This document shows, piece after piece, positions 1-64,000 of a stretch of 64,000 nt of DNA. The DNA comes from Bacteroidota bacterium. GTDB taxonomy: Bacteria > Bacteroidota > Ignavibacteria > Ignavibacteriales > Ignavibacteriaceae. The notes under the pieces were generated by a model that was not told the DNA's origin, made no database searches, and saw nothing but the letters and a program-made list of their open reading frames with translations. Made by a program: the position numbers and the translations under genes. Each line of letters starts with the position of its first letter. Positions within the stretch are counted from its first letter, which is position 1. Location of the stretch: positions 1-64,000 of the forward strand of contig JAKBMG010000104.1 in assembly GCA_021831685.1 (NCBI GenBank). Reading direction: 5' to 3'.

Positions 1-1
1 C

Positions 2-388
2 GGAGGTTTAGATGGAAAGCCGGTTGGTGCGTTAACATGGTTTCCTTCTTTAGTAGATGTAATTGATAAACCGAATGTGAATCCATTAAAGAATTATTCT
101 CTACTTCAGAATTATCCTAATCCATTTAATCCGGAGACTATAATTGAATATTCAATTCCCCGACAAGCTGAAGTGAAATTAATTGTCTACAATTCACTTG
201 GTCAAGCAGTTAAGACATTGATTAGCGGAGTACAATCATCCGGTTTACATTCGGTTGCCTGGAACGCCACAAATGAATCAGGACAAAATGTCTCAAGCGG
301 AATATATTTTTATAGACTAATTGCAAATTCAACAAACAAAAAATATTCTGTTTATTCTATAACTAAAAAAATGATTTACTTAAAATAA
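2..388 (+). CDS. C-terminal end of a type IX-secreted protein (partial)
   Basis: The reading frame is already open at the left edge of the window, so this is the tail of a longer gene; the internal GTG at 77 is just a Val codon. The last ~90 residues form a type A sorting domain: an NYPNPFNP motif, a beta-rich stretch with the LGQAVKTL signature, and SSGIYFYRL close to the end. Proteins with this tail are exported through the outer membrane by the type IX system in Bacteroidota/Ignavibacteria, and the tail is usually removed. The passenger domain is outside the window, so its function cannot be told. The stop is 19 bp from the next start, so the two may be co-transcribed. Confidence 0.85.
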   Translation, partial: GGLDGKPVGALTWFPSLVDVIDKPNVNPLKNYSLLQNYPNPFNPETIIEYSIPRQAEVKLIVYNSLGQAVKTLISGVQSSGLHSVAWNATNESGQNVSSGIYFYRLIANSTNKKYSVYSITKKMIYLK

Positions 389-407
389 AATTACACACGA
401 GGTAATT

Positions 408-836
408 ATGAAAATAGTTTTAGTGATTTTGTTAAGCATTCCCTTAACAATTATTTCAGCCCAAGTTCATAAAGTTTATTCCGAAGCACCTATTGTTATA
501 AATAACGGAATTAAAGAATCTACTCAAATAACCGTTAAATTTAGGAACAAAACATTCGAGCTTAATCAGGCAAAACCTGAGGGTGATTTGGATTTAATGC
601 TTCCAGGATATAATAATTTAAGTAAATTTCTCCAATCACTACAAAATAAATACGGTAAATTAACCTTCCGAAAAGTAATTCCGGAAGCAGTATGGGGAGA
701 TACTACTTATTATGATCCTTCACGGCATGTAAGTATAAAGCTGCCTGATTTGTCTCAAATTTATAAAATAAAATTCTCACAATTTGTGCCCATTGACTCA
801 ATTATAAGTTCACTAAAACAAATTAATTTAGACTGA
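408..836 (+). CDS. Short secreted protein, possibly a truncated protease prodomain
   Basis: The product has 142 residues with a clear signal peptide (residues ~1-18, ending ISAQ) and a GAGG ribosome binding site just upstream of the ATG. No catalytic motif is present. Two stretches, one around LMLPGYNNLSKFLQSLQNKYG and the ending KIKFSQFVPIDSIISSLKQI, read like the N-terminal pro-region of the long secreted serine peptidases common in Ignavibacteria, in which an S8 domain would follow. Here a stop comes right after that region, and the following 400 bp contain no recognisable continuation. It may be a remnant of a larger gene or a genuine small secreted protein; the prodomain reading is from memory of the family and is tentative. 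Confidence 0.6.
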   Translation: MKIVLVILLSIPLTIISAQVHKVYSEAPIVINNGIKESTQITVKFRNKTFELNQAKPEGDLDLMLPGYNNLSKFLQSLQNKYGKLTFRKVIPEAVWGDTTYYDPSRHVSIKLPDLSQIYKIKFSQFVPIDSIISSLKQINLD

Positions 837-1028
837 ATTATATTATCAATTAGGAATTATTACTATTTCGATCCCAATCTGCCGCGGCAAGGACGCCGGG
901 AAAAAGAATGATAATTAGTTGCTGAAATCATATAAAATGGAAAACAATTTTATATCAATAAAGTTCCCCTTTATTTTACACTTCAAGTTAGAGCAGTAAA
1001 AATAATTTACTTTATATTTATATTTTAA

Positions 1029-1064
1029 TGTCCAAAAACGAACGGTGTTGTACGATATCGAACA
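1029..1064 (+). promoter_or_regulatory. Tandem activator-like dyad sites upstream of sigma-54 promoter
   Basis: Two 16-bp sites lie 20 bp apart centre to centre, about two helical turns. The second (1049-1064) reads TGTACGATATCGAACA, a dyad with one mismatched pair. The first (1029-1044) reads TGTCCAAAAACGAACG and matches the second at 11 of 16 positions. Both fit TGTnC-n5-CGAAC. They sit ~70-90 bp upstream of the -24 element, the usual location for an enhancer-binding protein. The remaining sequence back to 837 shows only a short GC palindrome (881-890). That these sites bind an activator is inference from symmetry, spacing and position. Confidence 0.6.
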
Positions 1065-1124
1065 TTCATATGTTTACTAAAAATTGAAAAGGTTTTTATT
1101 TTCAAGAATTCTTAATTGAAGAGA

Positions 1125-1140
1125 TGGCATTTTTATTGCT
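1125..1140 (+). promoter_or_regulatory. Sigma-54 (-24/-12) promoter
   Basis: TGGCATTTTTATTGCT matches the sigma-54 consensus TGGCAY-N5-TTGCW at every defined position, with GG and GC separated by exactly 10 bases. It lies 106 bp upstream of the ABC-permease ATG on the same strand. No other intergenic region in the window showed a comparable match by eye. Confidence 0.8.
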
Positions 1141-1246
1141 TAAAATGACGCGGTAATAACAGAACTTATTGAAAAAATAGTTCAGTAGCGTTTATATGAA
1201 TGGGAATCATCATTAGCTGATTGCTTAATTTCTTTTGGGCGAGGAG

Positions 1247-3622
1247 ATGTTAACTAATTATTTAAAAGAAACTACTAGGAATCTTGCAAGATTCAAGATA
1301 TATACAATAATAAATGTTGCAGGTTTAGCTATTGGTTTAGCGGCGGTCATACTAATTACTCTTAACATTATATTTGAATATAGCTTCAATAGTTTTCACT
1401 CCAATGAGAGTCACATCTACCGGATAGGAACAACCTTTGAGAGACAAGGAAAAACCATTTCAAGTACACCAGAATTTGTCGCTGCATTAGGGCCTGCAAT
1501 GATGGGGTATTTTCCAGAGATTAAAAATTTCGTCCGAATTTCATCCCCTGATCCTATAGAGTTAACTTATATAAATAATTCCTATTCTGTTGATAAAAAT
1601 GTATATGCAGATTCCAGTTTTTTTGATGTGTTTTCATTTAAACTCCTTGAAGGAAATAAAAAGCTAGCATTGTCAGATCCTTATTCAATAGTTCTGACTA
1701 AAAGTACTGCGGCTCTAATTTTTGGTAAGAGCGATCCTCTTGGGAAAGTAATCATATATGAGAAGACACCGTATAATATAACCGGAATAGCAGCTGATCC
1801 TCCAGAAAACTCGGATATACAATTTAATTCGGTAATATCTTTCTCGACACTAAGTAGTCTTCCGAATAGTCAGCACTTCCTTGGTTGGAAGGGTGGAAAT
1901 CAGTTCATAACATATGTACAATTAAAAAAGAATTCATCTCCAAATGAGTTAAGCAGAAAATTCCCGGATTTCCTATGGCTTCATCTGAATAACGAACTAT
2001 TAAATATTAGTTGCCAAGAAATACTTCGGTTGGAACCTCTTAAGGATATTCATCTTCATCTTAATGATGATTCTATTACTATAAGGAGCAACGTTGATAC
2101 GTTTTCAATCATAGCGATTTTCATTTTGATTATCGCTTCTTTAAACTTTGTGAATCTATCAACCGCACGCGGCATTCAAAGAGCGAAAGAGGTGGGCGTA
2201 AGAAAGGTTCTTGGTGCAAAAAAGAATTCACTAGTAATTCAATTCCTCGCTGAGTCTATAGCTGTGTGTTCGATTGCATTTTTGCTTGCAATAATGCTTG
2301 TAGAATTACTCTTACCGTTGTATGACAATTTAATTAACAAACATTTAGTGCTTGCAAAATTAATGAGCTGGGAATTCATTTCCTTTCTTCTTATCCTCCT
2401 TATCTTTACTAGCATTGCCTCTGGTTTATACCCTGCCTTATTTCTTTCCAACTATAAAGCAATCAATGTTCTTAAAGGAAATTTACTTCAAGGAAAACAG
2501 AAATTAGTTCTAAGGAAATCTTTAGTCATTTTTCAATTTGTAGTTTCAATATTTTTGATAGTTTCAACCTTTGTAATAAATGACCAGCTTCGATATATAA
2601 GGGACAAGGATCCCGGGTTTATCAAAAATAACATATTAGTTATACCACTAACAGATAATAAGCTAAAAGAAGAATATGAAGTTTTCAAAACCAAGCTTAA
2701 ACAAATTCGGAGTGTTGTAAATATCACGGCTTCTTCAAATTATCCACTTGCTCCGGGTGGATTTACAAGCAATGGTTACTTACCAGAAGGATATAATTCT
2801 CCGTTAATGATTCATGCATTAGATTGCGATGAACATTTTCTAAACACATATGGTATCAAGCTATTAGCGGGAAGGAATTTCAATAACAGGATTGCTTCGG
2901 ATCAAAAAGGATTTTTGATAAATGAATCAATGGCCAAGTTACTTCCCTGGTCTAATCCGGTTGGGAAAATAATATCAAGAAACGGGACTAACACAATTAT
3001 CGGAGTTGTGAAAGATTTCAATTATTCATCATTATATCATCCAATTCAACCGCTAATTATTACTGATAAACGGGAAGCCACTCATATCAATTATATTTTG
3101 GTAAAGCTGTTATCAAGCAATATGAAGCAAACTTTGGTTTTGATAAAAAATGCGTGGAATGAATTTGCTCCGGGAATTCCGTTTGATTATCATTTTCTGG
3201 ATGAGGAATTTGATAATAATTATAGGGCAGATATAATCTTTCATGAAATGTTTGCAGCATTTAGTGCCTTAGCAATGATCGTTGCAATGCTTGGTTTACT
3301 TGGACTTGTTTCATATTCAATTTCTCTTCGTACAAAAGAAATAGGGATACGCAAAGTACTTGGAGCTTCAGTCTTTGAGATCAATAGATTGCTTGTCGGT
3401 GATTATATCAAGTGGGAAATAATAGCAAACATAATTGCCTGGCCGATTGCTTATATTTTATTGAGGCAATGGCTTGAAAGATTTGCATATAAGATAGATT
3501 TTAATATTTGGATGTTTGTTGATCCATCGATAATTGTGCTCACTGCTGCCTGCACATTGGTTAGTATGATGGCATTTAGGATATCGATAAAAAATCCAAC
3601 AGAATCGTTACGGTCTGAATGA
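1247..3622 (+). CDS. MacB/FtsX-type ABC transporter permease
   Basis: This is an inner-membrane permease of the MacB/FtsX superfamily in the ~800-residue, duplicated Bacteroidota form. The start MLTNYLKETTRNL followed by a TM segment (INVAGLAIGLAAVILI) is the typical N-terminus. A periplasmic MacB core follows (~30-270), then an FtsX domain with three TMs and the cytoplasmic motif RAKEVGVRKVLGAKK (~275-410). A second TM plus periplasmic core (~425-660) and a second FtsX domain with RTKEIGIRKVLGAS (~675-790) complete it. Such permeases transmit ATP hydrolysis mechanically to periplasmic partners. No ATPase gene is adjacent, so it must borrow one. A TTG at 1235 in frame is an alternative start; ATG was preferred because it matches the family N-terminus, although GAGGAG then abuts the start codon directly. 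A sigma-54 promoter lies upstream. Confidence 0.9.
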   Translation: MLTNYLKETTRNLARFKIYTIINVAGLAIGLAAVILITLNIIFEYSFNSFHSNESHIYRIGTTFERQGKTISSTPEFVAALGPAMMGYFPEIKNFVRISSPDPIELTYINNSYSVDKNVYADSSFFDVFSFKLLEGNKKLALSDPYSIVLTKSTAALIFGKSDPLGKVIIYEKTPYNITGIAADPPENSDIQFNSVISFSTLSSLPNSQHFLGWKGGNQFITYVQLKKNSSPNELSRKFPDFLWLHLNNELLNISCQEILRLEPLKDIHLHLNDDSITIRSNVDTFSIIAIFILIIASLNFVNLSTARGIQRAKEVGVRKVLGAKKNSLVIQFLAESIAVCSIAFLLAIMLVELLLPLYDNLINKHLVLAKLMSWEFISFLLILLIFTSIASGLYPALFLSNYKAINVLKGNLLQGKQKLVLRKSLVIFQFVVSIFLIVSTFVINDQLRYIRDKDPGFIKNNILVIPLTDNKLKEEYEVFKTKLKQIRSVVNITASSNYPLAPGGFTSNGYLPEGYNSPLMIHALDCDEHFLNTYGIKLLAGRNFNNRIASDQKGFLINESMAKLLPWSNPVGKIISRNGTNTIIGVVKDFNYSSLYHPIQPLIITDKREATHINYILVKLLSSNMKQTLVLIKNAWNEFAPGIPFDYHFLDEEFDNNYRADIIFHEMFAAFSALAMIVAMLGLLGLVSYSISLRTKEIGIRKVLGASVFEINRLLVGDYIKWEIIANIIAWPIAYILLRQWLERFAYKIDFNIWMFVDPSIIVLTAACTLVSMMAFRISIKNPTESLRSE

Positions 3623-3690
3623 AATTTTATAATGCTTAAGTTGGGAAATATTCTGACTTTAAATTAGTTTAAACCAAAGGAGAGTTATTT

Positions 3691-5025
3691 ATGAAAGTGG
3701 AAAGTGAAGTCAAAGCAAAAAGGATGTTATTCTTTAAAACAAATATTAAGTCATTTCTAAAGGTTTCTACTTTACTAATTTTCTTATTTATATCTAAAGC
3801 AGCCGGAGAAGGCAACACAATCAAAATTAACTCTTATAAAATCAATGTAGAGTTTGCGGAAAATAATCAGCTTCAAGTTAAGGCAGATGTAGAATTTTAC
3901 AAAAAACAATCCGGAGGAAAAATATTATTTCTAATCGACACTAGTATGACGTTTACGAATATTCATTTAGCCGAAAATAGAAAATCCTCAATTTTACAAT
4001 TTGTAAAGAATGAAGATACACTTTTGCTGTATATTCCTTCCTCGAAGAGTAATGAAAAAGAATTCCATGTATTGTTTGAATACACTATGCCGATTGACTC
4101 TTTATCCGGCGGGGCAACTGAAATGGGATACTGGTACCCTTATCTTTTTAACAATATTTCTAAATTTATGATTATTGCTAAAATGCCGTATAGCTATTCA
4201 ATGTTTTTCCCTGGTATCCTTTTAAAAAAGTATATTAACTCAAAAAGCATCAAATATATTTGGGAAACTGATAAACCCTTACCTAGATTATTTGGGGTCA
4301 TTGCAAAATCAGATGCTTACACCGAAAGTAAATCGGTGATAAGAGGGAAAATGTTGGATATTTATTTGCTGGCCAAAGATAGGGGCCTAATGCATAGATT
4401 TAAGAGTGAATCGGAGAAGGCATTTAAATTCTTCAGCGATTATATAGGGCAATACAGATATAAAAGTCTAACATTTATTGAAGTTCCGGATATGAAATAT
4501 GTTAATTCTCAACCGTCATTTATTATGATGGGATCTATATTTCTGGATTATTATAAGAAAAATCTATATGATTGGCCGCCGCATGAAATTGCTCATCAAT
4601 GGTTCGGTTCCGGAATATTTGCTAAACAGGGTGATCTAAGGTCATGGTGTATGTTTGAACCACTAGCAGAATATTCCCGTCTAACATTCACTGCAAGCGA
4701 TTCAGGCAAAGTATACATGGAAAAGGAAATCAAAGGGATGATTGATGAATATAAATCCGATTATGAAAGCACAAAGTACGATAAGCCATTGATAGAAACA
4801 GGAGGATCACGGGTAACATACATAAAGGGCACTTATGTAATGAATAAAATCGCGGAGATGTGCGGGCAAGAAAAATGGCAAGAATTCCTCGAAAAATTAT
4901 TTGACCATTTTCAAGGGAGGTTTTTAACCTATAGTGATTTCATAAAATATTTATCTAAAATAAATAATAAAGCTGGTAAGGCAGCAAATGAAATGTTTAC
5001 GACTACCGGACTAATTAAAGAATAA
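3691..5025 (+). CDS. Secreted M1-like metallopeptidase
   Basis: A 444-residue protein with a hydrophobic N-terminal export segment (~24-40) after a basic stretch. The zinc motif HEIAHQWFG is at residues 298-306, and the third ligand is probably E323 in the segment W-C-M-F-E-P-L-A-E-Y-S, equivalent to W-L-N-E-G-F-A-E-Y of M1 aminopeptidases. The spacer from HExxH to this Glu is 20 residues rather than the canonical 18. No GxMEN exopeptidase motif is seen; the place it would occupy reads FIMMGS. The N-terminal half would correspond to the M1 beta-domain. It has a good ribosome binding site (AAAGGAG), lies 68 bp after the permease and leads into two more exported proteins. Peptidase activity is likely from the motif; substrate unknown. 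Confidence 0.8.
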   Translation: MKVESEVKAKRMLFFKTNIKSFLKVSTLLIFLFISKAAGEGNTIKINSYKINVEFAENNQLQVKADVEFYKKQSGGKILFLIDTSMTFTNIHLAENRKSSILQFVKNEDTLLLYIPSSKSNEKEFHVLFEYTMPIDSLSGGATEMGYWYPYLFNNISKFMIIAKMPYSYSMFFPGILLKKYINSKSIKYIWETDKPLPRLFGVIAKSDAYTESKSVIRGKMLDIYLLAKDRGLMHRFKSESEKAFKFFSDYIGQYRYKSLTFIEVPDMKYVNSQPSFIMMGSIFLDYYKKNLYDWPPHEIAHQWFGSGIFAKQGDLRSWCMFEPLAEYSRLTFTASDSGKVYMEKEIKGMIDEYKSDYESTKYDKPLIETGGSRVTYIKGTYVMNKIAEMCGQEKWQEFLEKLFDHFQGRFLTYSDFIKYLSKINNKAGKAANEMFTTTGLIKE

Positions 5026-5058
5026 ATTAGGTTTAACTAATTACAAAATCAGAGGATA

Positions 5059-6324
5059 ATGAAGATGAAAAATAAATTATTTATCTTTTTTATATTGTCA
5101 ACTATATTGCTTCCGCTTTATGGTCAAACTACAAACCTTAAAGAAGATGCAATAAAAGTAGCTGAAAAAGGGAACTATACAAAAGCAATTGAGTTGTTGG
5201 AAAAGGCAAAAACAGAAAGTCCGAATGATCCTGAGATTTATTATTACCTCGGTGTTTTCATGCATTATCTTTCTTACGATTCAGTACCATTGGTTGGATA
5301 TAACAGCAGCTACCCTGATAAAGTTTTAGTAAACCTGGAAAAAACAATTAAGCTGAAACCGGATTATGGCAATGCTTATTATTTTATCGGAGCGCAGTAT
5401 GGCGCTAATGCAATTGATGCCTTGCTAGACGGAAATGAGGAAGAATATAAAATAGCATTCAAAAAAGCTTATGATGCAGGAGCGTTCCCGGTTTGGTTAA
5501 TTGAATATGACAGAAATATATTAAAATCTTGTCCTGAGAATGCAATACTGTTTGTAACAGGAGATGCTGTATTTGATCCTATCCAATATTTGCAAGAAAT
5601 AGAAAATTACAGAAAAGATGTCACGGTTATTGCTTTCCCTTTCTTAAATAGGCCATGGTATGTAAATATTCTGAAAAACGGTTTTAATGATGTAATAACG
5701 AAAATCCCGATTAGGATATCCTCAAAACAAATAATGGATATTCATCCGTATAAATGGGACACTTTGGAAGTTAATATTCCTATTTCGGAAAAACTAAAAA
5801 ATGAATTTAACTTACCTATTGATGCAATAATGAAATGGAGTCTTGAACCCGATATGGATTCTAACAACAGATCACTGTTGAGTACTAATTTAACCATTCT
5901 GTTAAATATTATTGAATCAAATAAATGGGAAAGACCAATCTTTTTTTCTCTAGGATTTATGCCGTCAACTTTTTCCGGTTTAGAAAAGAATTTCCAATTA
6001 TACGGCATGGCTTTTAGGCTGCTTCCATTTAAAACAGAGAAAACAAATTATAATATAAATGTTTCTAAAATTGAAGAAGTGCTATTAAATAAAAATAATA
6101 TCAAAGATTTCAAAGAGGTGAATAAACATAATATGCCAAGGGCATCAAATATGCTTGGAAATTATTATTGGGTTCTCTATAACCTTGCAGATTATTATAA
6201 AAGTAAGAATCAATTGGACAAAATCAGGCAATTAGAAAATTATATAAAGGAATATTTAAATACAGATACATTACAATATGGAAATAAAATTTTGCAAATG
6301 ATTGATAAATTAGCAAAGAATTAA
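5059..6324 (+). CDS. Exported TPR protein with DUF2723-tail-like domain
   Basis: Signal peptide (~1-22, ending LYGQ) and then TPR-type helices (~28-125; pattern AEKGNYTKAIELLEKA and NDPEIYYYLGVF). From ~150 the sequence resembles the soluble tail of DUF2723/TMEM260-type membrane glycosyltransferases: CPENAILFVTGDAVFDPIQY, then RKDVTVIAF-x-LNRPWYV, and later KWERPIFFSLGF followed by LYGMAFRLLPF. The multi-TM catalytic part of that family is absent, so this is a free-standing tail domain joined to TPRs, probably a binding or scaffold protein in the periplasm. The assignment rests on remembered family motifs. An ATG at 5065 has better spacing to AGAGG than the first ATG. It sits between two metallopeptidase genes and is probably co-transcribed. 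Confidence 0.7.
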   Translation: MKMKNKLFIFFILSTILLPLYGQTTNLKEDAIKVAEKGNYTKAIELLEKAKTESPNDPEIYYYLGVFMHYLSYDSVPLVGYNSSYPDKVLVNLEKTIKLKPDYGNAYYFIGAQYGANAIDALLDGNEEEYKIAFKKAYDAGAFPVWLIEYDRNILKSCPENAILFVTGDAVFDPIQYLQEIENYRKDVTVIAFPFLNRPWYVNILKNGFNDVITKIPIRISSKQIMDIHPYKWDTLEVNIPISEKLKNEFNLPIDAIMKWSLEPDMDSNNRSLLSTNLTILLNIIESNKWERPIFFSLGFMPSTFSGLEKNFQLYGMAFRLLPFKTEKTNYNINVSKIEEVLLNKNNIKDFKEVNKHNMPRASNMLGNYYWVLYNLADYYKSKNQLDKIRQLENYIKEYLNTDTLQYGNKILQMIDKLAKN

Positions 6325-6402
6325 TTCTTGAAGCAGTGAGCGCTTTTAATATATAAATTCAATTGAGTTGTTAATAAATTAAATACAATAAGGCAATTTA
6401 AT

Positions 6403-7539
6403 ATGAGAAAAATATTGGTATTATTTTTTTTAATTTCTACTATTTCATTAACGATAGGACAGACAAAAAAGGTTCATTTATTTATTAATAATGGTGTTGA
6501 CACTTTAGATCCAAACATTTTGTCAGTAGTAAAAACCTGGGATGCGTACCTTAAATCAAACCCTGATAGCAGCTATGATAATCCATATTGGCTTAAATCG
6601 GAAATCACAAAATACAAATCATTTGATTTATTAAATCATTCATGGTTTTATCCAAGTTTATATTATCTAATGCGCTATTTCAGACCAAGTGTATTGAGCG
6701 TTTCTGAAAATAAAGATCATTATACTATACGCACATTATTTGCTAACGCACCAAAGTCCGATTCAGGTTCAATAAATACATTAGCTATAACTGAAGTTGC
6801 GGCGGTAAAGCAAAGCGGGAAAATTAAGCTGTGCAATATCTTACAATTTAATACTGCGAGTTGGGAGAGAGAGGAAATAGGCAGCATAACATTTATTTTC
6901 CCTAAAAGTCACAGATTCAATCGCTTATTAGCTGAACGATTAAGCAATTTCGTTGATTCACTTGCTGTTTTATGGAACCTTAAAACAAAATCTACGGAAT
7001 ATTATTTTGCCGATGACTTTGATGTTGTTGCAAAAGCACTAGGCATGGATTATAGAATGGGAGAAGGAAATAAAATAAAACCACGCGGATTTACTGATAT
7101 AATCAATGGTCTTGTATATGCCGGGGGAAGCGACGAATGGTTTCCTCATGAATTTGTACATATTTATATAAACCCATTATTCCCTGATGCAAATTCTTAT
7201 TTCCTTGAAGGCTATGCAACACTTATGGGAGGCACAGGAGGAAAATCTTTCGAGTGGAATATTAATAATGTTAATATTTATCTCAAAAAACATCCTGAGA
7301 TGAGTGCGTTGAATTATACCGGAATAGATTATTTCACCGGACCAGAATATACGATAGGTGCGCTATTATGTAAAATGGCATTAGATAAGGGTGGGTTAAA
7401 ACTGTTAAAAAAGCTAATGAGTTATGGAAAAGGAGAAAATAATTTATATAAAGCAATAAAAGATGTTTTTAATATTGATAAGCCTAACGTTGATAAGTTT
7501 ATCCGGGCAAAATTAGATGAGTACAGTTCAAAGAAGTAA
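6403..7539 (+). CDS. Secreted HExxH putative metallopeptidase
   Basis: A 378-residue protein with a signal peptide (~1-19, ending TIGQ). The motif HEFVH is at 249-253 and is followed 16 residues later by E269 in the segment LEGYATLMGG. This is the gluzincin arrangement of two His in HExxH plus a downstream Glu, with a short spacer. The N-terminal ~180 residues show no recognisable domain. It does not resemble the M1-like protein upstream outside the zinc motif, so the cluster holds two unrelated metallopeptidase-like proteins. It lies 78 bp after the TPR gene and ends the run; the next gene is convergent. Function beyond the zinc site is not known. Confidence 0.7.
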   Translation: MRKILVLFFLISTISLTIGQTKKVHLFINNGVDTLDPNILSVVKTWDAYLKSNPDSSYDNPYWLKSEITKYKSFDLLNHSWFYPSLYYLMRYFRPSVLSVSENKDHYTIRTLFANAPKSDSGSINTLAITEVAAVKQSGKIKLCNILQFNTASWEREEIGSITFIFPKSHRFNRLLAERLSNFVDSLAVLWNLKTKSTEYYFADDFDVVAKALGMDYRMGEGNKIKPRGFTDIINGLVYAGGSDEWFPHEFVHIYINPLFPDANSYFLEGYATLMGGTGGKSFEWNINNVNIYLKKHPEMSALNYTGIDYFTGPEYTIGALLCKMALDKGGLKLLKKLMSYGKGENNLYKAIKDVFNIDKPNVDKFIRAKLDEYSSKK

Positions 7540-7607
7540 TGATAATCAAGATTAATAATTTAAAATAAAGTTGCGAATTAGATACTTTCTGTTTCTTCTT
7601 CTTAATG

Positions 7608-9992
7608 TTAAAATATTGGAGCAGCCGAAAGAGTTACAGTATATTTATTGAAGGAATTATAACTTATTTCCATGTTAATTACCCCCAATATTCTGGAGAT
7701 GCCTGAATAAATTTCCCAATAAGCTTCCTTTTGAGTCAACTGTGGTAAATAATTTGAATCGTTAAAAATCCTTAAAGCAGCTGCACCGGTAATGATATCA
7801 AGATCTAAATTTGTTAGAAAATTTAGACCCAAAGCCTGAAATATTATTGTTCTCCAATTGTGTTCAATATGGATGGCAATCATTTTATCTCCGGCGAATT
7901 GATAAGGCTTTAATCCTTTGAAAGAAGTTACCGGAGAATAAAAGCCCATTGCAGAAATAGGGGAAAGAATCTGTTGTATTCCATATCTGCCGCTTAAATA
8001 ATCGGCTTCAAGATTAATTTGAATATAAGGTGAAAGAAAAAGTTCGTCATAAAAGGTTTTCATTCTTAATTGACCGGCAAGAATTATTTTATAATAATCG
8101 AAATCACTGCTTAGGAATCGACGGGACAGTTCTATCTCAGTTAATAATCCGTTTACCGGCATTAACTGTAATTCAAATGGAGATTTTCCAAGCTGCAATG
8201 AAAGTCGGATTTTCCTGTCAGTTCCTTCATTTATTTTAGGATTGGGTATTACAAATCTTTTGGGATTTATAATACTGAGATATCTATCTTCTTTTAAGGA
8301 CGATTCTTTATCCGATATAAAATTGATACTTGCTGAAAGATATCTCGTGTTTTTAGTGACCCCTATCCTATAGCCGGAAGATAAATAATAATTATACTGA
8401 TCATCAAAGCCAAGTAACACCGAAGTTGCATTCATTATTGATGAATACGGGTTCAACGGCTGCCATTCTTGCACTTTCTTATATACTTCAAGCTCAACCC
8501 CGCTTAAGAAAGAATTGGAAAGACTATATCCGAAACCCAACGAGCCAATGGCTTTTTTCATGCCGGTAGAATAAGCTGCAAAACTATTCGTATAGAATGT
8601 CTCACCGAAAATATTCGAATTATATTTTGCACCTAAGGTAAGATACTCTACCCTATTGTTATTTAAATAAACATAGTTAAATATCAGTTTCGATAATTTA
8701 CCTAAGGCATTTCCATCTGAATTTCTGTTTGAACCCGGATTCTTAGGAACAAAAGCTGCTAGAGCACCAGTAACTTTTATGCTCTTCTCTATCGTCATCG
8801 TCGTGTCGATTGTTGCAAATGCATTTACCTCAGACTTTGTAAGCGGTACCGGACGAAGAGTTTTCATTTTCCCGGATGAAATTTCTTTAGGGGGTATTTT
8901 CATTTGGGATGTATCCGACACGAAACCACCATAATTGGACATAACCGCAGCTTTTACGGAATCGGGAACAGGTTGATTTATTTTATATTCGGTAACAATA
9001 TTAACTTCCTGAAATGACACCGGTTCGACACCGATCAGACCTCCCATACTAAATCCCAATGAAATATTCATCTCGCAATAATTTGGAAGCCAATACCCGT
9101 CATATTTCTCAAGTGATTGTTTAAAATTCAACTGCAAATTATGCACATAAGGAAATCTAACTCCCTCACTTGCTTTCAAATCAACTTTACCTATCGAATA
9201 GGTTTCTCCTTCAATATAAATTAAACCTTCCACAAGTGGTTGAATTTTCGAACGTGGTGTTACCCTAATCTCATATATAGGTGCTCCCTTCGTTTCAATG
9301 CTATTAAGTAGCTTATAATCGTAATAATCGAATGCGTTATCCGCTATAGGCAGGTAGACCTTATTCAAAAGTAAATCGAGTGTATCCGCCGAAAAATCTG
9401 GTAAATGCTTGTTTGTAAGATCTGATGTGAGATCTAAATTATAAGATTTCTTTTGGTTTTCGGTTTTGTGAGTCTTCAGTATAAATTCTTTTTCAATGTT
9501 ATTTTTAAGTTTGAATCCTCTAACAATCATTTCCTGAACCATAGTAATTTTGCCTGCCGATCTCATAACACCTTTTCGATAAGCATTATACTCGTAATTC
9601 TCCAGACCCCGCCTATTGATGCGTTTCCGTTTGATTGCTTCTCTAATAATTCTATAGGCTGGGTCTTCACCTGATACTATAACTTCAGGTAGAATGATAG
9701 GCTGTCTAATCAGGCTAATCAAAATATTTTTCTTTGTTGGAACGGATATACTTATTGTATCCGTTTTGTATCCGACATAACTTATAAATAATAAATACTT
9801 ACCATTCTCAAGCTTTAATATGAATTCACCGTCTATATTTGAAACTGTCCCCATATTTGTACCGGCTAATAGTATGGATGCATAAGGAAGCGGTTTGTTG
9901 GACACAGAATCCAAAACCTTCCCGCTAACTCCTTGCCCTTGTGCCATCATAATGTAAGGCAATAAAAAAAATAGTAATCCGATTAACTTCAT
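7608..9992 (-). CDS. DUF5686 outer-membrane protein with CarboxypepD_reg-like domain
   Basis: Signal peptide (MKLIGLLFFLLPYIMMAQ), then a carboxypeptidase-regulatory-like beta-sandwich (~20-105: GKVLDSVSNKPLPYASILL, GEFILKL, VGYKTDT), then the DUF5686 region beginning PAYRIIREAIKRKRINRRGLENYEYNAYRKG. The C-terminal half consists of alternating strands ending in a Phe (AAPIF), as in outer-membrane beta-barrels. The family is widespread in Bacteroidota, with the N-domain of the kind seen in TonB-dependent receptors; its precise role is unsettled. An upstream in-frame ATG at 10043 would add 17 residues before the signal peptide, so the inner ATG was chosen (weak GAG upstream). Apparently monocistronic. 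Confidence 0.85.
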   Translation of the reverse strand: MKLIGLLFFLLPYIMMAQGQGVSGKVLDSVSNKPLPYASILLAGTNMGTVSNIDGEFILKLENGKYLLFISYVGYKTDTISISVPTKKNILISLIRQPIILPEVIVSGEDPAYRIIREAIKRKRINRRGLENYEYNAYRKGVMRSAGKITMVQEMIVRGFKLKNNIEKEFILKTHKTENQKKSYNLDLTSDLTNKHLPDFSADTLDLLLNKVYLPIADNAFDYYDYKLLNSIETKGAPIYEIRVTPRSKIQPLVEGLIYIEGETYSIGKVDLKASEGVRFPYVHNLQLNFKQSLEKYDGYWLPNYCEMNISLGFSMGGLIGVEPVSFQEVNIVTEYKINQPVPDSVKAAVMSNYGGFVSDTSQMKIPPKEISSGKMKTLRPVPLTKSEVNAFATIDTTMTIEKSIKVTGALAAFVPKNPGSNRNSDGNALGKLSKLIFNYVYLNNNRVEYLTLGAKYNSNIFGETFYTNSFAAYSTGMKKAIGSLGFGYSLSNSFLSGVELEVYKKVQEWQPLNPYSSIMNATSVLLGFDDQYNYYLSSGYRIGVTKNTRYLSASINFISDKESSLKEDRYLSIINPKRFVIPNPKINEGTDRKIRLSLQLGKSPFELQLMPVNGLLTEIELSRRFLSSDFDYYKIILAGQLRMKTFYDELFLSPYIQINLEADYLSGRYGIQQILSPISAMGFYSPVTSFKGLKPYQFAGDKMIAIHIEHNWRTIIFQALGLNFLTNLDLDIITGAAALRIFNDSNYLPQLTQKEAYWEIYSGISRILGVINMEISYNSFNKYTVTLSAAPIF

Positions 9993-10079
9993 TTTCTCGG
10001 TATATATTTTTAACAAACTTTTATATATGGACGAAACATACATTTAAAATGTTACATATTATTTATTTTTATTATTATA

Positions 10080-10176
10080 GGGCACTTCTAAAAACTATCT
10101 TTTATAAAAATTTAACGCAGAGAACGCAAAGAATACGCAACGTTCGCAGAGAATATTGAAGTTTTTAGAAGTGCCC
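10080..10176. mobile_element. 97-bp MITE-like element, copy 1
   Basis: The ends are perfect 16-bp inverted repeats (GGGCACTTCTAAAAAC), and there is a TATA direct repeat on each side (10076-10079 and 10177-10180), consistent with a 4-bp target duplication. No coding capacity. The interior contains near-tandem CGCAGAGAACGCAAAGAAT-type units. A second, inverted and shorter copy lies at 54235-54302. This pattern fits a non-autonomous element mobilised by a transposase encoded elsewhere. Confidence 0.85.
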
Positions 10177-10180
10177 TATA

Positions 10181-10606
10181 ATGAGGAAATCTGATTAATA
10201 TGCTTAATATAGTCAAGCATTAGTTCTTTTTCTTTGCATCTTATAACTTTATAGCTGATTCCTTTTTATTCTTCCAAAACCATTCAAAAAAGGAGTAAGA
10301 ATAACCCCTCCAAATCTTCTGAATACGTCTCAATAGGCATTCTAATAGTCTTATCTTGTGCAAATCTCACTATTGACCTCAATTTTTCCCATAATTAAGC
10401 TATAGAAATTCTCCCATAAGAGTTTAATCATTTTATTCCGGACAGTAGTGGCTCTTATACTTTTTCAATCCTTTATTTCGTTATTAAAGTTGTTTAATTT
10501 GCATCAGATAAAATATTGAACAGATATATCTTAATAAACCTAATATATCAAAATTAATCTGCTCATCACCTCAACAAAGAATTTAGACAACAAATTTTGG
10601 TCACAT
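10181..10606. other. Intergenic region with a possible decayed coding remnant
   Basis: No intact gene is seen. On the minus strand around 10265-10395 a short stretch can be read as VRFAQDKTIRMPIETYSED, after which the sense continues in a different frame (TPFLNGFGRIKR). It is bounded by stops and has no start, so it looks like a frameshifted fragment of a lost gene or repeat. No promoter could be identified for the gene to the right. Confidence 0.35.
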
Positions 10607-11452
10607 ATGAAGATCGGAAAGTATGAACTTAAGATAATCAATTCGGGATACTTTTGGCTCGACGGCGGAGCCATGTTTGGCATTATCCCTAAACCTCTGT
10701 GGGAAAAAACAAACCCACCTGATTCCGTAAATAGGATTAAACTTTCCACAAGAAATTTGTTACTCTTAAATGGCAACCGGAAAATTTTGATTGATTCGGG
10801 AATGGGAAATAAATGGGATGCTAAATCAAAAAGCATTTATTCTATAAATCAAAATGAATTTTCTTTGGACAACGAATTAGTTAAAGCTGGAATTTCAGCA
10901 GGCGAAATAACGGATGTTATAATCACGCATCTTCATTTTGATCATACCGGTGGCTCTATAAAATTGGAAAATGAAAAACTAATACCGGCTTTCCCTAATG
11001 CTAAATATTATGTGCAGAAAAAAAACTTTGAGTGGGCTGTTAATCCCTCAGAAAGAGACCGGGGAAGTTATATAAAAGAAAATTTTATTCCGTTATACGA
11101 AGCGGGTGTGCTAAATCTTATCGACAATAATATCTATTTTGATGACGAGATTGAGTTTTTAGTTGTAAACGGTCATACCTTTTCTCAGCAGCTTGTAAAA
11201 ATATCTGACTCCTCTTCTACAATTTTATATTGTGGTGATTTGATCCCGACCTCTTCACACATTCCGCTTCCTTATGTGATGGGCTACGATCTCCAACCTC
11301 TTATGGCTGTACAGGAAAAGAAAAATATTTTATCTCAAGCCAATGAAGAACAATGGAAATTGTTTTTTGAACACGATCCCGAGTTTGCTTCAGCCACAAT
11401 TAAAAGAACTGATAAAGGATTTCAAGTTGATGAAAAATTCAGAGAATTGTGA
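10607..11452 (+). CDS. MBL-fold metallo-hydrolase
   Basis: A 281-residue cytoplasmic metallo-beta-lactamase-fold protein. The signature THLHFDHTGGS (H-x-H-x-D-H, residues ~109-116) binds the zinc pair. ILIDSGMGNKWD is the early strand, NGHTF the third ligand His, and YCGDLIPTSSHIP the metal-bridging Asp region. Overall it resembles the YtnP/lactonase-like branch rather than glyoxalase II. The last 23 bp overlap the start of the Rieske gene, so the two are translationally coupled. Substrate cannot be told. Confidence 0.87.
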   Translation: MKIGKYELKIINSGYFWLDGGAMFGIIPKPLWEKTNPPDSVNRIKLSTRNLLLLNGNRKILIDSGMGNKWDAKSKSIYSINQNEFSLDNELVKAGISAGEITDVIITHLHFDHTGGSIKLENEKLIPAFPNAKYYVQKKNFEWAVNPSERDRGSYIKENFIPLYEAGVLNLIDNNIYFDDEIEFLVVNGHTFSQQLVKISDSSSTILYCGDLIPTSSHIPLPYVMGYDLQPLMAVQEKKNILSQANEEQWKLFFEHDPEFASATIKRTDKGFQVDEKFREL

Positions 11453-11789
11453 GCAAGTTAATTTGGAAGGTTTTGAAAAAGTATGCTCCATAAATAATCT
11501 GTCTGAACAAAACGGAAAAAGGTTTATAGTTAACGATGTCGAAATTGCTGTCTTTTTAGTTAATGGAAAAGTTTATGCACTTAGTAATATTTGTCCGCAT
11601 CAGCACACGGCACTAATTTATGATGGTTTTATTGAAGACGGATATGTCATTTGCCCTGCTCACGGATGGATGTTCAATCTTGAAACGGGTAAAATGCCCT
11701 CAAACAGAAATGGTCTTGACAGTTATCCTGCTTTAATCTGCAATGAAAATGTCTATGTGAAGGTTGAGAAAAATGAACTGAAATGGTAA
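11430..11789 (+). CDS. Rieske [2Fe-2S] ferredoxin-type protein
   Basis: A small single-domain Rieske protein of 119 residues. The cluster motif is C55-P-H57-(17 residues)-C75-P-A-H78-G-W, exactly C-x-H-x17-C-x2-H. No transmembrane segment is present, so it is a soluble ferredoxin or NirD-like subunit. The ATG at 11430 was chosen because it has AAAGGA ~10 bases upstream and gives a normal N-terminus; the frame stays open further upstream but that would bury it inside the hydrolase gene. The overlap suggests that it works with the MBL hydrolase, perhaps donating electrons to a redox partner; this is inference. Confidence 0.85.
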   Translation: MKNSENCEQVNLEGFEKVCSINNLSEQNGKRFIVNDVEIAVFLVNGKVYALSNICPHQHTALIYDGFIEDGYVICPAHGWMFNLETGKMPSNRNGLDSYPALICNENVYVKVEKNELKW

Positions 11790-11808
11790 TAAAAACTATT
11801 TATGCTGA

Positions 11809-12729
11809 ATGAAAATTACAAATGAAATAATAGTTCAGAAAGCAAAATCAATCGGATTTGATTTGGTTGGCTTTGCAAAAGCAGATGAACTGAAGGAAGA
11901 AATTAATCGACTTGAAGAATGGCTTGCTAAAGGTTATCAAGCAGAGATGTCTTACATGGAAAACAATGTTGATAAAAGAAAAGACGTCTTTAATATTTTA
12001 CAGAATGCTAAGAGTGTCATTTCACTCGGATTAAATTATTACCATGACATTGAATTTTCCAACAATCCAGGGACAGGCAAAGTATCAAGATATGCATGGG
12101 GAAAAGATTACCATCTTATTATATGGGAAAAACTTTCCCGGTTAGAAAGTGAATTAAAAGAAATAGATAATAACTTTGAATCAAAATCTTATGTCGATAC
12201 GGGCCCTGTCATGGATAAAGTTTGGGCTGTAAAATCCGGTTTAGGTTGGATGGGCAAGCATACCAACTTAATCAACAAGGAATTTGGAAGCTGGTTCTTT
12301 ATCGCAACAATTATTACAAACTTTGAATTTGACTACGCAATTCCTATCCCGGATTTTTGCGGTACCTGCACTTCCTGTATAGATGCATGCCCAACCGACG
12401 CAATCGTAAATCCCTATATCGTAGATTCTAATAAGTGTATCTCCTTTTTGACTATTGAAAACAAGAATGAAATATCTGATGAGTTTAAGGGAAAGTTTAA
12501 TAACTGGATTTTTGGCTGCGATATTTGCCAGGATGTCTGCCCGTGGAATATTAAATTTTCACAAGAAACCTCATCCGAAGATTTTCATCATCCTGAAAAT
12601 ATGGAACTCAATTTGAACGAAGTTCTTGAGATGAGCGAGGAAGGATTCAAATCAAAGTTTTTTAATAGCCCGGTAAAAAGGACAAAGCTCTTAGGACTCA
12701 AAAGAAACGCAAAATTTCTTTTGCAATAA
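11809..12729 (+). CDS. queG: Epoxyqueuosine reductase
   Basis: QueG reduces epoxyqueuosine to queuosine in tRNA, the last step of Q biosynthesis, using a cobalamin cofactor and two [4Fe-4S] clusters. The ferredoxin-like region shows C184-GT-C187-TS-C190-IDA-C194-P, then C-x2-C-x3-CPW (CDICQDVCPW) for the second cluster. The N-terminal cobalamin-binding half shows VSRYAWGKDYH and SYVDTGPVMDKVWAVKSGLGW, both family hallmarks. At 306 residues it is the short form without a HEAT extension. It follows the Rieske gene by 19 bp and may be in the same operon; no clear ribosome binding site. Confidence 0.93.
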   Translation: MKITNEIIVQKAKSIGFDLVGFAKADELKEEINRLEEWLAKGYQAEMSYMENNVDKRKDVFNILQNAKSVISLGLNYYHDIEFSNNPGTGKVSRYAWGKDYHLIIWEKLSRLESELKEIDNNFESKSYVDTGPVMDKVWAVKSGLGWMGKHTNLINKEFGSWFFIATIITNFEFDYAIPIPDFCGTCTSCIDACPTDAIVNPYIVDSNKCISFLTIENKNEISDEFKGKFNNWIFGCDICQDVCPWNIKFSQETSSEDFHHPENMELNLNEVLEMSEEGFKSKFFNSPVKRTKLLGLKRNAKFLLQ

Positions 12730-12857
12730 TTATTGCTTTGGTCATTCCTATTGGATAAATTGAAACCTTCAACGATGAAGTGAATCTAATTGTAAATAAA
12801 GATAAATCAATATTTTATTAAACAAGATTTTTTGAAACAACAGCAAACGGAGAAAAT

Positions 12858-13802
12858 ATGGCAGATAATCATTTTAAAGTTATAATCATCGGTTCAGGAC
12901 CAGCAGGATTTACAGCAGCATTATATACCGCAAGGGCAAACCTAAGTCCTCTAATGTTTGAAGGAATGCAACCGGGCGGACAGCTTACGATTACAACCGA
13001 AGTAGAAAATTATCCCGGCTTTGAACATGGCATTCAAGGACCGGAACTTATGGATATTATGCGCAAACAAGCTCAAAGATTTGGCGCAAAATCTGTCTAT
13101 CAAGAAATCACTGAAGTTGATTTTTCTAAACGCCCATTTGTTCTGAAATCTTATGAGGAAGTATATACCGCTGATTCAGTAATTGTTTCTACCGGCGCTT
13201 CAGCAAGACTTCTGGGCTTGGAAAGCGAAAATAAATTTATGGGCTATGGCGTTTCCGCTTGTGCTACGTGTGATGGATTTTTCTTTAAGGGTCTAAAGAT
13301 ACTTGTCGTCGGCGGAGGAGACACAGCAATGGAAGAAGCAAATTATTTAACAAAATTTGCCTCGGAAGTTACAATTGTACATCGACGTGACGAATTTCGT
13401 GCATCAAAAATTATGCTCGATAGAGCTAAAAGAAATCCAAAAATAAAATTTCTAATGAATAAAGTAATCAAAGAAGTTGTTGGAAAAGATGAGAACGGCA
13501 GAAAGTCAATGACCGGAGTAATTCTCCGTGACACAAAAGATAATTCAACTTCGCTGATCGACGCAGATGGTTTGTTCATGGCAATTGGGCATAAACCAAA
13601 CACAGAATTATTCAAAAATATATTGGATATGGACGAAACCGGCTACTTAAAAGTAAAACCTGGGTCAACTTACACAAATGTTGAAGGTGTTTTTGCTGCC
13701 GGAGATGTTGCCGATAAAACTTATCGTCAAGCTATTTCTGCTGCAGGAACCGGATGCATGGCTGCAATTGATACGGAACGCTGGTTAGAATCGCAAGAGT
13801 AA
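12858..13802 (+). CDS. trxB: Thioredoxin-disulfide reductase
   Basis: A 314-residue flavoprotein transferring electrons from NADPH to thioredoxin. It has the FAD-binding GSGPAGFTAALYTARA near the N-terminus, the redox pair C135-A-T-C138-D, the NADPH-binding GGGDTAMEEA with HRRDEFRAS after it, and the C-terminal GVFAAGDVADKTYRQAI. Length and order are standard for the low-molecular-weight enzyme. A GGAG ribosome binding site precedes the ATG, and a strong terminator follows, so it is probably a single-gene unit. Confidence 0.96.
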   Translation: MADNHFKVIIIGSGPAGFTAALYTARANLSPLMFEGMQPGGQLTITTEVENYPGFEHGIQGPELMDIMRKQAQRFGAKSVYQEITEVDFSKRPFVLKSYEEVYTADSVIVSTGASARLLGLESENKFMGYGVSACATCDGFFFKGLKILVVGGGDTAMEEANYLTKFASEVTIVHRRDEFRASKIMLDRAKRNPKIKFLMNKVIKEVVGKDENGRKSMTGVILRDTKDNSTSLIDADGLFMAIGHKPNTELFKNILDMDETGYLKVKPGSTYTNVEGVFAAGDVADKTYRQAISAAGTGCMAAIDTERWLESQE

Positions 13803-13816
13803 AATTACGAAAAATT

Positions 13817-13843
13817 AAAGCCGGCTTGTTGCCGGCTTTTTTT
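13817..13843 (+). terminator. Intrinsic terminator after trxB
   Basis: A 9-bp stem AAAGCCGGC / GCCGGCTTT with a TTGTT loop, followed by a T-run that reaches into the stop codon of the convergent gene. It probably serves both strands because A residues precede the stem on the other side. Confidence 0.9.
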
Positions 13844-14198
13844 ACTTAGCAAGGTCTTTTGATTCAAATTTTTTAGATAGAAGATTAGCAACTACAAAAC
13901 CGATACCCGTTATTGTGAATAAAGAAAAAGGTACATAATAGTCACGTCCTAAAAAGTCCTCCAACATTAATCCGAGACCTAATCCTATTCCGAAAAAAAT
14001 ACATATGATCCCTACTTTCAACATTCTATTTGGATCTCTTTTTCTTTCGAAATACTCTTTTATTGAATCTGCAGAAAGACCCTTTTCAATCAGCATTTGT
14101 CTCTCCCTAAACCTAAAATAGTAATATGCAATAAGTACGAGTCCTATTACAAGAAACATTACTATTGGTACAAAAACTCCAACAACTCCTGCATTCAT
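13842..14198 (-). CDS. DUF6249-type small membrane protein
   Basis: A 118-residue protein with three predicted TM segments (~7-27, ~60-80, ~88-106) and a charged cytoplasmic stretch RERQMLIEKGLSADSIKEYF between the first and second. This layout is the DUF6249 family, often found next to ECF sigma factor genes in Bacteroidota. Here the divergent neighbour is exactly such a sigma/anti-sigma pair. Function unknown. The gene shares its terminator region with trxB. Confidence 0.75.
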   Translation of the reverse strand: MNAGVVGVFVPIVMFLVIGLVLIAYYYFRFRERQMLIEKGLSADSIKEYFERKRDPNRMLKVGIICIFFGIGLGLGLMLEDFLGRDYYVPFSLFTITGIGFVVANLLSKKFESKDLAK

Positions 14199-14304
14199 TT
14201 TTAGTTTCCTTTCTAATTTATTTTTCTAAATATTCAACCAAAACATCTAATTTCGAGTTCTTTTATTTATTCTCTCAAAGCTTATGACTTGTATTTATGC
14301 GAAT

Positions 14305-14401
14305 AGGTTACAACAAAAAATATTATTGCATCTTATGTTACTTGTAAATATTTTTATACTGACATATGCTTTCATATTATCTTTTTACTAATATGTAACC
14401 T
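14305..14401 (+). promoter_or_regulatory. Inverted repeat in the sigma-factor promoter region
   Basis: AGGTTACA (14305-14312) and TGTAACCT (14394-14401) are perfect inverted copies 81 bp apart, with a partial copy (ATGTTACT, 14335-14342) between them. They lie in the divergent region between the DUF6249 gene and the ECF sigma gene, the right one 30 bp before the ATG. They could be operator sites or chance in AT-rich DNA. Confidence 0.3.
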
Positions 14402-14430
14402 TTTAAATGGTGAGTGAGTCATAAAAGTAG

Positions 14431-14997
14431 ATGAAAAATATAAGCGACTTAGAAATAATAGAATCTGTTAAGAAAGGAAATAGAGCAGATTACTCAATAT
14501 TGGTAGATAGGTATAAAAATAAGGCGTTTTCATTGATTGTAAGAATGGTAAAAAATCAAATGGATGCCGAAGAAGTTCTTCAGGATTGCTTCGTAAAGGC
14601 TTATAATTCATTAGAGAATTTTAAACAGCAAGCAAAATTCTCAACTTGGTTTTACCGGATTGTTTATAACACGGCATTAACACGACTTTCAACAAAGAAA
14701 AGAAAAGTTGAGAATGATATGTCTTCTATTGACGAATTATATTTTCTTGAAAGCAACTATAATCCTGAAACTACAGAACAAAAAGATTCTTCACAATTTA
14801 TGCAATCGATGATCGAAAAACTGCCTCCAAGCTATTCAGCAGTCATAAATATGTTTTATCTTGATAATATGAGCTGCGAAGAAATTAGTGAAATTATGCA
14901 GACTTCGGTTTCTAACGTAAAAGTTATGCTACATAGATCTAGAAATTTATTGCGTGATATTCTTATAAAAAATAATTACGCAGAGGAAATATTATGA
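14431..14997 (+). CDS. ECF-family RNA polymerase sigma factor
   Basis: 188 residues with only regions 2 and 4. Region 2 includes YSILVDRYKNKAFSLIVRMVKNQMDAEEVLQDCFVKAYNSLENF and the core-binding/-10 segment KFSTWFYRIVYNTAL. Region 4 shows LPPSYSAVINMFYLDNMSCEEISEIMQTSVSNVKVMLHRSR, the HTH that reads the -35 element. Stop and next start overlap as ATGA, coupling it to its anti-sigma. It directs RNA polymerase to a small regulon, typically envelope or stress genes; the target here is unknown. Confidence 0.93.
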   Translation: MKNISDLEIIESVKKGNRADYSILVDRYKNKAFSLIVRMVKNQMDAEEVLQDCFVKAYNSLENFKQQAKFSTWFYRIVYNTALTRLSTKKRKVENDMSSIDELYFLESNYNPETTEQKDSSQFMQSMIEKLPPSYSAVINMFYLDNMSCEEISEIMQTSVSNVKVMLHRSRNLLRDILIKNNYAEEIL

Positions 14998-15515
14998 TTC
15001 CCATAGACGACGAAACATTAAATCAATATATCGACGGTGAGTTAGACCAAACAAAACTTAAAAATATTAAAGAACATTTAATTAACTCTGAAATTGATAG
15101 AAAAAGATTAGAATATTTACAAAAAGTTCACGGAGACCTAGGACAGTTGAAGATATATCAAACTTCAACAAATTTTACCAGCTTTGTCATGTCAAAGTTA
15201 GAGAAAAAATTTAAGGCAAGTAAAAAGGACAAAATTTTTATATTATCTATATCTTCAGTCTTCATGATTTTTTGTCTGGCAATTGCCGGTTATCTGTTAT
15301 TCAATATTATTTCCGATCCTTCTAGTACAGGGTTAATAGTAGAGAAAACAGATTCATACATATCGATTTTAATGCAATTTACCGAAAGTGCGAAAGGAAT
15401 ATTTACACCTCAAAATATTTCAATATTCGGATCAATTATTTCATTCGGTTTCCTTGCTGTAGCTTACTTTATGTATGAAGAACATAAATTTTCTAAAAGA
15501 AAAATTGAACAATAG
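14994..15515 (+). CDS. Membrane-anchored anti-sigma factor
   Basis: 173 residues: an N-terminal helical sigma-binding domain (DDETLNQYIDGELDQTKLKNIKEHL, residues ~4-50), a TM segment (~77-100), a short periplasmic stretch and a second TM (~140-157). The N-domain has the shape of anti-sigma domains but lacks the H-x3-C-x2-C zinc site of the ZAS class. It is translationally coupled to the ECF sigma gene, which it presumably holds at the membrane. The pair ends in a terminator. Function is assigned mostly by context. Confidence 0.8.
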   Translation: MIPIDDETLNQYIDGELDQTKLKNIKEHLINSEIDRKRLEYLQKVHGDLGQLKIYQTSTNFTSFVMSKLEKKFKASKKDKIFILSISSVFMIFCLAIAGYLLFNIISDPSSTGLIVEKTDSYISILMQFTESAKGIFTPQNISIFGSIISFGFLAVAYFMYEEHKFSKRKIEQ

Positions 15516-15536
15516 TAGCAAACCAATACATATTCT

Positions 15537-15568
15537 AAAAAAGGCTGTTGTAATTACAGCCTTTTTTT
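15537..15568 (+). terminator. Intrinsic terminator after sigma/anti-sigma pair
   Basis: Stem AAAAAAGGCTGT / ACAGCCTTTTTT with a 7-base loop and a T-run; separates this pair from the era gene. Confidence 0.9.
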
Positions 15569-15652
15569 ATTTTATGGTAAATTATTGCCTCCGCCATTTA
15601 ATATTAGTTTGTATATTTGTATTAGAAAAAATAACAATCAAAGAATAATAAG

Positions 15653-16558
15653 ATGACAAAAGCAGGATATGTAGCAATTATTGGTAAGCCGAATGTTGGT
15701 AAGTCAACTCTTCTTAATGTTTTACTTGGGCAGAAAATTTCCATTACCACAAGCAAACCGCAGACTACCAGAAAAAGGATCCTGGGTATACTGTCAACAG
15801 AAAAATATCAAATAATATTTCTTGATACTCCAGGTATACTTGCGCCGGCTTATCTTCTACAAGAAAAAATGATGGAAGAAGTAGAGCAATCTGTACAAGA
15901 CGCCGATATCCTTATCCTAATTTTAGATTTGATTGAAGATCCCGATGGATTAAAAACTCTTCAAAATGATTTTACGTACAAGCTTTTTATGAGGGTTAAA
16001 AAGCCTAAAATTCTATTGCTTAATAAAATTGATTTGACATCGCAAGAACATGTTAAGTTACTAATGAATAAAATTAACTCAACACAAAAATTTGAAAAGA
16101 TAATCCCGGTTTCTGCATTAGAAAAATTTAATATCCAACAAATAGTCGATTCAATAGTTGAGCTTCTTCCGCAAAACCCTAAGTTTTATCCTGATGATAT
16201 TGTATCCGACGAGAATGAAAGATTTTTTGTCTCTGAAATTATACGTGAAAAAATCTTCGAGCTATACCAGGAAGAGATCCCTTATAGCTGCGAAGTAGTG
16301 ATCCAAGAATTTAAAGAAGTTGAAGGAAGAAAAGATTTAATCCAAGCAGAGATATTTGTAGAGAAGGATAGCCAAAAAGGTATTCTTATAGGAAAACAAG
16401 GGGCTGCTATAAAGAAAGTCGGAGAAGATGCACGTCAGTCAATTGAAGAATTTCTTCAACGTCCGGTGTTCCTGGAGCTTCGTGTAAAAGTGAAAGAAAA
16501 ATGGCGCTCGGATGAAAATGTCTTGAAATCTCTCGGTTATACAAAATGGAAAGAATGA
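15653..16558 (+). CDS. era: GTPase Era
   Basis: Era is the essential GTPase that binds the 3' end of 16S rRNA and checks maturation of the small ribosomal subunit. It has P-loop GKPNVGKSTLLN (G1), the switch region KPQTTRKRILGI (G2), DTPG (G3), NKID (G4) and SAL (G5), then a C-terminal KH domain with the GKQGAAIKKVGEDARQSIEEF signature. Length (301) is standard. It heads a run of eight same-strand genes with short spacings; TATATTTG at 15612-15619 resembles the Bacteroidota -7 element, but a well-spaced -33 was not found. Confidence 0.97.
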   Translation: MTKAGYVAIIGKPNVGKSTLLNVLLGQKISITTSKPQTTRKRILGILSTEKYQIIFLDTPGILAPAYLLQEKMMEEVEQSVQDADILILILDLIEDPDGLKTLQNDFTYKLFMRVKKPKILLLNKIDLTSQEHVKLLMNKINSTQKFEKIIPVSALEKFNIQQIVDSIVELLPQNPKFYPDDIVSDENERFFVSEIIREKIFELYQEEIPYSCEVVIQEFKEVEGRKDLIQAEIFVEKDSQKGILIGKQGAAIKKVGEDARQSIEEFLQRPVFLELRVKVKEKWRSDENVLKSLGYTKWKE

Positions 16559-16595
16559 ATTTCATTTTAAACTACTTACCGGCAATTTAATAAGA

Positions 16596-17522
16596 ATGGT
16601 TAAAAAATATCTTAGCGAAGGATCATTATTATTTATCACAATTATTTGGGGAGCCACTTTTGTAATCATCAAAGGAGCTTTAAGTGAAATAACTCCGATG
16701 CTTTTCATCGCTGTTAGATTTACATTAGCCGCAGTTTTACTATTTCCATTTTTCTTTCGCTCCGTGTTAAATTCTTCAAAGGAAACTATAAAAGACGGGC
16801 TCATTCTGGGTGTAATCTATTTCCTTGGGTTCGCTACTCAAACTATTGGACTGCAATATACAACAGCTACAAAGTCAGCATTTATTACCGGTACGTTTGT
16901 ATTGTTTACGCCAATATTCCAATTAATTTTTGAAAAGAAAATCCCGGGAAAAGGAAACCTAATTGGAATATTGTTTGTAATTCTCGGTTTAATTTTCCTT
17001 TCAAGCAAAGGAGAAAACGCACTTGATGTTTTTTCTGAAATCGGAAGCGGATTTAATATCGGAGATTTTTTTACCTTAATCTGTGCTGTGTTTTTTGCAA
17101 TGTATCTTGTTTATCTTGATATATCAAGTAAAAAACACGATTACAAGCCGCTGGTCTTTATCCAAATTTCACTTACCGGCTTATTGGGTATTATTTCTGC
17201 ACTTTTTGTTTCTGCCACTGGATTGCAGACTGAAAAACTTATTATAAACTCTTCTCTTATCTTTGCAATCATCTATACTTCCGTCTTCGCAACAATTATT
17301 GCCAGCACAATCCAAACAAAATTTCAAAAGGTGGTTACTCCAACTAAAGCGGGAATTATTTTATCCTTCGAACCAATTTTTTCTGCCATCTTTGCCTTCT
17401 TCATCTTGACTGAAAAAATTTCTAACTTTGCTGCATTAGGTTGTACACTTATTTTCTTGGGGCTTTTAGTGGCAGAAATTTTTGATAAACTAAATATTTT
17501 TTCAAATGAAAAAGCGAGCTGA
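16596..17522 (+). CDS. EamA/DMT-family transporter
   Basis: 308 residues with ten predicted TM helices arranged as two EamA repeats (~8-140 and ~155-295). Typical features are IIWGATFVIIKGAL at the start and AGIILSFEPIFSAIFAFFILTEKIS in the second repeat. Members export or import small metabolites in the inner membrane; substrate unknown. The 3' end overlaps the acylphosphatase start by 17 bp, so both belong to one transcript. Confidence 0.9.
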   Translation: MVKKYLSEGSLLFITIIWGATFVIIKGALSEITPMLFIAVRFTLAAVLLFPFFFRSVLNSSKETIKDGLILGVIYFLGFATQTIGLQYTTATKSAFITGTFVLFTPIFQLIFEKKIPGKGNLIGILFVILGLIFLSSKGENALDVFSEIGSGFNIGDFFTLICAVFFAMYLVYLDISSKKHDYKPLVFIQISLTGLLGIISALFVSATGLQTEKLIINSSLIFAIIYTSVFATIIASTIQTKFQKVVTPTKAGIILSFEPIFSAIFAFFILTEKISNFAALGCTLIFLGLLVAEIFDKLNIFSNEKAS

Positions 17523-17781
17523 AATAATAGCCTCCGGTTTAGTGCAAGGAGTTGGTTTTAGATATTACGTTTCACGCCATGCACAAAGTTTGGGACTAAC
17601 CGGCTTTGTAAAAAATCTTTTTACAGGTGAGGTTCAAACTATTGTGGAAGGTGAGGTTGCTCTTATTGAAGAACTTTTTCTTAAAATTAAAATTGGTCCT
17701 TCTCACGCTTCCGTTAATAATTGTAAAATTATCTGGCACGAGTTGAAAAATGAATTTAATAGTTTTGAGGTAAGATTTTGA
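17506..17781 (+). CDS. acyP: Acylphosphatase
   Basis: A 91-residue enzyme hydrolysing acyl phosphates such as carbamoyl or 1,3-bisphosphoglyceryl phosphate. The phosphate-binding loop [10 protein letters not shown] holds catalytic R19, and N37 lies in [11 protein letters not shown]; both key residues are present. It overlaps the transporter upstream and the ispF start (TTGA) downstream, so translation is coupled across three genes. Confidence 0.94.
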
Positions 17782-18266
17782 TTGAAGATTTTAGAACAGG
17801 AATCGGTTTTGACGTTCACGCATTTGCTGAAGGAAGAAAATTAATTTTGGGCGGAATTGAGATTCCTTACGAAAAAGGTCTGCTCGGTCATTCCGATGCC
17901 GATGTTCTTCTCCATGCCGTTTCAGATGCCTTGCTTGGAGCGCTGGCATTAGGCGATATTGGTCAACATTTCCCGGATAGCGACCCAAAGTATAAAAATG
18001 CAGATAGCGTTCTTTTGCTAGAGCTTGTTTACCAACTCATAAAAGAGAAAGGCTACCAACTCGGAAATCTCGATGCCGTTGTTGTTATGCAAAGACCAAA
18101 AATATCTCCATTTATTTATCAAATGAGAAATCGAATTGCTGAAGTTCTCCAAACAAATATCGATATGATTTCCGTTAAGGCAACTACTACCGAAAACCTT
18201 GGATTTATCGGAAGAGAAGAAGGCGTTTCGGCATTTGCAACTGTTCTAATTATTAAAAAAAAATGA
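17778..18266 (+). CDS. ispF: 2-C-methyl-D-erythritol 2,4-cyclodiphosphate synthase
   Basis: Fifth enzyme of the MEP isoprenoid pathway, making the cyclic diphosphate and releasing CMP. Zinc ligands D12 and H14 (GFDVHAF) and H46 are present, together with the [12 protein letters not shown] motif and the family ending [14 protein letters not shown]. Start is TTG, chosen because GAGG lies 7 bases upstream and it begins exactly at the family N-terminus; it overlaps the acylphosphatase stop. Other MEP genes are not in the window. Confidence 0.96.
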
Positions 18267-18267
18267 T

Positions 18268-18888
18268 ATGATAGAAAATATTCTTGACTTATTCTCCAAT
18301 CTAAATCCTGTTTGGATTTATTTTGCACTCTTTCTTTTTGCATTTATTGAAAATGTTTTTCCCCCTTCTCCGAGTGACTTAGTTGTTATAGTCGGTGGTT
18401 CATTAATCGCGACAGATTCACTCCATTTTGTTCCGACATTATTATTTACCACTGCCGGAAGCGTTCTAGGATTCATGTCCCTTTTTTTTATCGGTAGCCA
18501 ATTGGATAAAAAAATTGTTCGAGCCGGAAAGATTAAATTCATTTCTGTTAAAGGCTTGGAAAATGCTGAAAATTGGTTTGGGAAGTATGGATACATTATC
18601 ATTTTAGCAAACAGGTTTTTGCCCGGTACTAGATCAATCATTTCTTTGTTTGCAGGTTTAAGCGAATTGAAATTTAAGAAAACAACTCTTTTGGCTACAA
18701 TTAGCGCCCTATTTTGGAATTCTATTGTCATTTACCTGGGTTTTATTTTCGGCAGAAATATCCATAAGGTTGATAATTATATTTCAACTTATAGTAGACT
18801 CATTCTCGTTGTTACAATATTTATTGCGGCAGTTTTTGTAGTGAGATATCTTTTTAAGAAAAGAAAGAAGAACAAAATTGAGTTTTAA
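18268..18888 (+). CDS. DedA-family membrane protein
   Basis: 206 residues with about five TM or re-entrant segments. The DedA hallmarks are visible: ENVFPPSPSDLVVIVGG near the N-terminus and the NRFLPGTRSIISLFAGLSEL segment containing the conserved Arg. DedA/VTT proteins move lipids across the bilayer (for example undecaprenyl phosphate or phosphatidylethanolamine) and support envelope stability. It begins one base after the ispF stop and overlaps the lnt start, consistent with an envelope role alongside lipoprotein processing. Confidence 0.9.
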   Translation: MIENILDLFSNLNPVWIYFALFLFAFIENVFPPSPSDLVVIVGGSLIATDSLHFVPTLLFTTAGSVLGFMSLFFIGSQLDKKIVRAGKIKFISVKGLENAENWFGKYGYIIILANRFLPGTRSIISLFAGLSELKFKKTTLLATISALFWNSIVIYLGFIFGRNIHKVDNYISTYSRLILVVTIFIAAVFVVRYLFKKRKKNKIEF

Positions 18889-20572
18889 CCTTTGGCATAA
18901 CAGAATTAGAATTTCGCCTGAAGAAAAAAGGGTAAAACGAAAAGAAAGATTACTTCTGATTCTTAGTGGTATACTCATGGGGGTTGGCTTTCCACCGTTT
19001 CCTTTTCCGTTTACTCTTTTTCTATTTGTAGGATTAATCCCATATTTTATTGTAATTGAAAAAAGAAAAACCTTAGCAGAAATAAACCGCGCTACTTATC
19101 TTACTTTTTTTGTTTTTAGCGTCATCACCCTTTATTGGGTTGGCAGTTGGCAAAAGGAATCTGATCCGTTTTTAATGATTGCCGGCGGCACGTTACTTTT
19201 TTTTGAACCGATATTATTCTTGATCCCTTCAACTCTTTTTTATTTGGCGAAAAAATCTTTTTCCGGAACTGTCGCACTTTTTTTGTTTCCTATGTTTTGG
19301 GCTGCCTACGAATATCTCTATATGCTTACCGACATAAGCTTTCCCTGGCTAACGCTGGGACACGGTCTTGCTGAATTTATTCCCTTCATCCAAATTGCAG
19401 ATACAATTGGTGCTGTTGGTTTGTCTATTATTGTTATCTATATAAATATTTTTTTGTATAAAGCCTTTTTCAATCTAAAATTATCGAAAAGAAAATTTCT
19501 ATTACATCTATCAACAGCACTAATTATTTATATCCTTATACTTGGGTATGGTTTTTTTAGACTAGATACTTTTCACGTTTCAAGCAAAATAATTAAAGTT
19601 GGACTAATTCAGCCAAATTTAAACCCATGGGATAAATGGAACGACAAAAATTTAAACAACTTAACAATCGAATATCTTAATCTTTCGCAGCAAGCCGTTA
19701 ACAAAGGAGCGCGTCTAATTATTTGGCCCGAAACTGCTTTGCCTGTTTTTTTGATGGATGGTTCTTATAGTATTACCCTTGATTCAATTTATAGCTTCCT
19801 GCGACGCAATAACGTTTACCTTCTTACGGGAATGCCTGACGTAAAGTATTTTTATCCCGGGGAAAATGTTCCTTATGATGCTAAAACCAATTCAAGCGAA
19901 AATATTTCCTATGCGACTTATAATGGTATACTCTTGCTTTCCCCCGATACAAGAATTGTTCAGAGATATGCTAAAATGAAGCTCGTTCCTTTTGGCGAAA
20001 GAGTCCCGTTTGTTAGTCAACTTCCTTTTCTTGGAAAGCTAATTAGATGGAGCGTCGGGATTTCAAGTTGGAACGTTGGTAAAGATACTGTCAATTTCAA
20101 ACTCCCTGATATTGAGGGTAACAGACCTCCATTTACAATTTCTTCTAAAGATTCAATCAGTATAAACGGACTTGTATGCTACGAATCTGTATTCCCATAT
20201 TTTGTTACTAATTTTGTTCAGCGCGGTGCCAGGCTTATTGCTGTTGTTACAAATGATAGCTGGTATGGTAAATCAAGCGGGCCATATCAACACAAAGAAA
20301 TTTCCGTATTACGCGCAGTTGAAAACAGACGTACCGTTGTAAGAGCTGCTAATGGTGGAATTAGCTGCATTATAAATCCTCTCGGCGAAACAAAAATAGA
20401 ATCAAGGCTTTTTACTAAGGATGTTATTGTTGGCGATGCACCGTTAGAATCAAAAGAAACTTTTTTTACAAAGTTTCCACTAATTGTCCCGGAGATTTCT
20501 CTTGCGGTTTCATTATGGATATTGGGAATTTTTATTCTGAAAAAGATTAAGAAAAAATGGTTAACGTTATAG
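18878..20572 (+). CDS. lnt: Apolipoprotein N-acyltransferase
   Basis: Inner-membrane enzyme adding the third acyl chain to lipoproteins. The N-terminal ~220 residues carry seven to eight TM segments; the C-terminal nitrilase-like domain holds the catalytic triad E285 (WPETALP), K366 (YAKMKLVPFGE) and C434 (LVCYESVFP). A last TM is at ~540-558. 564 residues is slightly long because of the N-terminal extension from a TTG start that overlaps dedA; a start further in cannot be excluded. Several lipoproteins in the window (SCO, RND adaptor, DUF4097) are potential substrates. Confidence 0.93.
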   Translation: MSFNLWHNRIRISPEEKRVKRKERLLLILSGILMGVGFPPFPFPFTLFLFVGLIPYFIVIEKRKTLAEINRATYLTFFVFSVITLYWVGSWQKESDPFLMIAGGTLLFFEPILFLIPSTLFYLAKKSFSGTVALFLFPMFWAAYEYLYMLTDISFPWLTLGHGLAEFIPFIQIADTIGAVGLSIIVIYINIFLYKAFFNLKLSKRKFLLHLSTALIIYILILGYGFFRLDTFHVSSKIIKVGLIQPNLNPWDKWNDKNLNNLTIEYLNLSQQAVNKGARLIIWPETALPVFLMDGSYSITLDSIYSFLRRNNVYLLTGMPDVKYFYPGENVPYDAKTNSSENISYATYNGILLLSPDTRIVQRYAKMKLVPFGERVPFVSQLPFLGKLIRWSVGISSWNVGKDTVNFKLPDIEGNRPPFTISSKDSISINGLVCYESVFPYFVTNFVQRGARLIAVVTNDSWYGKSSGPYQHKEISVLRAVENRRTVVRAANGGISCIINPLGETKIESRLFTKDVIVGDAPLESKETFFTKFPLIVPEISLAVSLWILGIFILKKIKKKWLTL

Positions 20573-20652
20573 ATTAAATAAACCTAAGAGATTGTTTATC
20601 TTATTATAAATATATTGGTAAAATCAAATTGGAAAGGAAAAATTTTAAAGCT

Positions 20653-21684
20653 ATGAATAATTTTATTGACCTCCGAAGTGATACAGTTACAAAACCTTCT
20701 GAGGAAATGCGTAAAGCGATGTTTAAAGCCGAAGTCGGGGATGATGTTTTTCAAGAAGATCCAACAGTAAATCAACTGCAAGAATATGCTGCGGACCTTT
20801 TAGGGAAAGAAGACTCTCTTTTTGTCTTAAGCGGTGTAATGGGAAATCAAATTTGTCTGAACGTGCTTACCAACCCCGGTGATGAAGTTATATGCGAAAG
20901 AGACGCCCACATTTTTCAATACGAGTCAGGTTCGCCGGCAGCATTAAGCGGAATCCAGATAATGCCTGTCGATGGTAACTCCGGCGTTATTACACCCATA
21001 CAAATTGAGCCCTACATTCGACCGACCTCAGCTTACTACATGCCCCGGACAAAAGTAATCGAAATTGAAAACACTCATAATCGTGCGGGAGGAACTATTC
21101 ATCCAATTGAAAATATTATCAACGTGGGTGAACTAGCAAAAAAATATAATTTATTCTATCACCTTGACGGTGCACGAATTTGGAATGCTTCGGTTGCCTC
21201 AAAAATTTCTGTTAAAGAATATGCATCATACTTCGATACCGTCTCATGCTGTTTATCAAAAGGACTTGGCGCACCGGTGGGCTCTATTATTGCCGGATCG
21301 AGAGATTTTATTAAAGAAGCTTTTCGGGTACGCAAAGCCTGGGGAGGAGGTACACGTCAGATAGGCATTCTCGCTGCTGCCGGTCTCTATGCTTTGAAAA
21401 ATAATATTAACCGTCTTGCGGAAGACCATGAAAAAGCAAAGTTACTTGCCGCGACAATCAATAATTGTAAAAAATTGAAAATAAATTTACAGTCGGTTCA
21501 AACAAACATCTTAATCTTTCAATCTGTCAATATTTCCATTGATGATGCATTGATCCTGTGTAAAGAAAAGGGATTGCTTCTTTCAACGGGTAAACCCGGC
21601 TTCCTCAGGGCAATTACACATCTTGATGTAAGTTTTGATGAAATTAAAATTGCCAGTAAAATTATTGAAGAGGTATTTAATTGA
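20653..21684 (+). CDS. ltaE: Low-specificity L-threonine aldolase
   Basis: PLP enzyme (fold type I) cleaving L-threonine or allo-threonine to glycine and acetaldehyde. It shows the N-terminal DLRSDTVTKPSEEMR, the GDDVFQEDPTVNQLQ segment, HLDGARIWNA and the PLP-Lys context CLSKGLGAPVGS. The ATG at 20653 gives the standard N-terminus; an in-frame TTG at 20629 would add eight residues without family support. The stop overlaps the next start (TTGA). Confidence 0.93.
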   Translation: MNNFIDLRSDTVTKPSEEMRKAMFKAEVGDDVFQEDPTVNQLQEYAADLLGKEDSLFVLSGVMGNQICLNVLTNPGDEVICERDAHIFQYESGSPAALSGIQIMPVDGNSGVITPIQIEPYIRPTSAYYMPRTKVIEIENTHNRAGGTIHPIENIINVGELAKKYNLFYHLDGARIWNASVASKISVKEYASYFDTVSCCLSKGLGAPVGSIIAGSRDFIKEAFRVRKAWGGGTRQIGILAAAGLYALKNNINRLAEDHEKAKLLAATINNCKKLKINLQSVQTNILIFQSVNISIDDALILCKEKGLLLSTGKPGFLRAITHLDVSFDEIKIASKIIEEVFN

Positions 21685-22112
21685 AAATGGATATAAAAAA
21701 CTTCAAACACAGCATTAAAATTAAGGTTAGATTTTCCGACCTTGATGCAATGAGGCATGTAAATAACGCAACATTTTTGTCTTATCTTGAAGAAGCAAGG
21801 ATTGCTTATTTCAAAGATGTCCTTAACAAACCGATGGAGGGTCTCGATTTCGATGCAGTAGTTGCAAGAATTGAAATCGATTATCAGCAGCCGATAATTC
21901 TTGGGGATGAAGTAGAAATACTCAGTCGTGTTTCAAAAATGGGGAATAAAAGTTCCGATGTGGAACATCTAATTATGGTTAATCGCAAAGGAAATAAAAT
22001 CATTGCAGCTTCTGCCATAACTAAGCTGGTTTCTTATGATTATACCAAACTGACTTCATTCCCAATACCCGAAATCGTAAAGAAACAAATTGAAAAATTT
22101 GAAAAAGGCTAA
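21681..22112 (+). CDS. Acyl-CoA thioesterase (4HBT hotdog fold)
   Basis: 143 residues of the single-hotdog 4-hydroxybenzoyl-CoA thioesterase/YbgC-like type. The active-site segment is RFSDLDAMRHVNNATFLSYLEEARIAYF, with the conserved Asp (D of SDLDAM) and the HVNN helix start. The TTG start has GAGG 8 bases upstream; an ATG two codons on is the alternative. Last gene of the era run; substrate unknown. Confidence 0.9.
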   Translation: MKMDIKNFKHSIKIKVRFSDLDAMRHVNNATFLSYLEEARIAYFKDVLNKPMEGLDFDAVVARIEIDYQQPIILGDEVEILSRVSKMGNKSSDVEHLIMVNRKGNKIIAASAITKLVSYDYTKLTSFPIPEIVKKQIEKFEKG

Positions 22113-22233
22113 ATGTTTTTTTTGAAATAATAGATGATTATTAAAACGGCTAAAAAGCTTATACCACCACCTCGATTTCAGCCAAAAAAAATATTTTATG
22201 CTAGGGAATTCTAATCATTTCGCTAGACAAGAA

Positions 22234-23457
22234 CTATTTCATAAAAATTAATTTTTTTATCTCCACAAAACTTCCAGCCTGCATTCTGTAAAAATACACC
22301 CCGCTTGCCAACTGCTTATTTCCCAATACTAATTGCACACTATAATTTCCTACCGGTTTTTCTTCATTTACTAAAGTTGCTATCTCTCTCCCAAGGGCAT
22401 CATACACCTTTATACTTACAAAACTTTCCTTTTGGACAGCAAAATTTATTGTGGTAGATGGATTAAAAGGATTAGGATAATTTTGCGCCAAGAAAAATTC
22501 TTTGGGATAACTATTTTTGATCTGTTTTACTACCGTTGGTGTAAAAATGTTATTTAATGAAAGCACATATACTCCTAAAGAGCCTGCAAAAATATTTGTG
22601 TCTTTAATAGCCAAAGAAGTAACATCCGAATTTGTTAGTCCTGAATTTATTGGAATCCAATTAAAAGCGTTATTAGTTGATGCAAATACTCCTCCGTTTG
22701 TACCCACAAAAAGCATTGAATCAACCTTTGCAAAAGTCCAAATATATTGAGTATCAAGACCTAATTGTTTCCAATTAGCACCATTATTTGTGGAAAGAAA
22801 AACTCCTTTTTCAGTTCCAGCAAAGAGATTTGTATCACTTATAAACAAAGACCACACATATTGATTCGTTAGTCCCGAATCTATACTGACCCAATTAGTG
22901 CCGTTATCTTTGGAAAGAAAAATTCCTTTTGCAGTGCCGGCAAAAACATTTGTTTCGTTAGGGCTTACAACTAAGGCGTTGACAATAAAATTTGTCAACC
23001 CCGAATTTATTTTCGTCCAGTTTGAGCCGTTATTAGAAGAAAGAAAAATTCCCTTTTCAGTTCCTGCAAAAATATTAGAGCCGCTACTTGCTAATGACCA
23101 TACATATTGACTATCTAATGATGTTTGTGCCCATGTCGCTCCGTTATTTGTTGATAGGAATACCCCGTCACCATAAGTCCCGGCAAAAATATAATTACCG
23201 CCAACCGGATTGGGTAATCCTATTAAAGATGAAATACCCAAACTAGTAAGTCCTGAATCAGGATGTTCCCAAGTTGCTCCGTTATCTGTAGAAAGAAAAA
23301 TTCCCCCTCCACCGGAACCGGCAAAAATATTTGAGTCGATTACTGCAAATGTCCAAACATATTGGTCATTCAACCCTACGGATTTCCATTGTGCAAATGA
23401 GCTGACGTTAAATAGAATAATAAGTAATATTATATATAAAGTATTTTTTTGACTCAT
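22234..23457 (-). CDS. Type IX-secreted BNR/propeller-like repeat protein
   Basis: 407 residues: a signal peptide (~1-22), then about seven repeats of ~40 residues (core NIFAGTEKGIFLSTNNGANW followed by IDSGLTN), which look like BNR/Asp-box or YCF48-type propeller blades with the S-x-D/N-x-G-x-x-W box. A type A sorting domain follows, with AQNYPNPFNPSTTINF, LGREIATL and SGVYFYRMQ near the end. It should be exported by type IX secretion and act at the surface or outside. No catalytic residues are apparent. The repeats are also visible at the DNA level, so copy number may vary between strains. Confidence 0.88.
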   Translation of the reverse strand: MSQKNTLYIILLIILFNVSSFAQWKSVGLNDQYVWTFAVIDSNIFAGSGGGGIFLSTDNGATWEHPDSGLTSLGISSLIGLPNPVGGNYIFAGTYGDGVFLSTNNGATWAQTSLDSQYVWSLASSGSNIFAGTEKGIFLSSNNGSNWTKINSGLTNFIVNALVVSPNETNVFAGTAKGIFLSKDNGTNWVSIDSGLTNQYVWSLFISDTNLFAGTEKGVFLSTNNGANWKQLGLDTQYIWTFAKVDSMLFVGTNGGVFASTNNAFNWIPINSGLTNSDVTSLAIKDTNIFAGSLGVYVLSLNNIFTPTVVKQIKNSYPKEFFLAQNYPNPFNPSTTINFAVQKESFVSIKVYDALGREIATLVNEEKPVGNYSVQLVLGNKQLASGVYFYRMQAGSFVEIKKLIFMK

Positions 23458-23711
23458 AAGAAATTCCTAAAAAATGACAAGGATACGAAATATTGGTTTA
23501 ATCAATCTTGAATTTTTCATTAATAAAGATTGACAAATCTTAATTAATGATAAATTAAATATTTCTATAACTAAATACGCAAAAATATTTCGAATAAAAA
23601 AGGTAGATAAAGAATAGTAAAAAAATATTTAAACTTTGATTTAAATAGGGAAGAGTATCGTTGAGTTTTTATGACATGCATTTAAATGCACATTGAATGA
23701 TATTATAATAA

Positions 23712-23736
23712 ACCCGGCATCAAAATGAAACCGGGT
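23712..23736 (-). terminator. Possible terminator in a 302-bp gap
   Basis: ACCCGG / CCGGGT with a 13-base loop, followed on the minus strand by a T/A-rich stretch. It lies 24 bp beyond the stop of the outer-membrane protein gene. Stem is short and loop long, so this is weak. Nothing else is recognised between the two neighbouring minus-strand genes. Confidence 0.45.
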
Positions 23737-23759
23737 CAGAAATAAAATTGGAAATTCTT

Positions 23760-24665
23760 TTAGAAAACGAATGTTAAGCCGACTTTGAACTGATCATAAA
23801 ATAAAGGTGCGGCGGAATCAAAAGGCCAATTCATTTTGTCTTTACGAAGTTCATATACACCGTAAGAAAGGGCATTCTTCAAAACAAAATTAACAATAGG
23901 TGCAGCATAAGGAGAAGAATCCATAATCTCATTAACAAAGCTATCTATTGCCCACTGTCCTGCTGTTTCAATCGCCACGCTTCCTACCCATTTCCAAAAA
24001 ATATGACGCGGGAAGATTATTGAGTGCTCGTATGCTGCACTTACTTGAAGTTGTGGGACAAGATTTATTTTTAACCCACCTTCCGTACTTGTACCGAAAC
24101 GAAATGAATTGTTGTAAAGATCAATTATACTTTTATCATTCGCATTGGCAGGATCGGAATTAAATTTTAACTGTGACCAATCAATTGAATAATCATAATA
24201 AGGAATTATCTTAAACGAGTTATTTATCTTATAACCATACCCCGAAGCCCAGCCAAAACCAAAGCGCCAAAGATCGGTATTATAATCATCCGAGTTGGAT
24301 GATGTTCCTGATAATTTTGTGGTAATATTACTTAAGCGAAAATAATGAAATCTGTATTTCAAAATATCATCAGATTGCCAAGATGGCTTTTCATTTGAAT
24401 AACCAAGTTTTAATTCGACGAGATTTGGGTTAACAAAACTTCTGTTCAAACCATTTTGGCTCATTTTAGAAAAGCCATACTCAAGCGCGATAGTTGGTTT
24501 GCTAAAAAATTCATTGCCCCAAAAATCAAAATTAAATTGTTGCCGATGGCGATGCTTCCAGTCAGTACTGTTAGAAGATGTTGAATCTTGGTCATTCTGT
24601 GGATAAACAAAGGCAAACGCTGAAAGTGATATTAATAAAATGAAAAGTAATTTTTTGCTATACAT
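23760..24665 (-). CDS. Putative outer-membrane beta-barrel protein
   Basis: 301 residues with a signal peptide (~1-22, ending VYPQ) and alternating aromatic strands throughout, ending KVGLTFVF with a C-terminal Phe, the hallmark of outer-membrane barrels. GGAGG lies six bases ahead of the ATG. No named family was recognised. A hydrophobic helix-prone insert (~215-265, VAIETAGQWAIDSFVNEI) is unusual for a simple barrel. Single gene, with >290 bp free upstream. Confidence 0.65.
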   Translation of the reverse strand: MYSKKLLFILLISLSAFAFVYPQNDQDSTSSNSTDWKHRHRQQFNFDFWGNEFFSKPTIALEYGFSKMSQNGLNRSFVNPNLVELKLGYSNEKPSWQSDDILKYRFHYFRLSNITTKLSGTSSNSDDYNTDLWRFGFGWASGYGYKINNSFKIIPYYDYSIDWSQLKFNSDPANANDKSIIDLYNNSFRFGTSTEGGLKINLVPQLQVSAAYEHSIIFPRHIFWKWVGSVAIETAGQWAIDSFVNEIMDSSPYAAPIVNFVLKNALSYGVYELRKDKMNWPFDSAAPLFYDQFKVGLTFVF

Positions 24666-24960
24666 TTTTTCCTCCAGTTAAATAATTTGTAAGGTAAAAC
24701 AAATCAAACTTTGTGCCGGAAAAGGAATTTAATTTTGTTTTGGAAAATGAATCAGTTTGACATCTGTGAACAAAAATGTGGACATAGATTCCATTAAAAT
24801 ATTCACTTGCTGTAATGTTTTATCAATTAAGACAAGGAACAAACAGGAAAAGTTACCAGCAAATAAAAGAAATTTTTAGAAGAAAGAAAGTTTATTTTAA
24901 TGAACAGAAGAATTCGATGAAATGCGGTAAATAGATTTGACAAGAAGCTAGGAAATTAGG

Positions 24961-27420
24961 TTAAAGAAATTTCTTAATTACTTCATCAAGGTAGGGATGA
25001 AATTTTACGGGAAGGTTTTTGTACTTTGACTGCAAATTATTCTTTACTGTTTCAAAGTCTTTGCCTGCAAATATCTTTACATCGGTCTCTATATTCTTGA
25101 CAAATGTTTGTAGTTTTGCTTGTACTCTGCTATTCATTTCTGCATCATCTGAAGCGGAAAGGATGAAAGAAGTTGCATTCAAATCAAAATTATTTTCTAC
25201 CAAAGTTTTTAGCGAAAAACCCCTGTAATTTTCCGAAACAACGTTTCGACTGACATTTCCTAATTCTTTTGCAGTTTCAGTAATGGAAGAATGAGAGAAT
25301 TTTTTATGGCGCAAAGATTCAATAACGATGTCGTCAAAATTAAATTTGCTGTCTTTAACAATTTCATCCGGTAAATCGGCAAGCTGGATTAAATTTCGTT
25401 CGGCGCTTCTCGCAAAAATTGCGGCTCGTTTAATTACTGCTTCCAACTCTCTAACGTTGCCTTTCCATTCATATTCTAAAAGTGATTCCGAGGCAGATTT
25501 TGAAAATAGAAATCTGCTTGTTTCCTTTTCTAAAAAGTAACGGGATAATATCAAGATATCTTCTTTTCTGTCGCGAAGAGGTGGTAATTCAATTTTAATT
25601 ACGTTCAACCTGTAATAAAGATCTTCTCTGAATTTTTTTTCTCTTACTACAGTTTCCAAATTCTTATTTGTCGCAGCAACAATACGTACATTAGTGTGAA
25701 ATGTTTTTGAAGAACCCACCTTTTCATAATCACCGGTTTGAATTACCCGAAGAAGTTTTATCTGGAAATTCTCTGTTGTTTCCGCGATTTCGTCAAGGAA
25801 AATTGTTCCGTTGTTTGCAGCTTCAAATCTCCCAATTTTATCGTTTATTGCTCCGGTAAAAGCGCCTTTAACATGACCGAATAATTCACTTTCTAGTAAA
25901 GTGTCTGAAAGTGCACCACAGTTTACGGCTACAAAATTATTGTTGTTTAGTTTGCTCAATTTATGGATTGCTTTGGCAACCAATTCCTTTCCCGTGCCGC
26001 TTTCACCAAGAATCAAGATGTTTGCATTTTCAGGTGCCGCCATTTTTATCAAGCTTACAACATTATTCATCGCTTTAGAACGATAAATAATTCCATGGAA
26101 GTCTTGGGTGTCGTTATTATTATCTTTTTCAACCGCCTCTTTATCATCTTCCTTTTCTCTTAGCTTGTCGATGTCCGATTTCAAGGATTTTATTTTTTCC
26201 ATCAACTTAAATGAATTTGCACTTTCGGAGACATTAAGCTCTTTTTGAAGATTAGAAAGTTCCTCTTCCTTAGTTAAAAGTAACGATTTAAGAATCTGAC
26301 TTTCATCAATGGCACCTTCAAGAAGAATCTTCTTTTCAAAAAGATAAAAGAATATGTCACTTAAAAGAAATGCTAACATTGGCAAAAAATAAAACGAATA
26401 TCCAAGCTGATAATTAAAATAAGCGTAAAGAATAAATGAAATGGCAATAAAAGGCACAAAAGCATAGATGTAAAATCTAAATAAATGTTCTTTGATTTTT
26501 TTTGTCTCAAAGGACAAGAGTATGAAAACTAATAGTAGAAAGATAATTCGGGAAAGGATAAGGAAATTATCGTTAAGAAATCTATGTTTTAGAATATTAT
26601 CAAGGGCAAAAGCATGAAGAACTACACCGGGAACACCGGAATCAAAATTTGTAGGAAACACAGAAGCTATATCGGGATCGCTAATACCAATTAAAACTAT
26701 TTTGCCCCTTAATAGATTTAATGAATCACAGTTGTTATTTACAAGTTGGAAAAAATGAAGAAGTGAAAATTGACGGAACTTCTTCCATGACGAAATGAAA
26801 TTTACTTTTAATTGTTTATCCTCTGCAAACTTGTATTTTGGTCCAGCAAGCTGAAGAGAAAAAGCTTTTTCGATCTGACCATTGCTGTTGAGGTATAACG
26901 GTATATTTATACCGTTATCACTGACATAATTCAGATGACCGGTCTGAAAAGTCGAATCTAAAAGTTTTGGACTCGGGTAACTTAAAGAGTCGGTATAAAA
27001 TTTTCCTCTTGAAGAATAAACTTCACCTGCGACTGAACTTAAGATTACTCTTCCCGACTTTTCAATTTCTTTTGTAAGAAGATTATCGTACAAAGTTTGA
27101 GTTACAAACTTAGCGCTAAGAAAAACTTCCATGCCGATTTCATTTACTCCGTAATCTGATAATTTATTTACAAGCAATGCGTAATAACTTCTTTTAATTG
27201 GCCAGTGACCAAGAGTATTAATGTCCGTAGATGAAATATCAATTATCACGATGTTGGTATCCGGTTGAGCTTGTCCGCGGAAGTGGGCATAAACATTTTC
27301 AACGTTGTGGTCAAAAAAATTTCTCACGTTTGGGTAAAGTACTAACAACAACAATACTGCGCCAGCAAAAGTCCTTTTAATGATACTCTTATTCTTCAGT
27401 ACTGATTTCAAATTCGGCAT
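24961..27420 (-). CDS. CHASE2-domain sigma-54-dependent activator
   Basis: A membrane-bound enhancer-binding protein of ~819 residues. An N-terminal TM anchors an extracytoplasmic CHASE2 sensor (~35-275, with IVIIDISSTDINTLGHWPIKRSYYALLVNKL). Three TMs (~285-365) and a coiled coil (~375-425) follow. The AAA+ domain has Walker A GESGTGKE (~472) and the sigma-54-contacting GAFTGA loop (~519), plus ATNKNLE and the arginine-finger region FREDLYYRLNVI. An HTH-like segment (SSITETAKELGNVSRNVV) is followed by ~80 further residues of unknown function. It converts a periplasmic signal into sigma-54 transcription. An in-frame TTG four codons upstream is an alternative start. It lies 32 bp after hslU. 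Confidence 0.9.
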   Translation of the reverse strand: MPNLKSVLKNKSIIKRTFAGAVLLLLVLYPNVRNFFDHNVENVYAHFRGQAQPDTNIVIIDISSTDINTLGHWPIKRSYYALLVNKLSDYGVNEIGMEVFLSAKFVTQTLYDNLLTKEIEKSGRVILSSVAGEVYSSRGKFYTDSLSYPSPKLLDSTFQTGHLNYVSDNGINIPLYLNSNGQIEKAFSLQLAGPKYKFAEDKQLKVNFISSWKKFRQFSLLHFFQLVNNNCDSLNLLRGKIVLIGISDPDIASVFPTNFDSGVPGVVLHAFALDNILKHRFLNDNFLILSRIIFLLLVFILLSFETKKIKEHLFRFYIYAFVPFIAISFILYAYFNYQLGYSFYFLPMLAFLLSDIFFYLFEKKILLEGAIDESQILKSLLLTKEEELSNLQKELNVSESANSFKLMEKIKSLKSDIDKLREKEDDKEAVEKDNNNDTQDFHGIIYRSKAMNNVVSLIKMAAPENANILILGESGTGKELVAKAIHKLSKLNNNNFVAVNCGALSDTLLESELFGHVKGAFTGAINDKIGRFEAANNGTIFLDEIAETTENFQIKLLRVIQTGDYEKVGSSKTFHTNVRIVAATNKNLETVVREKKFREDLYYRLNVIKIELPPLRDRKEDILILSRYFLEKETSRFLFSKSASESLLEYEWKGNVRELEAVIKRAAIFARSAERNLIQLADLPDEIVKDSKFNFDDIVIESLRHKKFSHSSITETAKELGNVSRNVVSENYRGFSLKTLVENNFDLNATSFILSASDDAEMNSRVQAKLQTFVKNIETDVKIFAGKDFETVKNNLQSKYKNLPVKFHPYLDEVIKKFL

Positions 27421-27452
27421 TGTTTTTACCAAAAGTTATTACTTTTTGTAAA

Positions 27453-28829
27453 CTAAAGAATATACTTGCTAAGATCTCTGTCTTTAACAATACTATCTAA
27501 CTTTTGTTTTACGAACTTAGCATTAACTTTTACTGTAGAAGCCGGTATCTTATCAGGTACGTTAAACAATATTTCGTCAAGCAGAGTTGTTAAAATTGTA
27601 TGCAGCCTGCGCGCGCCTATATTTTCAACTTGCTCATTTACTTCTGAGGCGATTCGAGCAATTTCTTTGATTCCGTCTGCGGTGAATTCTAATTTTACTC
27701 CCTCTGTTTCAAGCAAAGCGTTGTATTGTTTCAACAAAGCATTTTCCGGGGTTGTTAAAATCTTTACAAAATCTTCTTGAGTAAGGCTTTTCAATTCAAC
27801 GCGGATTGGGAAGCGACCTTGTAATTCTGGAATCAAATCTGAAGGTTTGGAAACATGAAACGCACCTGAGGCAATGAACAATATGTGATCGGTTTTAACA
27901 ACACCAAATTTTGTGTTGACGTTTGAACCTTCAACAATCGGAAGTAAATCTCGCTGTACGCCTTCCCGCGAAACATCTGGGCCTGATCCTTTTCCACCGC
28001 CTGCAACTTTATCAATTTCGTCGATAAATATTATTCCTGAGTTTTCAACCCTCTCAATAGCCTCCTTTTGAACAGCTTCCATATCAATTAATTTTTGTGC
28101 CTCTTCTTGGGCAATTACTTTGCGGGCTTCAGAGATCGCAGTTTTCCTTTTCTTCTTTTTTTTCGGCATTATATTGCCCATGATTTCCTGAAAATTAATT
28201 CCAAGATCATCTATTCCAAAAGGACCGAGAACCTGCATGCCCAAACCGGTTTGAGTATTAACGTCAAACTCAATTAACTTTTTATCAAGCTCGCCACTCC
28301 TTAATTTTTCTCGCATCCATTCGCGCGTTTTTTTATTTTGTAGAGTCTCATTATTACCTTCAGCGTCGGTATTCTCACCTAAATTAGAATTTTTTCTTAA
28401 TGGCGGTATGAGAATATCTAATATTTTTTCTTCGGCTAATCTTTCCGCTTTCTCCTGAACTTCCAATGTCATTTCCGATTTTACAAGATTCACGGCATAG
28501 TCAACAAGATCGCGAATCATCGATTCAACGTCTCTTCCGACATAGCCAACTTCCGTAAATTTTGAGGCTTCAACTTTTACGAATGGCGCTTCCGCGAGTT
28601 TGGCTAAGCGGCGTGCAATTTCTGTTTTGCCTACTCCGGTCGGACCAATTAAAATAATATTGTTGGGAAGAATTTCTTCGCGAAGATTTTCAGCTACTTG
28701 CTGCCGGCGCCACCTGTTTCTAAGTGCAATTGCGACAGCTCTCTTTGCTTCCGTTTGACCGATGATATATTTGTCGAGTTCATTTACTATCTGTGAAGGT
28801 GTAAGTGCATGCATTGATTTATTTTTCAT
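27453..28829 (-). CDS. hslU: ATP-dependent protease ATPase subunit HslU
   Basis: AAA+ unfoldase of the HslUV (ClpYQ) protease. It has Walker [16 protein letters not shown], the pore loop [14 protein letters not shown], a charged I-domain (~110-240), Walker [12 protein letters not shown] and the sensor region [11 protein letters not shown]. The C-terminal tail KYIL docks into HslV and is intact. Length is normal. It begins 3 bp after hslV, so the protease is made from one transcript. Confidence 0.97.
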
Positions 28830-28832
28830 TTG

Positions 28833-29375
28833 TTAATCTTTTATTACTTCAACATTAATTTTATCGTTTGTATATATACAAATTTCCGAAGCGGTTTTTA
28901 GCGCTTCGGCAACAATTTCTTTTGCTGTAAGGTTGCTATATTTTTTTAACATTCTTGCTGCGGCTAAAGCATACATTCCTCCGGAACCAATCGCTACAAT
29001 TTGGTCATCCGGTTCTATTACATCCCCGTTGCCAGAAATAATAAGCGCCTTACCTTCGGCTACTATTGCAAGCATTGCTTCTAATTTGCGGAGGTACTTA
29101 TCAGAGCGCCATTCTTTTGCTAATTCAACTGCAGCACGGTTAACATTTCCGCGATATTGTCCAAGTTTATCTTCAAATTTTTCGACCAGTGTAAAAGCAT
29201 CTGCGGTTGCGCCAGCAAACCCGCATAAAACTTTCCCGTCGGATATCTTTCTTATCTTAACGGCATTATGTTTCATAACTGTGTTGCCAAGCGTTACCTG
29301 ACCATCACCGCCAATGGCTGATTCCCCGTTATGAACCACACCGATTATTGTTGTTGCGTGCATTGTCATTTCCAT
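28833..29375 (-). CDS. hslV: ATP-dependent protease proteolytic subunit HslV
   Basis: Proteasome-beta-like peptidase forming a double hexamer capped by HslU. The catalytic Thr is the first of TTIIGV after the leader MEMTMHA, which must be removed to expose it. [23 protein letters not shown] and [17 protein letters not shown] are family signatures. AGGAG is 8 bases upstream of the first of three closely spaced ATGs, supporting this start. It is followed directly by hslU. Confidence 0.96.
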
Positions 29376-29461
29376 TTAAGCCGCTCCTTTTTCATTTTTG
29401 ACTTTTTGTAACTTAAATTTATTATCATATAATTTTTAATCCAAACTTTAATAGATCAATT

Positions 29462-30136
29462 CTAAAAAATTTGTTTTGATTTGACATTTTTCACTATGTT
29501 GAAAATTTTATTCCAATATAAATATATCGGTACAATTCTCGGAACCTGGTTTTGATAATCAATATAAATTTGACCGAACATCGCTACCATTTTAATTTCT
29601 TCATAAAAAGAACCTATATAAAAATAAGCAATAATGCAGGCAAGAAAGCTCGCATAAAACAGAGTCATCTCCGGTCTAAAAACTAAAAAGACTATAGAAA
29701 AAAAATATACCGGATGCCGGCAATATTTATAAGGTCCTTCAATACGTAAAGTTAGTTTTTCATCAAGTTCATCAATTCTGTATTGATGATGATACCATCG
29801 AAAGATCTGATTTATTCCTAAAAATTCTTTGGAGGAAAAATATTTGAGTGTCCAAAGTAAACCGGCAAGCCCCAAGAATTCCGGAATTAAAATTATAAAA
29901 TCAAACGGATACGGAAGATCATAAACAATTAACTCTGGGTGTGGAGCAATCTTGTATATTACTCCAAATGATATTAATGAGAAGAGAACATATGTTAAAC
30001 GATAAAATGCTATAAGGCTACCGAATTTTTTTATTAGAAAGTTCTTTACTCTATATGAAGCTAAATAGGAATGCATGTAGCCAAAAATTCCGAAGAGCAG
30101 AAATACTGCAATAACATCGACGGAATATTTTATCAT
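29462..30136 (-). CDS. Isoprenylcysteine methyltransferase-family membrane protein
   Basis: 224 residues with about six TM segments. The C-terminal signature of the ICMT/NnrU-like methyltransferases is clear: GPYKYCRHPVYFFSIVF, then EE-x7-FGQIYIDYQNQVPRIVPI. The family methylates small or lipid-linked substrates using S-adenosylmethionine at the membrane interface; in bacteria the substrate is mostly unknown. It overlaps the rpoN stop by 4 bp, so it is translated with sigma-54. A functional link is not obvious. Confidence 0.8.
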   Translation of the reverse strand: MIKYSVDVIAVFLLFGIFGYMHSYLASYRVKNFLIKKFGSLIAFYRLTYVLFSLISFGVIYKIAPHPELIVYDLPYPFDFIILIPEFLGLAGLLWTLKYFSSKEFLGINQIFRWYHHQYRIDELDEKLTLRIEGPYKYCRHPVYFFSIVFLVFRPEMTLFYASFLACIIAYFYIGSFYEEIKMVAMFGQIYIDYQNQVPRIVPIYLYWNKIFNIVKNVKSKQIF

Positions 30137-31596
30137 AGTTCTCTGCGTAGCCTTGCAATTGGAAGCCTTAACTGTTCCCTGTATTTTGCTACGGTGCGTC
30201 TGGCAATATGAATACCTTCGTCATTCAGCATCTCGGCTAATTTATCGTCGCTGTATGGAAAATTTTTATCTTCCGATAAAATAATTTCTTTCAATCTTTC
30301 TTTAATATGCTTGTTTGAAATCTCTTCGCCGGAGTCAGTGCTTAAGCCTTCACTGAAAAAATATTTCAGCTCATGAATTCCCATCGGGTTTTGAACATAT
30401 TTGCCGTTAACCACACGGCTTATTGTAGAAATATCCATGCTAATTTCATCAGCTATATCTTTGTAAATCATTGGTCGTAAAAACTTTGGACCCTTATCGA
30501 AAAATTCATACTGCTTTTCTACAATTGCCTGCATAATTTTCATTAGGGTTTCACGTCGCTGCTGGATGCATGCGATAAACCATTTCGCTGATTCAAATTT
30601 TTCACGCAAAAACTTATAAGTGTTCTTATCCCTTTCCGAAGTTTTCTTGGTCCTTTTATTTGAGTCGATCATTTCCAGATAAGTTTTGCTTAATGTTACG
30701 GAGGGAACGCTGCGGTCGTTCAAAGTGATTATAAAATCATCTTCAACTTTTTCAATTATAAAATCCGGTGTAATTTGATTCATCTCAACCGATTCTATAT
30801 TCCCTTCGCCCGGTTTTGGATTTAAGCTTTGAATCAAATCTATTGTGGCTTTTAATCCTTCGTCAGTCAAATTCATTTTTTGTTTTATGGAATCAAAACG
30901 CCTCTGTGTAAAATCACGGAAGTGTTTCTCAAGCATTTCTTCAGCAAGATATGAATAGTAAGGATCGTGAGAAGAATTTCTTAATTGAACAAGAAGGCAC
31001 TCTTGCAAATTTCTCGACGCTATCCCTACCGGATCAAATGTTTGAATCCTTTTAAGCAATGCTTCAGCAACCTCAGGCTCAATGCTAACATGTTCGAACA
31101 TTTCAAGTTCTTTTAAAATTTCAGGTAAGCTTGTCTTCAAATATCCGTCCGCGTCCAGATTCCCGATAATTTCCTCTCCCAACATTAACATATTCGCATC
31201 AAGACTAATCATCCTTAATTGCTCTTGAAGATGTTCGCTAATTGATTCTTTTGCAGGAGCCAGGGGTTGATAAATTTCATCGTCTTTACTTCTGTTTGAA
31301 CGATCGCCTTCAAATTCATTATCGTTCATAAAATCTTCTAGCTCGAATTCTTCATCGGAATTATTTTCGTAATCTTCATCAACTTCACTGGTTTCATCAT
31401 TCTTATCTTTCTCTTCGGAATCTATTGTAATTTCCATCTCCTCGTCCATCACTTCTTCGAGAATTGGATTTAGTTCAAGCTCGGTTTTAATCCTTTGCTC
31501 AAGAGCCATGGTATTTAGTTGAAGCAATTTTTGATATTGTATTTGCTGCGGCGATAATTTTTGTTGCTGCGAAAGTTTTTGACTTAGAGATAACAT
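30133..31596 (-). CDS. rpoN: RNA polymerase sigma-54 factor
   Basis: 487 residues. Region I is Gln/Leu-rich (QKLSQQQKLSPQQIQYQKLL, residues ~6-25) and contacts the activator. A long acidic region II spans ~45-110. The core-binding domain includes NPKPGEG, and the RpoN box ARRTVAKYRE near the C-terminus reads the -24 element. Only 4 bp separate it from the DUF3109 gene upstream. It serves -24/-12 promoters such as that at 1125-1140, together with activators such as the CHASE2 protein in the same cluster. Confidence 0.97.
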   Translation of the reverse strand: MLSLSQKLSQQQKLSPQQIQYQKLLQLNTMALEQRIKTELELNPILEEVMDEEMEITIDSEEKDKNDETSEVDEDYENNSDEEFELEDFMNDNEFEGDRSNRSKDDEIYQPLAPAKESISEHLQEQLRMISLDANMLMLGEEIIGNLDADGYLKTSLPEILKELEMFEHVSIEPEVAEALLKRIQTFDPVGIASRNLQECLLVQLRNSSHDPYYSYLAEEMLEKHFRDFTQRRFDSIKQKMNLTDEGLKATIDLIQSLNPKPGEGNIESVEMNQITPDFIIEKVEDDFIITLNDRSVPSVTLSKTYLEMIDSNKRTKKTSERDKNTYKFLREKFESAKWFIACIQQRRETLMKIMQAIVEKQYEFFDKGPKFLRPMIYKDIADEISMDISTISRVVNGKYVQNPMGIHELKYFFSEGLSTDSGEEISNKHIKERLKEIILSEDKNFPYSDDKLAEMLNDEGIHIARRTVAKYREQLRLPIARLRREL

Positions 31597-31600
31597 GTTT

Positions 31601-32167
31601 TCACTCGATCGTTTCTTTTAAAATTGAATACCATTTTTTTCCATATAATCTTATTAATGAATCTTTACAAAAATCTAAAAGTTTGATATTGTTCTTAGCA
31701 CCGTTCTCCAATGCGGGGGCACAATCGCTAAATTTTTCATATCTCAAAACCTCACCTCCGAATTTAGAAACGCGAATCGGAAACAAATGACATGAAATTG
31801 GTTTTCTAAAATCTGTTCCTTCTTCAAAAAAAGCTTTTTCAATGCTGCATTTTGCTATTCCATTATTGTAATATACAAAAATGCAATCTTTGTTGTCGAT
31901 GCTCCGCGTTAAAAATTCACCTTCTTTGTTTTCAAAAAAACCATCGGCTTCAATAATTTGAATATTTTTTTCTGGAAGATATTTTTTTGCTTTTGCTAAT
32001 ACATCAACAATTTTTTTTATTTCTTCTTCCAAAAGTGGTGCACCATATTCGCTTTCCAAAGTGCAGCAAGCTCCTTTGCATTTGTCTAAATCGCATGCAA
32101 ACTTGGTCTCTGCAATCTCTGGGCGAACTAATATGTCTTCAATACGAATAAAATTACTAACAAACAT
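31601..32167 (-). CDS. DUF3109-family cysteine-rich protein
   Basis: About 188 residues. The hallmark CDLDKCKGACC-x-LE near the N-terminus, and later Cys residues in KDCIFVYY, KCSIEKAF, SCHLFPIR and SDCAP, indicate a metal or Fe-S cluster site as in the DUF3109/YkgJ group. The ATG at 32167 puts the family N-terminus (IRIEDILVRPEIAETKF) directly at the start; an in-frame GTG at 32221 would add 18 residues with no ribosome binding site. First gene of the rpoN-hslVU run. Role unknown. Confidence 0.85.
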   Translation of the reverse strand: MFVSNFIRIEDILVRPEIAETKFACDLDKCKGACCTLESEYGAPLLEEEIKKIVDVLAKAKKYLPEKNIQIIEADGFFENKEGEFLTRSIDNKDCIFVYYNNGIAKCSIEKAFFEEGTDFRKPISCHLFPIRVSKFGGEVLRYEKFSDCAPALENGAKNNIKLLDFCKDSLIRLYGKKWYSILKETIE

Positions 32168-32299
32168 TGGAATAATTTTTGATGGAAAGATAATAATTTG
32201 TTCTCTAATTGAAAAGTCCACAGTTCAGAATTGATAGCTTATCATTCATGATTCTTTATTATTTTTGTCCCAGATTATTATAGCACGGAAGAGGAAAAA

Positions 32300-33058
32300 A
32301 TGCTTGAACTAAAAAATAAAAATATTCTTATAACGGGTGCTTCAAGCGGAATAGGTTTGGAATTAGCTAGGAAATTTGCTTTGGTAAATTGCAATCTTGT
32401 TCTGCTTGCCAGAAGAAAAGAAGTTATTGATCAACAAGTAAAAAATTTCATAAATTCACAAGCTAAAATATTATCTGTCAAATGCGATGTTAGTAAAAAA
32501 GATGAAGTTAAGTCAGCTATCAAAGAATTCAAAAACACGTTCGGAAAAGTTGATGTCGCAATTTTAAATTCCGGAATAAGCATTCCGCAAAAGACAATAA
32601 ACTTTAAAAGCGATGTAGCAAAGGAAATTTTCGATATCAATGTTATTGGATTGTTTAATTTTGCTGAAGAATTAATTCCTGAGATGATAACAAATAAAAA
32701 TGGCTGGATTGTAGGCATCTCAAGTTTGGCTGACGGCAGAGGGTTTCCTCAAAACGGTGCTTACTGTGCGAGCAAAGCAGCCGCATCTATCTTTCTTGAA
32801 AGCCTGCGAATTGAATTGAAAAGGTATAACATTAAAGTTATTACCGTTAAACCGGGGTTCGTTCGAACGCCGATGACTGACAAAAATAGCTTTAAAATGC
32901 CTTTCCTAATTAATGTCGAAAAAGCAGCAGAAATTATTATTAACGGAATGAAGAATGAAAAAAGGATAATACAGTTTCCTCTCCCAACTTCAATGGGTGC
33001 TAAAATTTTGAAGATAATTCCTAATTTTCTTTTTGAGTTAATCTCAAAATCATATTAG
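32300..33058 (+). CDS. Short-chain dehydrogenase/reductase
   Basis: 252 residues of the classical SDR family. It has the nucleotide-binding TGASSGIG, a CDVS motif for the adenine ring, LNSGI in place of NNAG, the catalytic Ser in GISSLADG, and Y-C-A-S-K at the active site. The C-terminus lacks a membrane anchor. It oxidises or reduces an unknown substrate with NAD(P)H. A GGAAGAGG ribosome binding site precedes the ATG. Divergent from the rpoN cluster. Confidence 0.92.
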   Translation: MLELKNKNILITGASSGIGLELARKFALVNCNLVLLARRKEVIDQQVKNFINSQAKILSVKCDVSKKDEVKSAIKEFKNTFGKVDVAILNSGISIPQKTINFKSDVAKEIFDINVIGLFNFAEELIPEMITNKNGWIVGISSLADGRGFPQNGAYCASKAAASIFLESLRIELKRYNIKVITVKPGFVRTPMTDKNSFKMPFLINVEKAAEIIINGMKNEKRIIQFPLPTSMGAKILKIIPNFLFELISKSY

Positions 33059-33141
33059 TTGCTTTTTATTTTAAGGAAAGTTTTTTCTAAATTTAGTATT
33101 ATTATTTGGGTAATATTTTTATCAATCTATAAGGGGATCTC

Positions 33142-35358
33142 ATGAAAAAATTTCTACTTTTTTTTATTCTCATAGTTTCTATCGATTTTTTCCCGCAGCA
33201 AAAAAATTTAATTACCATTAATGAAATAATGTTTAATCCGCAAACCGGCCATAATGAGTTCGTTGAGGTGTATAACGCAAATGAAAATGATTCTGTAGAT
33301 TTGAATAATTTCAAGTTTAAATATTATTCTTCTCAGCCAAACATAATAACTTCGACAGGATTCGGTACGGTACTTCCTCCAAAATCCTATGCAGTTATTC
33401 TTGAAGGAGATTATGATTTTACAAACGGAATTTACAATTCAATAATTCCTAAAAACGCGCTGATATTGAAAATAAAAGAAAATTCTTTCGGATCATCGGG
33501 AATGGCTAACACCATTGATAGGCCAGTGTGGTTGCTGAGCTCTTCAAATGACACTCTTGACGCTTACATATATTCAACTAATAATGATAAAGGTTTTTCT
33601 GATGAAAAGATTTTAAGCGAGGACGATAGCTCAAAATTAAATTGGAAAAATTCACTGCAGATTAATGGTACGCCCGGATTTTTAAACTCGGTTTCGCCGA
33701 AAAAATCTGATTTGGCTGTTACCGATATAATTACAAATCCGCTTTTTCCAACTTTAGGTGACAGCTTCGAAATTGAAGTGAAGATTCAAAACAATGGCCT
33801 AAAAACTGAAAATTATTCTCTACAACTTTTTGAAGATACCGATCTTGATTCTTTGCCTGATATTTTACTCGCAAACATTGATCAACTTCAGTTAGCTCCC
33901 GACGAGTCAACAATACTTAACTCCAATTTCATTGTAAATAATTTTCAAAATAAAAAAGCATTTTACGCAAAAGTTTTATGCCAGGGCGATCAAGTAGAAT
34001 CAAACGATTATTTATACAAAACCATTGCACCTGGCTTTTCTGCTTCAATAGTTTTGATAAATGAGGTGATGTATAATCCTGCTAATGGTGAGCCTGAATG
34101 GGTCGAAATATACAATACTTCAAGCGATTCCATTAACTTGGAAAACTGGTCAGTCACAGATGTTCTAATAACGCCGGCAACCGCGACAATCAATCAACAA
34201 ATTTATATTCCGGCAAAATCTTTTTTGGTTTTTGTAAAAGATTCCTCAATCCAAAATTATCATCAAGCAATTCCAGTAAAAATATTTTTATTGAGCTTAC
34301 CTGTTTTAAATAATGATCGGGATGGTATAGTATTAAAAGACAACCGGGGTTTTACTATTGATTCTCTTTTTTACGACAATAGCTGGGGTGGAACGGCCGG
34401 CTATTCTTTAGAAAGAATTTCATTATCTGTGCCTGCGAAAGACAGCGCTAATTGGATAACATCCATGAATGAAAGTGGCAGCACACCAGGGCAGCCAAAT
34501 TCTGTTTTAGAAATTTCTTCCTATAATAAAGGAGAAATGGTAATAAATGAAATTATGTTTGATCCGGCGATTGATAATAGCGAGTTTATTGAGTTATTGA
34601 ATAACAGCGGTAAGACAATAAATATTTGCGGCTGGAAAATTGAAGACGAAAACAATAAATTTTTTAAACTTTCTAATAGGGGATATATAATTCCGCCTAA
34701 TGCCTATTTTATTTTGAGCTCAGATTCTGCAATGATTAAAAAGTATTCATTGCTTAATTATCAATTCAAAAATATTTTGAATATAACTTCACTCGGTTTG
34801 ATAAATTCCGGAAAACTAATTTTACTTAAGGACGCTCATGGCAATACAATTGATTCTGTTTGGTATTCCGCAAATTGGCACAACAAAAATTTTATAAGTA
34901 CAAAAAATATTTCTCTGGAAAGAATTAACCCTAAATTGAATGGCAATGATCCTCTTAATTGGAGTAGTTCTGCCGATAAGCTAGGCGCAACTCCGTCAAA
35001 ACAGAACAGTATTTTTTCTATCAACATAAATAAAGCTTCAAAAATTTCAGTTTCAACAAATCCATTTTCACCAGACAACGATGGATTTGAAGATTTTACT
35101 ACAATTAATTATAATCTTACTCAAATAATTTCTCAAATAAGAATAAAAATTTTCGATAGCCGTGGTAGACTTGTTAGAACTTTGGTGAATAACCAGGTAA
35201 GCGGCTCAAATGGCTCGGTAATTTTTAACGGTCTTGACGACGCCGGAAATCCCCTGCGAATCGGAATTTATATAGTTTTCCTTGAAGCGCTTAATGAAAA
35301 CTTTGGAACGGTTGAAAATCTTAAAACGGTTGTTGTAATTGCAAGAAAGCTCCGTTAA
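33142..35358 (+). CDS. Secreted lamin-tail-domain protein with C-terminal sorting-type domain
   Basis: 738 residues with a signal peptide (~1-19). It contains three lamin-tail domains, each beginning with an INE-I/V-M motif: ~24-180 (TINEIMFNPQTGHNEFVEVYN), ~303-450 (LINEVMYNPANGEPEWVEIYN) and ~462-620 (VINEIMFDPAIDNSEFIELLN). A CARDB-like beta-sandwich (~185-285, LAVTDIITNPLFPTLGD) separates the first two. The C-terminal FSPDNDGFEDFTTINYNL and SRGRLVRTLV with GIYIVFLEA is the FlgD-like/type IX tail. It is probably a cell-surface or matrix protein; no enzymatic domain is seen. A terminator follows. Confidence 0.88.
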   Translation: MKKFLLFFILIVSIDFFPQQKNLITINEIMFNPQTGHNEFVEVYNANENDSVDLNNFKFKYYSSQPNIITSTGFGTVLPPKSYAVILEGDYDFTNGIYNSIIPKNALILKIKENSFGSSGMANTIDRPVWLLSSSNDTLDAYIYSTNNDKGFSDEKILSEDDSSKLNWKNSLQINGTPGFLNSVSPKKSDLAVTDIITNPLFPTLGDSFEIEVKIQNNGLKTENYSLQLFEDTDLDSLPDILLANIDQLQLAPDESTILNSNFIVNNFQNKKAFYAKVLCQGDQVESNDYLYKTIAPGFSASIVLINEVMYNPANGEPEWVEIYNTSSDSINLENWSVTDVLITPATATINQQIYIPAKSFLVFVKDSSIQNYHQAIPVKIFLLSLPVLNNDRDGIVLKDNRGFTIDSLFYDNSWGGTAGYSLERISLSVPAKDSANWITSMNESGSTPGQPNSVLEISSYNKGEMVINEIMFDPAIDNSEFIELLNNSGKTINICGWKIEDENNKFFKLSNRGYIIPPNAYFILSSDSAMIKKYSLLNYQFKNILNITSLGLINSGKLILLKDAHGNTIDSVWYSANWHNKNFISTKNISLERINPKLNGNDPLNWSSSADKLGATPSKQNSIFSININKASKISVSTNPFSPDNDGFEDFTTINYNLTQIISQIRIKIFDSRGRLVRTLVNNQVSGSNGSVIFNGLDDAGNPLRIGIYIVFLEALNENFGTVENLKTVVVIARKLR

Positions 35359-35370
35359 GCGATGAACTTG

Positions 35371-35406
35371 AAAAAACCGCCAAAATAAAATTAGGCGGCT
35401 TTTTTA
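35371..35406. terminator. Bidirectional terminator between convergent genes
   Basis: A-run, CCGCC, 12-base loop, GGCGG, then a T-run. A tracts on one side and T tracts on the other let it act for both the lamin-tail gene and the convergent LOG gene, whose stop codon lies inside the T-run. Confidence 0.8.
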
Positions 35407-36003
35407 TTTGTTTCTTAAGGTAGCATATTTTCGCGAGTCGGCTGACCAAGCAATTGAATATTCTATCGCTTGCAAAACATTATCCACAGAGGCTACTACT
35501 TCCCACATTTTTCCGTTTCTTTCATCCATAAATCTTTCTTTGATTGATCCATCAAGCAAGGCTAAACACGGATCAAAAAAATTCTTTGTGTTGACCAAAA
35601 TTATCGGGCTCAAATATAAACCGAGTCTTTTTAAAGTAATTACCTCAAATAATTCTTCTAAGGTTCCCGAGCCACCGGGTAAAACAATTGTAGCATCTGT
35701 CCCCTCAATCATCATTTCCTTCCTTTCACTTAACGAATCAACAATTTTTAACTCGGTAATTTTATCGCTCCCCCATTCCAAGTCGAACATGAATTTTGGG
35801 ATTATACCATAGACATTTCCTCCTTTTGATAATGCACCGTCTGCAAGCCTTCCCATACAACCTGCTGTACCTCCGCCATAGACAAGGTCTACAGAATTAT
35901 CTGCAAGAATTTCCCCAAGCTTAAATGCAGAATCTAAAAAAACATTATCCGACAAGTCGCTCGAAGCGCAAAACGCACAAACTTTTTTTATATTTCTTTT
36001 CAC
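35404..36003 (-). CDS. LOG-family nucleotide 5'-monophosphate phosphoribohydrolase
   Basis: 199 residues of the TIGR00730/LOG Rossmann family. The N-terminal CAFCASSDLSD, the loop VYGGGTAGCMGRLADGAL and the active-site motif PGGSGTLEELFE (PGGxGTxxE) are all present. Members cleave the N-glycosidic bond of nucleoside monophosphates (AMP or cytokinin monophosphates). The exact substrate here is not known. Apparently a single gene. Confidence 0.9.
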   Translation of the reverse strand: MKRNIKKVCAFCASSDLSDNVFLDSAFKLGEILADNSVDLVYGGGTAGCMGRLADGALSKGGNVYGIIPKFMFDLEWGSDKITELKIVDSLSERKEMMIEGTDATIVLPGGSGTLEELFEVITLKRLGLYLSPIILVNTKNFFDPCLALLDGSIKERFMDERNGKMWEVVASVDNVLQAIEYSIAWSADSRKYATLRNK

Positions 36004-36108
36004 ATAGGCCTTTAAGTTATATTTTAATCAAAAGAAGATTATTTTACTGTTCAATTTATAAAAAATTTGGAAGCATTTACAATACAAAAATATTTTGGAA
36101 TAAATCTC

Positions 36109-36429
36109 ATGAAATTATTAATTGTTGCCTTGATAATCTTTACATTCAATTTGCCTTTTGGTTATTGGCGCTCTAATGTGAAGAAGTTTTCACTACAGTG
36201 GGCATTGGCTATTCATTTACCGGTTCCTTTTGTAGTTGCCTTACGTTTTATCTCCGGGATCGGATTCGCATTTATTACATATCCTGTTTTAGTATCTGCT
36301 TTCTTTTTGGGGCAATTTATTGGCGGTAAGTTAAATATGATTTTAAAAAATAATGAAGTCCAGCCTTTAACTTCTTGCCTTCCATGCGATTTAATCAAAA
36401 GCTTCGTCTTAACACAAAGGAAAAAATAG
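36109..36429 (+). CDS. Conserved hypothetical small membrane protein
   Basis: 106 residues with three hydrophobic segments (~2-12, ~34-55 and ~57-75); the sentence-like conserved stretch LPFGYWRSNVKKFSLQWALAIHLPVP spans the first loop. I recall similar short proteins in Bacteroidota but no function. ATG at 36109 was preferred to an upstream in-frame ATG because it places a hydrophobic segment at the N-terminus. It precedes an MlaF-like ATPase by 86 bp but is too small to be the MlaE permease. Confidence 0.65.
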   Translation: MKLLIVALIIFTFNLPFGYWRSNVKKFSLQWALAIHLPVPFVVALRFISGIGFAFITYPVLVSAFFLGQFIGGKLNMILKNNEVQPLTSCLPCDLIKSFVLTQRKK

Positions 36430-36498
36430 CGAATGGAATTTTTATTCTTGTGGATTACTGACTTCTGCAGCTTTTTTTATAAATTGACTAGTAAAATA

Positions 36499-36514
36499 TT
36501 TTCTAATTAGAAAA
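36499..36514 (+). promoter_or_regulatory. 16-bp palindrome abutting the MlaF-like start codon
   Basis: TTTTCTAATTAGAAAA is a perfect palindrome ending one base before the ATG. There is no ribosome binding site in this stretch, so it could be a repressor site or affect translation; chance is possible in such AT-rich DNA. Confidence 0.3.
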
Positions 36515-36515
36515 A

Positions 36516-37247
36516 ATGATAGAAATAAATAACCTTTACAAAAGTTTCGGAAATAACAAAGTTTTGAAAGGTGTTAATCTAACGATTAATAAAGGAGAAA
36601 CTTTAGTTATTATAGGAAGAAGCGGTTGTGGAAAAAGTGTCCTTATCAAACATATTGTCGGTTTGCTTCAACCCGACAGAGGCTTTGTTAGGGTTGAAGA
36701 TCAGATCGTCAGTGAACTTAGTGTTAAAAACCTTTACCTGCTGAGAAAAAAATTCGGATTTCTTTTTCAAGGTGCTGCTCTTTTTGATTCCATGACTGTC
36801 GGCGAAAATGTATCTCTTCCGTTAGACGAGTCTGATTCCGGATTCTCTACAACTGAAATTGATAAAATTGTAAATGAAAAATTAGAACTTGTAGGATTGA
36901 TAGGCATGAACAAGCTAAAACCTGCTGAGCTTTCCGGCGGAATGAAAAAACGTGTCGGGCTTGCAAGAGCTTTGGTCACAAATCCTGAATATATTTTATA
37001 CGACGAACCTACTACAGGGCTTGATCCAATTATGTCTGACTCAATTGATGGTTTAATTAAAGAATTAAGCGATAAAATATCAGTAACATCGGTCGTTGTG
37101 ACCCATGATTTGTATAGCGTAAAAAATGTTGCGGACAAAGTCGCAATAATGCACGAAGGCATTATCCACTTTACGGGAACACCACTGGAGCTCTTAAACT
37201 CGGAAGACGAAGTAATCGTCGACTTCATTAAAAGAACGAACGCATAA
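36516..37247 (+). CDS. mlaF: MlaF-like ABC transporter ATP-binding protein
   Basis: 243 residues. Walker A GRSGCGKSV, Q-loop FLFQGAALFDSMTVGEN, signature LSGGMKKRVGLARAL, Walker B YILYDEPTTGLDP and switch His VVTHDL are complete. The FQGAALFDSMTVGENVSLPL context and GGMKKR are typical of MlaF, which powers phospholipid movement between outer and inner membrane in Gram-negative cells. MlaE and MlaD are not adjacent, so this would be an orphan locus or it serves another permease. A 16-bp palindrome abuts the start. Confidence 0.85.
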   Translation: MIEINNLYKSFGNNKVLKGVNLTINKGETLVIIGRSGCGKSVLIKHIVGLLQPDRGFVRVEDQIVSELSVKNLYLLRKKFGFLFQGAALFDSMTVGENVSLPLDESDSGFSTTEIDKIVNEKLELVGLIGMNKLKPAELSGGMKKRVGLARALVTNPEYILYDEPTTGLDPIMSDSIDGLIKELSDKISVTSVVVTHDLYSVKNVADKVAIMHEGIIHFTGTPLELLNSEDEVIVDFIKRTNA

Positions 37248-37361
37248 AGTAAATCCCGCCGGAATTATTTAAGATTAAAATATTATATCAAACTGCTTCA
37301 AAGTATTGTGGACAATTCGTAAATTTAATATGAATTTAAAAATTTTTTATATAGGTAGACA

Positions 37362-37841
37362 ATGATTGAAAATACCTCAATAGTTCAAATGATTCAATTA
37401 ATGTTAGCCCCGGGTATTATGATTTCCGCTTGCGGGTTGCTTTTACTCGGGATGAATAACAAATATTCATTAGTGGTAAACAGAATCCGGCTTTTAAATG
37501 AAGAAAGACGAAAAATTTCAAAAAATATTAATGATAAAGAATTTAATTACCACGAAAACATTCGGCTCGAAAGTCTTTCAATGCAGATTTCTGCGCTTGA
37601 TTTAAGAGTTCGCCTTGTCAGAAATGCAGTGTTATCATATACTGTAGCTGTTGCCTTTTTCGTGTTGACATCACTATTCATCGGACTTCAATATACCAGC
37701 AGTATTCAGAATATAAATCACTTTATAACATTTCTTTTCCTTGCGGGGATGGTGCTCGTCCTTGCCGGAGTAATTTTCGCAGCTTATGAAACGATTAGAG
37801 GCTACGAAATTGTTCACCTCGATGTAAGAATTGATGAGTAA
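37362..37841 (+). CDS. DUF2721-family membrane protein
   Basis: 159 residues with TM segments at ~10-29, ~88-108 and ~115-140 and a charged helix between the first two (NRIRLLNEERRKISKN). The N-terminal QMIQLMLAPGIMISACGLLLLGMNNKYSLVVNRIR is the DUF2721 signature. Function unknown. 11 bp separate it from aat, suggesting co-transcription. Confidence 0.88.
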   Translation: MIENTSIVQMIQLMLAPGIMISACGLLLLGMNNKYSLVVNRIRLLNEERRKISKNINDKEFNYHENIRLESLSMQISALDLRVRLVRNAVLSYTVAVAFFVLTSLFIGLQYTSSIQNINHFITFLFLAGMVLVLAGVIFAAYETIRGYEIVHLDVRIDE

Positions 37842-37852
37842 AGTATTTCACG

Positions 37853-38452
37853 ATGATTACACAAGAATTTTCAGGGGCTGATTTTTTAAGAGATCCGGAG
37901 CAGATGTTATCCCTTTATGCTCGAGGTGCCTTCCCTATGGCGGATGAAGACAGTGTAGTGGATTGGTATTTCCCAAAAATCCGAACAATAATATCTCCGG
38001 ATAAATACAACATTCCCCGCTCATTTAGAAAAAGTATTTCTCAACTAAATTTCGAAGTAAGGATTGATACTCAATTTCTATCCGTTGTTAGGGCTTGCGC
38101 TGATAGAAGTGAAACCTGGATTTCTGAAGAAATTATTGAAGCATATTTACGACTCGAAAAATTAGGGCATGTTCATACTGTCGAAACCTGGAGCAATAAT
38201 TATTTAGTCGGTGGCTTATATGGCATTACTTATCATGGAGCCTTTTTTGGTGAATCAATGTTCTCCCGTGTTTCTCAAGCATCAAAGTTTGCATTGATGA
38301 AATTATTAGAACATCTTAATGAAAAAAAATTCGTTCTGCTTGATGTTCAATTTATGACAGAGCATCTCAGAATGTTTGGAGCAAAAGAAATTTCCTTTGA
38401 AGAATACAGCGGCTTACTGCAAAAAGCTTACAATCAAGATTGCCACTATTAA
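37853..38452 (+). CDS. aat: Leucyl/phenylalanyl-tRNA-protein transferase
   Basis: Transfers Leu or Phe from aminoacyl-tRNA to N-terminal Arg or Lys of proteins, marking them for ClpAPS degradation (N-degron pathway). Family motifs are LYARGAFPMADED, WYFPKIRTIISPD, the HVHTVETW-like segment (LGHVHTVETWSN), GGLYGITYHGAFFGESMFS and the C-terminal LLDVQFMTEHLRMFGAKEI. Length (199) is normal. It overlaps the convergent M24 peptidase by 4 bp. Confidence 0.95.
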   Translation: MITQEFSGADFLRDPEQMLSLYARGAFPMADEDSVVDWYFPKIRTIISPDKYNIPRSFRKSISQLNFEVRIDTQFLSVVRACADRSETWISEEIIEAYLRLEKLGHVHTVETWSNNYLVGGLYGITYHGAFFGESMFSRVSQASKFALMKLLEHLNEKKFVLLDVQFMTEHLRMFGAKEISFEEYSGLLQKAYNQDCHY

Positions 38453-39642
38453 CCTCTAATAAGCATCAACTGTTTCTGTGGTTTTGAAATAAACTCACAC
38501 CCGTTCTTTGTAACAAATACTTCTTCTTCTATTGTCGAAGTTCCGTAATCTTTTACGTAGAGCCGGGGTTCAATAGTATATACCTGGCTTTCTTCAACGG
38601 GTAGAAACGGAGTAGTGCCATATTTTTCCCATCTCGGAAGTAGACCTCCACCCCCGTCATGTGCTTCCCTCCCAACCTGGTGTCCAAGCCCGTGCGGAAA
38701 TTCTTCATAACCTTGTCCGGTAATATAGCTGCGAGCAATATCGTCCATCTCGCAGCCTTTAACTCCGGGCTTCAAATTATCCGCAACTTTTTGAATTGCA
38801 TCACGGATTACACTAAAACCCTTCTCAACTTCTGCAGGAGCCTTATCTTCACCATCCCTTAATACATACCATGTTCGTTGAAGGTCAGAACAATAACCAC
38901 GATACTTTATCCCGAAGTCAACATTTACCAGATGTCCTTTTTCTACCTTCCTATTTGTCGGTCCGGCGTGTGCGCTAGTTGCTTCTGGCCCGGTAAACAC
39001 GGATGGGCAATGATCCTCTTCCCACGATAATCCGAAGCCTCTTTCTTTCGCAACATCTTTTATCTGCTCCGCAATTTCAATTTCGGATTTTCCCGGCTTG
39101 ATGAATAACGACATCTCATCAAAAATCTTCAAAGTTTCCTCAACGGCTTCCTTCATTATTGCAAGCTCAGCTTTAGATTTTCTTCCTCTTAAAGCCGAGA
39201 TTATTTCTTCCGATGAAATTAGTTTTTCGCTAAAGGTAGTTCCTTCTAAAATATCTGCCAAAATAAGAAACATTCCGTGAGTTAACCCATCGGCAAGGTT
39301 TGAGTTTTTAGAAAAGTTGATGGCAATCTTCGAAGGATTTTTTTTATTTAAATAATCCAACAATGGCTTTTTAACAGACTGAACATAACCGACCACATTT
39401 TTATATAATCCCTTTGTCTGAAAATTTTCAACCTCAAGAGTACCTACAATCGCTGTTGTATCGCCATCTTTCGAAATCATTAATCCCGACTGCCACGTGC
39501 ACCCTGTTCCGGCAATCATATCCATCGCGGGGTCTTTTATGTTACCACTTTCCCTTACAAAGGTAAGCCATAGATCGATCTTTTTTTCATTCAATATTTG
39601 AACTGCTTGGACTATTTTTTCTTTAAGAATATTATCTATCAT
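38449..39642 (-). CDS. M24-family Xaa-Pro-type aminopeptidase
   Basis: 397 residues: an N-terminal creatinase-like domain (~1-155) and a C-terminal pita-bread peptidase domain. Metal ligands are visible in VDFGIKYRGYCSDLQRT (two Asp), the HGLGHQVG His, TIEPRLY and EEEVFV (two Glu). It should hydrolyse X-Pro peptides in the cytoplasm; exact specificity is uncertain. AAGAGG lies upstream of the ATG. Divergent from gdhA across a 371-bp region. Confidence 0.9.
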   Translation of the reverse strand: MIDNILKEKIVQAVQILNEKKIDLWLTFVRESGNIKDPAMDMIAGTGCTWQSGLMISKDGDTTAIVGTLEVENFQTKGLYKNVVGYVQSVKKPLLDYLNKKNPSKIAINFSKNSNLADGLTHGMFLILADILEGTTFSEKLISSEEIISALRGRKSKAELAIMKEAVEETLKIFDEMSLFIKPGKSEIEIAEQIKDVAKERGFGLSWEEDHCPSVFTGPEATSAHAGPTNRKVEKGHLVNVDFGIKYRGYCSDLQRTWYVLRDGEDKAPAEVEKGFSVIRDAIQKVADNLKPGVKGCEMDDIARSYITGQGYEEFPHGLGHQVGREAHDGGGGLLPRWEKYGTTPFLPVEESQVYTIEPRLYVKDYGTSTIEEEVFVTKNGCEFISKPQKQLMLIRG

Positions 39643-39687
39643 TTTAACCTCTTTTTCGTTTAAGATTTCTCAGCTTTTTAGAAAATT

Positions 39688-39706
39688 TATTACTAATTTA
39701 GTAATA
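39688..39706. promoter_or_regulatory. 19-bp perfect palindrome in the gdhA/peptidase divergent region
   Basis: TATTACTAATTTAGTAATA is a perfect dyad around a central T, 46 bp upstream of the peptidase start and within the 371-bp divergent region leading to gdhA. It is a candidate operator for a dimeric regulator. Elsewhere in this region I see no gene: an open frame from 39742 runs into gdhA but has no coding features. Confidence 0.4.
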
Positions 39707-40013
39707 GAAAATTTCTTTCGGAAGAGATTAGAAAAGAATTTATGATTATTCTTCCACTTAAAAAGCAAAATATTTCATATCGGGAAACAGATTATTTGTC
39801 AGCCATGTATATTGCTTGGTTGATAAAATTTTTTAATACTGCCTCAAGCGTAACCCGCTCGCATAGCAGTAAACCGGAAAGTAAGTTCATGGGAGTTATT
39901 TTTCGCTGGAAATTATACCCACAATTTCTGAAACCTTTAAGCATAACAGGGCAACAATCCTTTTTAATCAACCAATTATTTATTAACCTATTCAAAAAAA
40001 TAGTGAGTGTTTT

Positions 40014-41353
40014 ATGTCTGAATACATTGCAAAATTAATGTTGGAAGTTAAGGCCAAAAACCCTAACGAACCTGAGTTTCATCAAGCAGTTCAAGAAATA
40101 GTAGAATCTCTTGAGGTAGTTTTAGAACGTCATCCCGAATACCGTTCCGCAAAAATATTGGAGCGTATGGTAGAGCCGGAAAGATTAATTATGTTCCGCG
40201 TTCCATGGATGGATGATCAAGGAGAAATTCATATCAACCGTGGATTTAGAATTGATATGAATAGCGCAATCGGTCCCTACAAAGGCGGATTAAGATTTCA
40301 CCCTTCAGTCAATTTGGGGATTCTGAAATTCTTAGCATTTGAACAAGTATTAAAAAATAGTCTTACAACCTTGCCGATGGGTGGTGGAAAAGGCGGTTCA
40401 GATTTTGACCCCAAAGGAAAAAGCGATAATGAAGTAATGCATTTCTGTCAAAGTTTTATGACCGAACTCTTCCGCCATATTGGTCCAAATACTGATGTCC
40501 CTGCCGGCGATATTGGCGTAGGAACAAGAGAAATCGGATTTTTATTCGGGCAATATAAGAGATTGAAAAATGAATTTACTGGCGTTCTTACCGGCAAGGG
40601 ATTAAATTGGGGCGGCTCTCTTATTCGCCCGGAAGCTACCGGTTTTGGAGCTGTTTATTTTGCACATGAAATGTTAAAAACTAAAGGAATGGAAATCGAA
40701 GGTAAAACTTTTGCTGTCTCCGGCTTTGGAAATGTTGCCTGGGGTGTCATTCAAAAAATTAATCAGCTCGGCGGAAGAGTCGTTACAATTTCAGGCCCGG
40801 ATGGATTCGTTTATGATAAATTCGGAGTAAAAGGAGAAAAAGTCGATTTCCTTTTACAGATGAGAGCAAGCGCTAATGATAGAGTCCAAGAATATGCAGA
40901 TAAATTTAAAGTGGAATTCTATCCAAATAAACGACCTTGGAGCGTTAAGGTTGATGTTGCAATGCCATGCGCAACTCAAAATGAAATTTTTGTTGATGAC
41001 GCAAAGGAGCTTCTTAAAATGGCTGCCAGTGTGTGTGCGAAGCTGCAAATATGCCTACAACTCTTGACGCATATAAGATCTTTAGAGATGCCGGAATTTT
41101 GTTTGCCCCCGGCAAAGCTGCTAATGCTGGCGGAGTAGCTGTCTCTGGTTTGGAAATGTCGCAAAACAGTATGCGTCTTCCCTGGCCTAAGGAAGAAGTC
41201 GATCACCGCTTAAACCAAATTATGAAACAAATACACGACACTTGTATTTCAACTGCTGAAAGATTTGGTACTCCGGGTAATTATGTGAACGGTGCAAATA
41301 TTGCAGGCTTCCTTAAAGTTGCAGATGCTATGCTTGATCAAGGTCTAGTTTAA
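40014..41353 (+). CDS. gdhA: NADP-type glutamate dehydrogenase, interrupted by a one-base frameshift
   Basis: Reversibly aminates 2-oxoglutarate to glutamate. The N-terminal part shows the substrate pocket GPYKGGLRFHPSVN and PMGGGKGGSDFDPKG with the catalytic Lys, PAGDIGVGTREIGF, and the dinucleotide fold SGFGNVAWG. The frame then shifts at an A-run (41016-41019): upstream it reads KELLKM, downstream CEAANMPTT and APGKAANAGGVAVSGLEMSQN continue in another frame. Adding one A restores 446 codons without a stop, essentially the length of E. coli GdhA. As given, translation would end at 41138 with a scrambled tail. A sequencing or assembly error is as likely as real decay. Confidence 0.9.
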
Positions 41354-41401
41354 TTTTGAATGTATTCTATCTTTGTGCAACAATCACAACTTGCACTATT
41401 T

Positions 41402-41441
41402 CAAATAAGAAATCTCCTTTTAAAGGAGATTTCTTATTTTG
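41402..41441 (+). terminator. Long hairpin terminator after gdhA
   Basis: CAAATAAGAAATCTCCTTT pairs with its inverted copy across a short AT centre, giving a ~18-bp stem ending in T-rich sequence 50 bp after the gdhA stop. Confidence 0.85.
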
Positions 41442-41497
41442 ACCGAAATAGCTTGTCGCTGCTTAAGGTGGTTTTTTAATATTTATGAGAGTTTTTC

Positions 41498-44400
41498 TTG
41501 ACCGATAAATCAGTAATTCCAAAAATGGACAAATTTAATATCATTGACATTGAAGATATTTTTAGCACTCGTATTAAAGAGTTCCAAAAATTAATGCGTT
41601 ATAAAATTCGGGAAATCTTGCTCATCTCAAGCCTTTATGATTATTATCTCTTTGAGGAAGACGGAAGATTGTATGAACTTATCCGTCAGGATTATCAACT
41701 TCTAAACTTAAGCCAGGCTCCTGAAATTACGCACGTCACAACCGGCTCGGAAGCTCTGGAGCTAGCACTTGAAGATAATCGCTTCGACTTAATTATCACC
41801 ACTTTGCACATCGAAGATATGCATGTAATTAAGTTTGCCCGGCTTATTCGCGATGCAGGTATTAAAACTCCGATTATTCTATTGGCTTACGACAACCGCG
41901 AACGGAAAGATTTAATCGCAAATTATGATACTTCCATCTTTGATAGAATTTTTATTTGGCAAGGGGATTACCGCCTCATAATTGGTATAATTAAATATGC
42001 CGAAGATAGAATTAATGTCGAAAATGACACTTCCGTTGTCGGTGTACAGGTAATAATTTTAGTTGAAGATAATGTAAAATTTTATTCCGCTTATCTCCCC
42101 CTAATTTATACTGAAATATTTGATCAGTCACAGCGTCTACTTTCTGAAGGAGTTAATTTAACCCACAAATATTTAAGGATGCGTGCCCGTCCGAAAATTC
42201 TTCTCTGTACTACCTATGAAGAAGCCTGGGAATATTATACAAAGTATGAAGATTTTATCCTCGGAATAATTACTGATAGCAATTTCAGGCACTTTGGTGT
42301 CAGAGATCCGGAAGCGGGAATTAAGTTTGCCAAAAATGTAAAAGCCCAACACAAGGATATACCGATTCTTCTTCAATCAAGCAATGCTGAATTTGCAGAA
42401 AAGGCCAAAGAAGTCGGTGCCGATTTTCTCCTGAAAGGTTCGCCAAAGCTTCTGCATGAACTCCGTAAGTTCATTATGAATAATCTAGGTTTCGGAGATT
42501 TTATATTTCAAGCCGCCAACGGGAAAAAAGTAGGACGTGCTAATAATCTTAAAACACTCGAAGAACAATTAAAAATTGTTCCCGACGAAAGTATCTTCTA
42601 TCATGCTGAAAGAAATGATTATTCTAAATGGCTTAAAGCAAGAACAGAATTTTGGTTAGCTCATAAATTAAGACCGAGAAAAGTCTCAGACTTCAAAAAT
42701 TCATCGGAGTTAAGAAACGAATTAATTACTTCTATCCATTTGTACCAAGAAAATAGATTAAAAGGTATAATCACAGACTTTAATAAGGAATCATTCGATG
42801 ATAAAAATAGTTTCGCAAGAATCGGTGGCGGATCACTCGGCGGTAAAGCACGCGGGCTCGGTTTTATCAATACTTTAATCAACAATGACAAGATAAAAAA
42901 TAAATTTGACGGAATTGAAATCTCTGTCCCTTCAGCCGTTGTTATTGCTACTGATGTTTTCGATCAGTTCTTGGAAGATAACCGCCTTGATATTTTTGCG
43001 CTCGGCGGAATTGATGATGATGAAATTACCCGCCGCTTTCTTGATGCAAAAATCTTTCCGCTTGAAATTGTAACAAAGCTTATCGACTTTTTGAGTGCCA
43101 TTCACGAACCTCTTGCTGTGCGCTCCTCAAGTCTGCTTGAAGATTCGCAGTTTCAACCTTTTGCCGGTGTTTACCAAACTTATATGATTCCGAACAACGA
43201 TCCAGATCCTAAAATCCGACTTGAACAGTTACTTCAAAGCATCAAAGGAGTTTTTGCTTCTACCTTTTATAGAAAAGCTCAAGATTATATGAAGGCTACA
43301 ACTTACCGTCTGGAAGAAGAAAAGATGGCCGTTATCATTCAAAGGCTTGTTGGGGCGCAGCGGGATGGACGCTTCTATCCGGATTTTTCAGGAGTTGCAA
43401 AATCGTATAACTTTTACCCGATCCCTCCGCAAAAATCTACTGACGGAATCGCCATGGTTGGATTAGGGCTCGGAAAGCAGGTCGTAGACGGAGGTAATGT
43501 GGTAAGATTTTGCCCAAGATATCCTAAACATATGATGCAATTCTTTTCTGCAAAAGAAACTGTTCGGAATGCACAACAGGAGTTTTTTGCGCTCGATTTA
43601 ACCGATCATTCAAATAAAATTCTTACTGGTAAACCTGATAATTTTATTAAGAGATTTGGCTTGAAGAAAGCTGAAGAGGATAACACTTTAATAAATGTTG
43701 GCTCAACATACTCGGTAGAAAATGATGCTGTTTATGATGGCGTATCAAGAGCCGGCAAGCGAGTAGTTACTTTTGCTCCCATCTTAAAACAAAAAGTTTT
43801 TCCGCTTGCCGATATCTTAGATATACTTCTCGATCTTGGTGCTTGGGGGATGGGCGTTCCGGTGGAAATTGAATTTGCCGTTAATCTTGAAGTCCCTTTC
43901 GGCAGACCGAAAGAATTTGCTATGCTTCAAATGCGTCCCTTGGTTATTAGCCATGAGTTAGAAGAGCTTGATGTTGATTCTGCAAATACGGAAGACTTGA
44001 TCTGTCAAAGCCAACAGGTACTTGGCAACGGCGCAACAAAAGATATTCATGATATTGTCTTTGTTGATATTCAAAAGTTTGACCGTTCTAAAAGCCAGGA
44101 AACTGCTGCAGAAGTAAGTTATTTTAATTCAATATTGCTTGATCAGAAAAGACCGTATATTTTAATCGGAGTGGGGCGCTGGGGAAGTCTTGACAAATGG
44201 CTTGGTATACCTGTTACTTGGGATCAGATTGCGGGTGCCTCGGTAATTGTAGAATCCGGATTTAAAGATTTTAATGTTACACCTTCTCAAGGCTCTCACT
44301 TTTTTCAAAATATAACTTCATTTAAAACTGGATATTTTACTGTCAATGACCTTAATAAGTTGGGCTTTATTGACTGGCAGTGGCTTCTTTCTCAAAAACC

Positions 44401-44506
44401 GTTCAAAGAATTAATCTGGACGAGACATTTACGGTTTAATGAGCCGATAACTGTTAAAATTAATGGTCATAAAAGCAAGGGAGTTATTTCCAAACCTGGG
44501 AAATAA
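41498..44506 (+). CDS. Receiver-receiver-PPDK-N (PEP/pyruvate-binding) fusion protein
   Basis: 1002 residues, no signal peptide or TM. First a receiver-like domain (~38-165) in which the phospho-Asp position is Thr102 (DLIITTLHIEDM) and no acidic pocket is seen. A second receiver (~182-328) has VEDN, D260 in GIITDSNF, QSS and LLKGS, so it looks phosphorylatable. After a linker comes an ATP-grasp domain of pyruvate phosphate dikinase N-type (~435-830): GGGSLGGKARGLGF, AVRSSSLLEDS, FAGVYQTY. The phospho-His swivelling domain and the PEP-binding barrel of true PPDK/PPS are missing. The last ~170 residues are unassigned. Start is TTG with GAGAG upstream; an ATG nine codons later is possible. Activity unknown. 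Confidence 0.85.
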   Translation: MTDKSVIPKMDKFNIIDIEDIFSTRIKEFQKLMRYKIREILLISSLYDYYLFEEDGRLYELIRQDYQLLNLSQAPEITHVTTGSEALELALEDNRFDLIITTLHIEDMHVIKFARLIRDAGIKTPIILLAYDNRERKDLIANYDTSIFDRIFIWQGDYRLIIGIIKYAEDRINVENDTSVVGVQVIILVEDNVKFYSAYLPLIYTEIFDQSQRLLSEGVNLTHKYLRMRARPKILLCTTYEEAWEYYTKYEDFILGIITDSNFRHFGVRDPEAGIKFAKNVKAQHKDIPILLQSSNAEFAEKAKEVGADFLLKGSPKLLHELRKFIMNNLGFGDFIFQAANGKKVGRANNLKTLEEQLKIVPDESIFYHAERNDYSKWLKARTEFWLAHKLRPRKVSDFKNSSELRNELITSIHLYQENRLKGIITDFNKESFDDKNSFARIGGGSLGGKARGLGFINTLINNDKIKNKFDGIEISVPSAVVIATDVFDQFLEDNRLDIFALGGIDDDEITRRFLDAKIFPLEIVTKLIDFLSAIHEPLAVRSSSLLEDSQFQPFAGVYQTYMIPNNDPDPKIRLEQLLQSIKGVFASTFYRKAQDYMKATTYRLEEEKMAVIIQRLVGAQRDGRFYPDFSGVAKSYNFYPIPPQKSTDGIAMVGLGLGKQVVDGGNVVRFCPRYPKHMMQFFSAKETVRNAQQEFFALDLTDHSNKILTGKPDNFIKRFGLKKAEEDNTLINVGSTYSVENDAVYDGVSRAGKRVVTFAPILKQKVFPLADILDILLDLGAWGMGVPVEIEFAVNLEVPFGRPKEFAMLQMRPLVISHELEELDVDSANTEDLICQSQQVLGNGATKDIHDIVFVDIQKFDRSKSQETAAEVSYFNSILLDQKRPYILIGVGRWGSLDKWLGIPVTWDQIAGASVIVESGFKDFNVTPSQGSHFFQNITSFKTGYFTVNDLNKLGFIDWQWLLSQKPFKELIWTRHLRFNEPITVKINGHKSKGVISKPGK

Positions 44507-44824
44507 GGGAATAACTTTTATAGAACTTTTTCCTGCATTTATAAAGAGATGATTATAAAAAAAATAAAACAATCAGCAAATATTACACTTCTACCGGTGT
44601 GATTATTTTCTTGGGGTTAATATTTTCTGCAAGTATTTAGTTCCTTCGGAACTTGTTCAGCCTTATGAAAATAATTTCCTAACTCCGCTAAGAGTTATAC
44701 ATTTGTGAAGCGAACCATCGCCCACAAACCGAAGTCCGTAGGCAAGCCTGAAATCTTGAAATCACAATTTAAAATTGATGAATTAGTTAAATTTAATTAA
44801 TAAATTTTGATACGGTTTTGATAA
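44507..44824 (+). other. Intergenic region without recognisable gene
   Basis: 318 bp between the PPDK-N fusion and the SCO gene. A 6-bp-stem hairpin (44639-44653) lacks a T-run. No open frame, tRNA or clear promoter was recognised, and no ribosome binding site precedes the SCO start. Confidence 0.5.
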
Positions 44825-45445
44825 ATGAATCATCTCAAATTTGTTTCAAATAAAATTATATTATTTGTTTTTTTCTCCGGTTTAATCTCCTTTCTTTTCT
44901 TCGGCTGTGCAAAGAAATTTCCCGAACAGAAAGATATATCCGGTAATAATTATGTTTTGTTAAACCAAGATAGTGCAAAGGTAAATTTCCCCTCTGATTT
45001 TAAGGGAAAAATTCTTGTAATTACTTTTATATACACGAACTGTCCGGATATTTGTCCAATGACGACTCATAATATGCAGATGGTTCAGCAGAAGCTTGCT
45101 AAAGAAGGAATAACCGGAGTGCAATTTGCTGCCATATCGTTTGATCCAAGTCGCGATACACCCAAAGTATTAAAAGAATATGCCGAAGTAAGGGACATGG
45201 ACTTAAAAAATTTTATTTTCCTCACCGGAAATAAAAAAAATGTTTACTCTATAATTCATGAATTTAATTTCATTGCTATACCAGGCGATACAACTTTTGT
45301 CGATAAAAAATATCCGGTCTATTTTTACACTCACACGGATAAACTTTTTCTAGTTGACAAACAAGGAAGAATTAGAAACGAATACCGCGGTAGTAAGGTA
45401 AATTCTCAAAAATTAATTTCAGATATAAAATCTTTAGAGGATTAA
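44825..45445 (+). CDS. SCO1/SenC-family copper-delivery lipoprotein
   Basis: 206 residues with a lipoprotein signal (FSGLISFLFFGC, lipid on the Cys at ~28). The thioredoxin-like domain has the copper ligands C73-P-D-I-C77-P and H170 (YTHTDKLFLVD), and the FDPSRDTPKVLKEYA segment. SCO proteins help load the CuA site of cytochrome c oxidase. The PCu(A)C chaperone begins 1 bp later, the usual partner; the oxidase genes themselves are not in the window. Confidence 0.93.
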   Translation: MNHLKFVSNKIILFVFFSGLISFLFFGCAKKFPEQKDISGNNYVLLNQDSAKVNFPSDFKGKILVITFIYTNCPDICPMTTHNMQMVQQKLAKEGITGVQFAAISFDPSRDTPKVLKEYAEVRDMDLKNFIFLTGNKKNVYSIIHEFNFIAIPGDTTFVDKKYPVYFYTHTDKLFLVDKQGRIRNEYRGSKVNSQKLISDIKSLED

Positions 45446-45446
45446 A

Positions 45447-45851
45447 ATGGCTCTTGTTTTTGCATTTCTCGCATTATTAAATTTACATCTTCAAAAAGTT
45501 GATGTGAAAAATGCGTGGCTTCGCCCCGCGAACAAAGGCATGAACAGCGCACTTTATTTTGAGGTAACTAATAATTCCGGTAAACCTGAAACTTTGCTGA
45601 ATGTAAGCTCAAATATTGCCGAACTTGTGCAGCTTCACGAATCCTATATCCAAAAAGGGATGATGGGGATGCGCGAGGTTAAAGACGTTGTTATTAAACC
45701 CCATTCTACTTTTTCATTTAAAGAGGGTGGCTACCATGTTATGCTTTTATTTTTGAAAAAAAACTTAAAGCCTAATTCAACTGAAGTGTTTTTTCTCCAC
45801 TTTAAAAACTCAGGTACCGTAAAAATCAAAGCAGTTGTAAAAAAAGGATGA
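45447..45851 (+). CDS. PCu(A)C periplasmic copper chaperone
   Basis: 134 residues: a short N-terminal hydrophobic export segment (~1-14), then the DUF461/PCuAC domain. The Cu(I) ligands are in LHESYIQKGMMGMREV (His and Met) and GGYHVMLLFL (H-x-M). It receives copper and hands it on to SCO or directly to CuA. It is located immediately after the SCO gene, supporting a shared function. The signal is shorter than usual and the start could be further upstream, inside the SCO end. Confidence 0.92.
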   Translation: MALVFAFLALLNLHLQKVDVKNAWLRPANKGMNSALYFEVTNNSGKPETLLNVSSNIAELVQLHESYIQKGMMGMREVKDVVIKPHSTFSFKEGGYHVMLLFLKKNLKPNSTEVFFLHFKNSGTVKIKAVVKKG

Positions 45852-45860
45852 GATTTGTAA

Positions 45861-46745
45861 CTAAATTTGGCCTGTCCAATTATCGTCATTTTGCTTAAAA
45901 GTCTTCCTCAAGTTTGAATAAATTTCTTCCGGGAGGGGACCCTTTTCCAAAATCATTAAATTGTTTTTAAGATGATCAAGATTGGAAGTTCCAACAATAA
46001 ACGTATCTACACCTTCAGTAAAAGCTGTAAACCTTAGTGCGGTATCAAGCCAGTTATCTCCAAAATCTAAGTCCATTTTTTTCATTCGCAGCCAATATTG
46101 CTCGGCATATCTTCCGTGAGGTTGCTCCGGAAATTTCCATGGAATATTCCCGGCAGGACGCTTCGCGATTACTCCTATTCCTCTTTTTTTAGCTTCCGGT
46201 AAAAGGTAGTCAAGATTTCTTTGATCAAAAATATTTACAGATGTTTGCACACTTCCAAACTTTCCGGAATGAATTGAATAGCCAAGCTCATCGTTTTCAC
46301 CGGAATAAGCTGCAAATCTAACTTTACCTGCCTCAACTGTTTTTTGGAGAGCGGCAATTACTTCGCCGTATTCAAGCGTTCCCAGCGGACACGAATGTAA
46401 ATGAACAATATCGATGTGATCTGTTTTAAGTGTGTGTAAAGCCCGGTCAACTCCTGCAATTATACAATCGTAAGTCCAATCATCGTAGCCCGGGACATCA
46501 TAACCAACTTTTGTCGATAGAATAAATTCATCCCTGCGATGTGAAATATGCTTGCCAATTCTTTCTTCTGAAGCTCCATAGCCGCGTGCAGTATCAATAA
46601 GATTAATCCCGAGATCTAAAACGGAATTAAGAAGACGTGAAGCCTCTTCATCTGTTAACTCATTTGCATCTATATGTCCTGCGCCAAATCCAAGAGGGAA
46701 CACCTTTAAACTACTATTCCCAAAATTTCTTTTTTCTATTTTCAT
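45861..46745 (-). CDS. Aldo/keto reductase
   Basis: 294 residues, TIM-barrel AKR. The catalytic tetrad is visible: D in NLIDTARGYG, Tyr in GYGASEERIG, Lys in FILSTKVGYD and His in DIVHLHSC. The C-terminus FIVGTSNLDHLKNNL binds NADP(H). Substrate unknown. Convergent with the copper chaperone gene and divergent from the stress-protein gene. Confidence 0.92.
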   Translation of the reverse strand: MKIEKRNFGNSSLKVFPLGFGAGHIDANELTDEEASRLLNSVLDLGINLIDTARGYGASEERIGKHISHRRDEFILSTKVGYDVPGYDDWTYDCIIAGVDRALHTLKTDHIDIVHLHSCPLGTLEYGEVIAALQKTVEAGKVRFAAYSGENDELGYSIHSGKFGSVQTSVNIFDQRNLDYLLPEAKKRGIGVIAKRPAGNIPWKFPEQPHGRYAEQYWLRMKKMDLDFGDNWLDTALRFTAFTEGVDTFIVGTSNLDHLKNNLMILEKGPLPEEIYSNLRKTFKQNDDNWTGQI

Positions 46746-46936
46746 TGAAAATTAATTTAATGTTTCCTGTTAATAAATTAAGTATTAAAAATAACAATCC
46801 TTGGTAAAAATCAAAATCCTTTTAATCTCACTGAAAAAGATTTTTGTCCACATTTAAACTTGACTTTCATTCTTAAAATTTTAATTATGAATATAAAATA
46901 ATCATTTTTATAAATTCGTTAATCAAAGACAATAAA

Positions 46937-47776
46937 ATGAACTTTCCGTTTAAGAAATTAGGTTTAGCTTTAACTTTTTCACCAACCGGTTTAGCGCTTT
47001 TAATAGAGGCTAAACGGTTGAAAGAATTATTTAATTCTGAATTAGTTTTGATTCACTCCGGTAAAAAAGACGATGAGGCCGAAAAAAAATTATATGAAAT
47101 GATAAACAATTCCGGTTTGGAAAAGTCAGCAACAGAAATAATTTGGGGATATGGAAGTCCTGCAAGCGCTATACTTAAAGCAGCTGAGTCTGCAAATATT
47201 GATTTGCTAATTGCAGGCGCTCTTGAAAAAGAACCTGTTCTTAAATATTACCTTGGTTCGGTGGCAAGGAAAATTATGCGGGAAGCTTCTTCTTCAGTAC
47301 TGATTCTAAAATCACCTTCAGAAAATGCCTCAGACTTTAAAAAGTTTTGTGTGTCGACAGATTATTCACAGGAAAGTGAAGCTGTAATAAAATTTACCTA
47401 TCAATTTGCTCTTATGGAAAAAGCAAATGAAATTATTGTGCTTCGTGATATTTATACACCTGGATTATCGAGTGCGGCAATTGAGTCCGGCGCCCCTACC
47501 AACTCTGATGAAGTAATTTCAACTTATCAAATAGAGGAAGAAGAAAAACTAAATATGTTCGTGAATGAATTAAACTTGAAAGGCATCCAGGTAGTTATAA
47601 AATGTTTGTACGGGCGCGAAGGTTGGGTAGAAGGAAATTTTGTCAGGAAAAACAACATTGATTTATTTGTGGTGAACGGAAGAGCCAAAAAATTTTATTT
47701 CTTAGACAAGCTTTTTCCGAACGAACTTGAATTCTTTATTAAAAACTTGCCATCCAACCTTTTAATACTTAGATAA
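46937..47776 (+). CDS. Tandem universal stress protein
   Basis: 279 residues with two UspA-like alpha/beta domains (~1-130 and ~138-279). The first ends in the G-x2-G-x9-G(S)-like segment YYLGSVARKIMREASSSVLIL; the second shows KFCVSTDYSQESEAVIKF. Such proteins bind ATP or act as sensors during stress. Only 5 bp separate it from the antiporter fusion, so the Usp may regulate that transporter, as cytoplasmic Usp domains do in some antiporters. Confidence 0.88.
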   Translation: MNFPFKKLGLALTFSPTGLALLIEAKRLKELFNSELVLIHSGKKDDEAEKKLYEMINNSGLEKSATEIIWGYGSPASAILKAAESANIDLLIAGALEKEPVLKYYLGSVARKIMREASSSVLILKSPSENASDFKKFCVSTDYSQESEAVIKFTYQFALMEKANEIIVLRDIYTPGLSSAAIESGAPTNSDEVISTYQIEEEEKLNMFVNELNLKGIQVVIKCLYGREGWVEGNFVRKNNIDLFVVNGRAKKFYFLDKLFPNELEFFIKNLPSNLLILR

Positions 47777-47781
47777 TTTTA

Positions 47782-49452
47782 ATGCAATTAACATCGCAAA
47801 ATATTATTACATTTTTACTAAGTATAAGCTTAATGTTGTTCTTTGCAAAGCTGCTAGGGGAACTTTTTAACAAAATCGGACAGCCGGCAGTAGTGGGAGA
47901 AATTGTTGCCGGAATTATTTTAGGCCCCACTGTATTTGGCTCGTTGCTGCCGTATGCCTTTAACTGGCTGTTTCCCCAAAATAACGAAGTAAAAGTTGCA
48001 CTTGACGGAATTGTTAATCTTGCGGTTATCCTGCTTCTTCTTGTATCCGGCTTGGAGGTTGATCTTTCAGTAGTTATGAAAGAAGGAAAGACCGCATTTC
48101 TAACCGGCGCAATGGGCATTATTGTTCCGTTTAGTTTAGGATTTACCGCAGCATATTTTTTCCCTAATCTATTGGGAATAAAAGACGACAGTATGAAGTT
48201 AGCCTTTGCTTTGTTTATGGGAATAGCATTATCTATTTCAGCACTACCTGTAATTGTAAAAACTTTAATGGACTTAGGAATATTTAAGACTGAGATTGGA
48301 TTCATAATTGTCGCAGCGGCAATGTTTAACGATATTGTGGGATGGCTCATCTTTTCTGTAATCCTTGGTATGATCGGGGTTAACAATCATGGGCTCAATT
48401 TCCAACAAACTTTAATTTATCTTATTGCGTTTACACTTTTTGTTTTAGTGATCTTCAGAAAAATTATTAACAAAGTCCTTCCATGGATACAAAAGAATCT
48501 AAATTTTCCCGGTGGAGTATTAAATTTTATTTTAATTCTCGGATTTCTTAGTGCCGCATTTACTGAATATATAGGGGTGCATGCCATCTTTGGATCATTT
48601 ATTATGGGAATTGCAATTGGAGACTCTGTACATATAAAGGAAAAGACTAAAGAAATTATTCAGCAATTTATTACAAATATTTTCGCACCCTTATTCTTTG
48701 TGTCTATCGGTCTCACTGTCAACTTTATTACAAACTTTAATTTTTTAATAGTAGCAGTAATTCTAATTTTTGCATTCTTTGGCAAAGTAATCGGTTGCGG
48801 TATAGGAGCTAGATTTGCCGGGTTAAACAAGAATGATTCGCTTGCAGTTGGTTTTGGAATGAATTCACGCGGTGCTATGGAAATAATTCTTGGGATTTTA
48901 GCTTTCCAATATGGATTAATTCATGCCGACGTTTTTGTCGCCCTTGTAATCATGGCATTAATTACCTCTGTATCAAGCGCTCCATTTATGAAGTATTTTC
49001 TAAAGGAAAGAGAAAATCTATTAAACATTTTAAGTCCCAATTTAATCCTATTTACAAACTTCGCTGGTAAAAATGAAGTGATTGGAGAATTGGTAAGTTT
49101 GATAAGCAAAAACTTAAAACTCAGCACTGAAAAAATATATAACGAAGTAATTGAAAGAGAAAATTCCATTCCCACAGGCATTGCTAACTATCTTGCCATT
49201 CCCCACGCAAGAGTGGATATTTCCAAACCGGCGGTAGCCATCGCACTAAACAAAGAAGGAATTAATTTTGAAGCCAGCGACGGAACTCTATCACGGATAA
49301 TTTTTCTTCTCTTAACACCAAAAAACAAAAATGAACTTCAACTAAAGCTCCTCGTAGATATTGTAAATAAATTTAAAGATAAACAAAAAGTTGAAGAGCT
49401 TCTTCATTCCTTAAATCCGGCAGATTTTATTTCTAAGCTAAAACAACTGTAA
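47782..49452 (+). CDS. Cation:proton antiporter fused to a PTS EIIA-like domain
   Basis: 556 residues. Residues ~8-395 form a CPA2/KefB-type antiporter with 12-13 TMs (GQPAVVGEIVAGIILGPTVFG, IFGSFIMGIAIGD, NSRGAMEIILGI). The C-terminal ~410-555 is not a TrkA-N/RCK domain but a PTS EIIA type 2 domain: IPTGIANYLAIPHARVD with the phosphorylatable H475, then IIFLLLTPKNKNELQLKLLVDIV. This would let phosphorelay state control ion exchange. It is co-transcribed with the Usp gene. No other PTS genes are in the window. Confidence 0.9.
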   Translation: MQLTSQNIITFLLSISLMLFFAKLLGELFNKIGQPAVVGEIVAGIILGPTVFGSLLPYAFNWLFPQNNEVKVALDGIVNLAVILLLLVSGLEVDLSVVMKEGKTAFLTGAMGIIVPFSLGFTAAYFFPNLLGIKDDSMKLAFALFMGIALSISALPVIVKTLMDLGIFKTEIGFIIVAAAMFNDIVGWLIFSVILGMIGVNNHGLNFQQTLIYLIAFTLFVLVIFRKIINKVLPWIQKNLNFPGGVLNFILILGFLSAAFTEYIGVHAIFGSFIMGIAIGDSVHIKEKTKEIIQQFITNIFAPLFFVSIGLTVNFITNFNFLIVAVILIFAFFGKVIGCGIGARFAGLNKNDSLAVGFGMNSRGAMEIILGILAFQYGLIHADVFVALVIMALITSVSSAPFMKYFLKERENLLNILSPNLILFTNFAGKNEVIGELVSLISKNLKLSTEKIYNEVIERENSIPTGIANYLAIPHARVDISKPAVAIALNKEGINFEASDGTLSRIIFLLLTPKNKNELQLKLLVDIVNKFKDKQKVEELLHSLNPADFISKLKQL

Positions 49453-49570
49453 ATTATTTCCGGCTGACACTAACTAACTGCTATTTGTATTAATTTTATA
49501 GTTTTGAATATGATATTTTAAGATTTATTTTTCTACTGGATTTAATCAATTATGATTACGAGGACTCAAA

Positions 49571-51118
49571 TTGCTAAAAAAATTTAACCAACAAATAAGC
49601 GAAGGAATTCTTTTTACCGATCAGTATCAACTAGTAATGGCGCAGTTATATTTTAAGACCGGCATGCACGAAAAACCGGCGCGCTTCGATCACTTCTTTC
49701 GCTATTATCCTGATTATGGTCTACATAAAGCCGGTTACTGCATAAATGCTGGGTTAGAATGGCTTGTAGATTGGATGCAGAATAGTGTCTTCGGAAAAGA
49801 AGAAATCGAATTACTCCGCTCCCAAAAAAGTAGTAACGGCAATCAACTTTTTAAAGATGATTTTTTAAAGTGGCTTTATGATAACGGAAATTTTGATCAA
49901 ATTACTCTTCGTGCAATTCCAGAAGGAAGAGTCGTTCACCCGAATGAACCTCTGACTATTATAGAGGGCCCTCTTGCAATGGCACAAATTCTTGAAACGG
50001 CATTGCTCAATCAATTAAATTTTCAAACTTTAATTGCAACTAAAGCTTCGCGGATAAAAGAAATGGGTCAAAACCAAATGTTATTGGAGTTCGGCGCCAG
50101 ACGTGCACAAGATCGAGGCGCTATAGCAGGTGCCCGCGGCGCTTTAATCGGCGGAGCAGATTTTTCTTCAAATGTCGGCATTTCGCACTTACTCGGGCTT
50201 CAACCCAAAGGAACTCACGCCCATAGCATGGTGCAGCTTTTTATTGCAATGGGATTAAGTGAATTGGAATCCTTTAAAACTTTTGCTGATTTATATCCGG
50301 ATGATTGCATCCTTCTTGTCGATACGATAAACACTTTGGAAAGCGGCATTCCTAATGCCATAAAAGTTTTTGAAGAACTAAAAAGAAAAGGACATAAGCC
50401 GGTAGGGATAAGGTTAGACTCCGGCGACCTTGCCTTCCTTAGTCTTAAAGCGGCAAAAATGTTGAACAACGCCGGCTTTGATGAAGTTAAAATTGTTTTG
50501 TCGAATGAATTGGATGAGATGAATATTTGGCAAATTATTACTCAAATTTCCGATGAGGCAAAACATTACGGCATTGACCCCGATACCATTATCAAACGCC
50601 TCGTTTACGGTGTCGGTACAAAATTAATTACTTCGGCCGGAGATGCTTCTTTAGGAGGAGTATATAAACTTGTCGCCGTGAAAAATGAGGAGGAGTGGAT
50701 TCCTGTATTGAAAATATCCGAGACTCCTGAAAAAATTCCCACCCCCGGAGCAAAACAAGTTTTTAGAATTTATGATTCAAACAATTCAGCCACTGCCGAT
50801 TTAGTCACCCTTGAAAATGAAAAACCAATCGATTATGTGCCGTTGATTCTTCAACATCCATTCGACGAAAACAAGAAAAGAATTTTATCGAAAGCGAGTG
50901 TCTCCCAAATTGAACCGCTGCTTATCGGGATATTTAGCAACGGAAAACTCACCTACGATTTTCCTTCCCTAAATGAAATTAGAACTGCCCGGCAGAATGA
51001 TCTCGATAAACTTGATTCCGGTGTGAAAAGATTAATAAATCCTCATCGTTATCATGTTTCGCTTTCACCGGCTCTTTTCGATCTGAAAAGGGAATTGATA
51101 AAAGGTATGAAAAAGTAA
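49571..51118 (+). CDS. pncB: Nicotinate phosphoribosyltransferase
   Basis: Salvage enzyme making nicotinate mononucleotide from nicotinate and PRPP for NAD. 515 residues, the longer class. Features are [13 protein letters not shown] at the N-terminus, [29 protein letters not shown], the His in GTHAHSMVQ that is autophosphorylated, [10 protein letters not shown] and [10 protein letters not shown]. Start is TTG with ACGAGGA upstream. Single gene. Confidence 0.95.
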
Positions 51119-51135
51119 ATTCAAATCTTTTTTTC

Positions 51136-52215
51136 TTAAAACTTAAATCCATTCAGGTTAAATCTAAAAGGATACAAAAGCGAAAATTTAGTTCCGCCGT
51201 TACCGAACTCAATTGCGGGCGAAGGGAGCTTAATAAAATTTAAACTCTGTCTAAGCCAATTCCAGAAATGCCCTCCTTTGGGTAGAAGTTCAACAAGATT
51301 ATAATCTAAACCTACAACATATCTTCTTTGCGATAACTGATCCGGAGGTCCATTAGGATCGGCTTTTACGTCAATTGAATTTGCGCCATAACCAACAGCA
51401 ATATTTAACCATGGGACCCAATATTTCTTCCATGACTCCGGTAAAATATTGTATACATTGACCGACCACCAAAATGTCGAGCTGTTATAATCATCAATAA
51501 AAGTTCTTGGGCGGTTTATTATCGGCTCACCTGTCCACTCCGAAGGAATATACTGCCATTTAGGTGTGATGTTTTGCAGGGCGGGTACGTAATGCTGTGA
51601 TAAAAAGAATAGGGGACCAATTGCATCAAAATACCAATCAGATGGACTAAAACCCCATGTCTTTGCAAAACCATCCTCCGTTTCTACATAAGTTTGGTAA
51701 ATCAGTCCGAAACCGGCACCGTATAGCGTGGCTGTATTCCACGAAAATCCGCTAGCCATCAATCCTTCACTCATAATATACGAAGCCATATATCCTCCAT
51801 AAGAATGTCCGGCTTTGTCTACCTGCAGGGCGGAAACCCAATCCTCCTCAAAATGAAATTTACCTCTCTGCCCGCTCCACCATGCGTTTGTTTGGTGTAT
51901 ATGAAGAAAAACTATTGCTCCGATAAATACTCCGCCTACAATAGATGCATTAAAGGGTTTTATTTCTGTCTTCATCAAAGGCAGTGAACCGTCCAAAGTG
52001 TAACGAGGTTCTCCAGCATAAGTAAATTGAGTTAATGGGACAAATTCTCCCGGAGTTTTTGATGAATCATCAGTAACTAATACTGAATTTCTTCCTGTTT
52101 GATCTATCCTGCTTATTTGGGCAAGAGAAGTTCGAACAAGAAAAATTGAAAAAATGAGGACTAATATGATTTTATTTGTTTGATTAAATGAAGTAATAAT
52201 ATATTTCAATTTCAA
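51136..52215 (-). CDS. DUF2279-family envelope protein
   Basis: 359 residues with an N-terminal hydrophobic signal (~15-32). The central region carries the DUF2279 pattern VDKAGHSYGGYMASYIMSEGL and FSPSDWYFDAIGPLFFL, with hydrophobic segments at ~84-105 and ~150-190, and the C-terminal part is strand-rich with a terminal Phe (NLNGFKF). Members are predicted envelope proteins of unknown function. Convergent with pncB; a small outer-membrane protein gene follows upstream on the same strand. Confidence 0.8.
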   Translation of the reverse strand: MKLKYIITSFNQTNKIILVLIFSIFLVRTSLAQISRIDQTGRNSVLVTDDSSKTPGEFVPLTQFTYAGEPRYTLDGSLPLMKTEIKPFNASIVGGVFIGAIVFLHIHQTNAWWSGQRGKFHFEEDWVSALQVDKAGHSYGGYMASYIMSEGLMASGFSWNTATLYGAGFGLIYQTYVETEDGFAKTWGFSPSDWYFDAIGPLFFLSQHYVPALQNITPKWQYIPSEWTGEPIINRPRTFIDDYNSSTFWWSVNVYNILPESWKKYWVPWLNIAVGYGANSIDVKADPNGPPDQLSQRRYVVGLDYNLVELLPKGGHFWNWLRQSLNFIKLPSPAIEFGNGGTKFSLLYPFRFNLNGFKF

Positions 52216-52257
52216 TATCCTTATAAAATTCCAAATGTGATTTTTATAATCTCAAGA

Positions 52258-52845
52258 CTAATAACTTCCAAACTTAAATGTAAGTACGCCTGTTAATCCC
52301 TCAAGATTTTTATCAGTTAATCCGTAATAGCTTTGAAAGCTTGAAACAAGCCGGTAACTTGCGCCGGCATCTATATGCAGCCACTTCAAAACATTTACTT
52401 CAAGGTTAAGCTGTGGTTCCCATACCAACAAATTTTGACTAAAATAACTACTGTGAGGTTTACTTTTATCCGGAACGGAATAAGTTACTCCTGCGCCTGC
52501 ACAAAGCATATCAACAGAGGCGTGAACTTTTTCTTCAGAAAAGAAAATATATTCAAACTCTAGTCCTCCGCAATTAAAACCAAGCTGAAGTTTTTCACCG
52601 CTTATCGGGTCATAAAGATTCAAATTAATTGTGCTCGTTAGAGCGTAAATGCCGCCGCCTAAAACAAATTGATGATCAATAACCCAGCCGAATCTTCCGC
52701 CGGTTATTAAAGCATTTTGACCCAGCATTCTCGTCACCTTTAATTCCGGTGCGCCAAATGCATCGTAGTAATTGTTCTGTGCCTTAATAGTTTGAAAATA
52801 AATCAAAGCAAAAGCTATTGTCACCGTAGACATGATTTTATTCAT
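52258..52845 (-). CDS. Putative small outer-membrane beta-barrel protein
   Basis: 195 residues, signal peptide (~1-22, ending IKAQ) and amphipathic strands such as FVLGGGIYALTSTINL and LEGLTGVLTFKF, compatible with an eight-strand barrel. It is not assigned to a family. It lies 29 bp after the DUF190 gene on the minus strand and 42 bp ahead of the DUF2279 gene, so these three are probably one operon. Confidence 0.65.
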   Translation of the reverse strand: MNKIMSTVTIAFALIYFQTIKAQNNYYDAFGAPELKVTRMLGQNALITGGRFGWVIDHQFVLGGGIYALTSTINLNLYDPISGEKLQLGFNCGGLEFEYIFFSEEKVHASVDMLCAGAGVTYSVPDKSKPHSSYFSQNLLVWEPQLNLEVNVLKWLHIDAGASYRLVSSFQSYYGLTDKNLEGLTGVLTFKFGSY

Positions 52846-52874
52846 TAGAAACCTTTTAACTTAGTTTGAATTTA

Positions 52875-53174
52875 TTATACTCGTTCAACTTTTTTCTTGA
52901 TGATTAATCCTTCATTAACAACTTCTTTTAAGTGAGGAAGAACAGGGTTAATTTTTTCTTCTTCATCGATAAACAAAATCATTATTGGCCCTTCGTCAAC
53001 ATTTCCGATTCTACCCGGACGGTGAAGATGATGTTTATTCCCATAGCCTTCAACTGCTGCAAACATTGATGCGCCGTTAATGTTGTGGTGCATAAGATGG
53101 CGCATTATATATTCATGCATCGGTTGTTCTTTATAAAGGTCTCCTTCGTCAAGAAAAATTTGTACTTCTATCAT
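52875..53174 (-). CDS. DUF190-family PII-like protein
   Basis: 99 residues of the DUF190 family, small trimeric ferredoxin-like proteins related to PII signal transducers. Visible features are EGDLYKEQPMHEYIMRHLMHHNINGASMFAAVEGYG, the His-rich KHHLHRP loop and PIMILFIDEE. The DUF190 proteins often accompany CrcB fluoride channels or transporters, but none is adjacent here. Ligand unknown. Confidence 0.85.
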   Translation of the reverse strand: MIEVQIFLDEGDLYKEQPMHEYIMRHLMHHNINGASMFAAVEGYGNKHHLHRPGRIGNVDEGPIMILFIDEEEKINPVLPHLKEVVNEGLIIKKKVERV

Positions 53175-53282
53175 TTATAACCTGTCATTATTTGATTGAA
53201 AAATTGTGACGTAATCATTACTTAAATCATCTGTCTTCAAATTGCTTAGCTATATCTTAATCCTTCAAGTTAAAATATATGA

Positions 53283-54173
53283 CTAAAAATTATAACTCAA
53301 ATTTAAAGTAGGAATAAGTTCAGTTCTATTTGCCATGTTTACATCTTGAACACTTAAATTAACCGCAATTAGTCTATTATATGAGCTGGCGCTCCAAATG
53401 GCGTCAAAAATGCTTAAGAAATGATTAACAAATAATGCTATAATTGCTGTGTTGCCGGTAGTGTACAAACTATTTGCCAATCCTCTTGCGTGAGCATATA
53501 ACAAAAATTGTTGTGTCAAAATATGAAAATCAGTATCATTTGGGTTAGATGTATCCCAACCGTGACTAAACTGCGGATACTTACCGATTATTTCATAATA
53601 ATCTTGTGTGCCAAAAGGAGCTAAATTGTGAGAATAACCGCCGCCTATATCACTTTCCAATCTGTTCAGCTCGCTCCAATTTACTCCGATAACGGTACCA
53701 CTGCTATTGGTGACTAAAACATTATAGTTCTTGGGGTCAACATTGGGATTAATATATTTTGAGTTGTTAATGGTCCAAGTTGCATAGCGAACTGCGTTCC
53801 AATGCTGGTTTGCATAATTTTGAAAGTAATTTGTTTGATTATCACCCTTACGAGTATAAATCAGCGCTGTAGCAATCGCAGCAGCTTCAACAGTAAAAAA
53901 TATTCCTGCCTTCAAATATCTTCCCGCATAAAATTCTCCAGTACCGGGCAATATCCCTGATAAAACTCCAGCAAGCGCTATAGATTTTTTCCCTTGCGTT
54001 TCATTTTCAATACTTGTAAAGACTATCGGATGGTAACTTGATAGCTGAATGTTTGAATCAAAATTCAAATTCCCGGTTAAATTAACTTTTACAAAATCCT
54101 GTGCATATAAATTTTTGAAATGAAGAACCGAAAATATTATCATAAAAAGGACGATGATTTTATATCGTTTCAT
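53283..54173 (-). CDS. Secreted/envelope protein of unknown function
   Basis: 296 residues with a signal peptide (~1-24, ending LYAQ). A Gly/Pro-rich hydrophobic segment LAGVLSGILPGTGEFYAGRYLKAGIFFTVEAAAIATAL (~66-105) resembles the P13/DUF5683 group of small membrane proteins that contain PGxGxxYxG. The rest is Asn/Tyr-rich and the C-terminus ends LSYNF. A family assignment is tentative. A mobile repeat lies just upstream (61 bp), possibly affecting its promoter. Confidence 0.6.
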   Translation of the reverse strand: MKRYKIIVLFMIIFSVLHFKNLYAQDFVKVNLTGNLNFDSNIQLSSYHPIVFTSIENETQGKKSIALAGVLSGILPGTGEFYAGRYLKAGIFFTVEAAAIATALIYTRKGDNQTNYFQNYANQHWNAVRYATWTINNSKYINPNVDPKNYNVLVTNSSGTVIGVNWSELNRLESDIGGGYSHNLAPFGTQDYYEIIGKYPQFSHGWDTSNPNDTDFHILTQQFLLYAHARGLANSLYTTGNTAIIALFVNHFLSIFDAIWSASSYNRLIAVNLSVQDVNMANRTELIPTLNLSYNF

Positions 54174-54234
54174 TTTTAGCCTAATAATTAGTTATAAGAA
54201 TATTACTTTTATTAAAAATTAAAATATTACATAA

Positions 54235-54302
54235 GGGCACTTCTAAAAACTTCAATATTCTCTGCGTTAAATTTTTATAAAAGATAGTTTTTAGAAGTAC
54301 CC
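54235..54302. mobile_element. 68-bp MITE-like element, copy 2 (internally deleted, inverted)
   Basis: Same ends as the 97-bp element at 10080-10176 (left GGGCACTTCTAAAAAC, right end with one substitution: GTACCC) and flanked by ATAA on both sides, a 4-bp target duplication. Compared with the reverse complement of copy 1 it lacks exactly 29 bases, and the missing piece is bounded by direct TTCTCTGCG repeats, so the deletion is easily explained by recombination or slippage. Confidence 0.85.
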
Positions 54303-54348
54303 ATAATTTTATGATTCACTTAATTGCAAATTTCATATACAGTAATAT

Positions 54349-57300
54349 TTACAGATCTATACTTCCATTATTGTTTGATTTCTTATTTTTCTCAATTAAA
54401 ATATAAAGTGAAGGCAGAGTAATTAGCGTTAAAATAAGCGCCGTACATAATCCTCCGACAATTACAGTTGCAAGCGGTCTTTGAATATCTGAGCCGATAC
54501 CTGTAGCCATTGCCGCAGGAATAAGTCCCAGCAAAGCCAAAAGTATAGTCATCAAATTTGGTCTTAATTGAATTTTCGCCGCTCTATGCGCAGCCTCTCT
54601 GATAGATAAACCGTCATCGTCAACTAATCGATTTGCGCGGGATACAAATAAGACCCCTGCTATTATAGAGACACCAAATAGGGAAATAAATCCCACGCCG
54701 GCAGAAACATTAAAATTGTAACCACGAATTAGCAAGGCAAGAATTCCTCCGATTAGAGCAAATGGTATACTTGACATCGCGACAATAACATGTCGAACAT
54801 TTTTGTACATAGAAAACAGAATTAAAAAGATTATGAGAATAGTAAGCGGAATTACAATTGCTAATCGATTACCCGCTCTAGCGAGGTTTTCAAACTGTCC
54901 ACCCCATTCAATAGTATAATCTTTTGGAAGATGGATTTTTTCACTTACCAATTTTTGAGCTTCAGCAACAAATCCACCTTGATCTCTTCCGCGAATATTT
55001 GTCCTAACCGATATTTGCCGTTCTCCGTTTTCTCTTTGAATAATTGTGGGGCCATCAACCAATTTAATTGAAGCGAGCTGAGACATAGGAATACGTCCAC
55101 CGCTTGGAGAGGCAACGAGCATATTTTCTACAGCCTGAATTGAATTTCGGTATTTTGGAGAATATCGAACTACAATATCAAAAAGTCTACCTTTTCTATC
55201 ATAGAGCTGGCTTATTGATTTTCCGCCGATGGCTGCTTCGATCATCTGTTGAATATCACTTACGTTTATTCCAAATCGTGCTGCGGCTTTTCTATCAATT
55301 CTAACTGTCAGTTGAGCTTGATTGCCTTCTTGTTCAATACCGGATTCGCTTGCACCCGGGATAGTTCTAATAATTGCAAGAATAGAGTCAGCTTCCTTTC
55401 GCATAAAATTTAAGTCTTCGCCGTTTATGAGGACGGCAAGATCAGCTACGCTTCCGGTAACGGCTTCAGTAACGTTATCAAGAATCGGTTGTGAGAAAGA
55501 AAACTCTGTTCCTGGAACGGCCTGTTCTAATTCGCTTTTCATTTTAAGAAGAAGTTCTTCTTTTGAAGTATCGCTAATCCATGTAGAATATTTTTTTAAG
55601 CCAACCAATATTTCCAGGCGGTTTGGACCATATGGATCCGTGCCGTCGTCGTTTCTACCAAGTTGAGTAAGGACTACGTTAACTTGCTTGTGGTTGCTTA
55701 TTACTTTTCTAATAGTAGAGCAGTACTTTGCCGCATCGTTTAAAGTTATTCCAACTGGGAAAAAACCTCTAATATTAAACGCACCTTCGTCAAGCTCGGG
55801 AAGAAATTCAGTCCCGATGCTGTGAACACCGATCAAAATAACAATTATGACTATTGCAAAAGCAGAGATTACTGTTGGAGCAATATGCTTAGTCGTAAAT
55901 GAAATTACTTTTTCATATTTGCCTTCCAGCCAACAATAAACCGGGTTGTGCCACTCAAGTTTATCCGGATTCTCCGATTCAAAGTATTTCCGGTAGATCA
56001 TCGACATGAATACGGGTATAGCAGTAAGGGCAAGAATCATTGATCCTAATATCGCAAAAGAAAGAGTGTAAGCCATAGGCGAAAAAAGTTTACCTTCAAC
56101 TCTTTGAAACGAAAAAATCGGCAGGTAAGCAAGAATAATAATTGCGATGGAGAAGAAAATTTCGCGACCCACTTCTTGAGCCGAGGTCAATGTGAGACGG
56201 ATTATTCCTTGTTTTTTTTCTTCGGGCGTGGCATCGTGGTAATGACGCATTATATTTTCAACCATAACTACGGCGCCATCCACGATAATTCCAAAGTCAA
56301 TTGCTCCAAGCGAAAGTAAATTTGCCGGAATGCCGGTTGTTTTCATCATTGTGAAAGCAAATAGAAGCGAGATTGGAATTGTAGTAGCAACAATAAGGGC
56401 GGAGCGAATACTTCCGATAAAAAATATTAGAATGAGGATTACAATTGTAAAGCCTTCAAACAATGTCGTTGAAACAGTATCGATAGTATATTTAACAAGC
56501 TTGCTGCGGTCATAAGTAATTGTTAAATGAACTCCTTTGGGTAGAACATTTTCATTTAAATTCTTAATTTTTTCTTTCAGTTTAACTATAACATCAGACG
56601 GGTTTTCACCTCTTCTCATTGCTATTAGTCCTTGTATGCCGGAATTAACATCAATCTTTGTTGAATCATTTTGTAATGTATATCCTAGTATTCCTGTCGG
56701 CTGCGAAGGGATTTCTTCAACTGTAGCAACGTCATGGATGAAGACAGGTACACCGCTAACTGATTTGATTACTATATTATTTATATCATCTTTATTCCTG
56801 ATAGCACCTATACCGCGAACAACGAAACCCTGTTCGCCTCGTTTTATAATATTTCCACCTGTATTAATATTATTTTCTCTAATCGCAGAAATCACATCAT
56901 AGAGAGTAAGGTTAAATCGTAATAAATTATTAGGTGAAGTAATAACCTGATATTGCTTTACTAAGCCACCGAAGTTCACGACGTCTGCTATTCCAGGCAC
57001 CTGAAGAATGCGGGGAATAATTACCCAGTCCTGCAGTGTCCTTAATTGCATCGGAGTGAAATTATCATTTGCTTCAATAACGTAACGGAAAATTTCATCA
57101 ACAGGACCTGTTAAAGGACCAAGCGTAGGAGAAACGCCATCCGGGAGAACCGCATCGTTTAATTTTTCAAGGACCTGTTGACGTGCAAAATAATCGTCTG
57201 TACCGTCTTCAAAAGTAAGATCAATAACAGAGAGGCCAAAAATGGTTTTTGATCTTTTATTAATGACCCTGGGAACACCATTCAAAGCTCTTTCTAGCGG

Positions 57301-57501
57301 AAGAGTGACCTGTTGCTCAACATCTTGAGCAGCTTGACCGGGATAAGTAGTAATTACTTCAACTTCCGTATCTCCGATATCAGGATACGCTTCTTTTTTT
57401 AGTTGAGTCCAGGACCAAATTCCCGTAATAATGACCGCAATAACGACGGTAATTGTGGTAAGCCTCTGGTTGAGGGCAAATCCAAGAAGTTTTCGAATCA
57501 T
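54349..57501 (-). CDS. Heavy-metal RND efflux permease (CusA/CzcA family)
   Basis: 1050 residues, 12 TMs and two large periplasmic loops. The family marker [15 protein letters not shown] and the opening [35 protein letters not shown] place it in the heavy-metal branch (HME-RND). The TM4 motif differs from drug pumps. The [15 protein letters not shown] segment differs from both CzcA and CusA as I remember them, so the metal (Cu, Ag, Zn, Co, Ni) cannot be told. It exports ions across the outer membrane with the adaptor and TolC protein encoded upstream. It is the last gene of the minus-strand operon. Confidence 0.93.
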
Positions 57502-57553
57502 ATTTTTTCAATCTCTTTAATAAAACTTGAGTAATTATATTATTTAAACTTTT

Positions 57554-58081
57554 TTATAAACTAAATAAATATCCAAATTGGAATAATAGTTGTAGGTTGG
57601 GCGGATAACTACGCAATCCAAATCCTAATCCTGACTGTAAATAGAAGCCAGAATAGTATGCATCATAAGCAACACCAATATAATTTTGCTGAGACGATGA
57701 AAGTATAGTTCCTGCGTCACTTAAAGGAATTGCAATAAAAATTCCTCCGACTAAAGAAACACCTTGAATTAATTCTCCTTTGTTACTGAAAACGAATTCT
57801 AAATCACCCTGAGCTCCATACCAATCTTTTCTCCAGTAACTTCCGGAAATTTTCAGAGCAAAATGTTTGAAATAATAACCTGTATTAAGGGATACACCTC
57901 CCGGCGTTCCGATTGTAGCTCCTGCGAAGAAGAAAGATTCCTTATTATAACAATAATTTTTATTTTGAATTAAGCTTGAATCCGTTTCGCGTGGTTTATT
58001 TGCATCGTTCATAATTTGAGCGGAAATATTATTAGATAAAAAGCATAAAATGACGAAAACAGATAATCGATAAAATTTCAT
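57554..58081 (-). CDS. Putative outer-membrane protein within the RND operon
   Basis: 175 residues with a signal peptide (~1-22) and a strand-rich body ending QFGYLFSL. No family recognised. Unusually it sits between the adaptor gene (27 bp upstream) and the RND permease gene (52 bp downstream), so it is almost certainly co-expressed. It may be a small barrel or periplasmic accessory of the efflux system. Confidence 0.65.
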   Translation of the reverse strand: MKFYRLSVFVILCFLSNNISAQIMNDANKPRETDSSLIQNKNYCYNKESFFFAGATIGTPGGVSLNTGYYFKHFALKISGSYWRKDWYGAQGDLEFVFSNKGELIQGVSLVGGIFIAIPLSDAGTILSSSQQNYIGVAYDAYYSGFYLQSGLGFGLRSYPPNLQLLFQFGYLFSL

Positions 58082-58108
58082 TTTAAAAAATCCTTAAATA
58101 TTCAAAAG

Positions 58109-59104
58109 TTAATATCCAAAACTCAACCCCTTCAGCAGCATAGTCCCCGAAGTAACAACTTTTTCTCCGTCTTGAACACCACTTAGGACCACAAGTTGCT
58201 TGGCATCTGAATTAGCCAAAGTAACCCGTCGTCTTACAAAAACATTGGGTGCAGTTTGAACAAAAAGATAATTATTACCTTCAACTGTAACTACAGCTGA
58301 AAGCGGAAGGATATAAGCTGAAGTAATTGGGTTGCCGAAATCGACCTGAGCAAACATTCCAGGCAGCAGCTTGCCGCCGATGTTTGTTACAGTTATTCTA
58401 ACTTTAACAGTGCGAGTATTCGGATCAAGAATCTCCCCGGTAGCATCGGCGCGGCCTATGAATGTTTCTCCCGGGTAGGCATCAAATTTAATTTTAACTT
58501 TCTCACCCTTTTTTATTTGCTGAAGTTGAAGCTCCGGTACATCAGCCATTAGCCAAGCTGTGTTGTAAGAGATCGATTCAATTTCCGAAGGATTAAACCC
58601 TGCTGCACGCAATCGACCGTCCATTTCTTCGTAAGAAGCCCGAGCGGTTTCAGCATCGTTTTCTGCTTGATTCAAATCTTTAACAGTTACAGCCTGATTT
58701 TTAAACATTTCTTTTGTTCTATTAAGATTTCTTGAAGTCAGCCTATAAGTGGATTCGCTTTGTTTATACTGAGAAAAAAGGGAGGTAAGATCTGGTGAAT
58801 CAAACAAAACTATCTTTATACCATTAGAGCCTTCCGAAGAAATTGTGGCTGCAATTTTTGCCGGTGCAAGAACCGAAATAGTTGCAGAGCCTTTTACAAT
58901 TGGCTGAGATTGGAAGTCTTGAAGTCCCACACTATTTAGCGGGAAGGTAATTGTAACCCCATCGCTCGAAATAACTGCCTTTTTTGGAGAACGAAATATT
59001 TCCTTATCATTACCGCTGCTTTTTGTGCATCCGGTAATAAAGAAACCCGATAAAATAGAAACTAAGATTAAAAAACTTAATAATTTTCTTTTTTGATTAT
59101 TCAT
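58109..59104 (-). CDS. RND periplasmic adaptor lipoprotein (CusB/CzcB type)
   Basis: About 331 residues. The ATG at 59104 starts a lipoprotein signal (LSGFFITGC) and has GAGG 11 bases upstream; an in-frame ATG at 59146 overlaps the TolC stop as ATGA and would add 14 residues before the signal. The domains are the coiled-coil hairpin (~110-165, [26 protein letters not shown]), lipoyl/beta-barrel ([27 protein letters not shown]) and membrane-proximal domain. No Met-rich or His-rich metal-binding extension is visible. Confidence 0.9.
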
Positions 59105-59142
59105 AATACAAAAATCCTCATCATTATTTATTGCTGCATTTT

Positions 59143-60444
59143 TCATTGATTAAATAAATTTGTACCGGCTGCATAATTGAGTTCTTCAAAAGCATCAACC
59201 AGGTTATTTTGAAGTTGGTTTACTTGAAGCATGGTAGATCTGTAAGAGTCAAAAAAATCGGTGAATTCAATTAAAGTCATGTCTCTTTTTTCATAATTAG
59301 AGATCATATCTTTTACGAGCTGCTTGTATTCTCCGGTAAATTTATCGTCTACAGACTTATAAAGACGGTCCGTTTGCTTGGCATTTTGATAAGCTGAAGT
59401 TATTTCCCTTTCAAGCTGAAGGCGAGTTTGTTCTCGATTTACCTTGTCCGCATCTAAATTAATTCTTGAAATCTGAATATTGCCTTGATTGCGGTTGAAA
59501 ATGGGAATGTCAATTGAAACATTAACACCGAAATAATCGGGGATGTAACTTCCGTTGCGAGAGTAATTGCCTCCCAAAGTGACATCAGGAACAGCCAGGG
59601 CTTTTTGCAGTGCAACGTTTTCTTCATCATATTTTACATTAGCAGAAGCTTTTTGTAGGTCGGGTCGATTTTCAACTGCCTTTTCCAAAATATCTTTGAG
59701 AGATACATTATCAAGACTAAGGCTATCGAGGCTTTGAATATTTATTTCAGGGATAAAATATGAATTTAAGGAAGTTGAATCGCGAAGCAGAACCTGCAAA
59801 TCATTTTCAGTTTTGCTGATATTATTTACAATTTCAAGGCGGTCACTTTCTAACGAAAACAGGAGTGATTTTAACCTTACCATTTCTGAAAGAAGAATTG
59901 ATCGGTTTGTATACAGATTTTCAGATGAGACTACAGTCTTTTTTACTTCTGGAATCGTTTCGTTATAAAACTTAAGTGAACGTTGAAGAAAAAATAGATT
60001 ATAAAAATCAGTACTCAGCTCATATTTAAGGGCTCTAAGCAAATCGTAAAAAGTATATTCGGCAATTTGAGTATTTATTTTCGCAAGACGAATCTGCTTA
60101 TCTCGCTTACCAGCAAGAAGAAAAAGTTGTTGAATTTGTATATCTGTATTGCCGGTTTTAGTAAAATCAAAATACCTGCCGGTGCTTTTATTGTAAACAT
60201 TTTGTCCTATAGAGATGTTCGGATTACTCCATAGCTTTGCTTGAAGAATAGCAGCCTTGGCAGATTTGATGTTGTACCTTGCAGCCAGGAGTTGAAGGTT
60301 ATTTTGGCTGAATATTCTTACAGCTTGAGTAAAACTAATTCTTACTGTATCTGTTTGAGAGGCAAATAAAATATTAGTATAAAGAAGAATGGGAATAAAA
60401 AGAATAAATATTCTTGTCCCTTTCCGGGAGAATAAACTTTGCAT
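59143..60444 (-). CDS. TolC-family outer-membrane efflux protein (CusC/CzcC type)
   Basis: 433 residues, signal peptide (~1-28) and the duplicated helical hairpin organisation of TolC proteins (repeats beginning ~38 ISFTQAVRIFSQNN and ~245 LKDILEKAVENRPDL). It forms the outer-membrane duct of the metal pump. The stop overlaps the adaptor's upstream ATG, so the genes are coupled. A small secreted protein gene lies 146 bp upstream. Confidence 0.92.
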   Translation of the reverse strand: MQSLFSRKGTRIFILFIPILLYTNILFASQTDTVRISFTQAVRIFSQNNLQLLAARYNIKSAKAAILQAKLWSNPNISIGQNVYNKSTGRYFDFTKTGNTDIQIQQLFLLAGKRDKQIRLAKINTQIAEYTFYDLLRALKYELSTDFYNLFFLQRSLKFYNETIPEVKKTVVSSENLYTNRSILLSEMVRLKSLLFSLESDRLEIVNNISKTENDLQVLLRDSTSLNSYFIPEINIQSLDSLSLDNVSLKDILEKAVENRPDLQKASANVKYDEENVALQKALAVPDVTLGGNYSRNGSYIPDYFGVNVSIDIPIFNRNQGNIQISRINLDADKVNREQTRLQLEREITSAYQNAKQTDRLYKSVDDKFTGEYKQLVKDMISNYEKRDMTLIEFTDFFDSYRSTMLQVNQLQNNLVDAFEELNYAAGTNLFNQ

Positions 60445-60589
60445 GAGTGTTCACTTTTCCTAATTGATAAAAATTTAAATCATTACAAAACGAAAATCAG
60501 CTAAAAGCCGAACGCCGTTAAGCACCACTTGAAATTAATTCATATAATGTGTTTGATGTAAATCGAGATATTATCGGGGAATGGTAATC

Positions 60590-61006
60590 TCAAATTAGAA
60601 GTGAACTATTACGAAGGTAAATTGCTTCGCTTACTTTAGTAAAGGAATAATTATCAACGTGATCTAAGAAGTAAGGTTGACTTAATTCTAAGATATCTAT
60701 TGTTATTGTTTCTGTAGAGGGACTGTCCTCGTCGGTAATAATTCTTTTATTGGTGTGAGTAATGTTGGTAGGTAAATTTAAGTTAGATTTTTTTGAAATC
60801 TTATTTTTAGCAAAATCAATTCTATTTAGAAATGCGACGTGCGTATTCTGACAATTTTCAACTTCTTCAGGATGTTCAATATCAATATTATTATTATTGC
60901 CGAAAACGATATCGAGTAAATTCGCTTGATCGACAAAGAGAGTGAGCACAAAAAAATAGGACAAGAGTAAAAATAGTCTTGAGCTCGATTTAGCAAATGA
61001 ATTCAT
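60590..61006 (-). CDS. Small exported protein heading the RND operon
   Basis: 138 residues with a hydrophobic N-terminal segment (~10-28) and a polar, acidic body containing several His and one Cys (IEHPEEVENCQNTHVAF). It does not match a family I know. Its position and size recall the short, metal-rich proteins that often precede CzcC genes in Bacteroidota, so a sensing or metal-binding role is possible. No strong ribosome binding site. Confidence 0.55.
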   Translation of the reverse strand: MNSFAKSSSRLFLLLSYFFVLTLFVDQANLLDIVFGNNNNIDIEHPEEVENCQNTHVAFLNRIDFAKNKISKKSNLNLPTNITHTNKRIITDEDSPSTETITIDILELSQPYFLDHVDNYSFTKVSEAIYLRNSSLLI

Positions 61007-61329
61007 TGTAGTTTTTTACTCGATATTAAATAGAATTTTAATAAAAAATTAGTGAGAGAAAACTATTGTATTTTTTTTGTGTAATATTATATAAAGGGAA
61101 TATTACTGTCAACTCAAAAATAAAAACAAGTGACGAAGGACTAAAAAACAAAATCTTTGAGATACTCCTCTTTCAAATATATTTTTTGCAAAGATAGAAC
61201 TAAGGAAATTTTCAGAATCTATCAGATAGTAAGTTTTATCTTAATGATTTTTTATGTTTTGCTCAATTACAAAACAGTAACCTTTTTCTAAGTTCCAAAG
61301 TCTAATTAGGAAATATAAAGGAGTTAGTT
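61007..61329. other. Divergent intergenic region, no gene seen
   Basis: 323 bp of very AT-rich DNA between the RND operon and the DUF4097 gene. It must contain both promoters, but no clear -33/-7 or sigma-54 element could be identified. AAAGGAG precedes the plus-strand start. Confidence 0.5.
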
Positions 61330-62271
61330 ATGTCAACATTGAATTTAACAAAACCAGGATTTCTTTTCGCCGTTTTCTTTATCGCAATTTCATTTAACCT
61401 TTCCGCATGTAATTATTCTGATGAATTGGGCGGGGGTAATCTTAAGGTTCTTCAAGAAAAGACTTTCGATACAACCCCCGGAAAGGATTTTGTCCTTAAA
61501 GCAAGTTCCGGGGATGTTATTATTACCACTTCTGACTCGCCTCAGGTTTATATTAAAATCCTCGGTAATGAACGTGCTGCTAAAGTTATGGAATTTCATT
61601 TTGAACCCTCCGGCAGTGGTGTAATCATTACCGCAAAGAAAAAAGGCGGATTGAACATCTTTAACTGGGTTAATAATGTGAAGCTTAGGTTTGAAGTTAA
61701 GCTTCCATCAAATTATAATGCGAATATTTCAAGCAGCGGGGGCGATATTACGTTAAGCAATCTAAACGGAGAGGTCTCTCTCCATTCTTCCGGCGGCGAT
61801 ATTTTAACAAATAATACACAAAGTAGTTTAAACGTTACTACATCCGGCGGCGATATTAAATGTGAAAATAATATCGGTACTATGAAACTTCAAACCTCGG
61901 GAGGGGATGTAACTTGCCTTGGTTTTAACGGCAATCTAAATGCCTCAACTTCCGGCGGAGATATTTCTCTTAACGGAAAGGACTCACAAATTAAAGCCCA
62001 TACTTCGGGAGGCGGAATAGAACTTACTTATTCCGGTGAAAATAAAGGAATCGATTTATCTTCCTCAGGAGGAAGTATTAAACTAAGTTTGCCTGATAAT
62101 TTTAATGCAAACGCAGAATTATATACTACAGGAGGCAGTGTAAAATGCGCTTTTGGAGGTAACAACGCCAAAGCAATTTCAGAGTCAAAATTTATTGCTG
62201 ACATTAACAATGGCGGTAATCAGCTCCTTGTAAAAACTTCCGGTGGTGATATAGACGTAATAAAGCATTAA
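61330..62271 (+). CDS. DUF4097-family beta-helical lipoprotein
   Basis: 313 residues. The signal ends FNLSAC, a lipobox, so the protein is probably lipid-anchored at Cys27. From ~110 it is built of repeats ending in S-G-G-D-I/V (SSGGDI, TSGGDIKC, TSGGDVTC, TSGGDISL, TSGGGIEL), about eight in all, forming the DUF4097 right-handed beta-helix-like fold. Such proteins are common next to envelope-stress genes. Not clearly linked to the neighbouring efflux operon. AAAGGAG ribosome binding site. Confidence 0.88.
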   Translation: MSTLNLTKPGFLFAVFFIAISFNLSACNYSDELGGGNLKVLQEKTFDTTPGKDFVLKASSGDVIITTSDSPQVYIKILGNERAAKVMEFHFEPSGSGVIITAKKKGGLNIFNWVNNVKLRFEVKLPSNYNANISSSGGDITLSNLNGEVSLHSSGGDILTNNTQSSLNVTTSGGDIKCENNIGTMKLQTSGGDVTCLGFNGNLNASTSGGDISLNGKDSQIKAHTSGGGIELTYSGENKGIDLSSSGGSIKLSLPDNFNANAELYTTGGSVKCAFGGNNAKAISESKFIADINNGGNQLLVKTSGGDIDVIKH

Positions 62272-62356
62272 TAAATCTGGCAGAGTATTACTGTATGCTT
62301 TAAATGTGCGGTAAAAATGCTTTAGCTATATTTTTGAAATATTATGGAATGAATTC

Positions 62357-62462
62357 AGGTCGTGACTTCTAAGTGACAAGATTATTGTCCGGCAGGACGT
62401 AATTTTCACTTAGAAATTATTCTTGCATTATTAAAAGTCTTATAAACAAAAAGCCACGACCT
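62357..62462. repeat. Nested inverted repeat, possible mobile repeat or terminator
   Basis: Outer arms AGGTCGTG (62357-62364) and CACGACCT (62455-62462) enclose a near-perfect inner hairpin (62367-62415) with arms TTCTAAGTGA/TCACTTAGAA and a GTCC-GGCA-GGAC tip. It lies between convergent genes, where it may terminate both, but the two-level symmetry suggests a REP-like or MITE-like element. No second copy was seen in the window. Confidence 0.5.
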
Positions 62463-62527
62463 ATTCCAAAAAAAATGCTATGGCAAAGGTAGTTGTTATA
62501 AACACAAAATATAAAACAATGTAATCG

Positions 62528-63595
62528 TTAACCAAGTGTATTTAGTATTTCAGTATCATCAAGAGTATAAGTTAATGAAAAAACCACAAGCTCGGAAATA
62601 AAATAATCCCACCGTTTCATCCCTTTTTTATTTGTGGATTCCTTCCATATAATTTTTGCAGCATTCATTAAAAAAGGTAAAATCCTTACTACGTTTTCTA
62701 CATCGTTAAAATAAACTTTACCTTTTTTCTTGAGTAGCTTCCTAAATATTTTCATAAGAAAAGGCGCTAATAGGAAATACCATAATGAAATAATTATTAT
62801 TATTCGTATAAATAAATAAACTCCATGTAGAAAACCATATGTGGCAATAGAAAGAGGAAAAACGAAAAGAATGACCATTACCGGAATTATTATTTGCTTT
62901 ATAATATTTCTCTTTTTAGAATCAACAGAAGCCGATGTGAAATTCACTTTATTATTTAAATAAAGAACCCTCAACTTTTTTATCGATTCATCTTCGCTAT
63001 ACAAGCGGATAATATGCGCCGGGAATATTCCCGCAATCCTACCAACAATAATCCCACATATCAAATAAACACTCAGATAAGCTACGATTATGATTTCGCT
63101 TCCGCTTATATTGGTGTTTTTAATTGAAAGTTCTCCCGCTATATTTTTGTAGAAAATGTTGATTGCTTCCCAAAAAGATATTCCGTATAAAACAGTAAGT
63201 ATTAATAATTTTTGAACTGCCGATTCCAAAAGACCTGCAACTGCCAGCAACATTGTGCCTATTTTGTAATATGAAATTTTATCAAGAATTATCGCCCCGA
63301 GTATTCCTTGAAAAATAACTGCGAAATATGCTTGCAAAGGGGAATGCGGACTGGCTATGAATTTAACAAGTAATACAACAATTGTAGCCTTTACAATCGA
63401 TGCAAACTTATTCTCTGCAAAAAATCCTATCAATGAAATTAAAATTACGGCAAAACCGCCTACAATTATCCCGCTTAGTGGAATTTTCATTGCATGCAAT
63501 ATTCCTCCCAGCCCGGATTCACTTAGAGCCCAAAGAGCCGTTAGCCTTTCTATTGCCACAGAGGACGAAATTCGTGTGTCACTTTGCCTAATCAA
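62528..63595 (-). CDS. Polytopic membrane protein of unknown function
   Basis: 355 residues with about eight TM segments. The N-terminal ALWALSESGLGGILHAMKIPLSGIIVGGFAVI reads like a conserved family start, and the pattern is loosely reminiscent of S-components of ECF transporters or other vitamin uptake proteins, but this is not secure. A soluble, basic C-terminal third (~285-355) follows the last TMs. Start is uncertain: TTG at 63595 lacks a good ribosome binding site; a GTG ~12 codons later is possible. Confidence 0.65.
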   Translation of the reverse strand: MIRQSDTRISSSVAIERLTALWALSESGLGGILHAMKIPLSGIIVGGFAVILISLIGFFAENKFASIVKATIVVLLVKFIASPHSPLQAYFAVIFQGILGAIILDKISYYKIGTMLLAVAGLLESAVQKLLILTVLYGISFWEAINIFYKNIAGELSIKNTNISGSEIIIVAYLSVYLICGIIVGRIAGIFPAHIIRLYSEDESIKKLRVLYLNNKVNFTSASVDSKKRNIIKQIIIPVMVILFVFPLSIATYGFLHGVYLFIRIIIIISLWYFLLAPFLMKIFRKLLKKKGKVYFNDVENVVRILPFLMNAAKIIWKESTNKKGMKRWDYFISELVVFSLTYTLDDTEILNTLG

Positions 63596-63721
63596 TGTAT
63601 TACAAATTTATAGTATTGACTTCTAAATTTTTGTTTTTTATGTCAAGATATTTTTATGATAAATTTCATTGCGTTTCATTCAAAATTCAACATTTGTAAT
63701 TCAAAATTGCGGCTTGCCGCG

Positions 63722-64000
63722 CTATGTTTTTACCGGCAATTCTTTGCTTAGATATTTCCCCGTCCATGAATTTTGGTTCATCGCTATTTCTTCCGGCGTT
63801 CCTAAGGCTACTATTTCTCCTCCTTTTTCTCCTGCTTCGGGACCCAGATCAATTATATAATCCGCACATTTTATTATTTCCATGTTGTGCTCGATTATTA
63901 CAACGGAATTATTTCTTTCAATAAGAAGATTAAAGCAGTTGAGCAGTTTTGAAATATCATCAAAGTGAAGCCCGGTCGTTGGTTCGTCAAAAATAAAAAG
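63722..64000 (-). CDS. uvrA: Excinuclease ABC subunit A, C-terminal end (partial)
   Basis: The gene runs off the right edge of the window; 92 codons and the stop are present. The visible part is the end of the second ATPase domain: Walker [21 protein letters not shown], the switch His in [25 protein letters not shown], then [14 protein letters not shown], all UvrA-specific in this order. The normal ending is present (TGKYLSKEL). UvrA finds bulky DNA lesions in nucleotide excision repair. Confidence 0.95.

Follow-up and report, generated by a model that had tools for sequence, protein, structure and literature searches.

The closest described regulators are activators of the NtrC, ZraR and AtoC type. 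The system analyzed here shares with them an activator composed of receiver, AAA+ and Fis-type HTH domains, paired dyads ahead of a -24/-12 promoter, and a target beside the regulator gene, but differs from them in its GAFTDA loop and in having ABC exporters of the MacA/ADOP type as targets. Among exporters, MacAB and the darobactin exporter DarBCD have an adaptor, a separate ATPase and FtsX/MacB_PCD permeases in common with the present system, whereas here the permeases form arrays of duplicated (ADOP-like) proteins under predicted sigma-54 two-component control; no darobactin cluster was seen. BceRS-BceAB systems are intramembrane-sensing modules, in which a kinase with two N-terminal membrane helices works with FtsX-type transporters and an OmpR-type regulator. 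The kinase discussed below likewise has two membrane helices, a very short loop, no outer sensor domain and a link to FtsX-type transporters, but it is paired with a sigma-54 activator of the NtrC type, not with an OmpR-type protein, and sensing via the transporter is here only proposed. Finally, sigma-54 promoters have been predicted at COG0577 FtsX-like permeases, in Bacteroidia among others, and were called first evidence (PMC12316311, 2025), so that the sigma-54/FtsX-permease promoter class is already known. The link from promoter to permease is the same as the one reported here; in the text searched, that article gives neither an activator nor an enhancer motif or satellite targets, and in the literature searched we found no paper naming the regulator, the enhancer motif or site, spacing rules or satellite targets.

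The window (the whole analyzed stretch of 64,000 nucleotides) opens at a contig edge with a truncated protein (1-388) that carries a C-terminal sorting domain of the YPNPFNP type, typical of type IX secretion cargo. Further on, two dyads can be read directly, TGTCCAAAAACGAACG at 1029-1044 and TGTACGATATCGAACA at 1049-1064, both candidate enhancers without assigned strand. Each is 16 bp long, and their starts are exactly 20 bp apart. On the forward strand, 60 bp beyond the second dyad, which is enhancer distance, lies the -24/-12 element TGGCATTTTTATTGCT (1125-1140), which reads TGGCAT-N5-TTGCT and matches TGGCAYN5TTGCW exactly; 106 bp separate its -12 box from the ATG of a permease gene at 1247. 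A preliminary description of this DNA had drawn attention to both the perfect promoter element and the two similar dyads upstream of it, and their presence at 1029-1140 is confirmed. The best reading of the sequence is that they make up a complete sigma-54 control region, with regulator binding and activation as predictions. Transcription would start near 1152, about 12 bp beyond the GC of the -12 box, which gives a predicted forward-strand leader of 1152-1246 in which we found neither an Rfam match nor a terminator.

The genes behind this region form a collinear forward-strand cluster. The first (1247-3622) codes for a duplicated ABC permease of 791 amino acids with Pfam MacB_PCD and FtsX domains; it is ADOP/DarB-like, although it scores below the NCBIfam cut-offs for ADOP (251 bits vs 622) and DarB (115 vs 700). 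It is followed by an M1-like metallopeptidase with a HEIAH motif (3691-5025), a TPR-repeat protein (5059-6324) and, closing the cluster, a putative metallopeptidase with a HEFVH motif and no Pfam match (6403-7539). The sigma factor itself, needed in trans, is encoded by rpoN on the reverse strand of the window, as had been noted before (30133-31596; TIGR02395, 431 bits vs a cut-off of 277). Control of the permease cluster by sigma-54 is well supported at the level of sequence.

Taken singly, neither string is enriched in the 4.5-Mb genome over its reversed control: the exact TGGCAYN5TTGCW pattern has 3 matches vs 5, and the single dyad, when one mismatch is allowed, 30 vs 48. The tandem dyad, at up to two mismatches, occurs at two places only, in the window and on contig C145; the signal lies in the tandem arrangement. 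When the 410-bp intergenic region was shuffled 2000 times, an exact promoter match appeared once and a tandem dyad with at most one mismatch never. A matrix built from 96 dyads that adjoin regulator genes of other genomes, none of them from the window, yields the consensus YGTNCR-N4-YGNACR. Across the 64 kb, the two window dyads take its first two ranks, at 19.7 and 17.6 bits. Together they reach 37.3 bits; the runner-up pair, in which one of these dyads appears again, reaches 12.5. Elsewhere in the genome, no dyad pair was found ahead of same-type permeases (C127, C133, C148, C201) or of shorter MacB-type permeases, several of these genes beginning near contig ends.

The second tandem dyad, CGTACGATATCGGACA-CTAC-TGTCCATATACGTACT at C145:1676-1711, keeps the same 20-bp register and lies between divergent genes, for a MacA/HlyD-like adaptor on one side and for an NtrC-type response regulator with its histidine kinase on the other. 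A sigma-54-like element, AGGCAC-N5-TTGCT, can be read on the adaptor side. Adaptor and permease match the DarC and DarB models below cut-off. The regulator (G000:C145:1924-3300), in a genome with about 25 strong sigma-54 activators, has receiver (PF00072), AAA+ (PF00158) and Fis-type HTH (PF02954) domains above cut-offs; its best NCBIfam match, TIGR02915, scores 401.6 bits vs a cut-off of 502.6, and no equivalog is reached. Its sigma-54 contact loop is GAFTDA, not GAFTGA, which counts against it as the activator, although activators with GAFTDA have been reported to be functional (PMC4641369). The same loop is present in 80 named orthologues, a biased set partly gathered with an AFTDAKED probe; in unbiased relatives the regulators have mostly GAFTDA, besides GAYTDA, GAFTSA and GAFTNA, and most paralogues have GAFTGA. 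The partner kinase is encoded at C145:3290-4645. Nearly all partner kinases examined have at the N-terminus two membrane helices joined by a very short loop and lack an outer sensor domain, an architecture that suggests intramembrane sensing.

Presence of the tandem dyad (at most one mismatch) follows presence of this regulator across genomes. With orthologues called at 57-99% identity (paralogues are at 46% or below), the regulator was detected in 17 of 59 relatives and the site in 13, all 13 among the 17 regulator-positive genomes and none among the 42 others (p=5.9e-10). A class-wide sample of 159 genomes contained 24 with the regulator, 21 with the site and 14 with both; the site is thus found in 14/24 regulator-positive vs 7/135 regulator-negative genomes (p=3.4e-9, or p=1.6e-7 once positives overlapping the set of relatives are removed), all these p-values resting on independence between genomes, which does not hold for related ones. 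In some genomes of the class the regulator is present and no site is found at this threshold; as most genomes are draft MAGs, a missing regulator or site can be an assembly gap. The seven matches inspected in regulator-negative genomes, one per genome and with a further match in G087 left out, overlap open reading frames away from regulator, MacA and permease genes. Genomes with the regulator contributed 32 distinct sites, of which 28 adjoin the gene for the regulator, for a MacA-type adaptor or for a permease of this type. Another three lie ahead of unrelated genes, and the last falls inside a gene. Tandem dyads ahead of non-exporter genes were seen at G010:C157:502-536, G019:C53:16282-16316 and G065:C3:120646-120680, in front of genes for a 1023-aa protein, a 162-aa protein and a short HTH-like ORF; these are possible extra members of the regulon. 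Two genomes have diverged dyads and no detected regulator orthologue: G007, with dyad pairs in a permease cluster (L276, G007:C404), and G005, with tandem dyads and TGGCATTATTGTTGTC recognized by eye (L281, G005:C103). Either an assembly gap or another regulator would account for them. The upstream DNA of the G005 orthologue, where the upstream region is apparently longer, could not be aligned with that of the window. The co-occurrence with the regulator gene argues from sequence that the dyads are a specific activator site, as the preliminary description had supposed.

The arrangement of sites in relatives follows consistent rules. Culturable relatives such as Roseivirga spongicola and Marivirga sericea have the same system. 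Among 77 named regulator loci, from Bacteroidota, KSB1, Aminicenantes and others, 48 have a dyad pair upstream of the regulator at a spacing of 20-22 bp or, rarely, 30-33 bp, both whole helical turns; other spacings yield near zero pairs, and so does a control stretch. The core locus runs from kinase and regulator across the dyads to MacA, ATPase and two to five tandem permeases. Satellite sites stand before lone permeases (G029, G040, G042, G047, G057, G065, G178 and others), and the window site belongs to this class. A GG(C/T)(A/G)(C/T)-N5-TTG box lies 38-70 bp from the dyads on the gene side in 10/10 permease sites and on the other side in 0/10, by an expression composed once these ten sequences had been seen. 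As a test, the MacA sites are more independent, and here the same box occurs on the MacA side in 20 of 48 (0.12 expected from shuffles). On the regulator side it is present at 11 of 48, and auto-activation of the regulator is thus possible as well. In 34 of 42 MacA regions the best sigma-54 match is 53-56 or 64-66 bp from the dyads, distances one helical turn apart. The window element, at 60 bp, is the strongest promoter of the ten permease sites; outside the window the GC of the -12 box is often degenerate (TTGT, TTGA, TTGG), and most homologous promoters escaped a strict GG-N10-GC score but were recovered by best-score matching. Dyads thus lie near other -24/-12 sites in relatives, an outcome in favor of the preliminary description. 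Two Aminicenantes loci (L165, L168) have near-perfect -24/-12 elements on both strands of the regulator intergenic region, which suggests that the regulator itself is also auto-activated by sigma-54. Genome G046 contains an unusually long tandem array on contig C35 (partly covered by L279), with about a dozen ADOP/DarB-like permease genes on one strand over roughly 30 kb.

The same rules bear on the idea that the dyads bind a repressor or a non-sigma-54 regulator and that the -24/-12 match is a coincidence. The dyads do have a generic operator form, and many homologous sites have a degenerate -12 box. We nevertheless regard this reading as improbable, given the TGG(C/T)A box that stands at a fixed distance and in a fixed orientation at many loci, the whole-turn dyad spacing, the co-occurrence of the site with a sigma-54 activator gene, and the perfect promoter match in the window. 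Sigma-70-like matches are moreover close to shuffle level (4 vs 2.4), with none downstream of the dyads.

It had also been proposed that target and regulator may form a pair within the window. The preliminary description is supported as to the promoter, the dyads and sigma-54 control, but not as to a local regulator. The window encodes a single sigma-54 activator (24961-27432), a CHASE2 + AAA+ protein whose GAFTGA motif is intact, and this intactness speaks for it as the driver of the promoter. Pfam, however, recognizes no HTH or other DNA-binding family in it, which makes it a poor candidate, even if a degenerate helix-turn-helix may be present around residues 715-740 (SSITETAKELG-NVSRNVVSENY). 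Moreover, its gene adjoins hslUV and lies close to rpoN, not to exporter genes, and across genomes the dyads track the C145 regulator, whose upstream region holds the sole other genomic copy. Control by the local protein is a shade less probable still than a repressor. Independently of this promoter, the protein is possibly an activator that works without a classic DNA-binding domain. That strings resembling a promoter and dyads came together by chance in AT-rich intergenic DNA, a reading for which the lack of genome-wide enrichment of either string alone could be cited, has a negligible likelihood in view of the shuffles, the top ranks that an independent matrix gives these two sites among all 64 kb and the gene context conserved in other genomes, and is refuted by the comparative data.

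Sequence and spacing, conservation, co-occurrence with the regulator and gene context together suggest a model in which the permease cluster of the window belongs, very probably, to a sigma-54 regulon that is conserved and in which one two-component system drives ADOP/DarB-like ABC exporters. Dimers of the C145-type NtrC-family regulator would bind both dyads on the same face of the helix. Once phosphorylated in response to an inducing signal, the regulator would form an ATPase ring and loop to the sigma-54 polymerase at 1125-1140, and transcription of the permease/peptidase cluster would begin near 1152. The main target would be the operon of MacA, ATPase and permeases that diverges from regulator and kinase. 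As this operon shares the tandem dyad beside the regulator and kinase genes, the window cluster is predicted to be a satellite target. More tentatively, and with odds that we put well below even, the two-component system could be the sigma-54 counterpart of Bce-type flux-sensing modules in several phyla, with a kinase that would read the state of an FtsX-type exporter and a regulator that would raise expression of the main operon and its satellites.

The proposed pathway pairs a specific candidate regulator with a DNA motif and with exporter targets, in bacteria whose sigma-54 regulons have been little explored. For annotation, the motif can be written as YGTNCR-N4-YGNACR, present twice, 20-22 bp apart, before TGG(C/T)A-N5-TTG, and may be used to find exporter regulons in Bacteroidota and neighboring phyla. 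To the published link between sigma-54 and FtsX-like permeases, it would add the missing activator, as a prediction.

Follow-up and report, generated by a model that had tools for sequence, protein, structure and literature searches.

A two-receiver, dikinase-like protein family linked to glutamate dehydrogenase genes in Ignavibacteria and Bacteroidaceae

Introduction

The described enzymes closest to the protein analysed here are pyruvate phosphate dikinase (PPDK) and phosphoenolpyruvate (PEP) synthase (PPSA), with which it shares a PPDK_N ATP-grasp domain with the same catalytic residues and a predicted fold that is co-linear through the phospho-His domain. Unlike these enzymes, it has no PEP/pyruvate barrel, its putative His domain is undetectable by sequence, and its N-terminal part consists of two receivers and a DUF5752-like domain. 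The rifampin phosphotransferase RPH-Lm (5hv1/5fbu), which gives the best structural match to its ATP-grasp domain and also matches its C-terminal part, is an example of an ATP-grasp/His engine that serves a non-pyruvate acceptor. RPH carries its own rifampin-binding domain in cis, whereas our protein lacks a domain of that type. HpeI and the related phenylphosphate-synthase-type systems (9goj) are split systems in which the PPDK_N module is likewise separate from a full dikinase; in contrast to them, the protein described here has the ATP-grasp domain, a His-like domain and receivers in one chain, and its neighbour is a glutamate dehydrogenase (GDH).

In Bacteroidota, gut Bacteroidaceae among them, GDH is a main gate for assimilating ammonia, and older work in Bacteroides dealt with its reversible inactivation. 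By its title, a study by Baggio and Morrison from 1996 tied the switching of GDH activity in B. thetaiotaomicron to "trans-acting gene(s) downstream of gdhA". GarA and OdhI are GDH regulators of other phyla, and GlnE and GlnD are nucleotidyltransferases. The likeness to these systems is that a dedicated protein would control nitrogen assimilation here too and that relatives of our protein carry a nucleotidyltransferase domain; the difference is that GarA, OdhI, GlnE and GlnD are unrelated proteins without an ATP-grasp/His engine.

Pyruvate phosphate dikinases are among the enzymatic outputs that are highly associated with aspartate-less receivers, a pairing that is thus already in print (PMC4395418). 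The passage of that survey that reports the pairing ties it to plant C4 metabolism and mentions neither GDH nor a second receiver nor the C-terminal domain. A literature search, with subscription journals mostly outside its reach, returned, judged by titles, no paper on the two-receiver dikinase protein, its GDH link or its C-terminal domain, and none was found on DUF5752. The gdh linkage of the two-receiver dikinase gene and the type-matched pairs of GDH and partner are new here.

Domain layout of the protein

In the window, by which we mean the whole stretch of 64,000 nucleotides that was analysed, the gene forms one open frame of 1002 aa with a TTG start (Table 1). Because relatives such as L042 start at codon 10, the ATG at that position (41525) is the likelier start. 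Pfam assigned residues 446-822 to PPDK_N (E 8e-35) and found two Response_reg stretches (family E 3.4e-9) in the same frame, these domains and the DUF5752 stretch all reaching the cut-off or better, which confirmed the earlier note's description of a receiver-receiver-PPDK_N fusion and, together with the DUF5752 match, supplied the domain limits that the note had proposed to fix by a profile search. Because full-length relatives at 55-99% identity are common, the fusion is, as judged from these sequences, not a chance event. In the DUF5752-like domain, H369, S376, W378 and R382 were invariant in an alignment of 32 relatives.

The statement that the PEP domain is missing also held. Pfam gave no match to a PEP/pyruvate barrel, no residues are left over for one, and the structural match to PPDK 1dik stops at residue 512 of that enzyme. 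A role in a defence system was rejected, as PADLOC gave no match.

Table 1. Positions of the gene, its domains and the neighbouring GDH gene in the window.
Feature	Coordinates	Strand	Basis
Two-receiver dikinase-like protein	41498..44506	+	ORF, Pfam, start compared with relatives
Receiver 1, aspartate-less (T102 at 41801-41803)	41603..42010	+	Pfam Response_reg 67-149; PorX 8tef fold match
Receiver 2, canonical (D260 at 42275-42277)	42044..42496	+	ComE 4mld fold match; kept receiver residues
DUF5752-like linker domain	42500..42772	+	Pfam DUF5752 347-418, E 8.5e-6; invariant columns
PPDK_N ATP-grasp domain (K450, R542, E792, Q811, R813 intact)	42833..43963	+	Pfam, 5hv1 fold match, residue counts
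Swivelling phospho-His-like domain at the C-terminus, with H934 (44297-44299) as candidate phospho-His	43985..44503	+	Predicted model, 2fm4 match, H934 102/102
gdhA-type glutamate dehydrogenase, two overlapping frames (40014-41138, 41033-41353)	40014..41353	+	Pfam ELFV_dehydrog_N + ELFV_dehydrog

Distribution and linkage to glutamate dehydrogenase

Both Ignavibacteria and Bacteroidaceae carry the family widely: many Ignavibacteria bins contain close full-length relatives at 55-99% identity, and of 61 genomes sampled across the family to which a Prevotella bin belongs (the Bacteroidaceae set), 53 had the gene, which we call the partner gene in what follows. The GDH gene of the window shows one single-base gap when compared by blastn with those of L038 and L039, where the intact copies encode 446 aa. 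This adjacent GDH, the main clue to function, is absent from the earlier note.

Among the 47 copies in 35 tabulated neighbourhoods, the partner gene was located directly behind a same-strand GDH ORF in 38; the other nine comprised three at a contig edge, four behind another partner gene and two with different neighbours. A GDH ORF was present in every one of these 35 neighbourhoods, which comprised the window itself, 24 loci out of 25 from a search for close relatives (L060, a contig-edge fragment, was omitted) and ten regions chosen before the GDH link was noticed. Within flanks of at most 1.5 kb, GDH was found at 45 of the 65 search loci, plus one weak remnant (L019), with 19 of 25 loci in the phylum search (20 with the remnant), 8 of 20 in Bacteroidaceae and 18 of 20 in the set around L059. 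Of the 20 loci without a clear GDH, we inspected 19 over wider regions of 12-20 kb; three of these gained a GDH and 16 still showed none. In Bacteroidaceae, GDH was located within 3 kb of 22 of the 53 copies, five of which had two GDHs, and none was found within that distance of the remaining 31. At about two GDH genes per 3 Mb, we estimate the chance of such proximity to be well under 1%.

All 53 Bacteroidaceae genomes with the partner gene have a GDH. GDH was also found in seven of the eight Bacteroidaceae genomes that lack the partner gene and in six genomes of the window's class that gave no match to it. In the Bacteroidaceae set, then, GDH occurs without the partner, and no genome with the partner was seen to lack GDH. 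The linkage argues strongly for a functional tie to GDH, and it is not universal.

GDH types and partner clades match

Six loci (L041, L043, L049, L052, L053 and L066) contain two tandem gdh-partner units. In maximum-likelihood trees, the 446-type GDH was paired with one partner clade and the 453-type GDH with another in all six. The 446-type partners (16 rows) were supported at 100/100 and the 453-type partners (11 rows) at 83/94 in a partner tree in which some branches are long and of unsure placement; in the GDH tree, from which the window GDH was omitted for its frame break, the 453-type group reached 85/75 and the 446-type rows were not resolved as one clade. Across 35 pairs, the distances between GDHs and between partners correlated with an r of 0.90, a value to which common descent adds, and none of 2000 permutations was as high. 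The matching trees could stem from duplication of the whole unit rather than from physical contact.

Both the genetic linkage and the matching phylogeny are as expected of a GDH regulator. We tentatively read the protein as a signal-gated phosphotransfer device that would control the neighbouring GDH, and we place this reading somewhat short of an even chance.

The ATP-grasp domain

To assess conservation, we used a set of 102 relatives that was gathered with the pattern G-x-GRWG, by which R894 and W895 are conserved by construction and outside which H934 and the ATP-grasp residues lie. K450, R542, E792, Q811 and R813 were invariant in all 102 sequences and in all forms of the protein, and position 790 was E or D. 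Aligned via the PPDK of the window's own genome, K450, E792 and R813 correspond to K22, E323 and R337 of PPDK, and R542 aligns with the SVRSSA motif of a PEP-synthase-like protein of the same genome. The model of the domain matched rifampin phosphotransferase 5hv1 (Z 26.4, rmsd 2.7, 289 aligned) and HpeI 9goj (330 residues, Z 19.4), and it also superposed on PPDK. Because the catalytic residues are invariant and the modelled domain superposes on rifampin phosphotransferase and PPDK, it looks like an intact engine and not a relic. This engine part of the proposed device is well supported, and a loss of ATP-binding residues, which would have refuted the earlier reading, was not seen at these positions.

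That the nearest ATP-grasp structures include the small-molecule phosphotransferase 5hv1 and HpeI would also suit a metabolic enzyme, in which the ATP-grasp/His module would phosphorylate a small molecule of the glutamate or ammonia pathway, in the manner of rifampin phosphotransferase or phenylphosphate synthase, the receivers would adjust flux and the gdh linkage would reflect a pathway operon. The existence of short receiver-less forms points the same way, as does an invariant GRWGS..D..LG motif near H934 that could form a substrate pocket. However, Pfam showed no additional domain that would bind a substrate in the way of the rifampin- or PEP-binding ones, and partners specific to a GDH type within one locus would be unneeded for a shared metabolic step. 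We consider this explanation unlikely.

The C-terminal domain and H934

Modelled alone with 44 relatives, the C-terminal domain was predicted with a pLDDT of 92.7 and a pTM of 0.90. Although no domain library gives it a name, it is among the most conserved regions in the alignment of 32 relatives (G891, GRWG, W901-L-G, W908, E919 and P-S-Q-G-[ST]-H934-F-F), and H934 was invariant in 102 of 102 sequences. With VIA-align, the nine best rows were all swivelling domains of PPDK, rifampin phosphotransferase or pyruvate kinase (Z 5.9-7.4), and the first unrelated row likewise had a Z of 5.9. These rows comprised the C-terminal part of two pyruvate kinases (best 3t05, Z 7.4, rmsd 2.9, 107 aligned), the phosphoryl carrier domain of PPDK 2fm4 (Z 7.3, rmsd 3.6, 117 aligned of 128), plant PPDK (Z 7.2 and 7.1), two further PPDKs (Z 6.7 and 6.6) and rifampin phosphotransferase (5fbu, residues 756-867, Z 7.1; 5fbs, Z 5.9), where a Z of about 7 (7-8) is within the range possible as background for models without a clear match.

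The full-length model followed PEP synthase 2ols (residues 422-1002 on 9-467, Z 26.2) and PPDK 1dik (438-1002 on 7-512, Z 18.8) co-linearly as far as and including their His domain. In the model, the order around H934 is strand, short helix, strand, His, helix, strand, with H934 at the start of a helix after a core strand, which we take to be the order around the TSH motif of PPDK.

Searches by other routes gave no such signal. Foldseek returned nothing significant for the C-terminal domain, the best match being 3drn (Bcp1) at E 0.038, with no carrier domain among the best 50 matches listed. Pfam gave no match to the PEP-utilizers family at E 1, and hhalign runs in both directions against PF00391-type profiles (30, 6 and 24 rows) gave probabilities of at most 1.6%, none above the controls, for which slices of the receiver, DUF5752 and ATP-grasp domains and shuffled columns were used. 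An hmmsearch of the PDB with the profile of the domain yielded chance rows only. A sequence link between the C-terminal domain and the PEP-utilizers was therefore rejected.

From the predicted structure, the assignment of this part as a divergent swivelling phospho-His domain is moderately supported, and H934 is probably the phospho-carrier. The earlier note had held that the phospho-His domain is missing and had made its reading depend on there being no PPDK His-domain in the C-terminal 170 residues. The first of these statements is not supported, as the fold predicted for the C-terminal part resembles a swivelling phospho-His domain and carries an invariant histidine, though no sequence kinship was found; the second was nearly overturned, by the predicted fold at a Z of about 7 but not by any signal in sequence. 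The note had also suggested looking for a stand-alone His-domain protein in the genome. None was found, and this candidate for a missing partner was rejected because all three PF00391 matches lie within large proteins (frames of 589, 934 and 801 aa).

The C-terminal domain might instead be a swivelling fold that binds a ligand or GDH and is not a carrier, with the ATP-grasp domain phosphorylating the target directly or only sensing ATP. This would agree with the lack of sequence kinship to the PEP-utilizers and with the many non-carrier domains that match at Z 4-6 (aconitase, chaperonins, the small subunit of carbamoyl phosphate synthetase, MccF and LD-carboxypeptidase); many of the lower-scoring structural matches presumably belong to the same broad swivelling fold. 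Against it, all nine of the top structural matches are to carriers or to the pyruvate-kinase domain related to them, the histidine stands at the start of the helix that follows the core strand, like its counterpart in PPDK, and every form retains G-[ST]-H-F-F. We regard a non-carrier role as distinctly unlikely.

The receivers and neighbouring signalling genes

The earlier note's reading of both receivers was upheld by 90 receiver-bearing relatives. In the first receiver, the phospho-Asp column that holds T102 here was T in 51, M in 36, S in two and W in one of them, and never D. The model of this domain matched the PorX receiver 8tef (Z 14.2, rmsd 2.3, 117 aligned); it is an aspartate-less receiver, or pseudo-receiver, having the receiver fold without the phospho-Asp. 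The second receiver has all features of a canonical one, namely the acidic pair, the phospho-Asp, the Ser/Thr and the Lys: E190, D260, S/T294 and K313 were found in 90 of 90 relatives and D191 in 89, and its model matched the ComE receiver 4mld (Z 14.6, rmsd 2.4, 128 aligned).

The stretch between the two gdh-partner units of L066 encodes a sensor kinase of the PAS/HisKA_3 kind and a NarL-type regulator, and genes of the same two clusters occupy that place in L049, L051 and L053. This kinase and regulator are a possible source of the phospho-signal. A dikinase-type signalling kinase, in which phospho-H934 would pass its phosphoryl to an Asp, either that of receiver 2 or one in a different response regulator, and the module would replace a histidine kinase, could draw on the canonical receiver in the same chain, on these NarL-type genes and on transfer from phospho-His to a receiver Asp being standard phosphorelay chemistry. 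Yet it is improbable, given that the ATP-grasp and His residues are complete in the receiver-less forms (12 of 12 rows, among them the contig-edge fragment L060) and that the L066 operon encodes an ordinary histidine kinase as well.

Proposed mechanism

The preferred reading, a signal-gated phosphotransfer device that controls the neighbouring GDH, can be set out in three steps. By analogy with PPDK, PEP synthase and rifampin phosphotransferase, the ATP-grasp domain would bind ATP and move a phosphoryl group to H934 of the swivelling domain. Phosphorylation of D260 in receiver 2 would permit or block this movement, and the aspartate-less receiver 1 may act as a protein- or ligand-binding partner. 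The cognate GDH would then receive from the swivelling domain either the phosphoryl group or a contact that depends on phosphorylation, as the gene linkage and the matching trees suggest. The outcome would be that ammonia assimilation is set against glutamate breakdown via GDH.

As the chain itself carries no domain for PEP/pyruvate or another substrate, the phosphoryl acceptor would be sought in trans, and the neighbouring GDH is the most likely one; direct phosphorylation of GDH is our proposal. The earlier view that the ATP-grasp domain acts on another molecule under phospho-signal control is still the best reading, with no third catalytic domain in cis and a canonical receiver 2, although its premise of a missing His domain is not supported.

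As a candidate, the two-receiver dikinase family could account for the trans-acting gene(s) that the title of 1996 places downstream of gdhA in B. thetaiotaomicron, and a conserved, gdh-linked and putatively receiver-gated ATP-grasp/His protein is a concrete candidate for GDH switching. If this is true, dikinase chemistry would be extended from metabolism to protein regulation. In the most far-reaching version of this idea, a dikinase engine would be used for signalling: with ATP, the ATP-grasp domain would charge the highly diverged phospho-His domain, which would reversibly phosphorylate GDH upon a two-component signal, the family would be that trans-acting gene of Bacteroides, and each GDH paralog would have a dedicated modifier, some of which add a nucleotidyltransferase arm. 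Taken as a whole, we hold this version to be doubtful.

Short and long forms

Besides the two-receiver protein, the family includes a short form of about 580-590 aa, which consists of the ATP-grasp and C-terminal domains only, and a long form of about 1060 aa. The two are tandem neighbours whose ends overlap; in L065 and L068 the pair follows a 428-aa GDH, and in L064 it follows a full partner gene. The C-terminus of the long form is an NTP_transf_2 nucleotidyltransferase domain (E 1.5e-7), which fits a role in nitrogen control because in other bacteria glutamine synthetase and PII are under the control of nucleotidyltransferases. As a separate observation on gene order, a third GDH of about 415-437 aa often follows the gdh-partner units.

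Neighbourhood and relatives of the partner gene

Compared at the DNA level with L038 and L039, two loci of relatives, the glutamate dehydrogenase (GDH) gene of the window appears interrupted, with a gap of a single base. The DNA of L038 is 97.7% identical. The partner gene is followed by genes for a SCO1/SenC-type protein and for one that is, from its sequence alone, probably copper-chaperone-like; among the neighbourhoods compared, these were found besides the window only in L038, L039 and L050. The invariant residues of the DUF5752-like stretch are H369, S376, W378 and R382; in the literature collection searched, no paper mentioned DUF5752 by name.

Where a short and a long partner adjoin, their genes overlap by a few bases; the short partner is receiver-less and has about 580 aa, and the nucleotidyltransferase domain of the long partner is C-terminal. 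Besides its PPDK, the window's genome encodes two other PEP-utilizers proteins: one of 589 aa, which resembles PTS enzyme I, and one with an 801-aa frame, which also contains PPDK_N and has a long N-terminal part ahead of it.

Coordinates of the features
Feature	Location	Remark
GDH gene, apparent frame break	window 40014-41353	DNA comparison with L038 and L039
DUF5752-like stretch of partner protein	window 42500-42772	
SCO1/SenC-type and probable copper-chaperone-like proteins	window 44825-45851	after partner gene
PPDK_N + PEP-utilizers protein, 801-aa frame	G000:C12:1-2405 (L004)	
Short + long partner, adjoining	L064:6805-11723	
Short + long partner, adjoining	L065:6913-11837	
Short + long partner, adjoining	L068:4626-9565	
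PAS/HisKA_3 histidine kinase + NarL-type response regulator	L066:9322-11397	between two tandem gdh-partner units

In L049, L051 and L053, genes that cluster with this kinase and with this regulator likewise lie between gdh-partner units.
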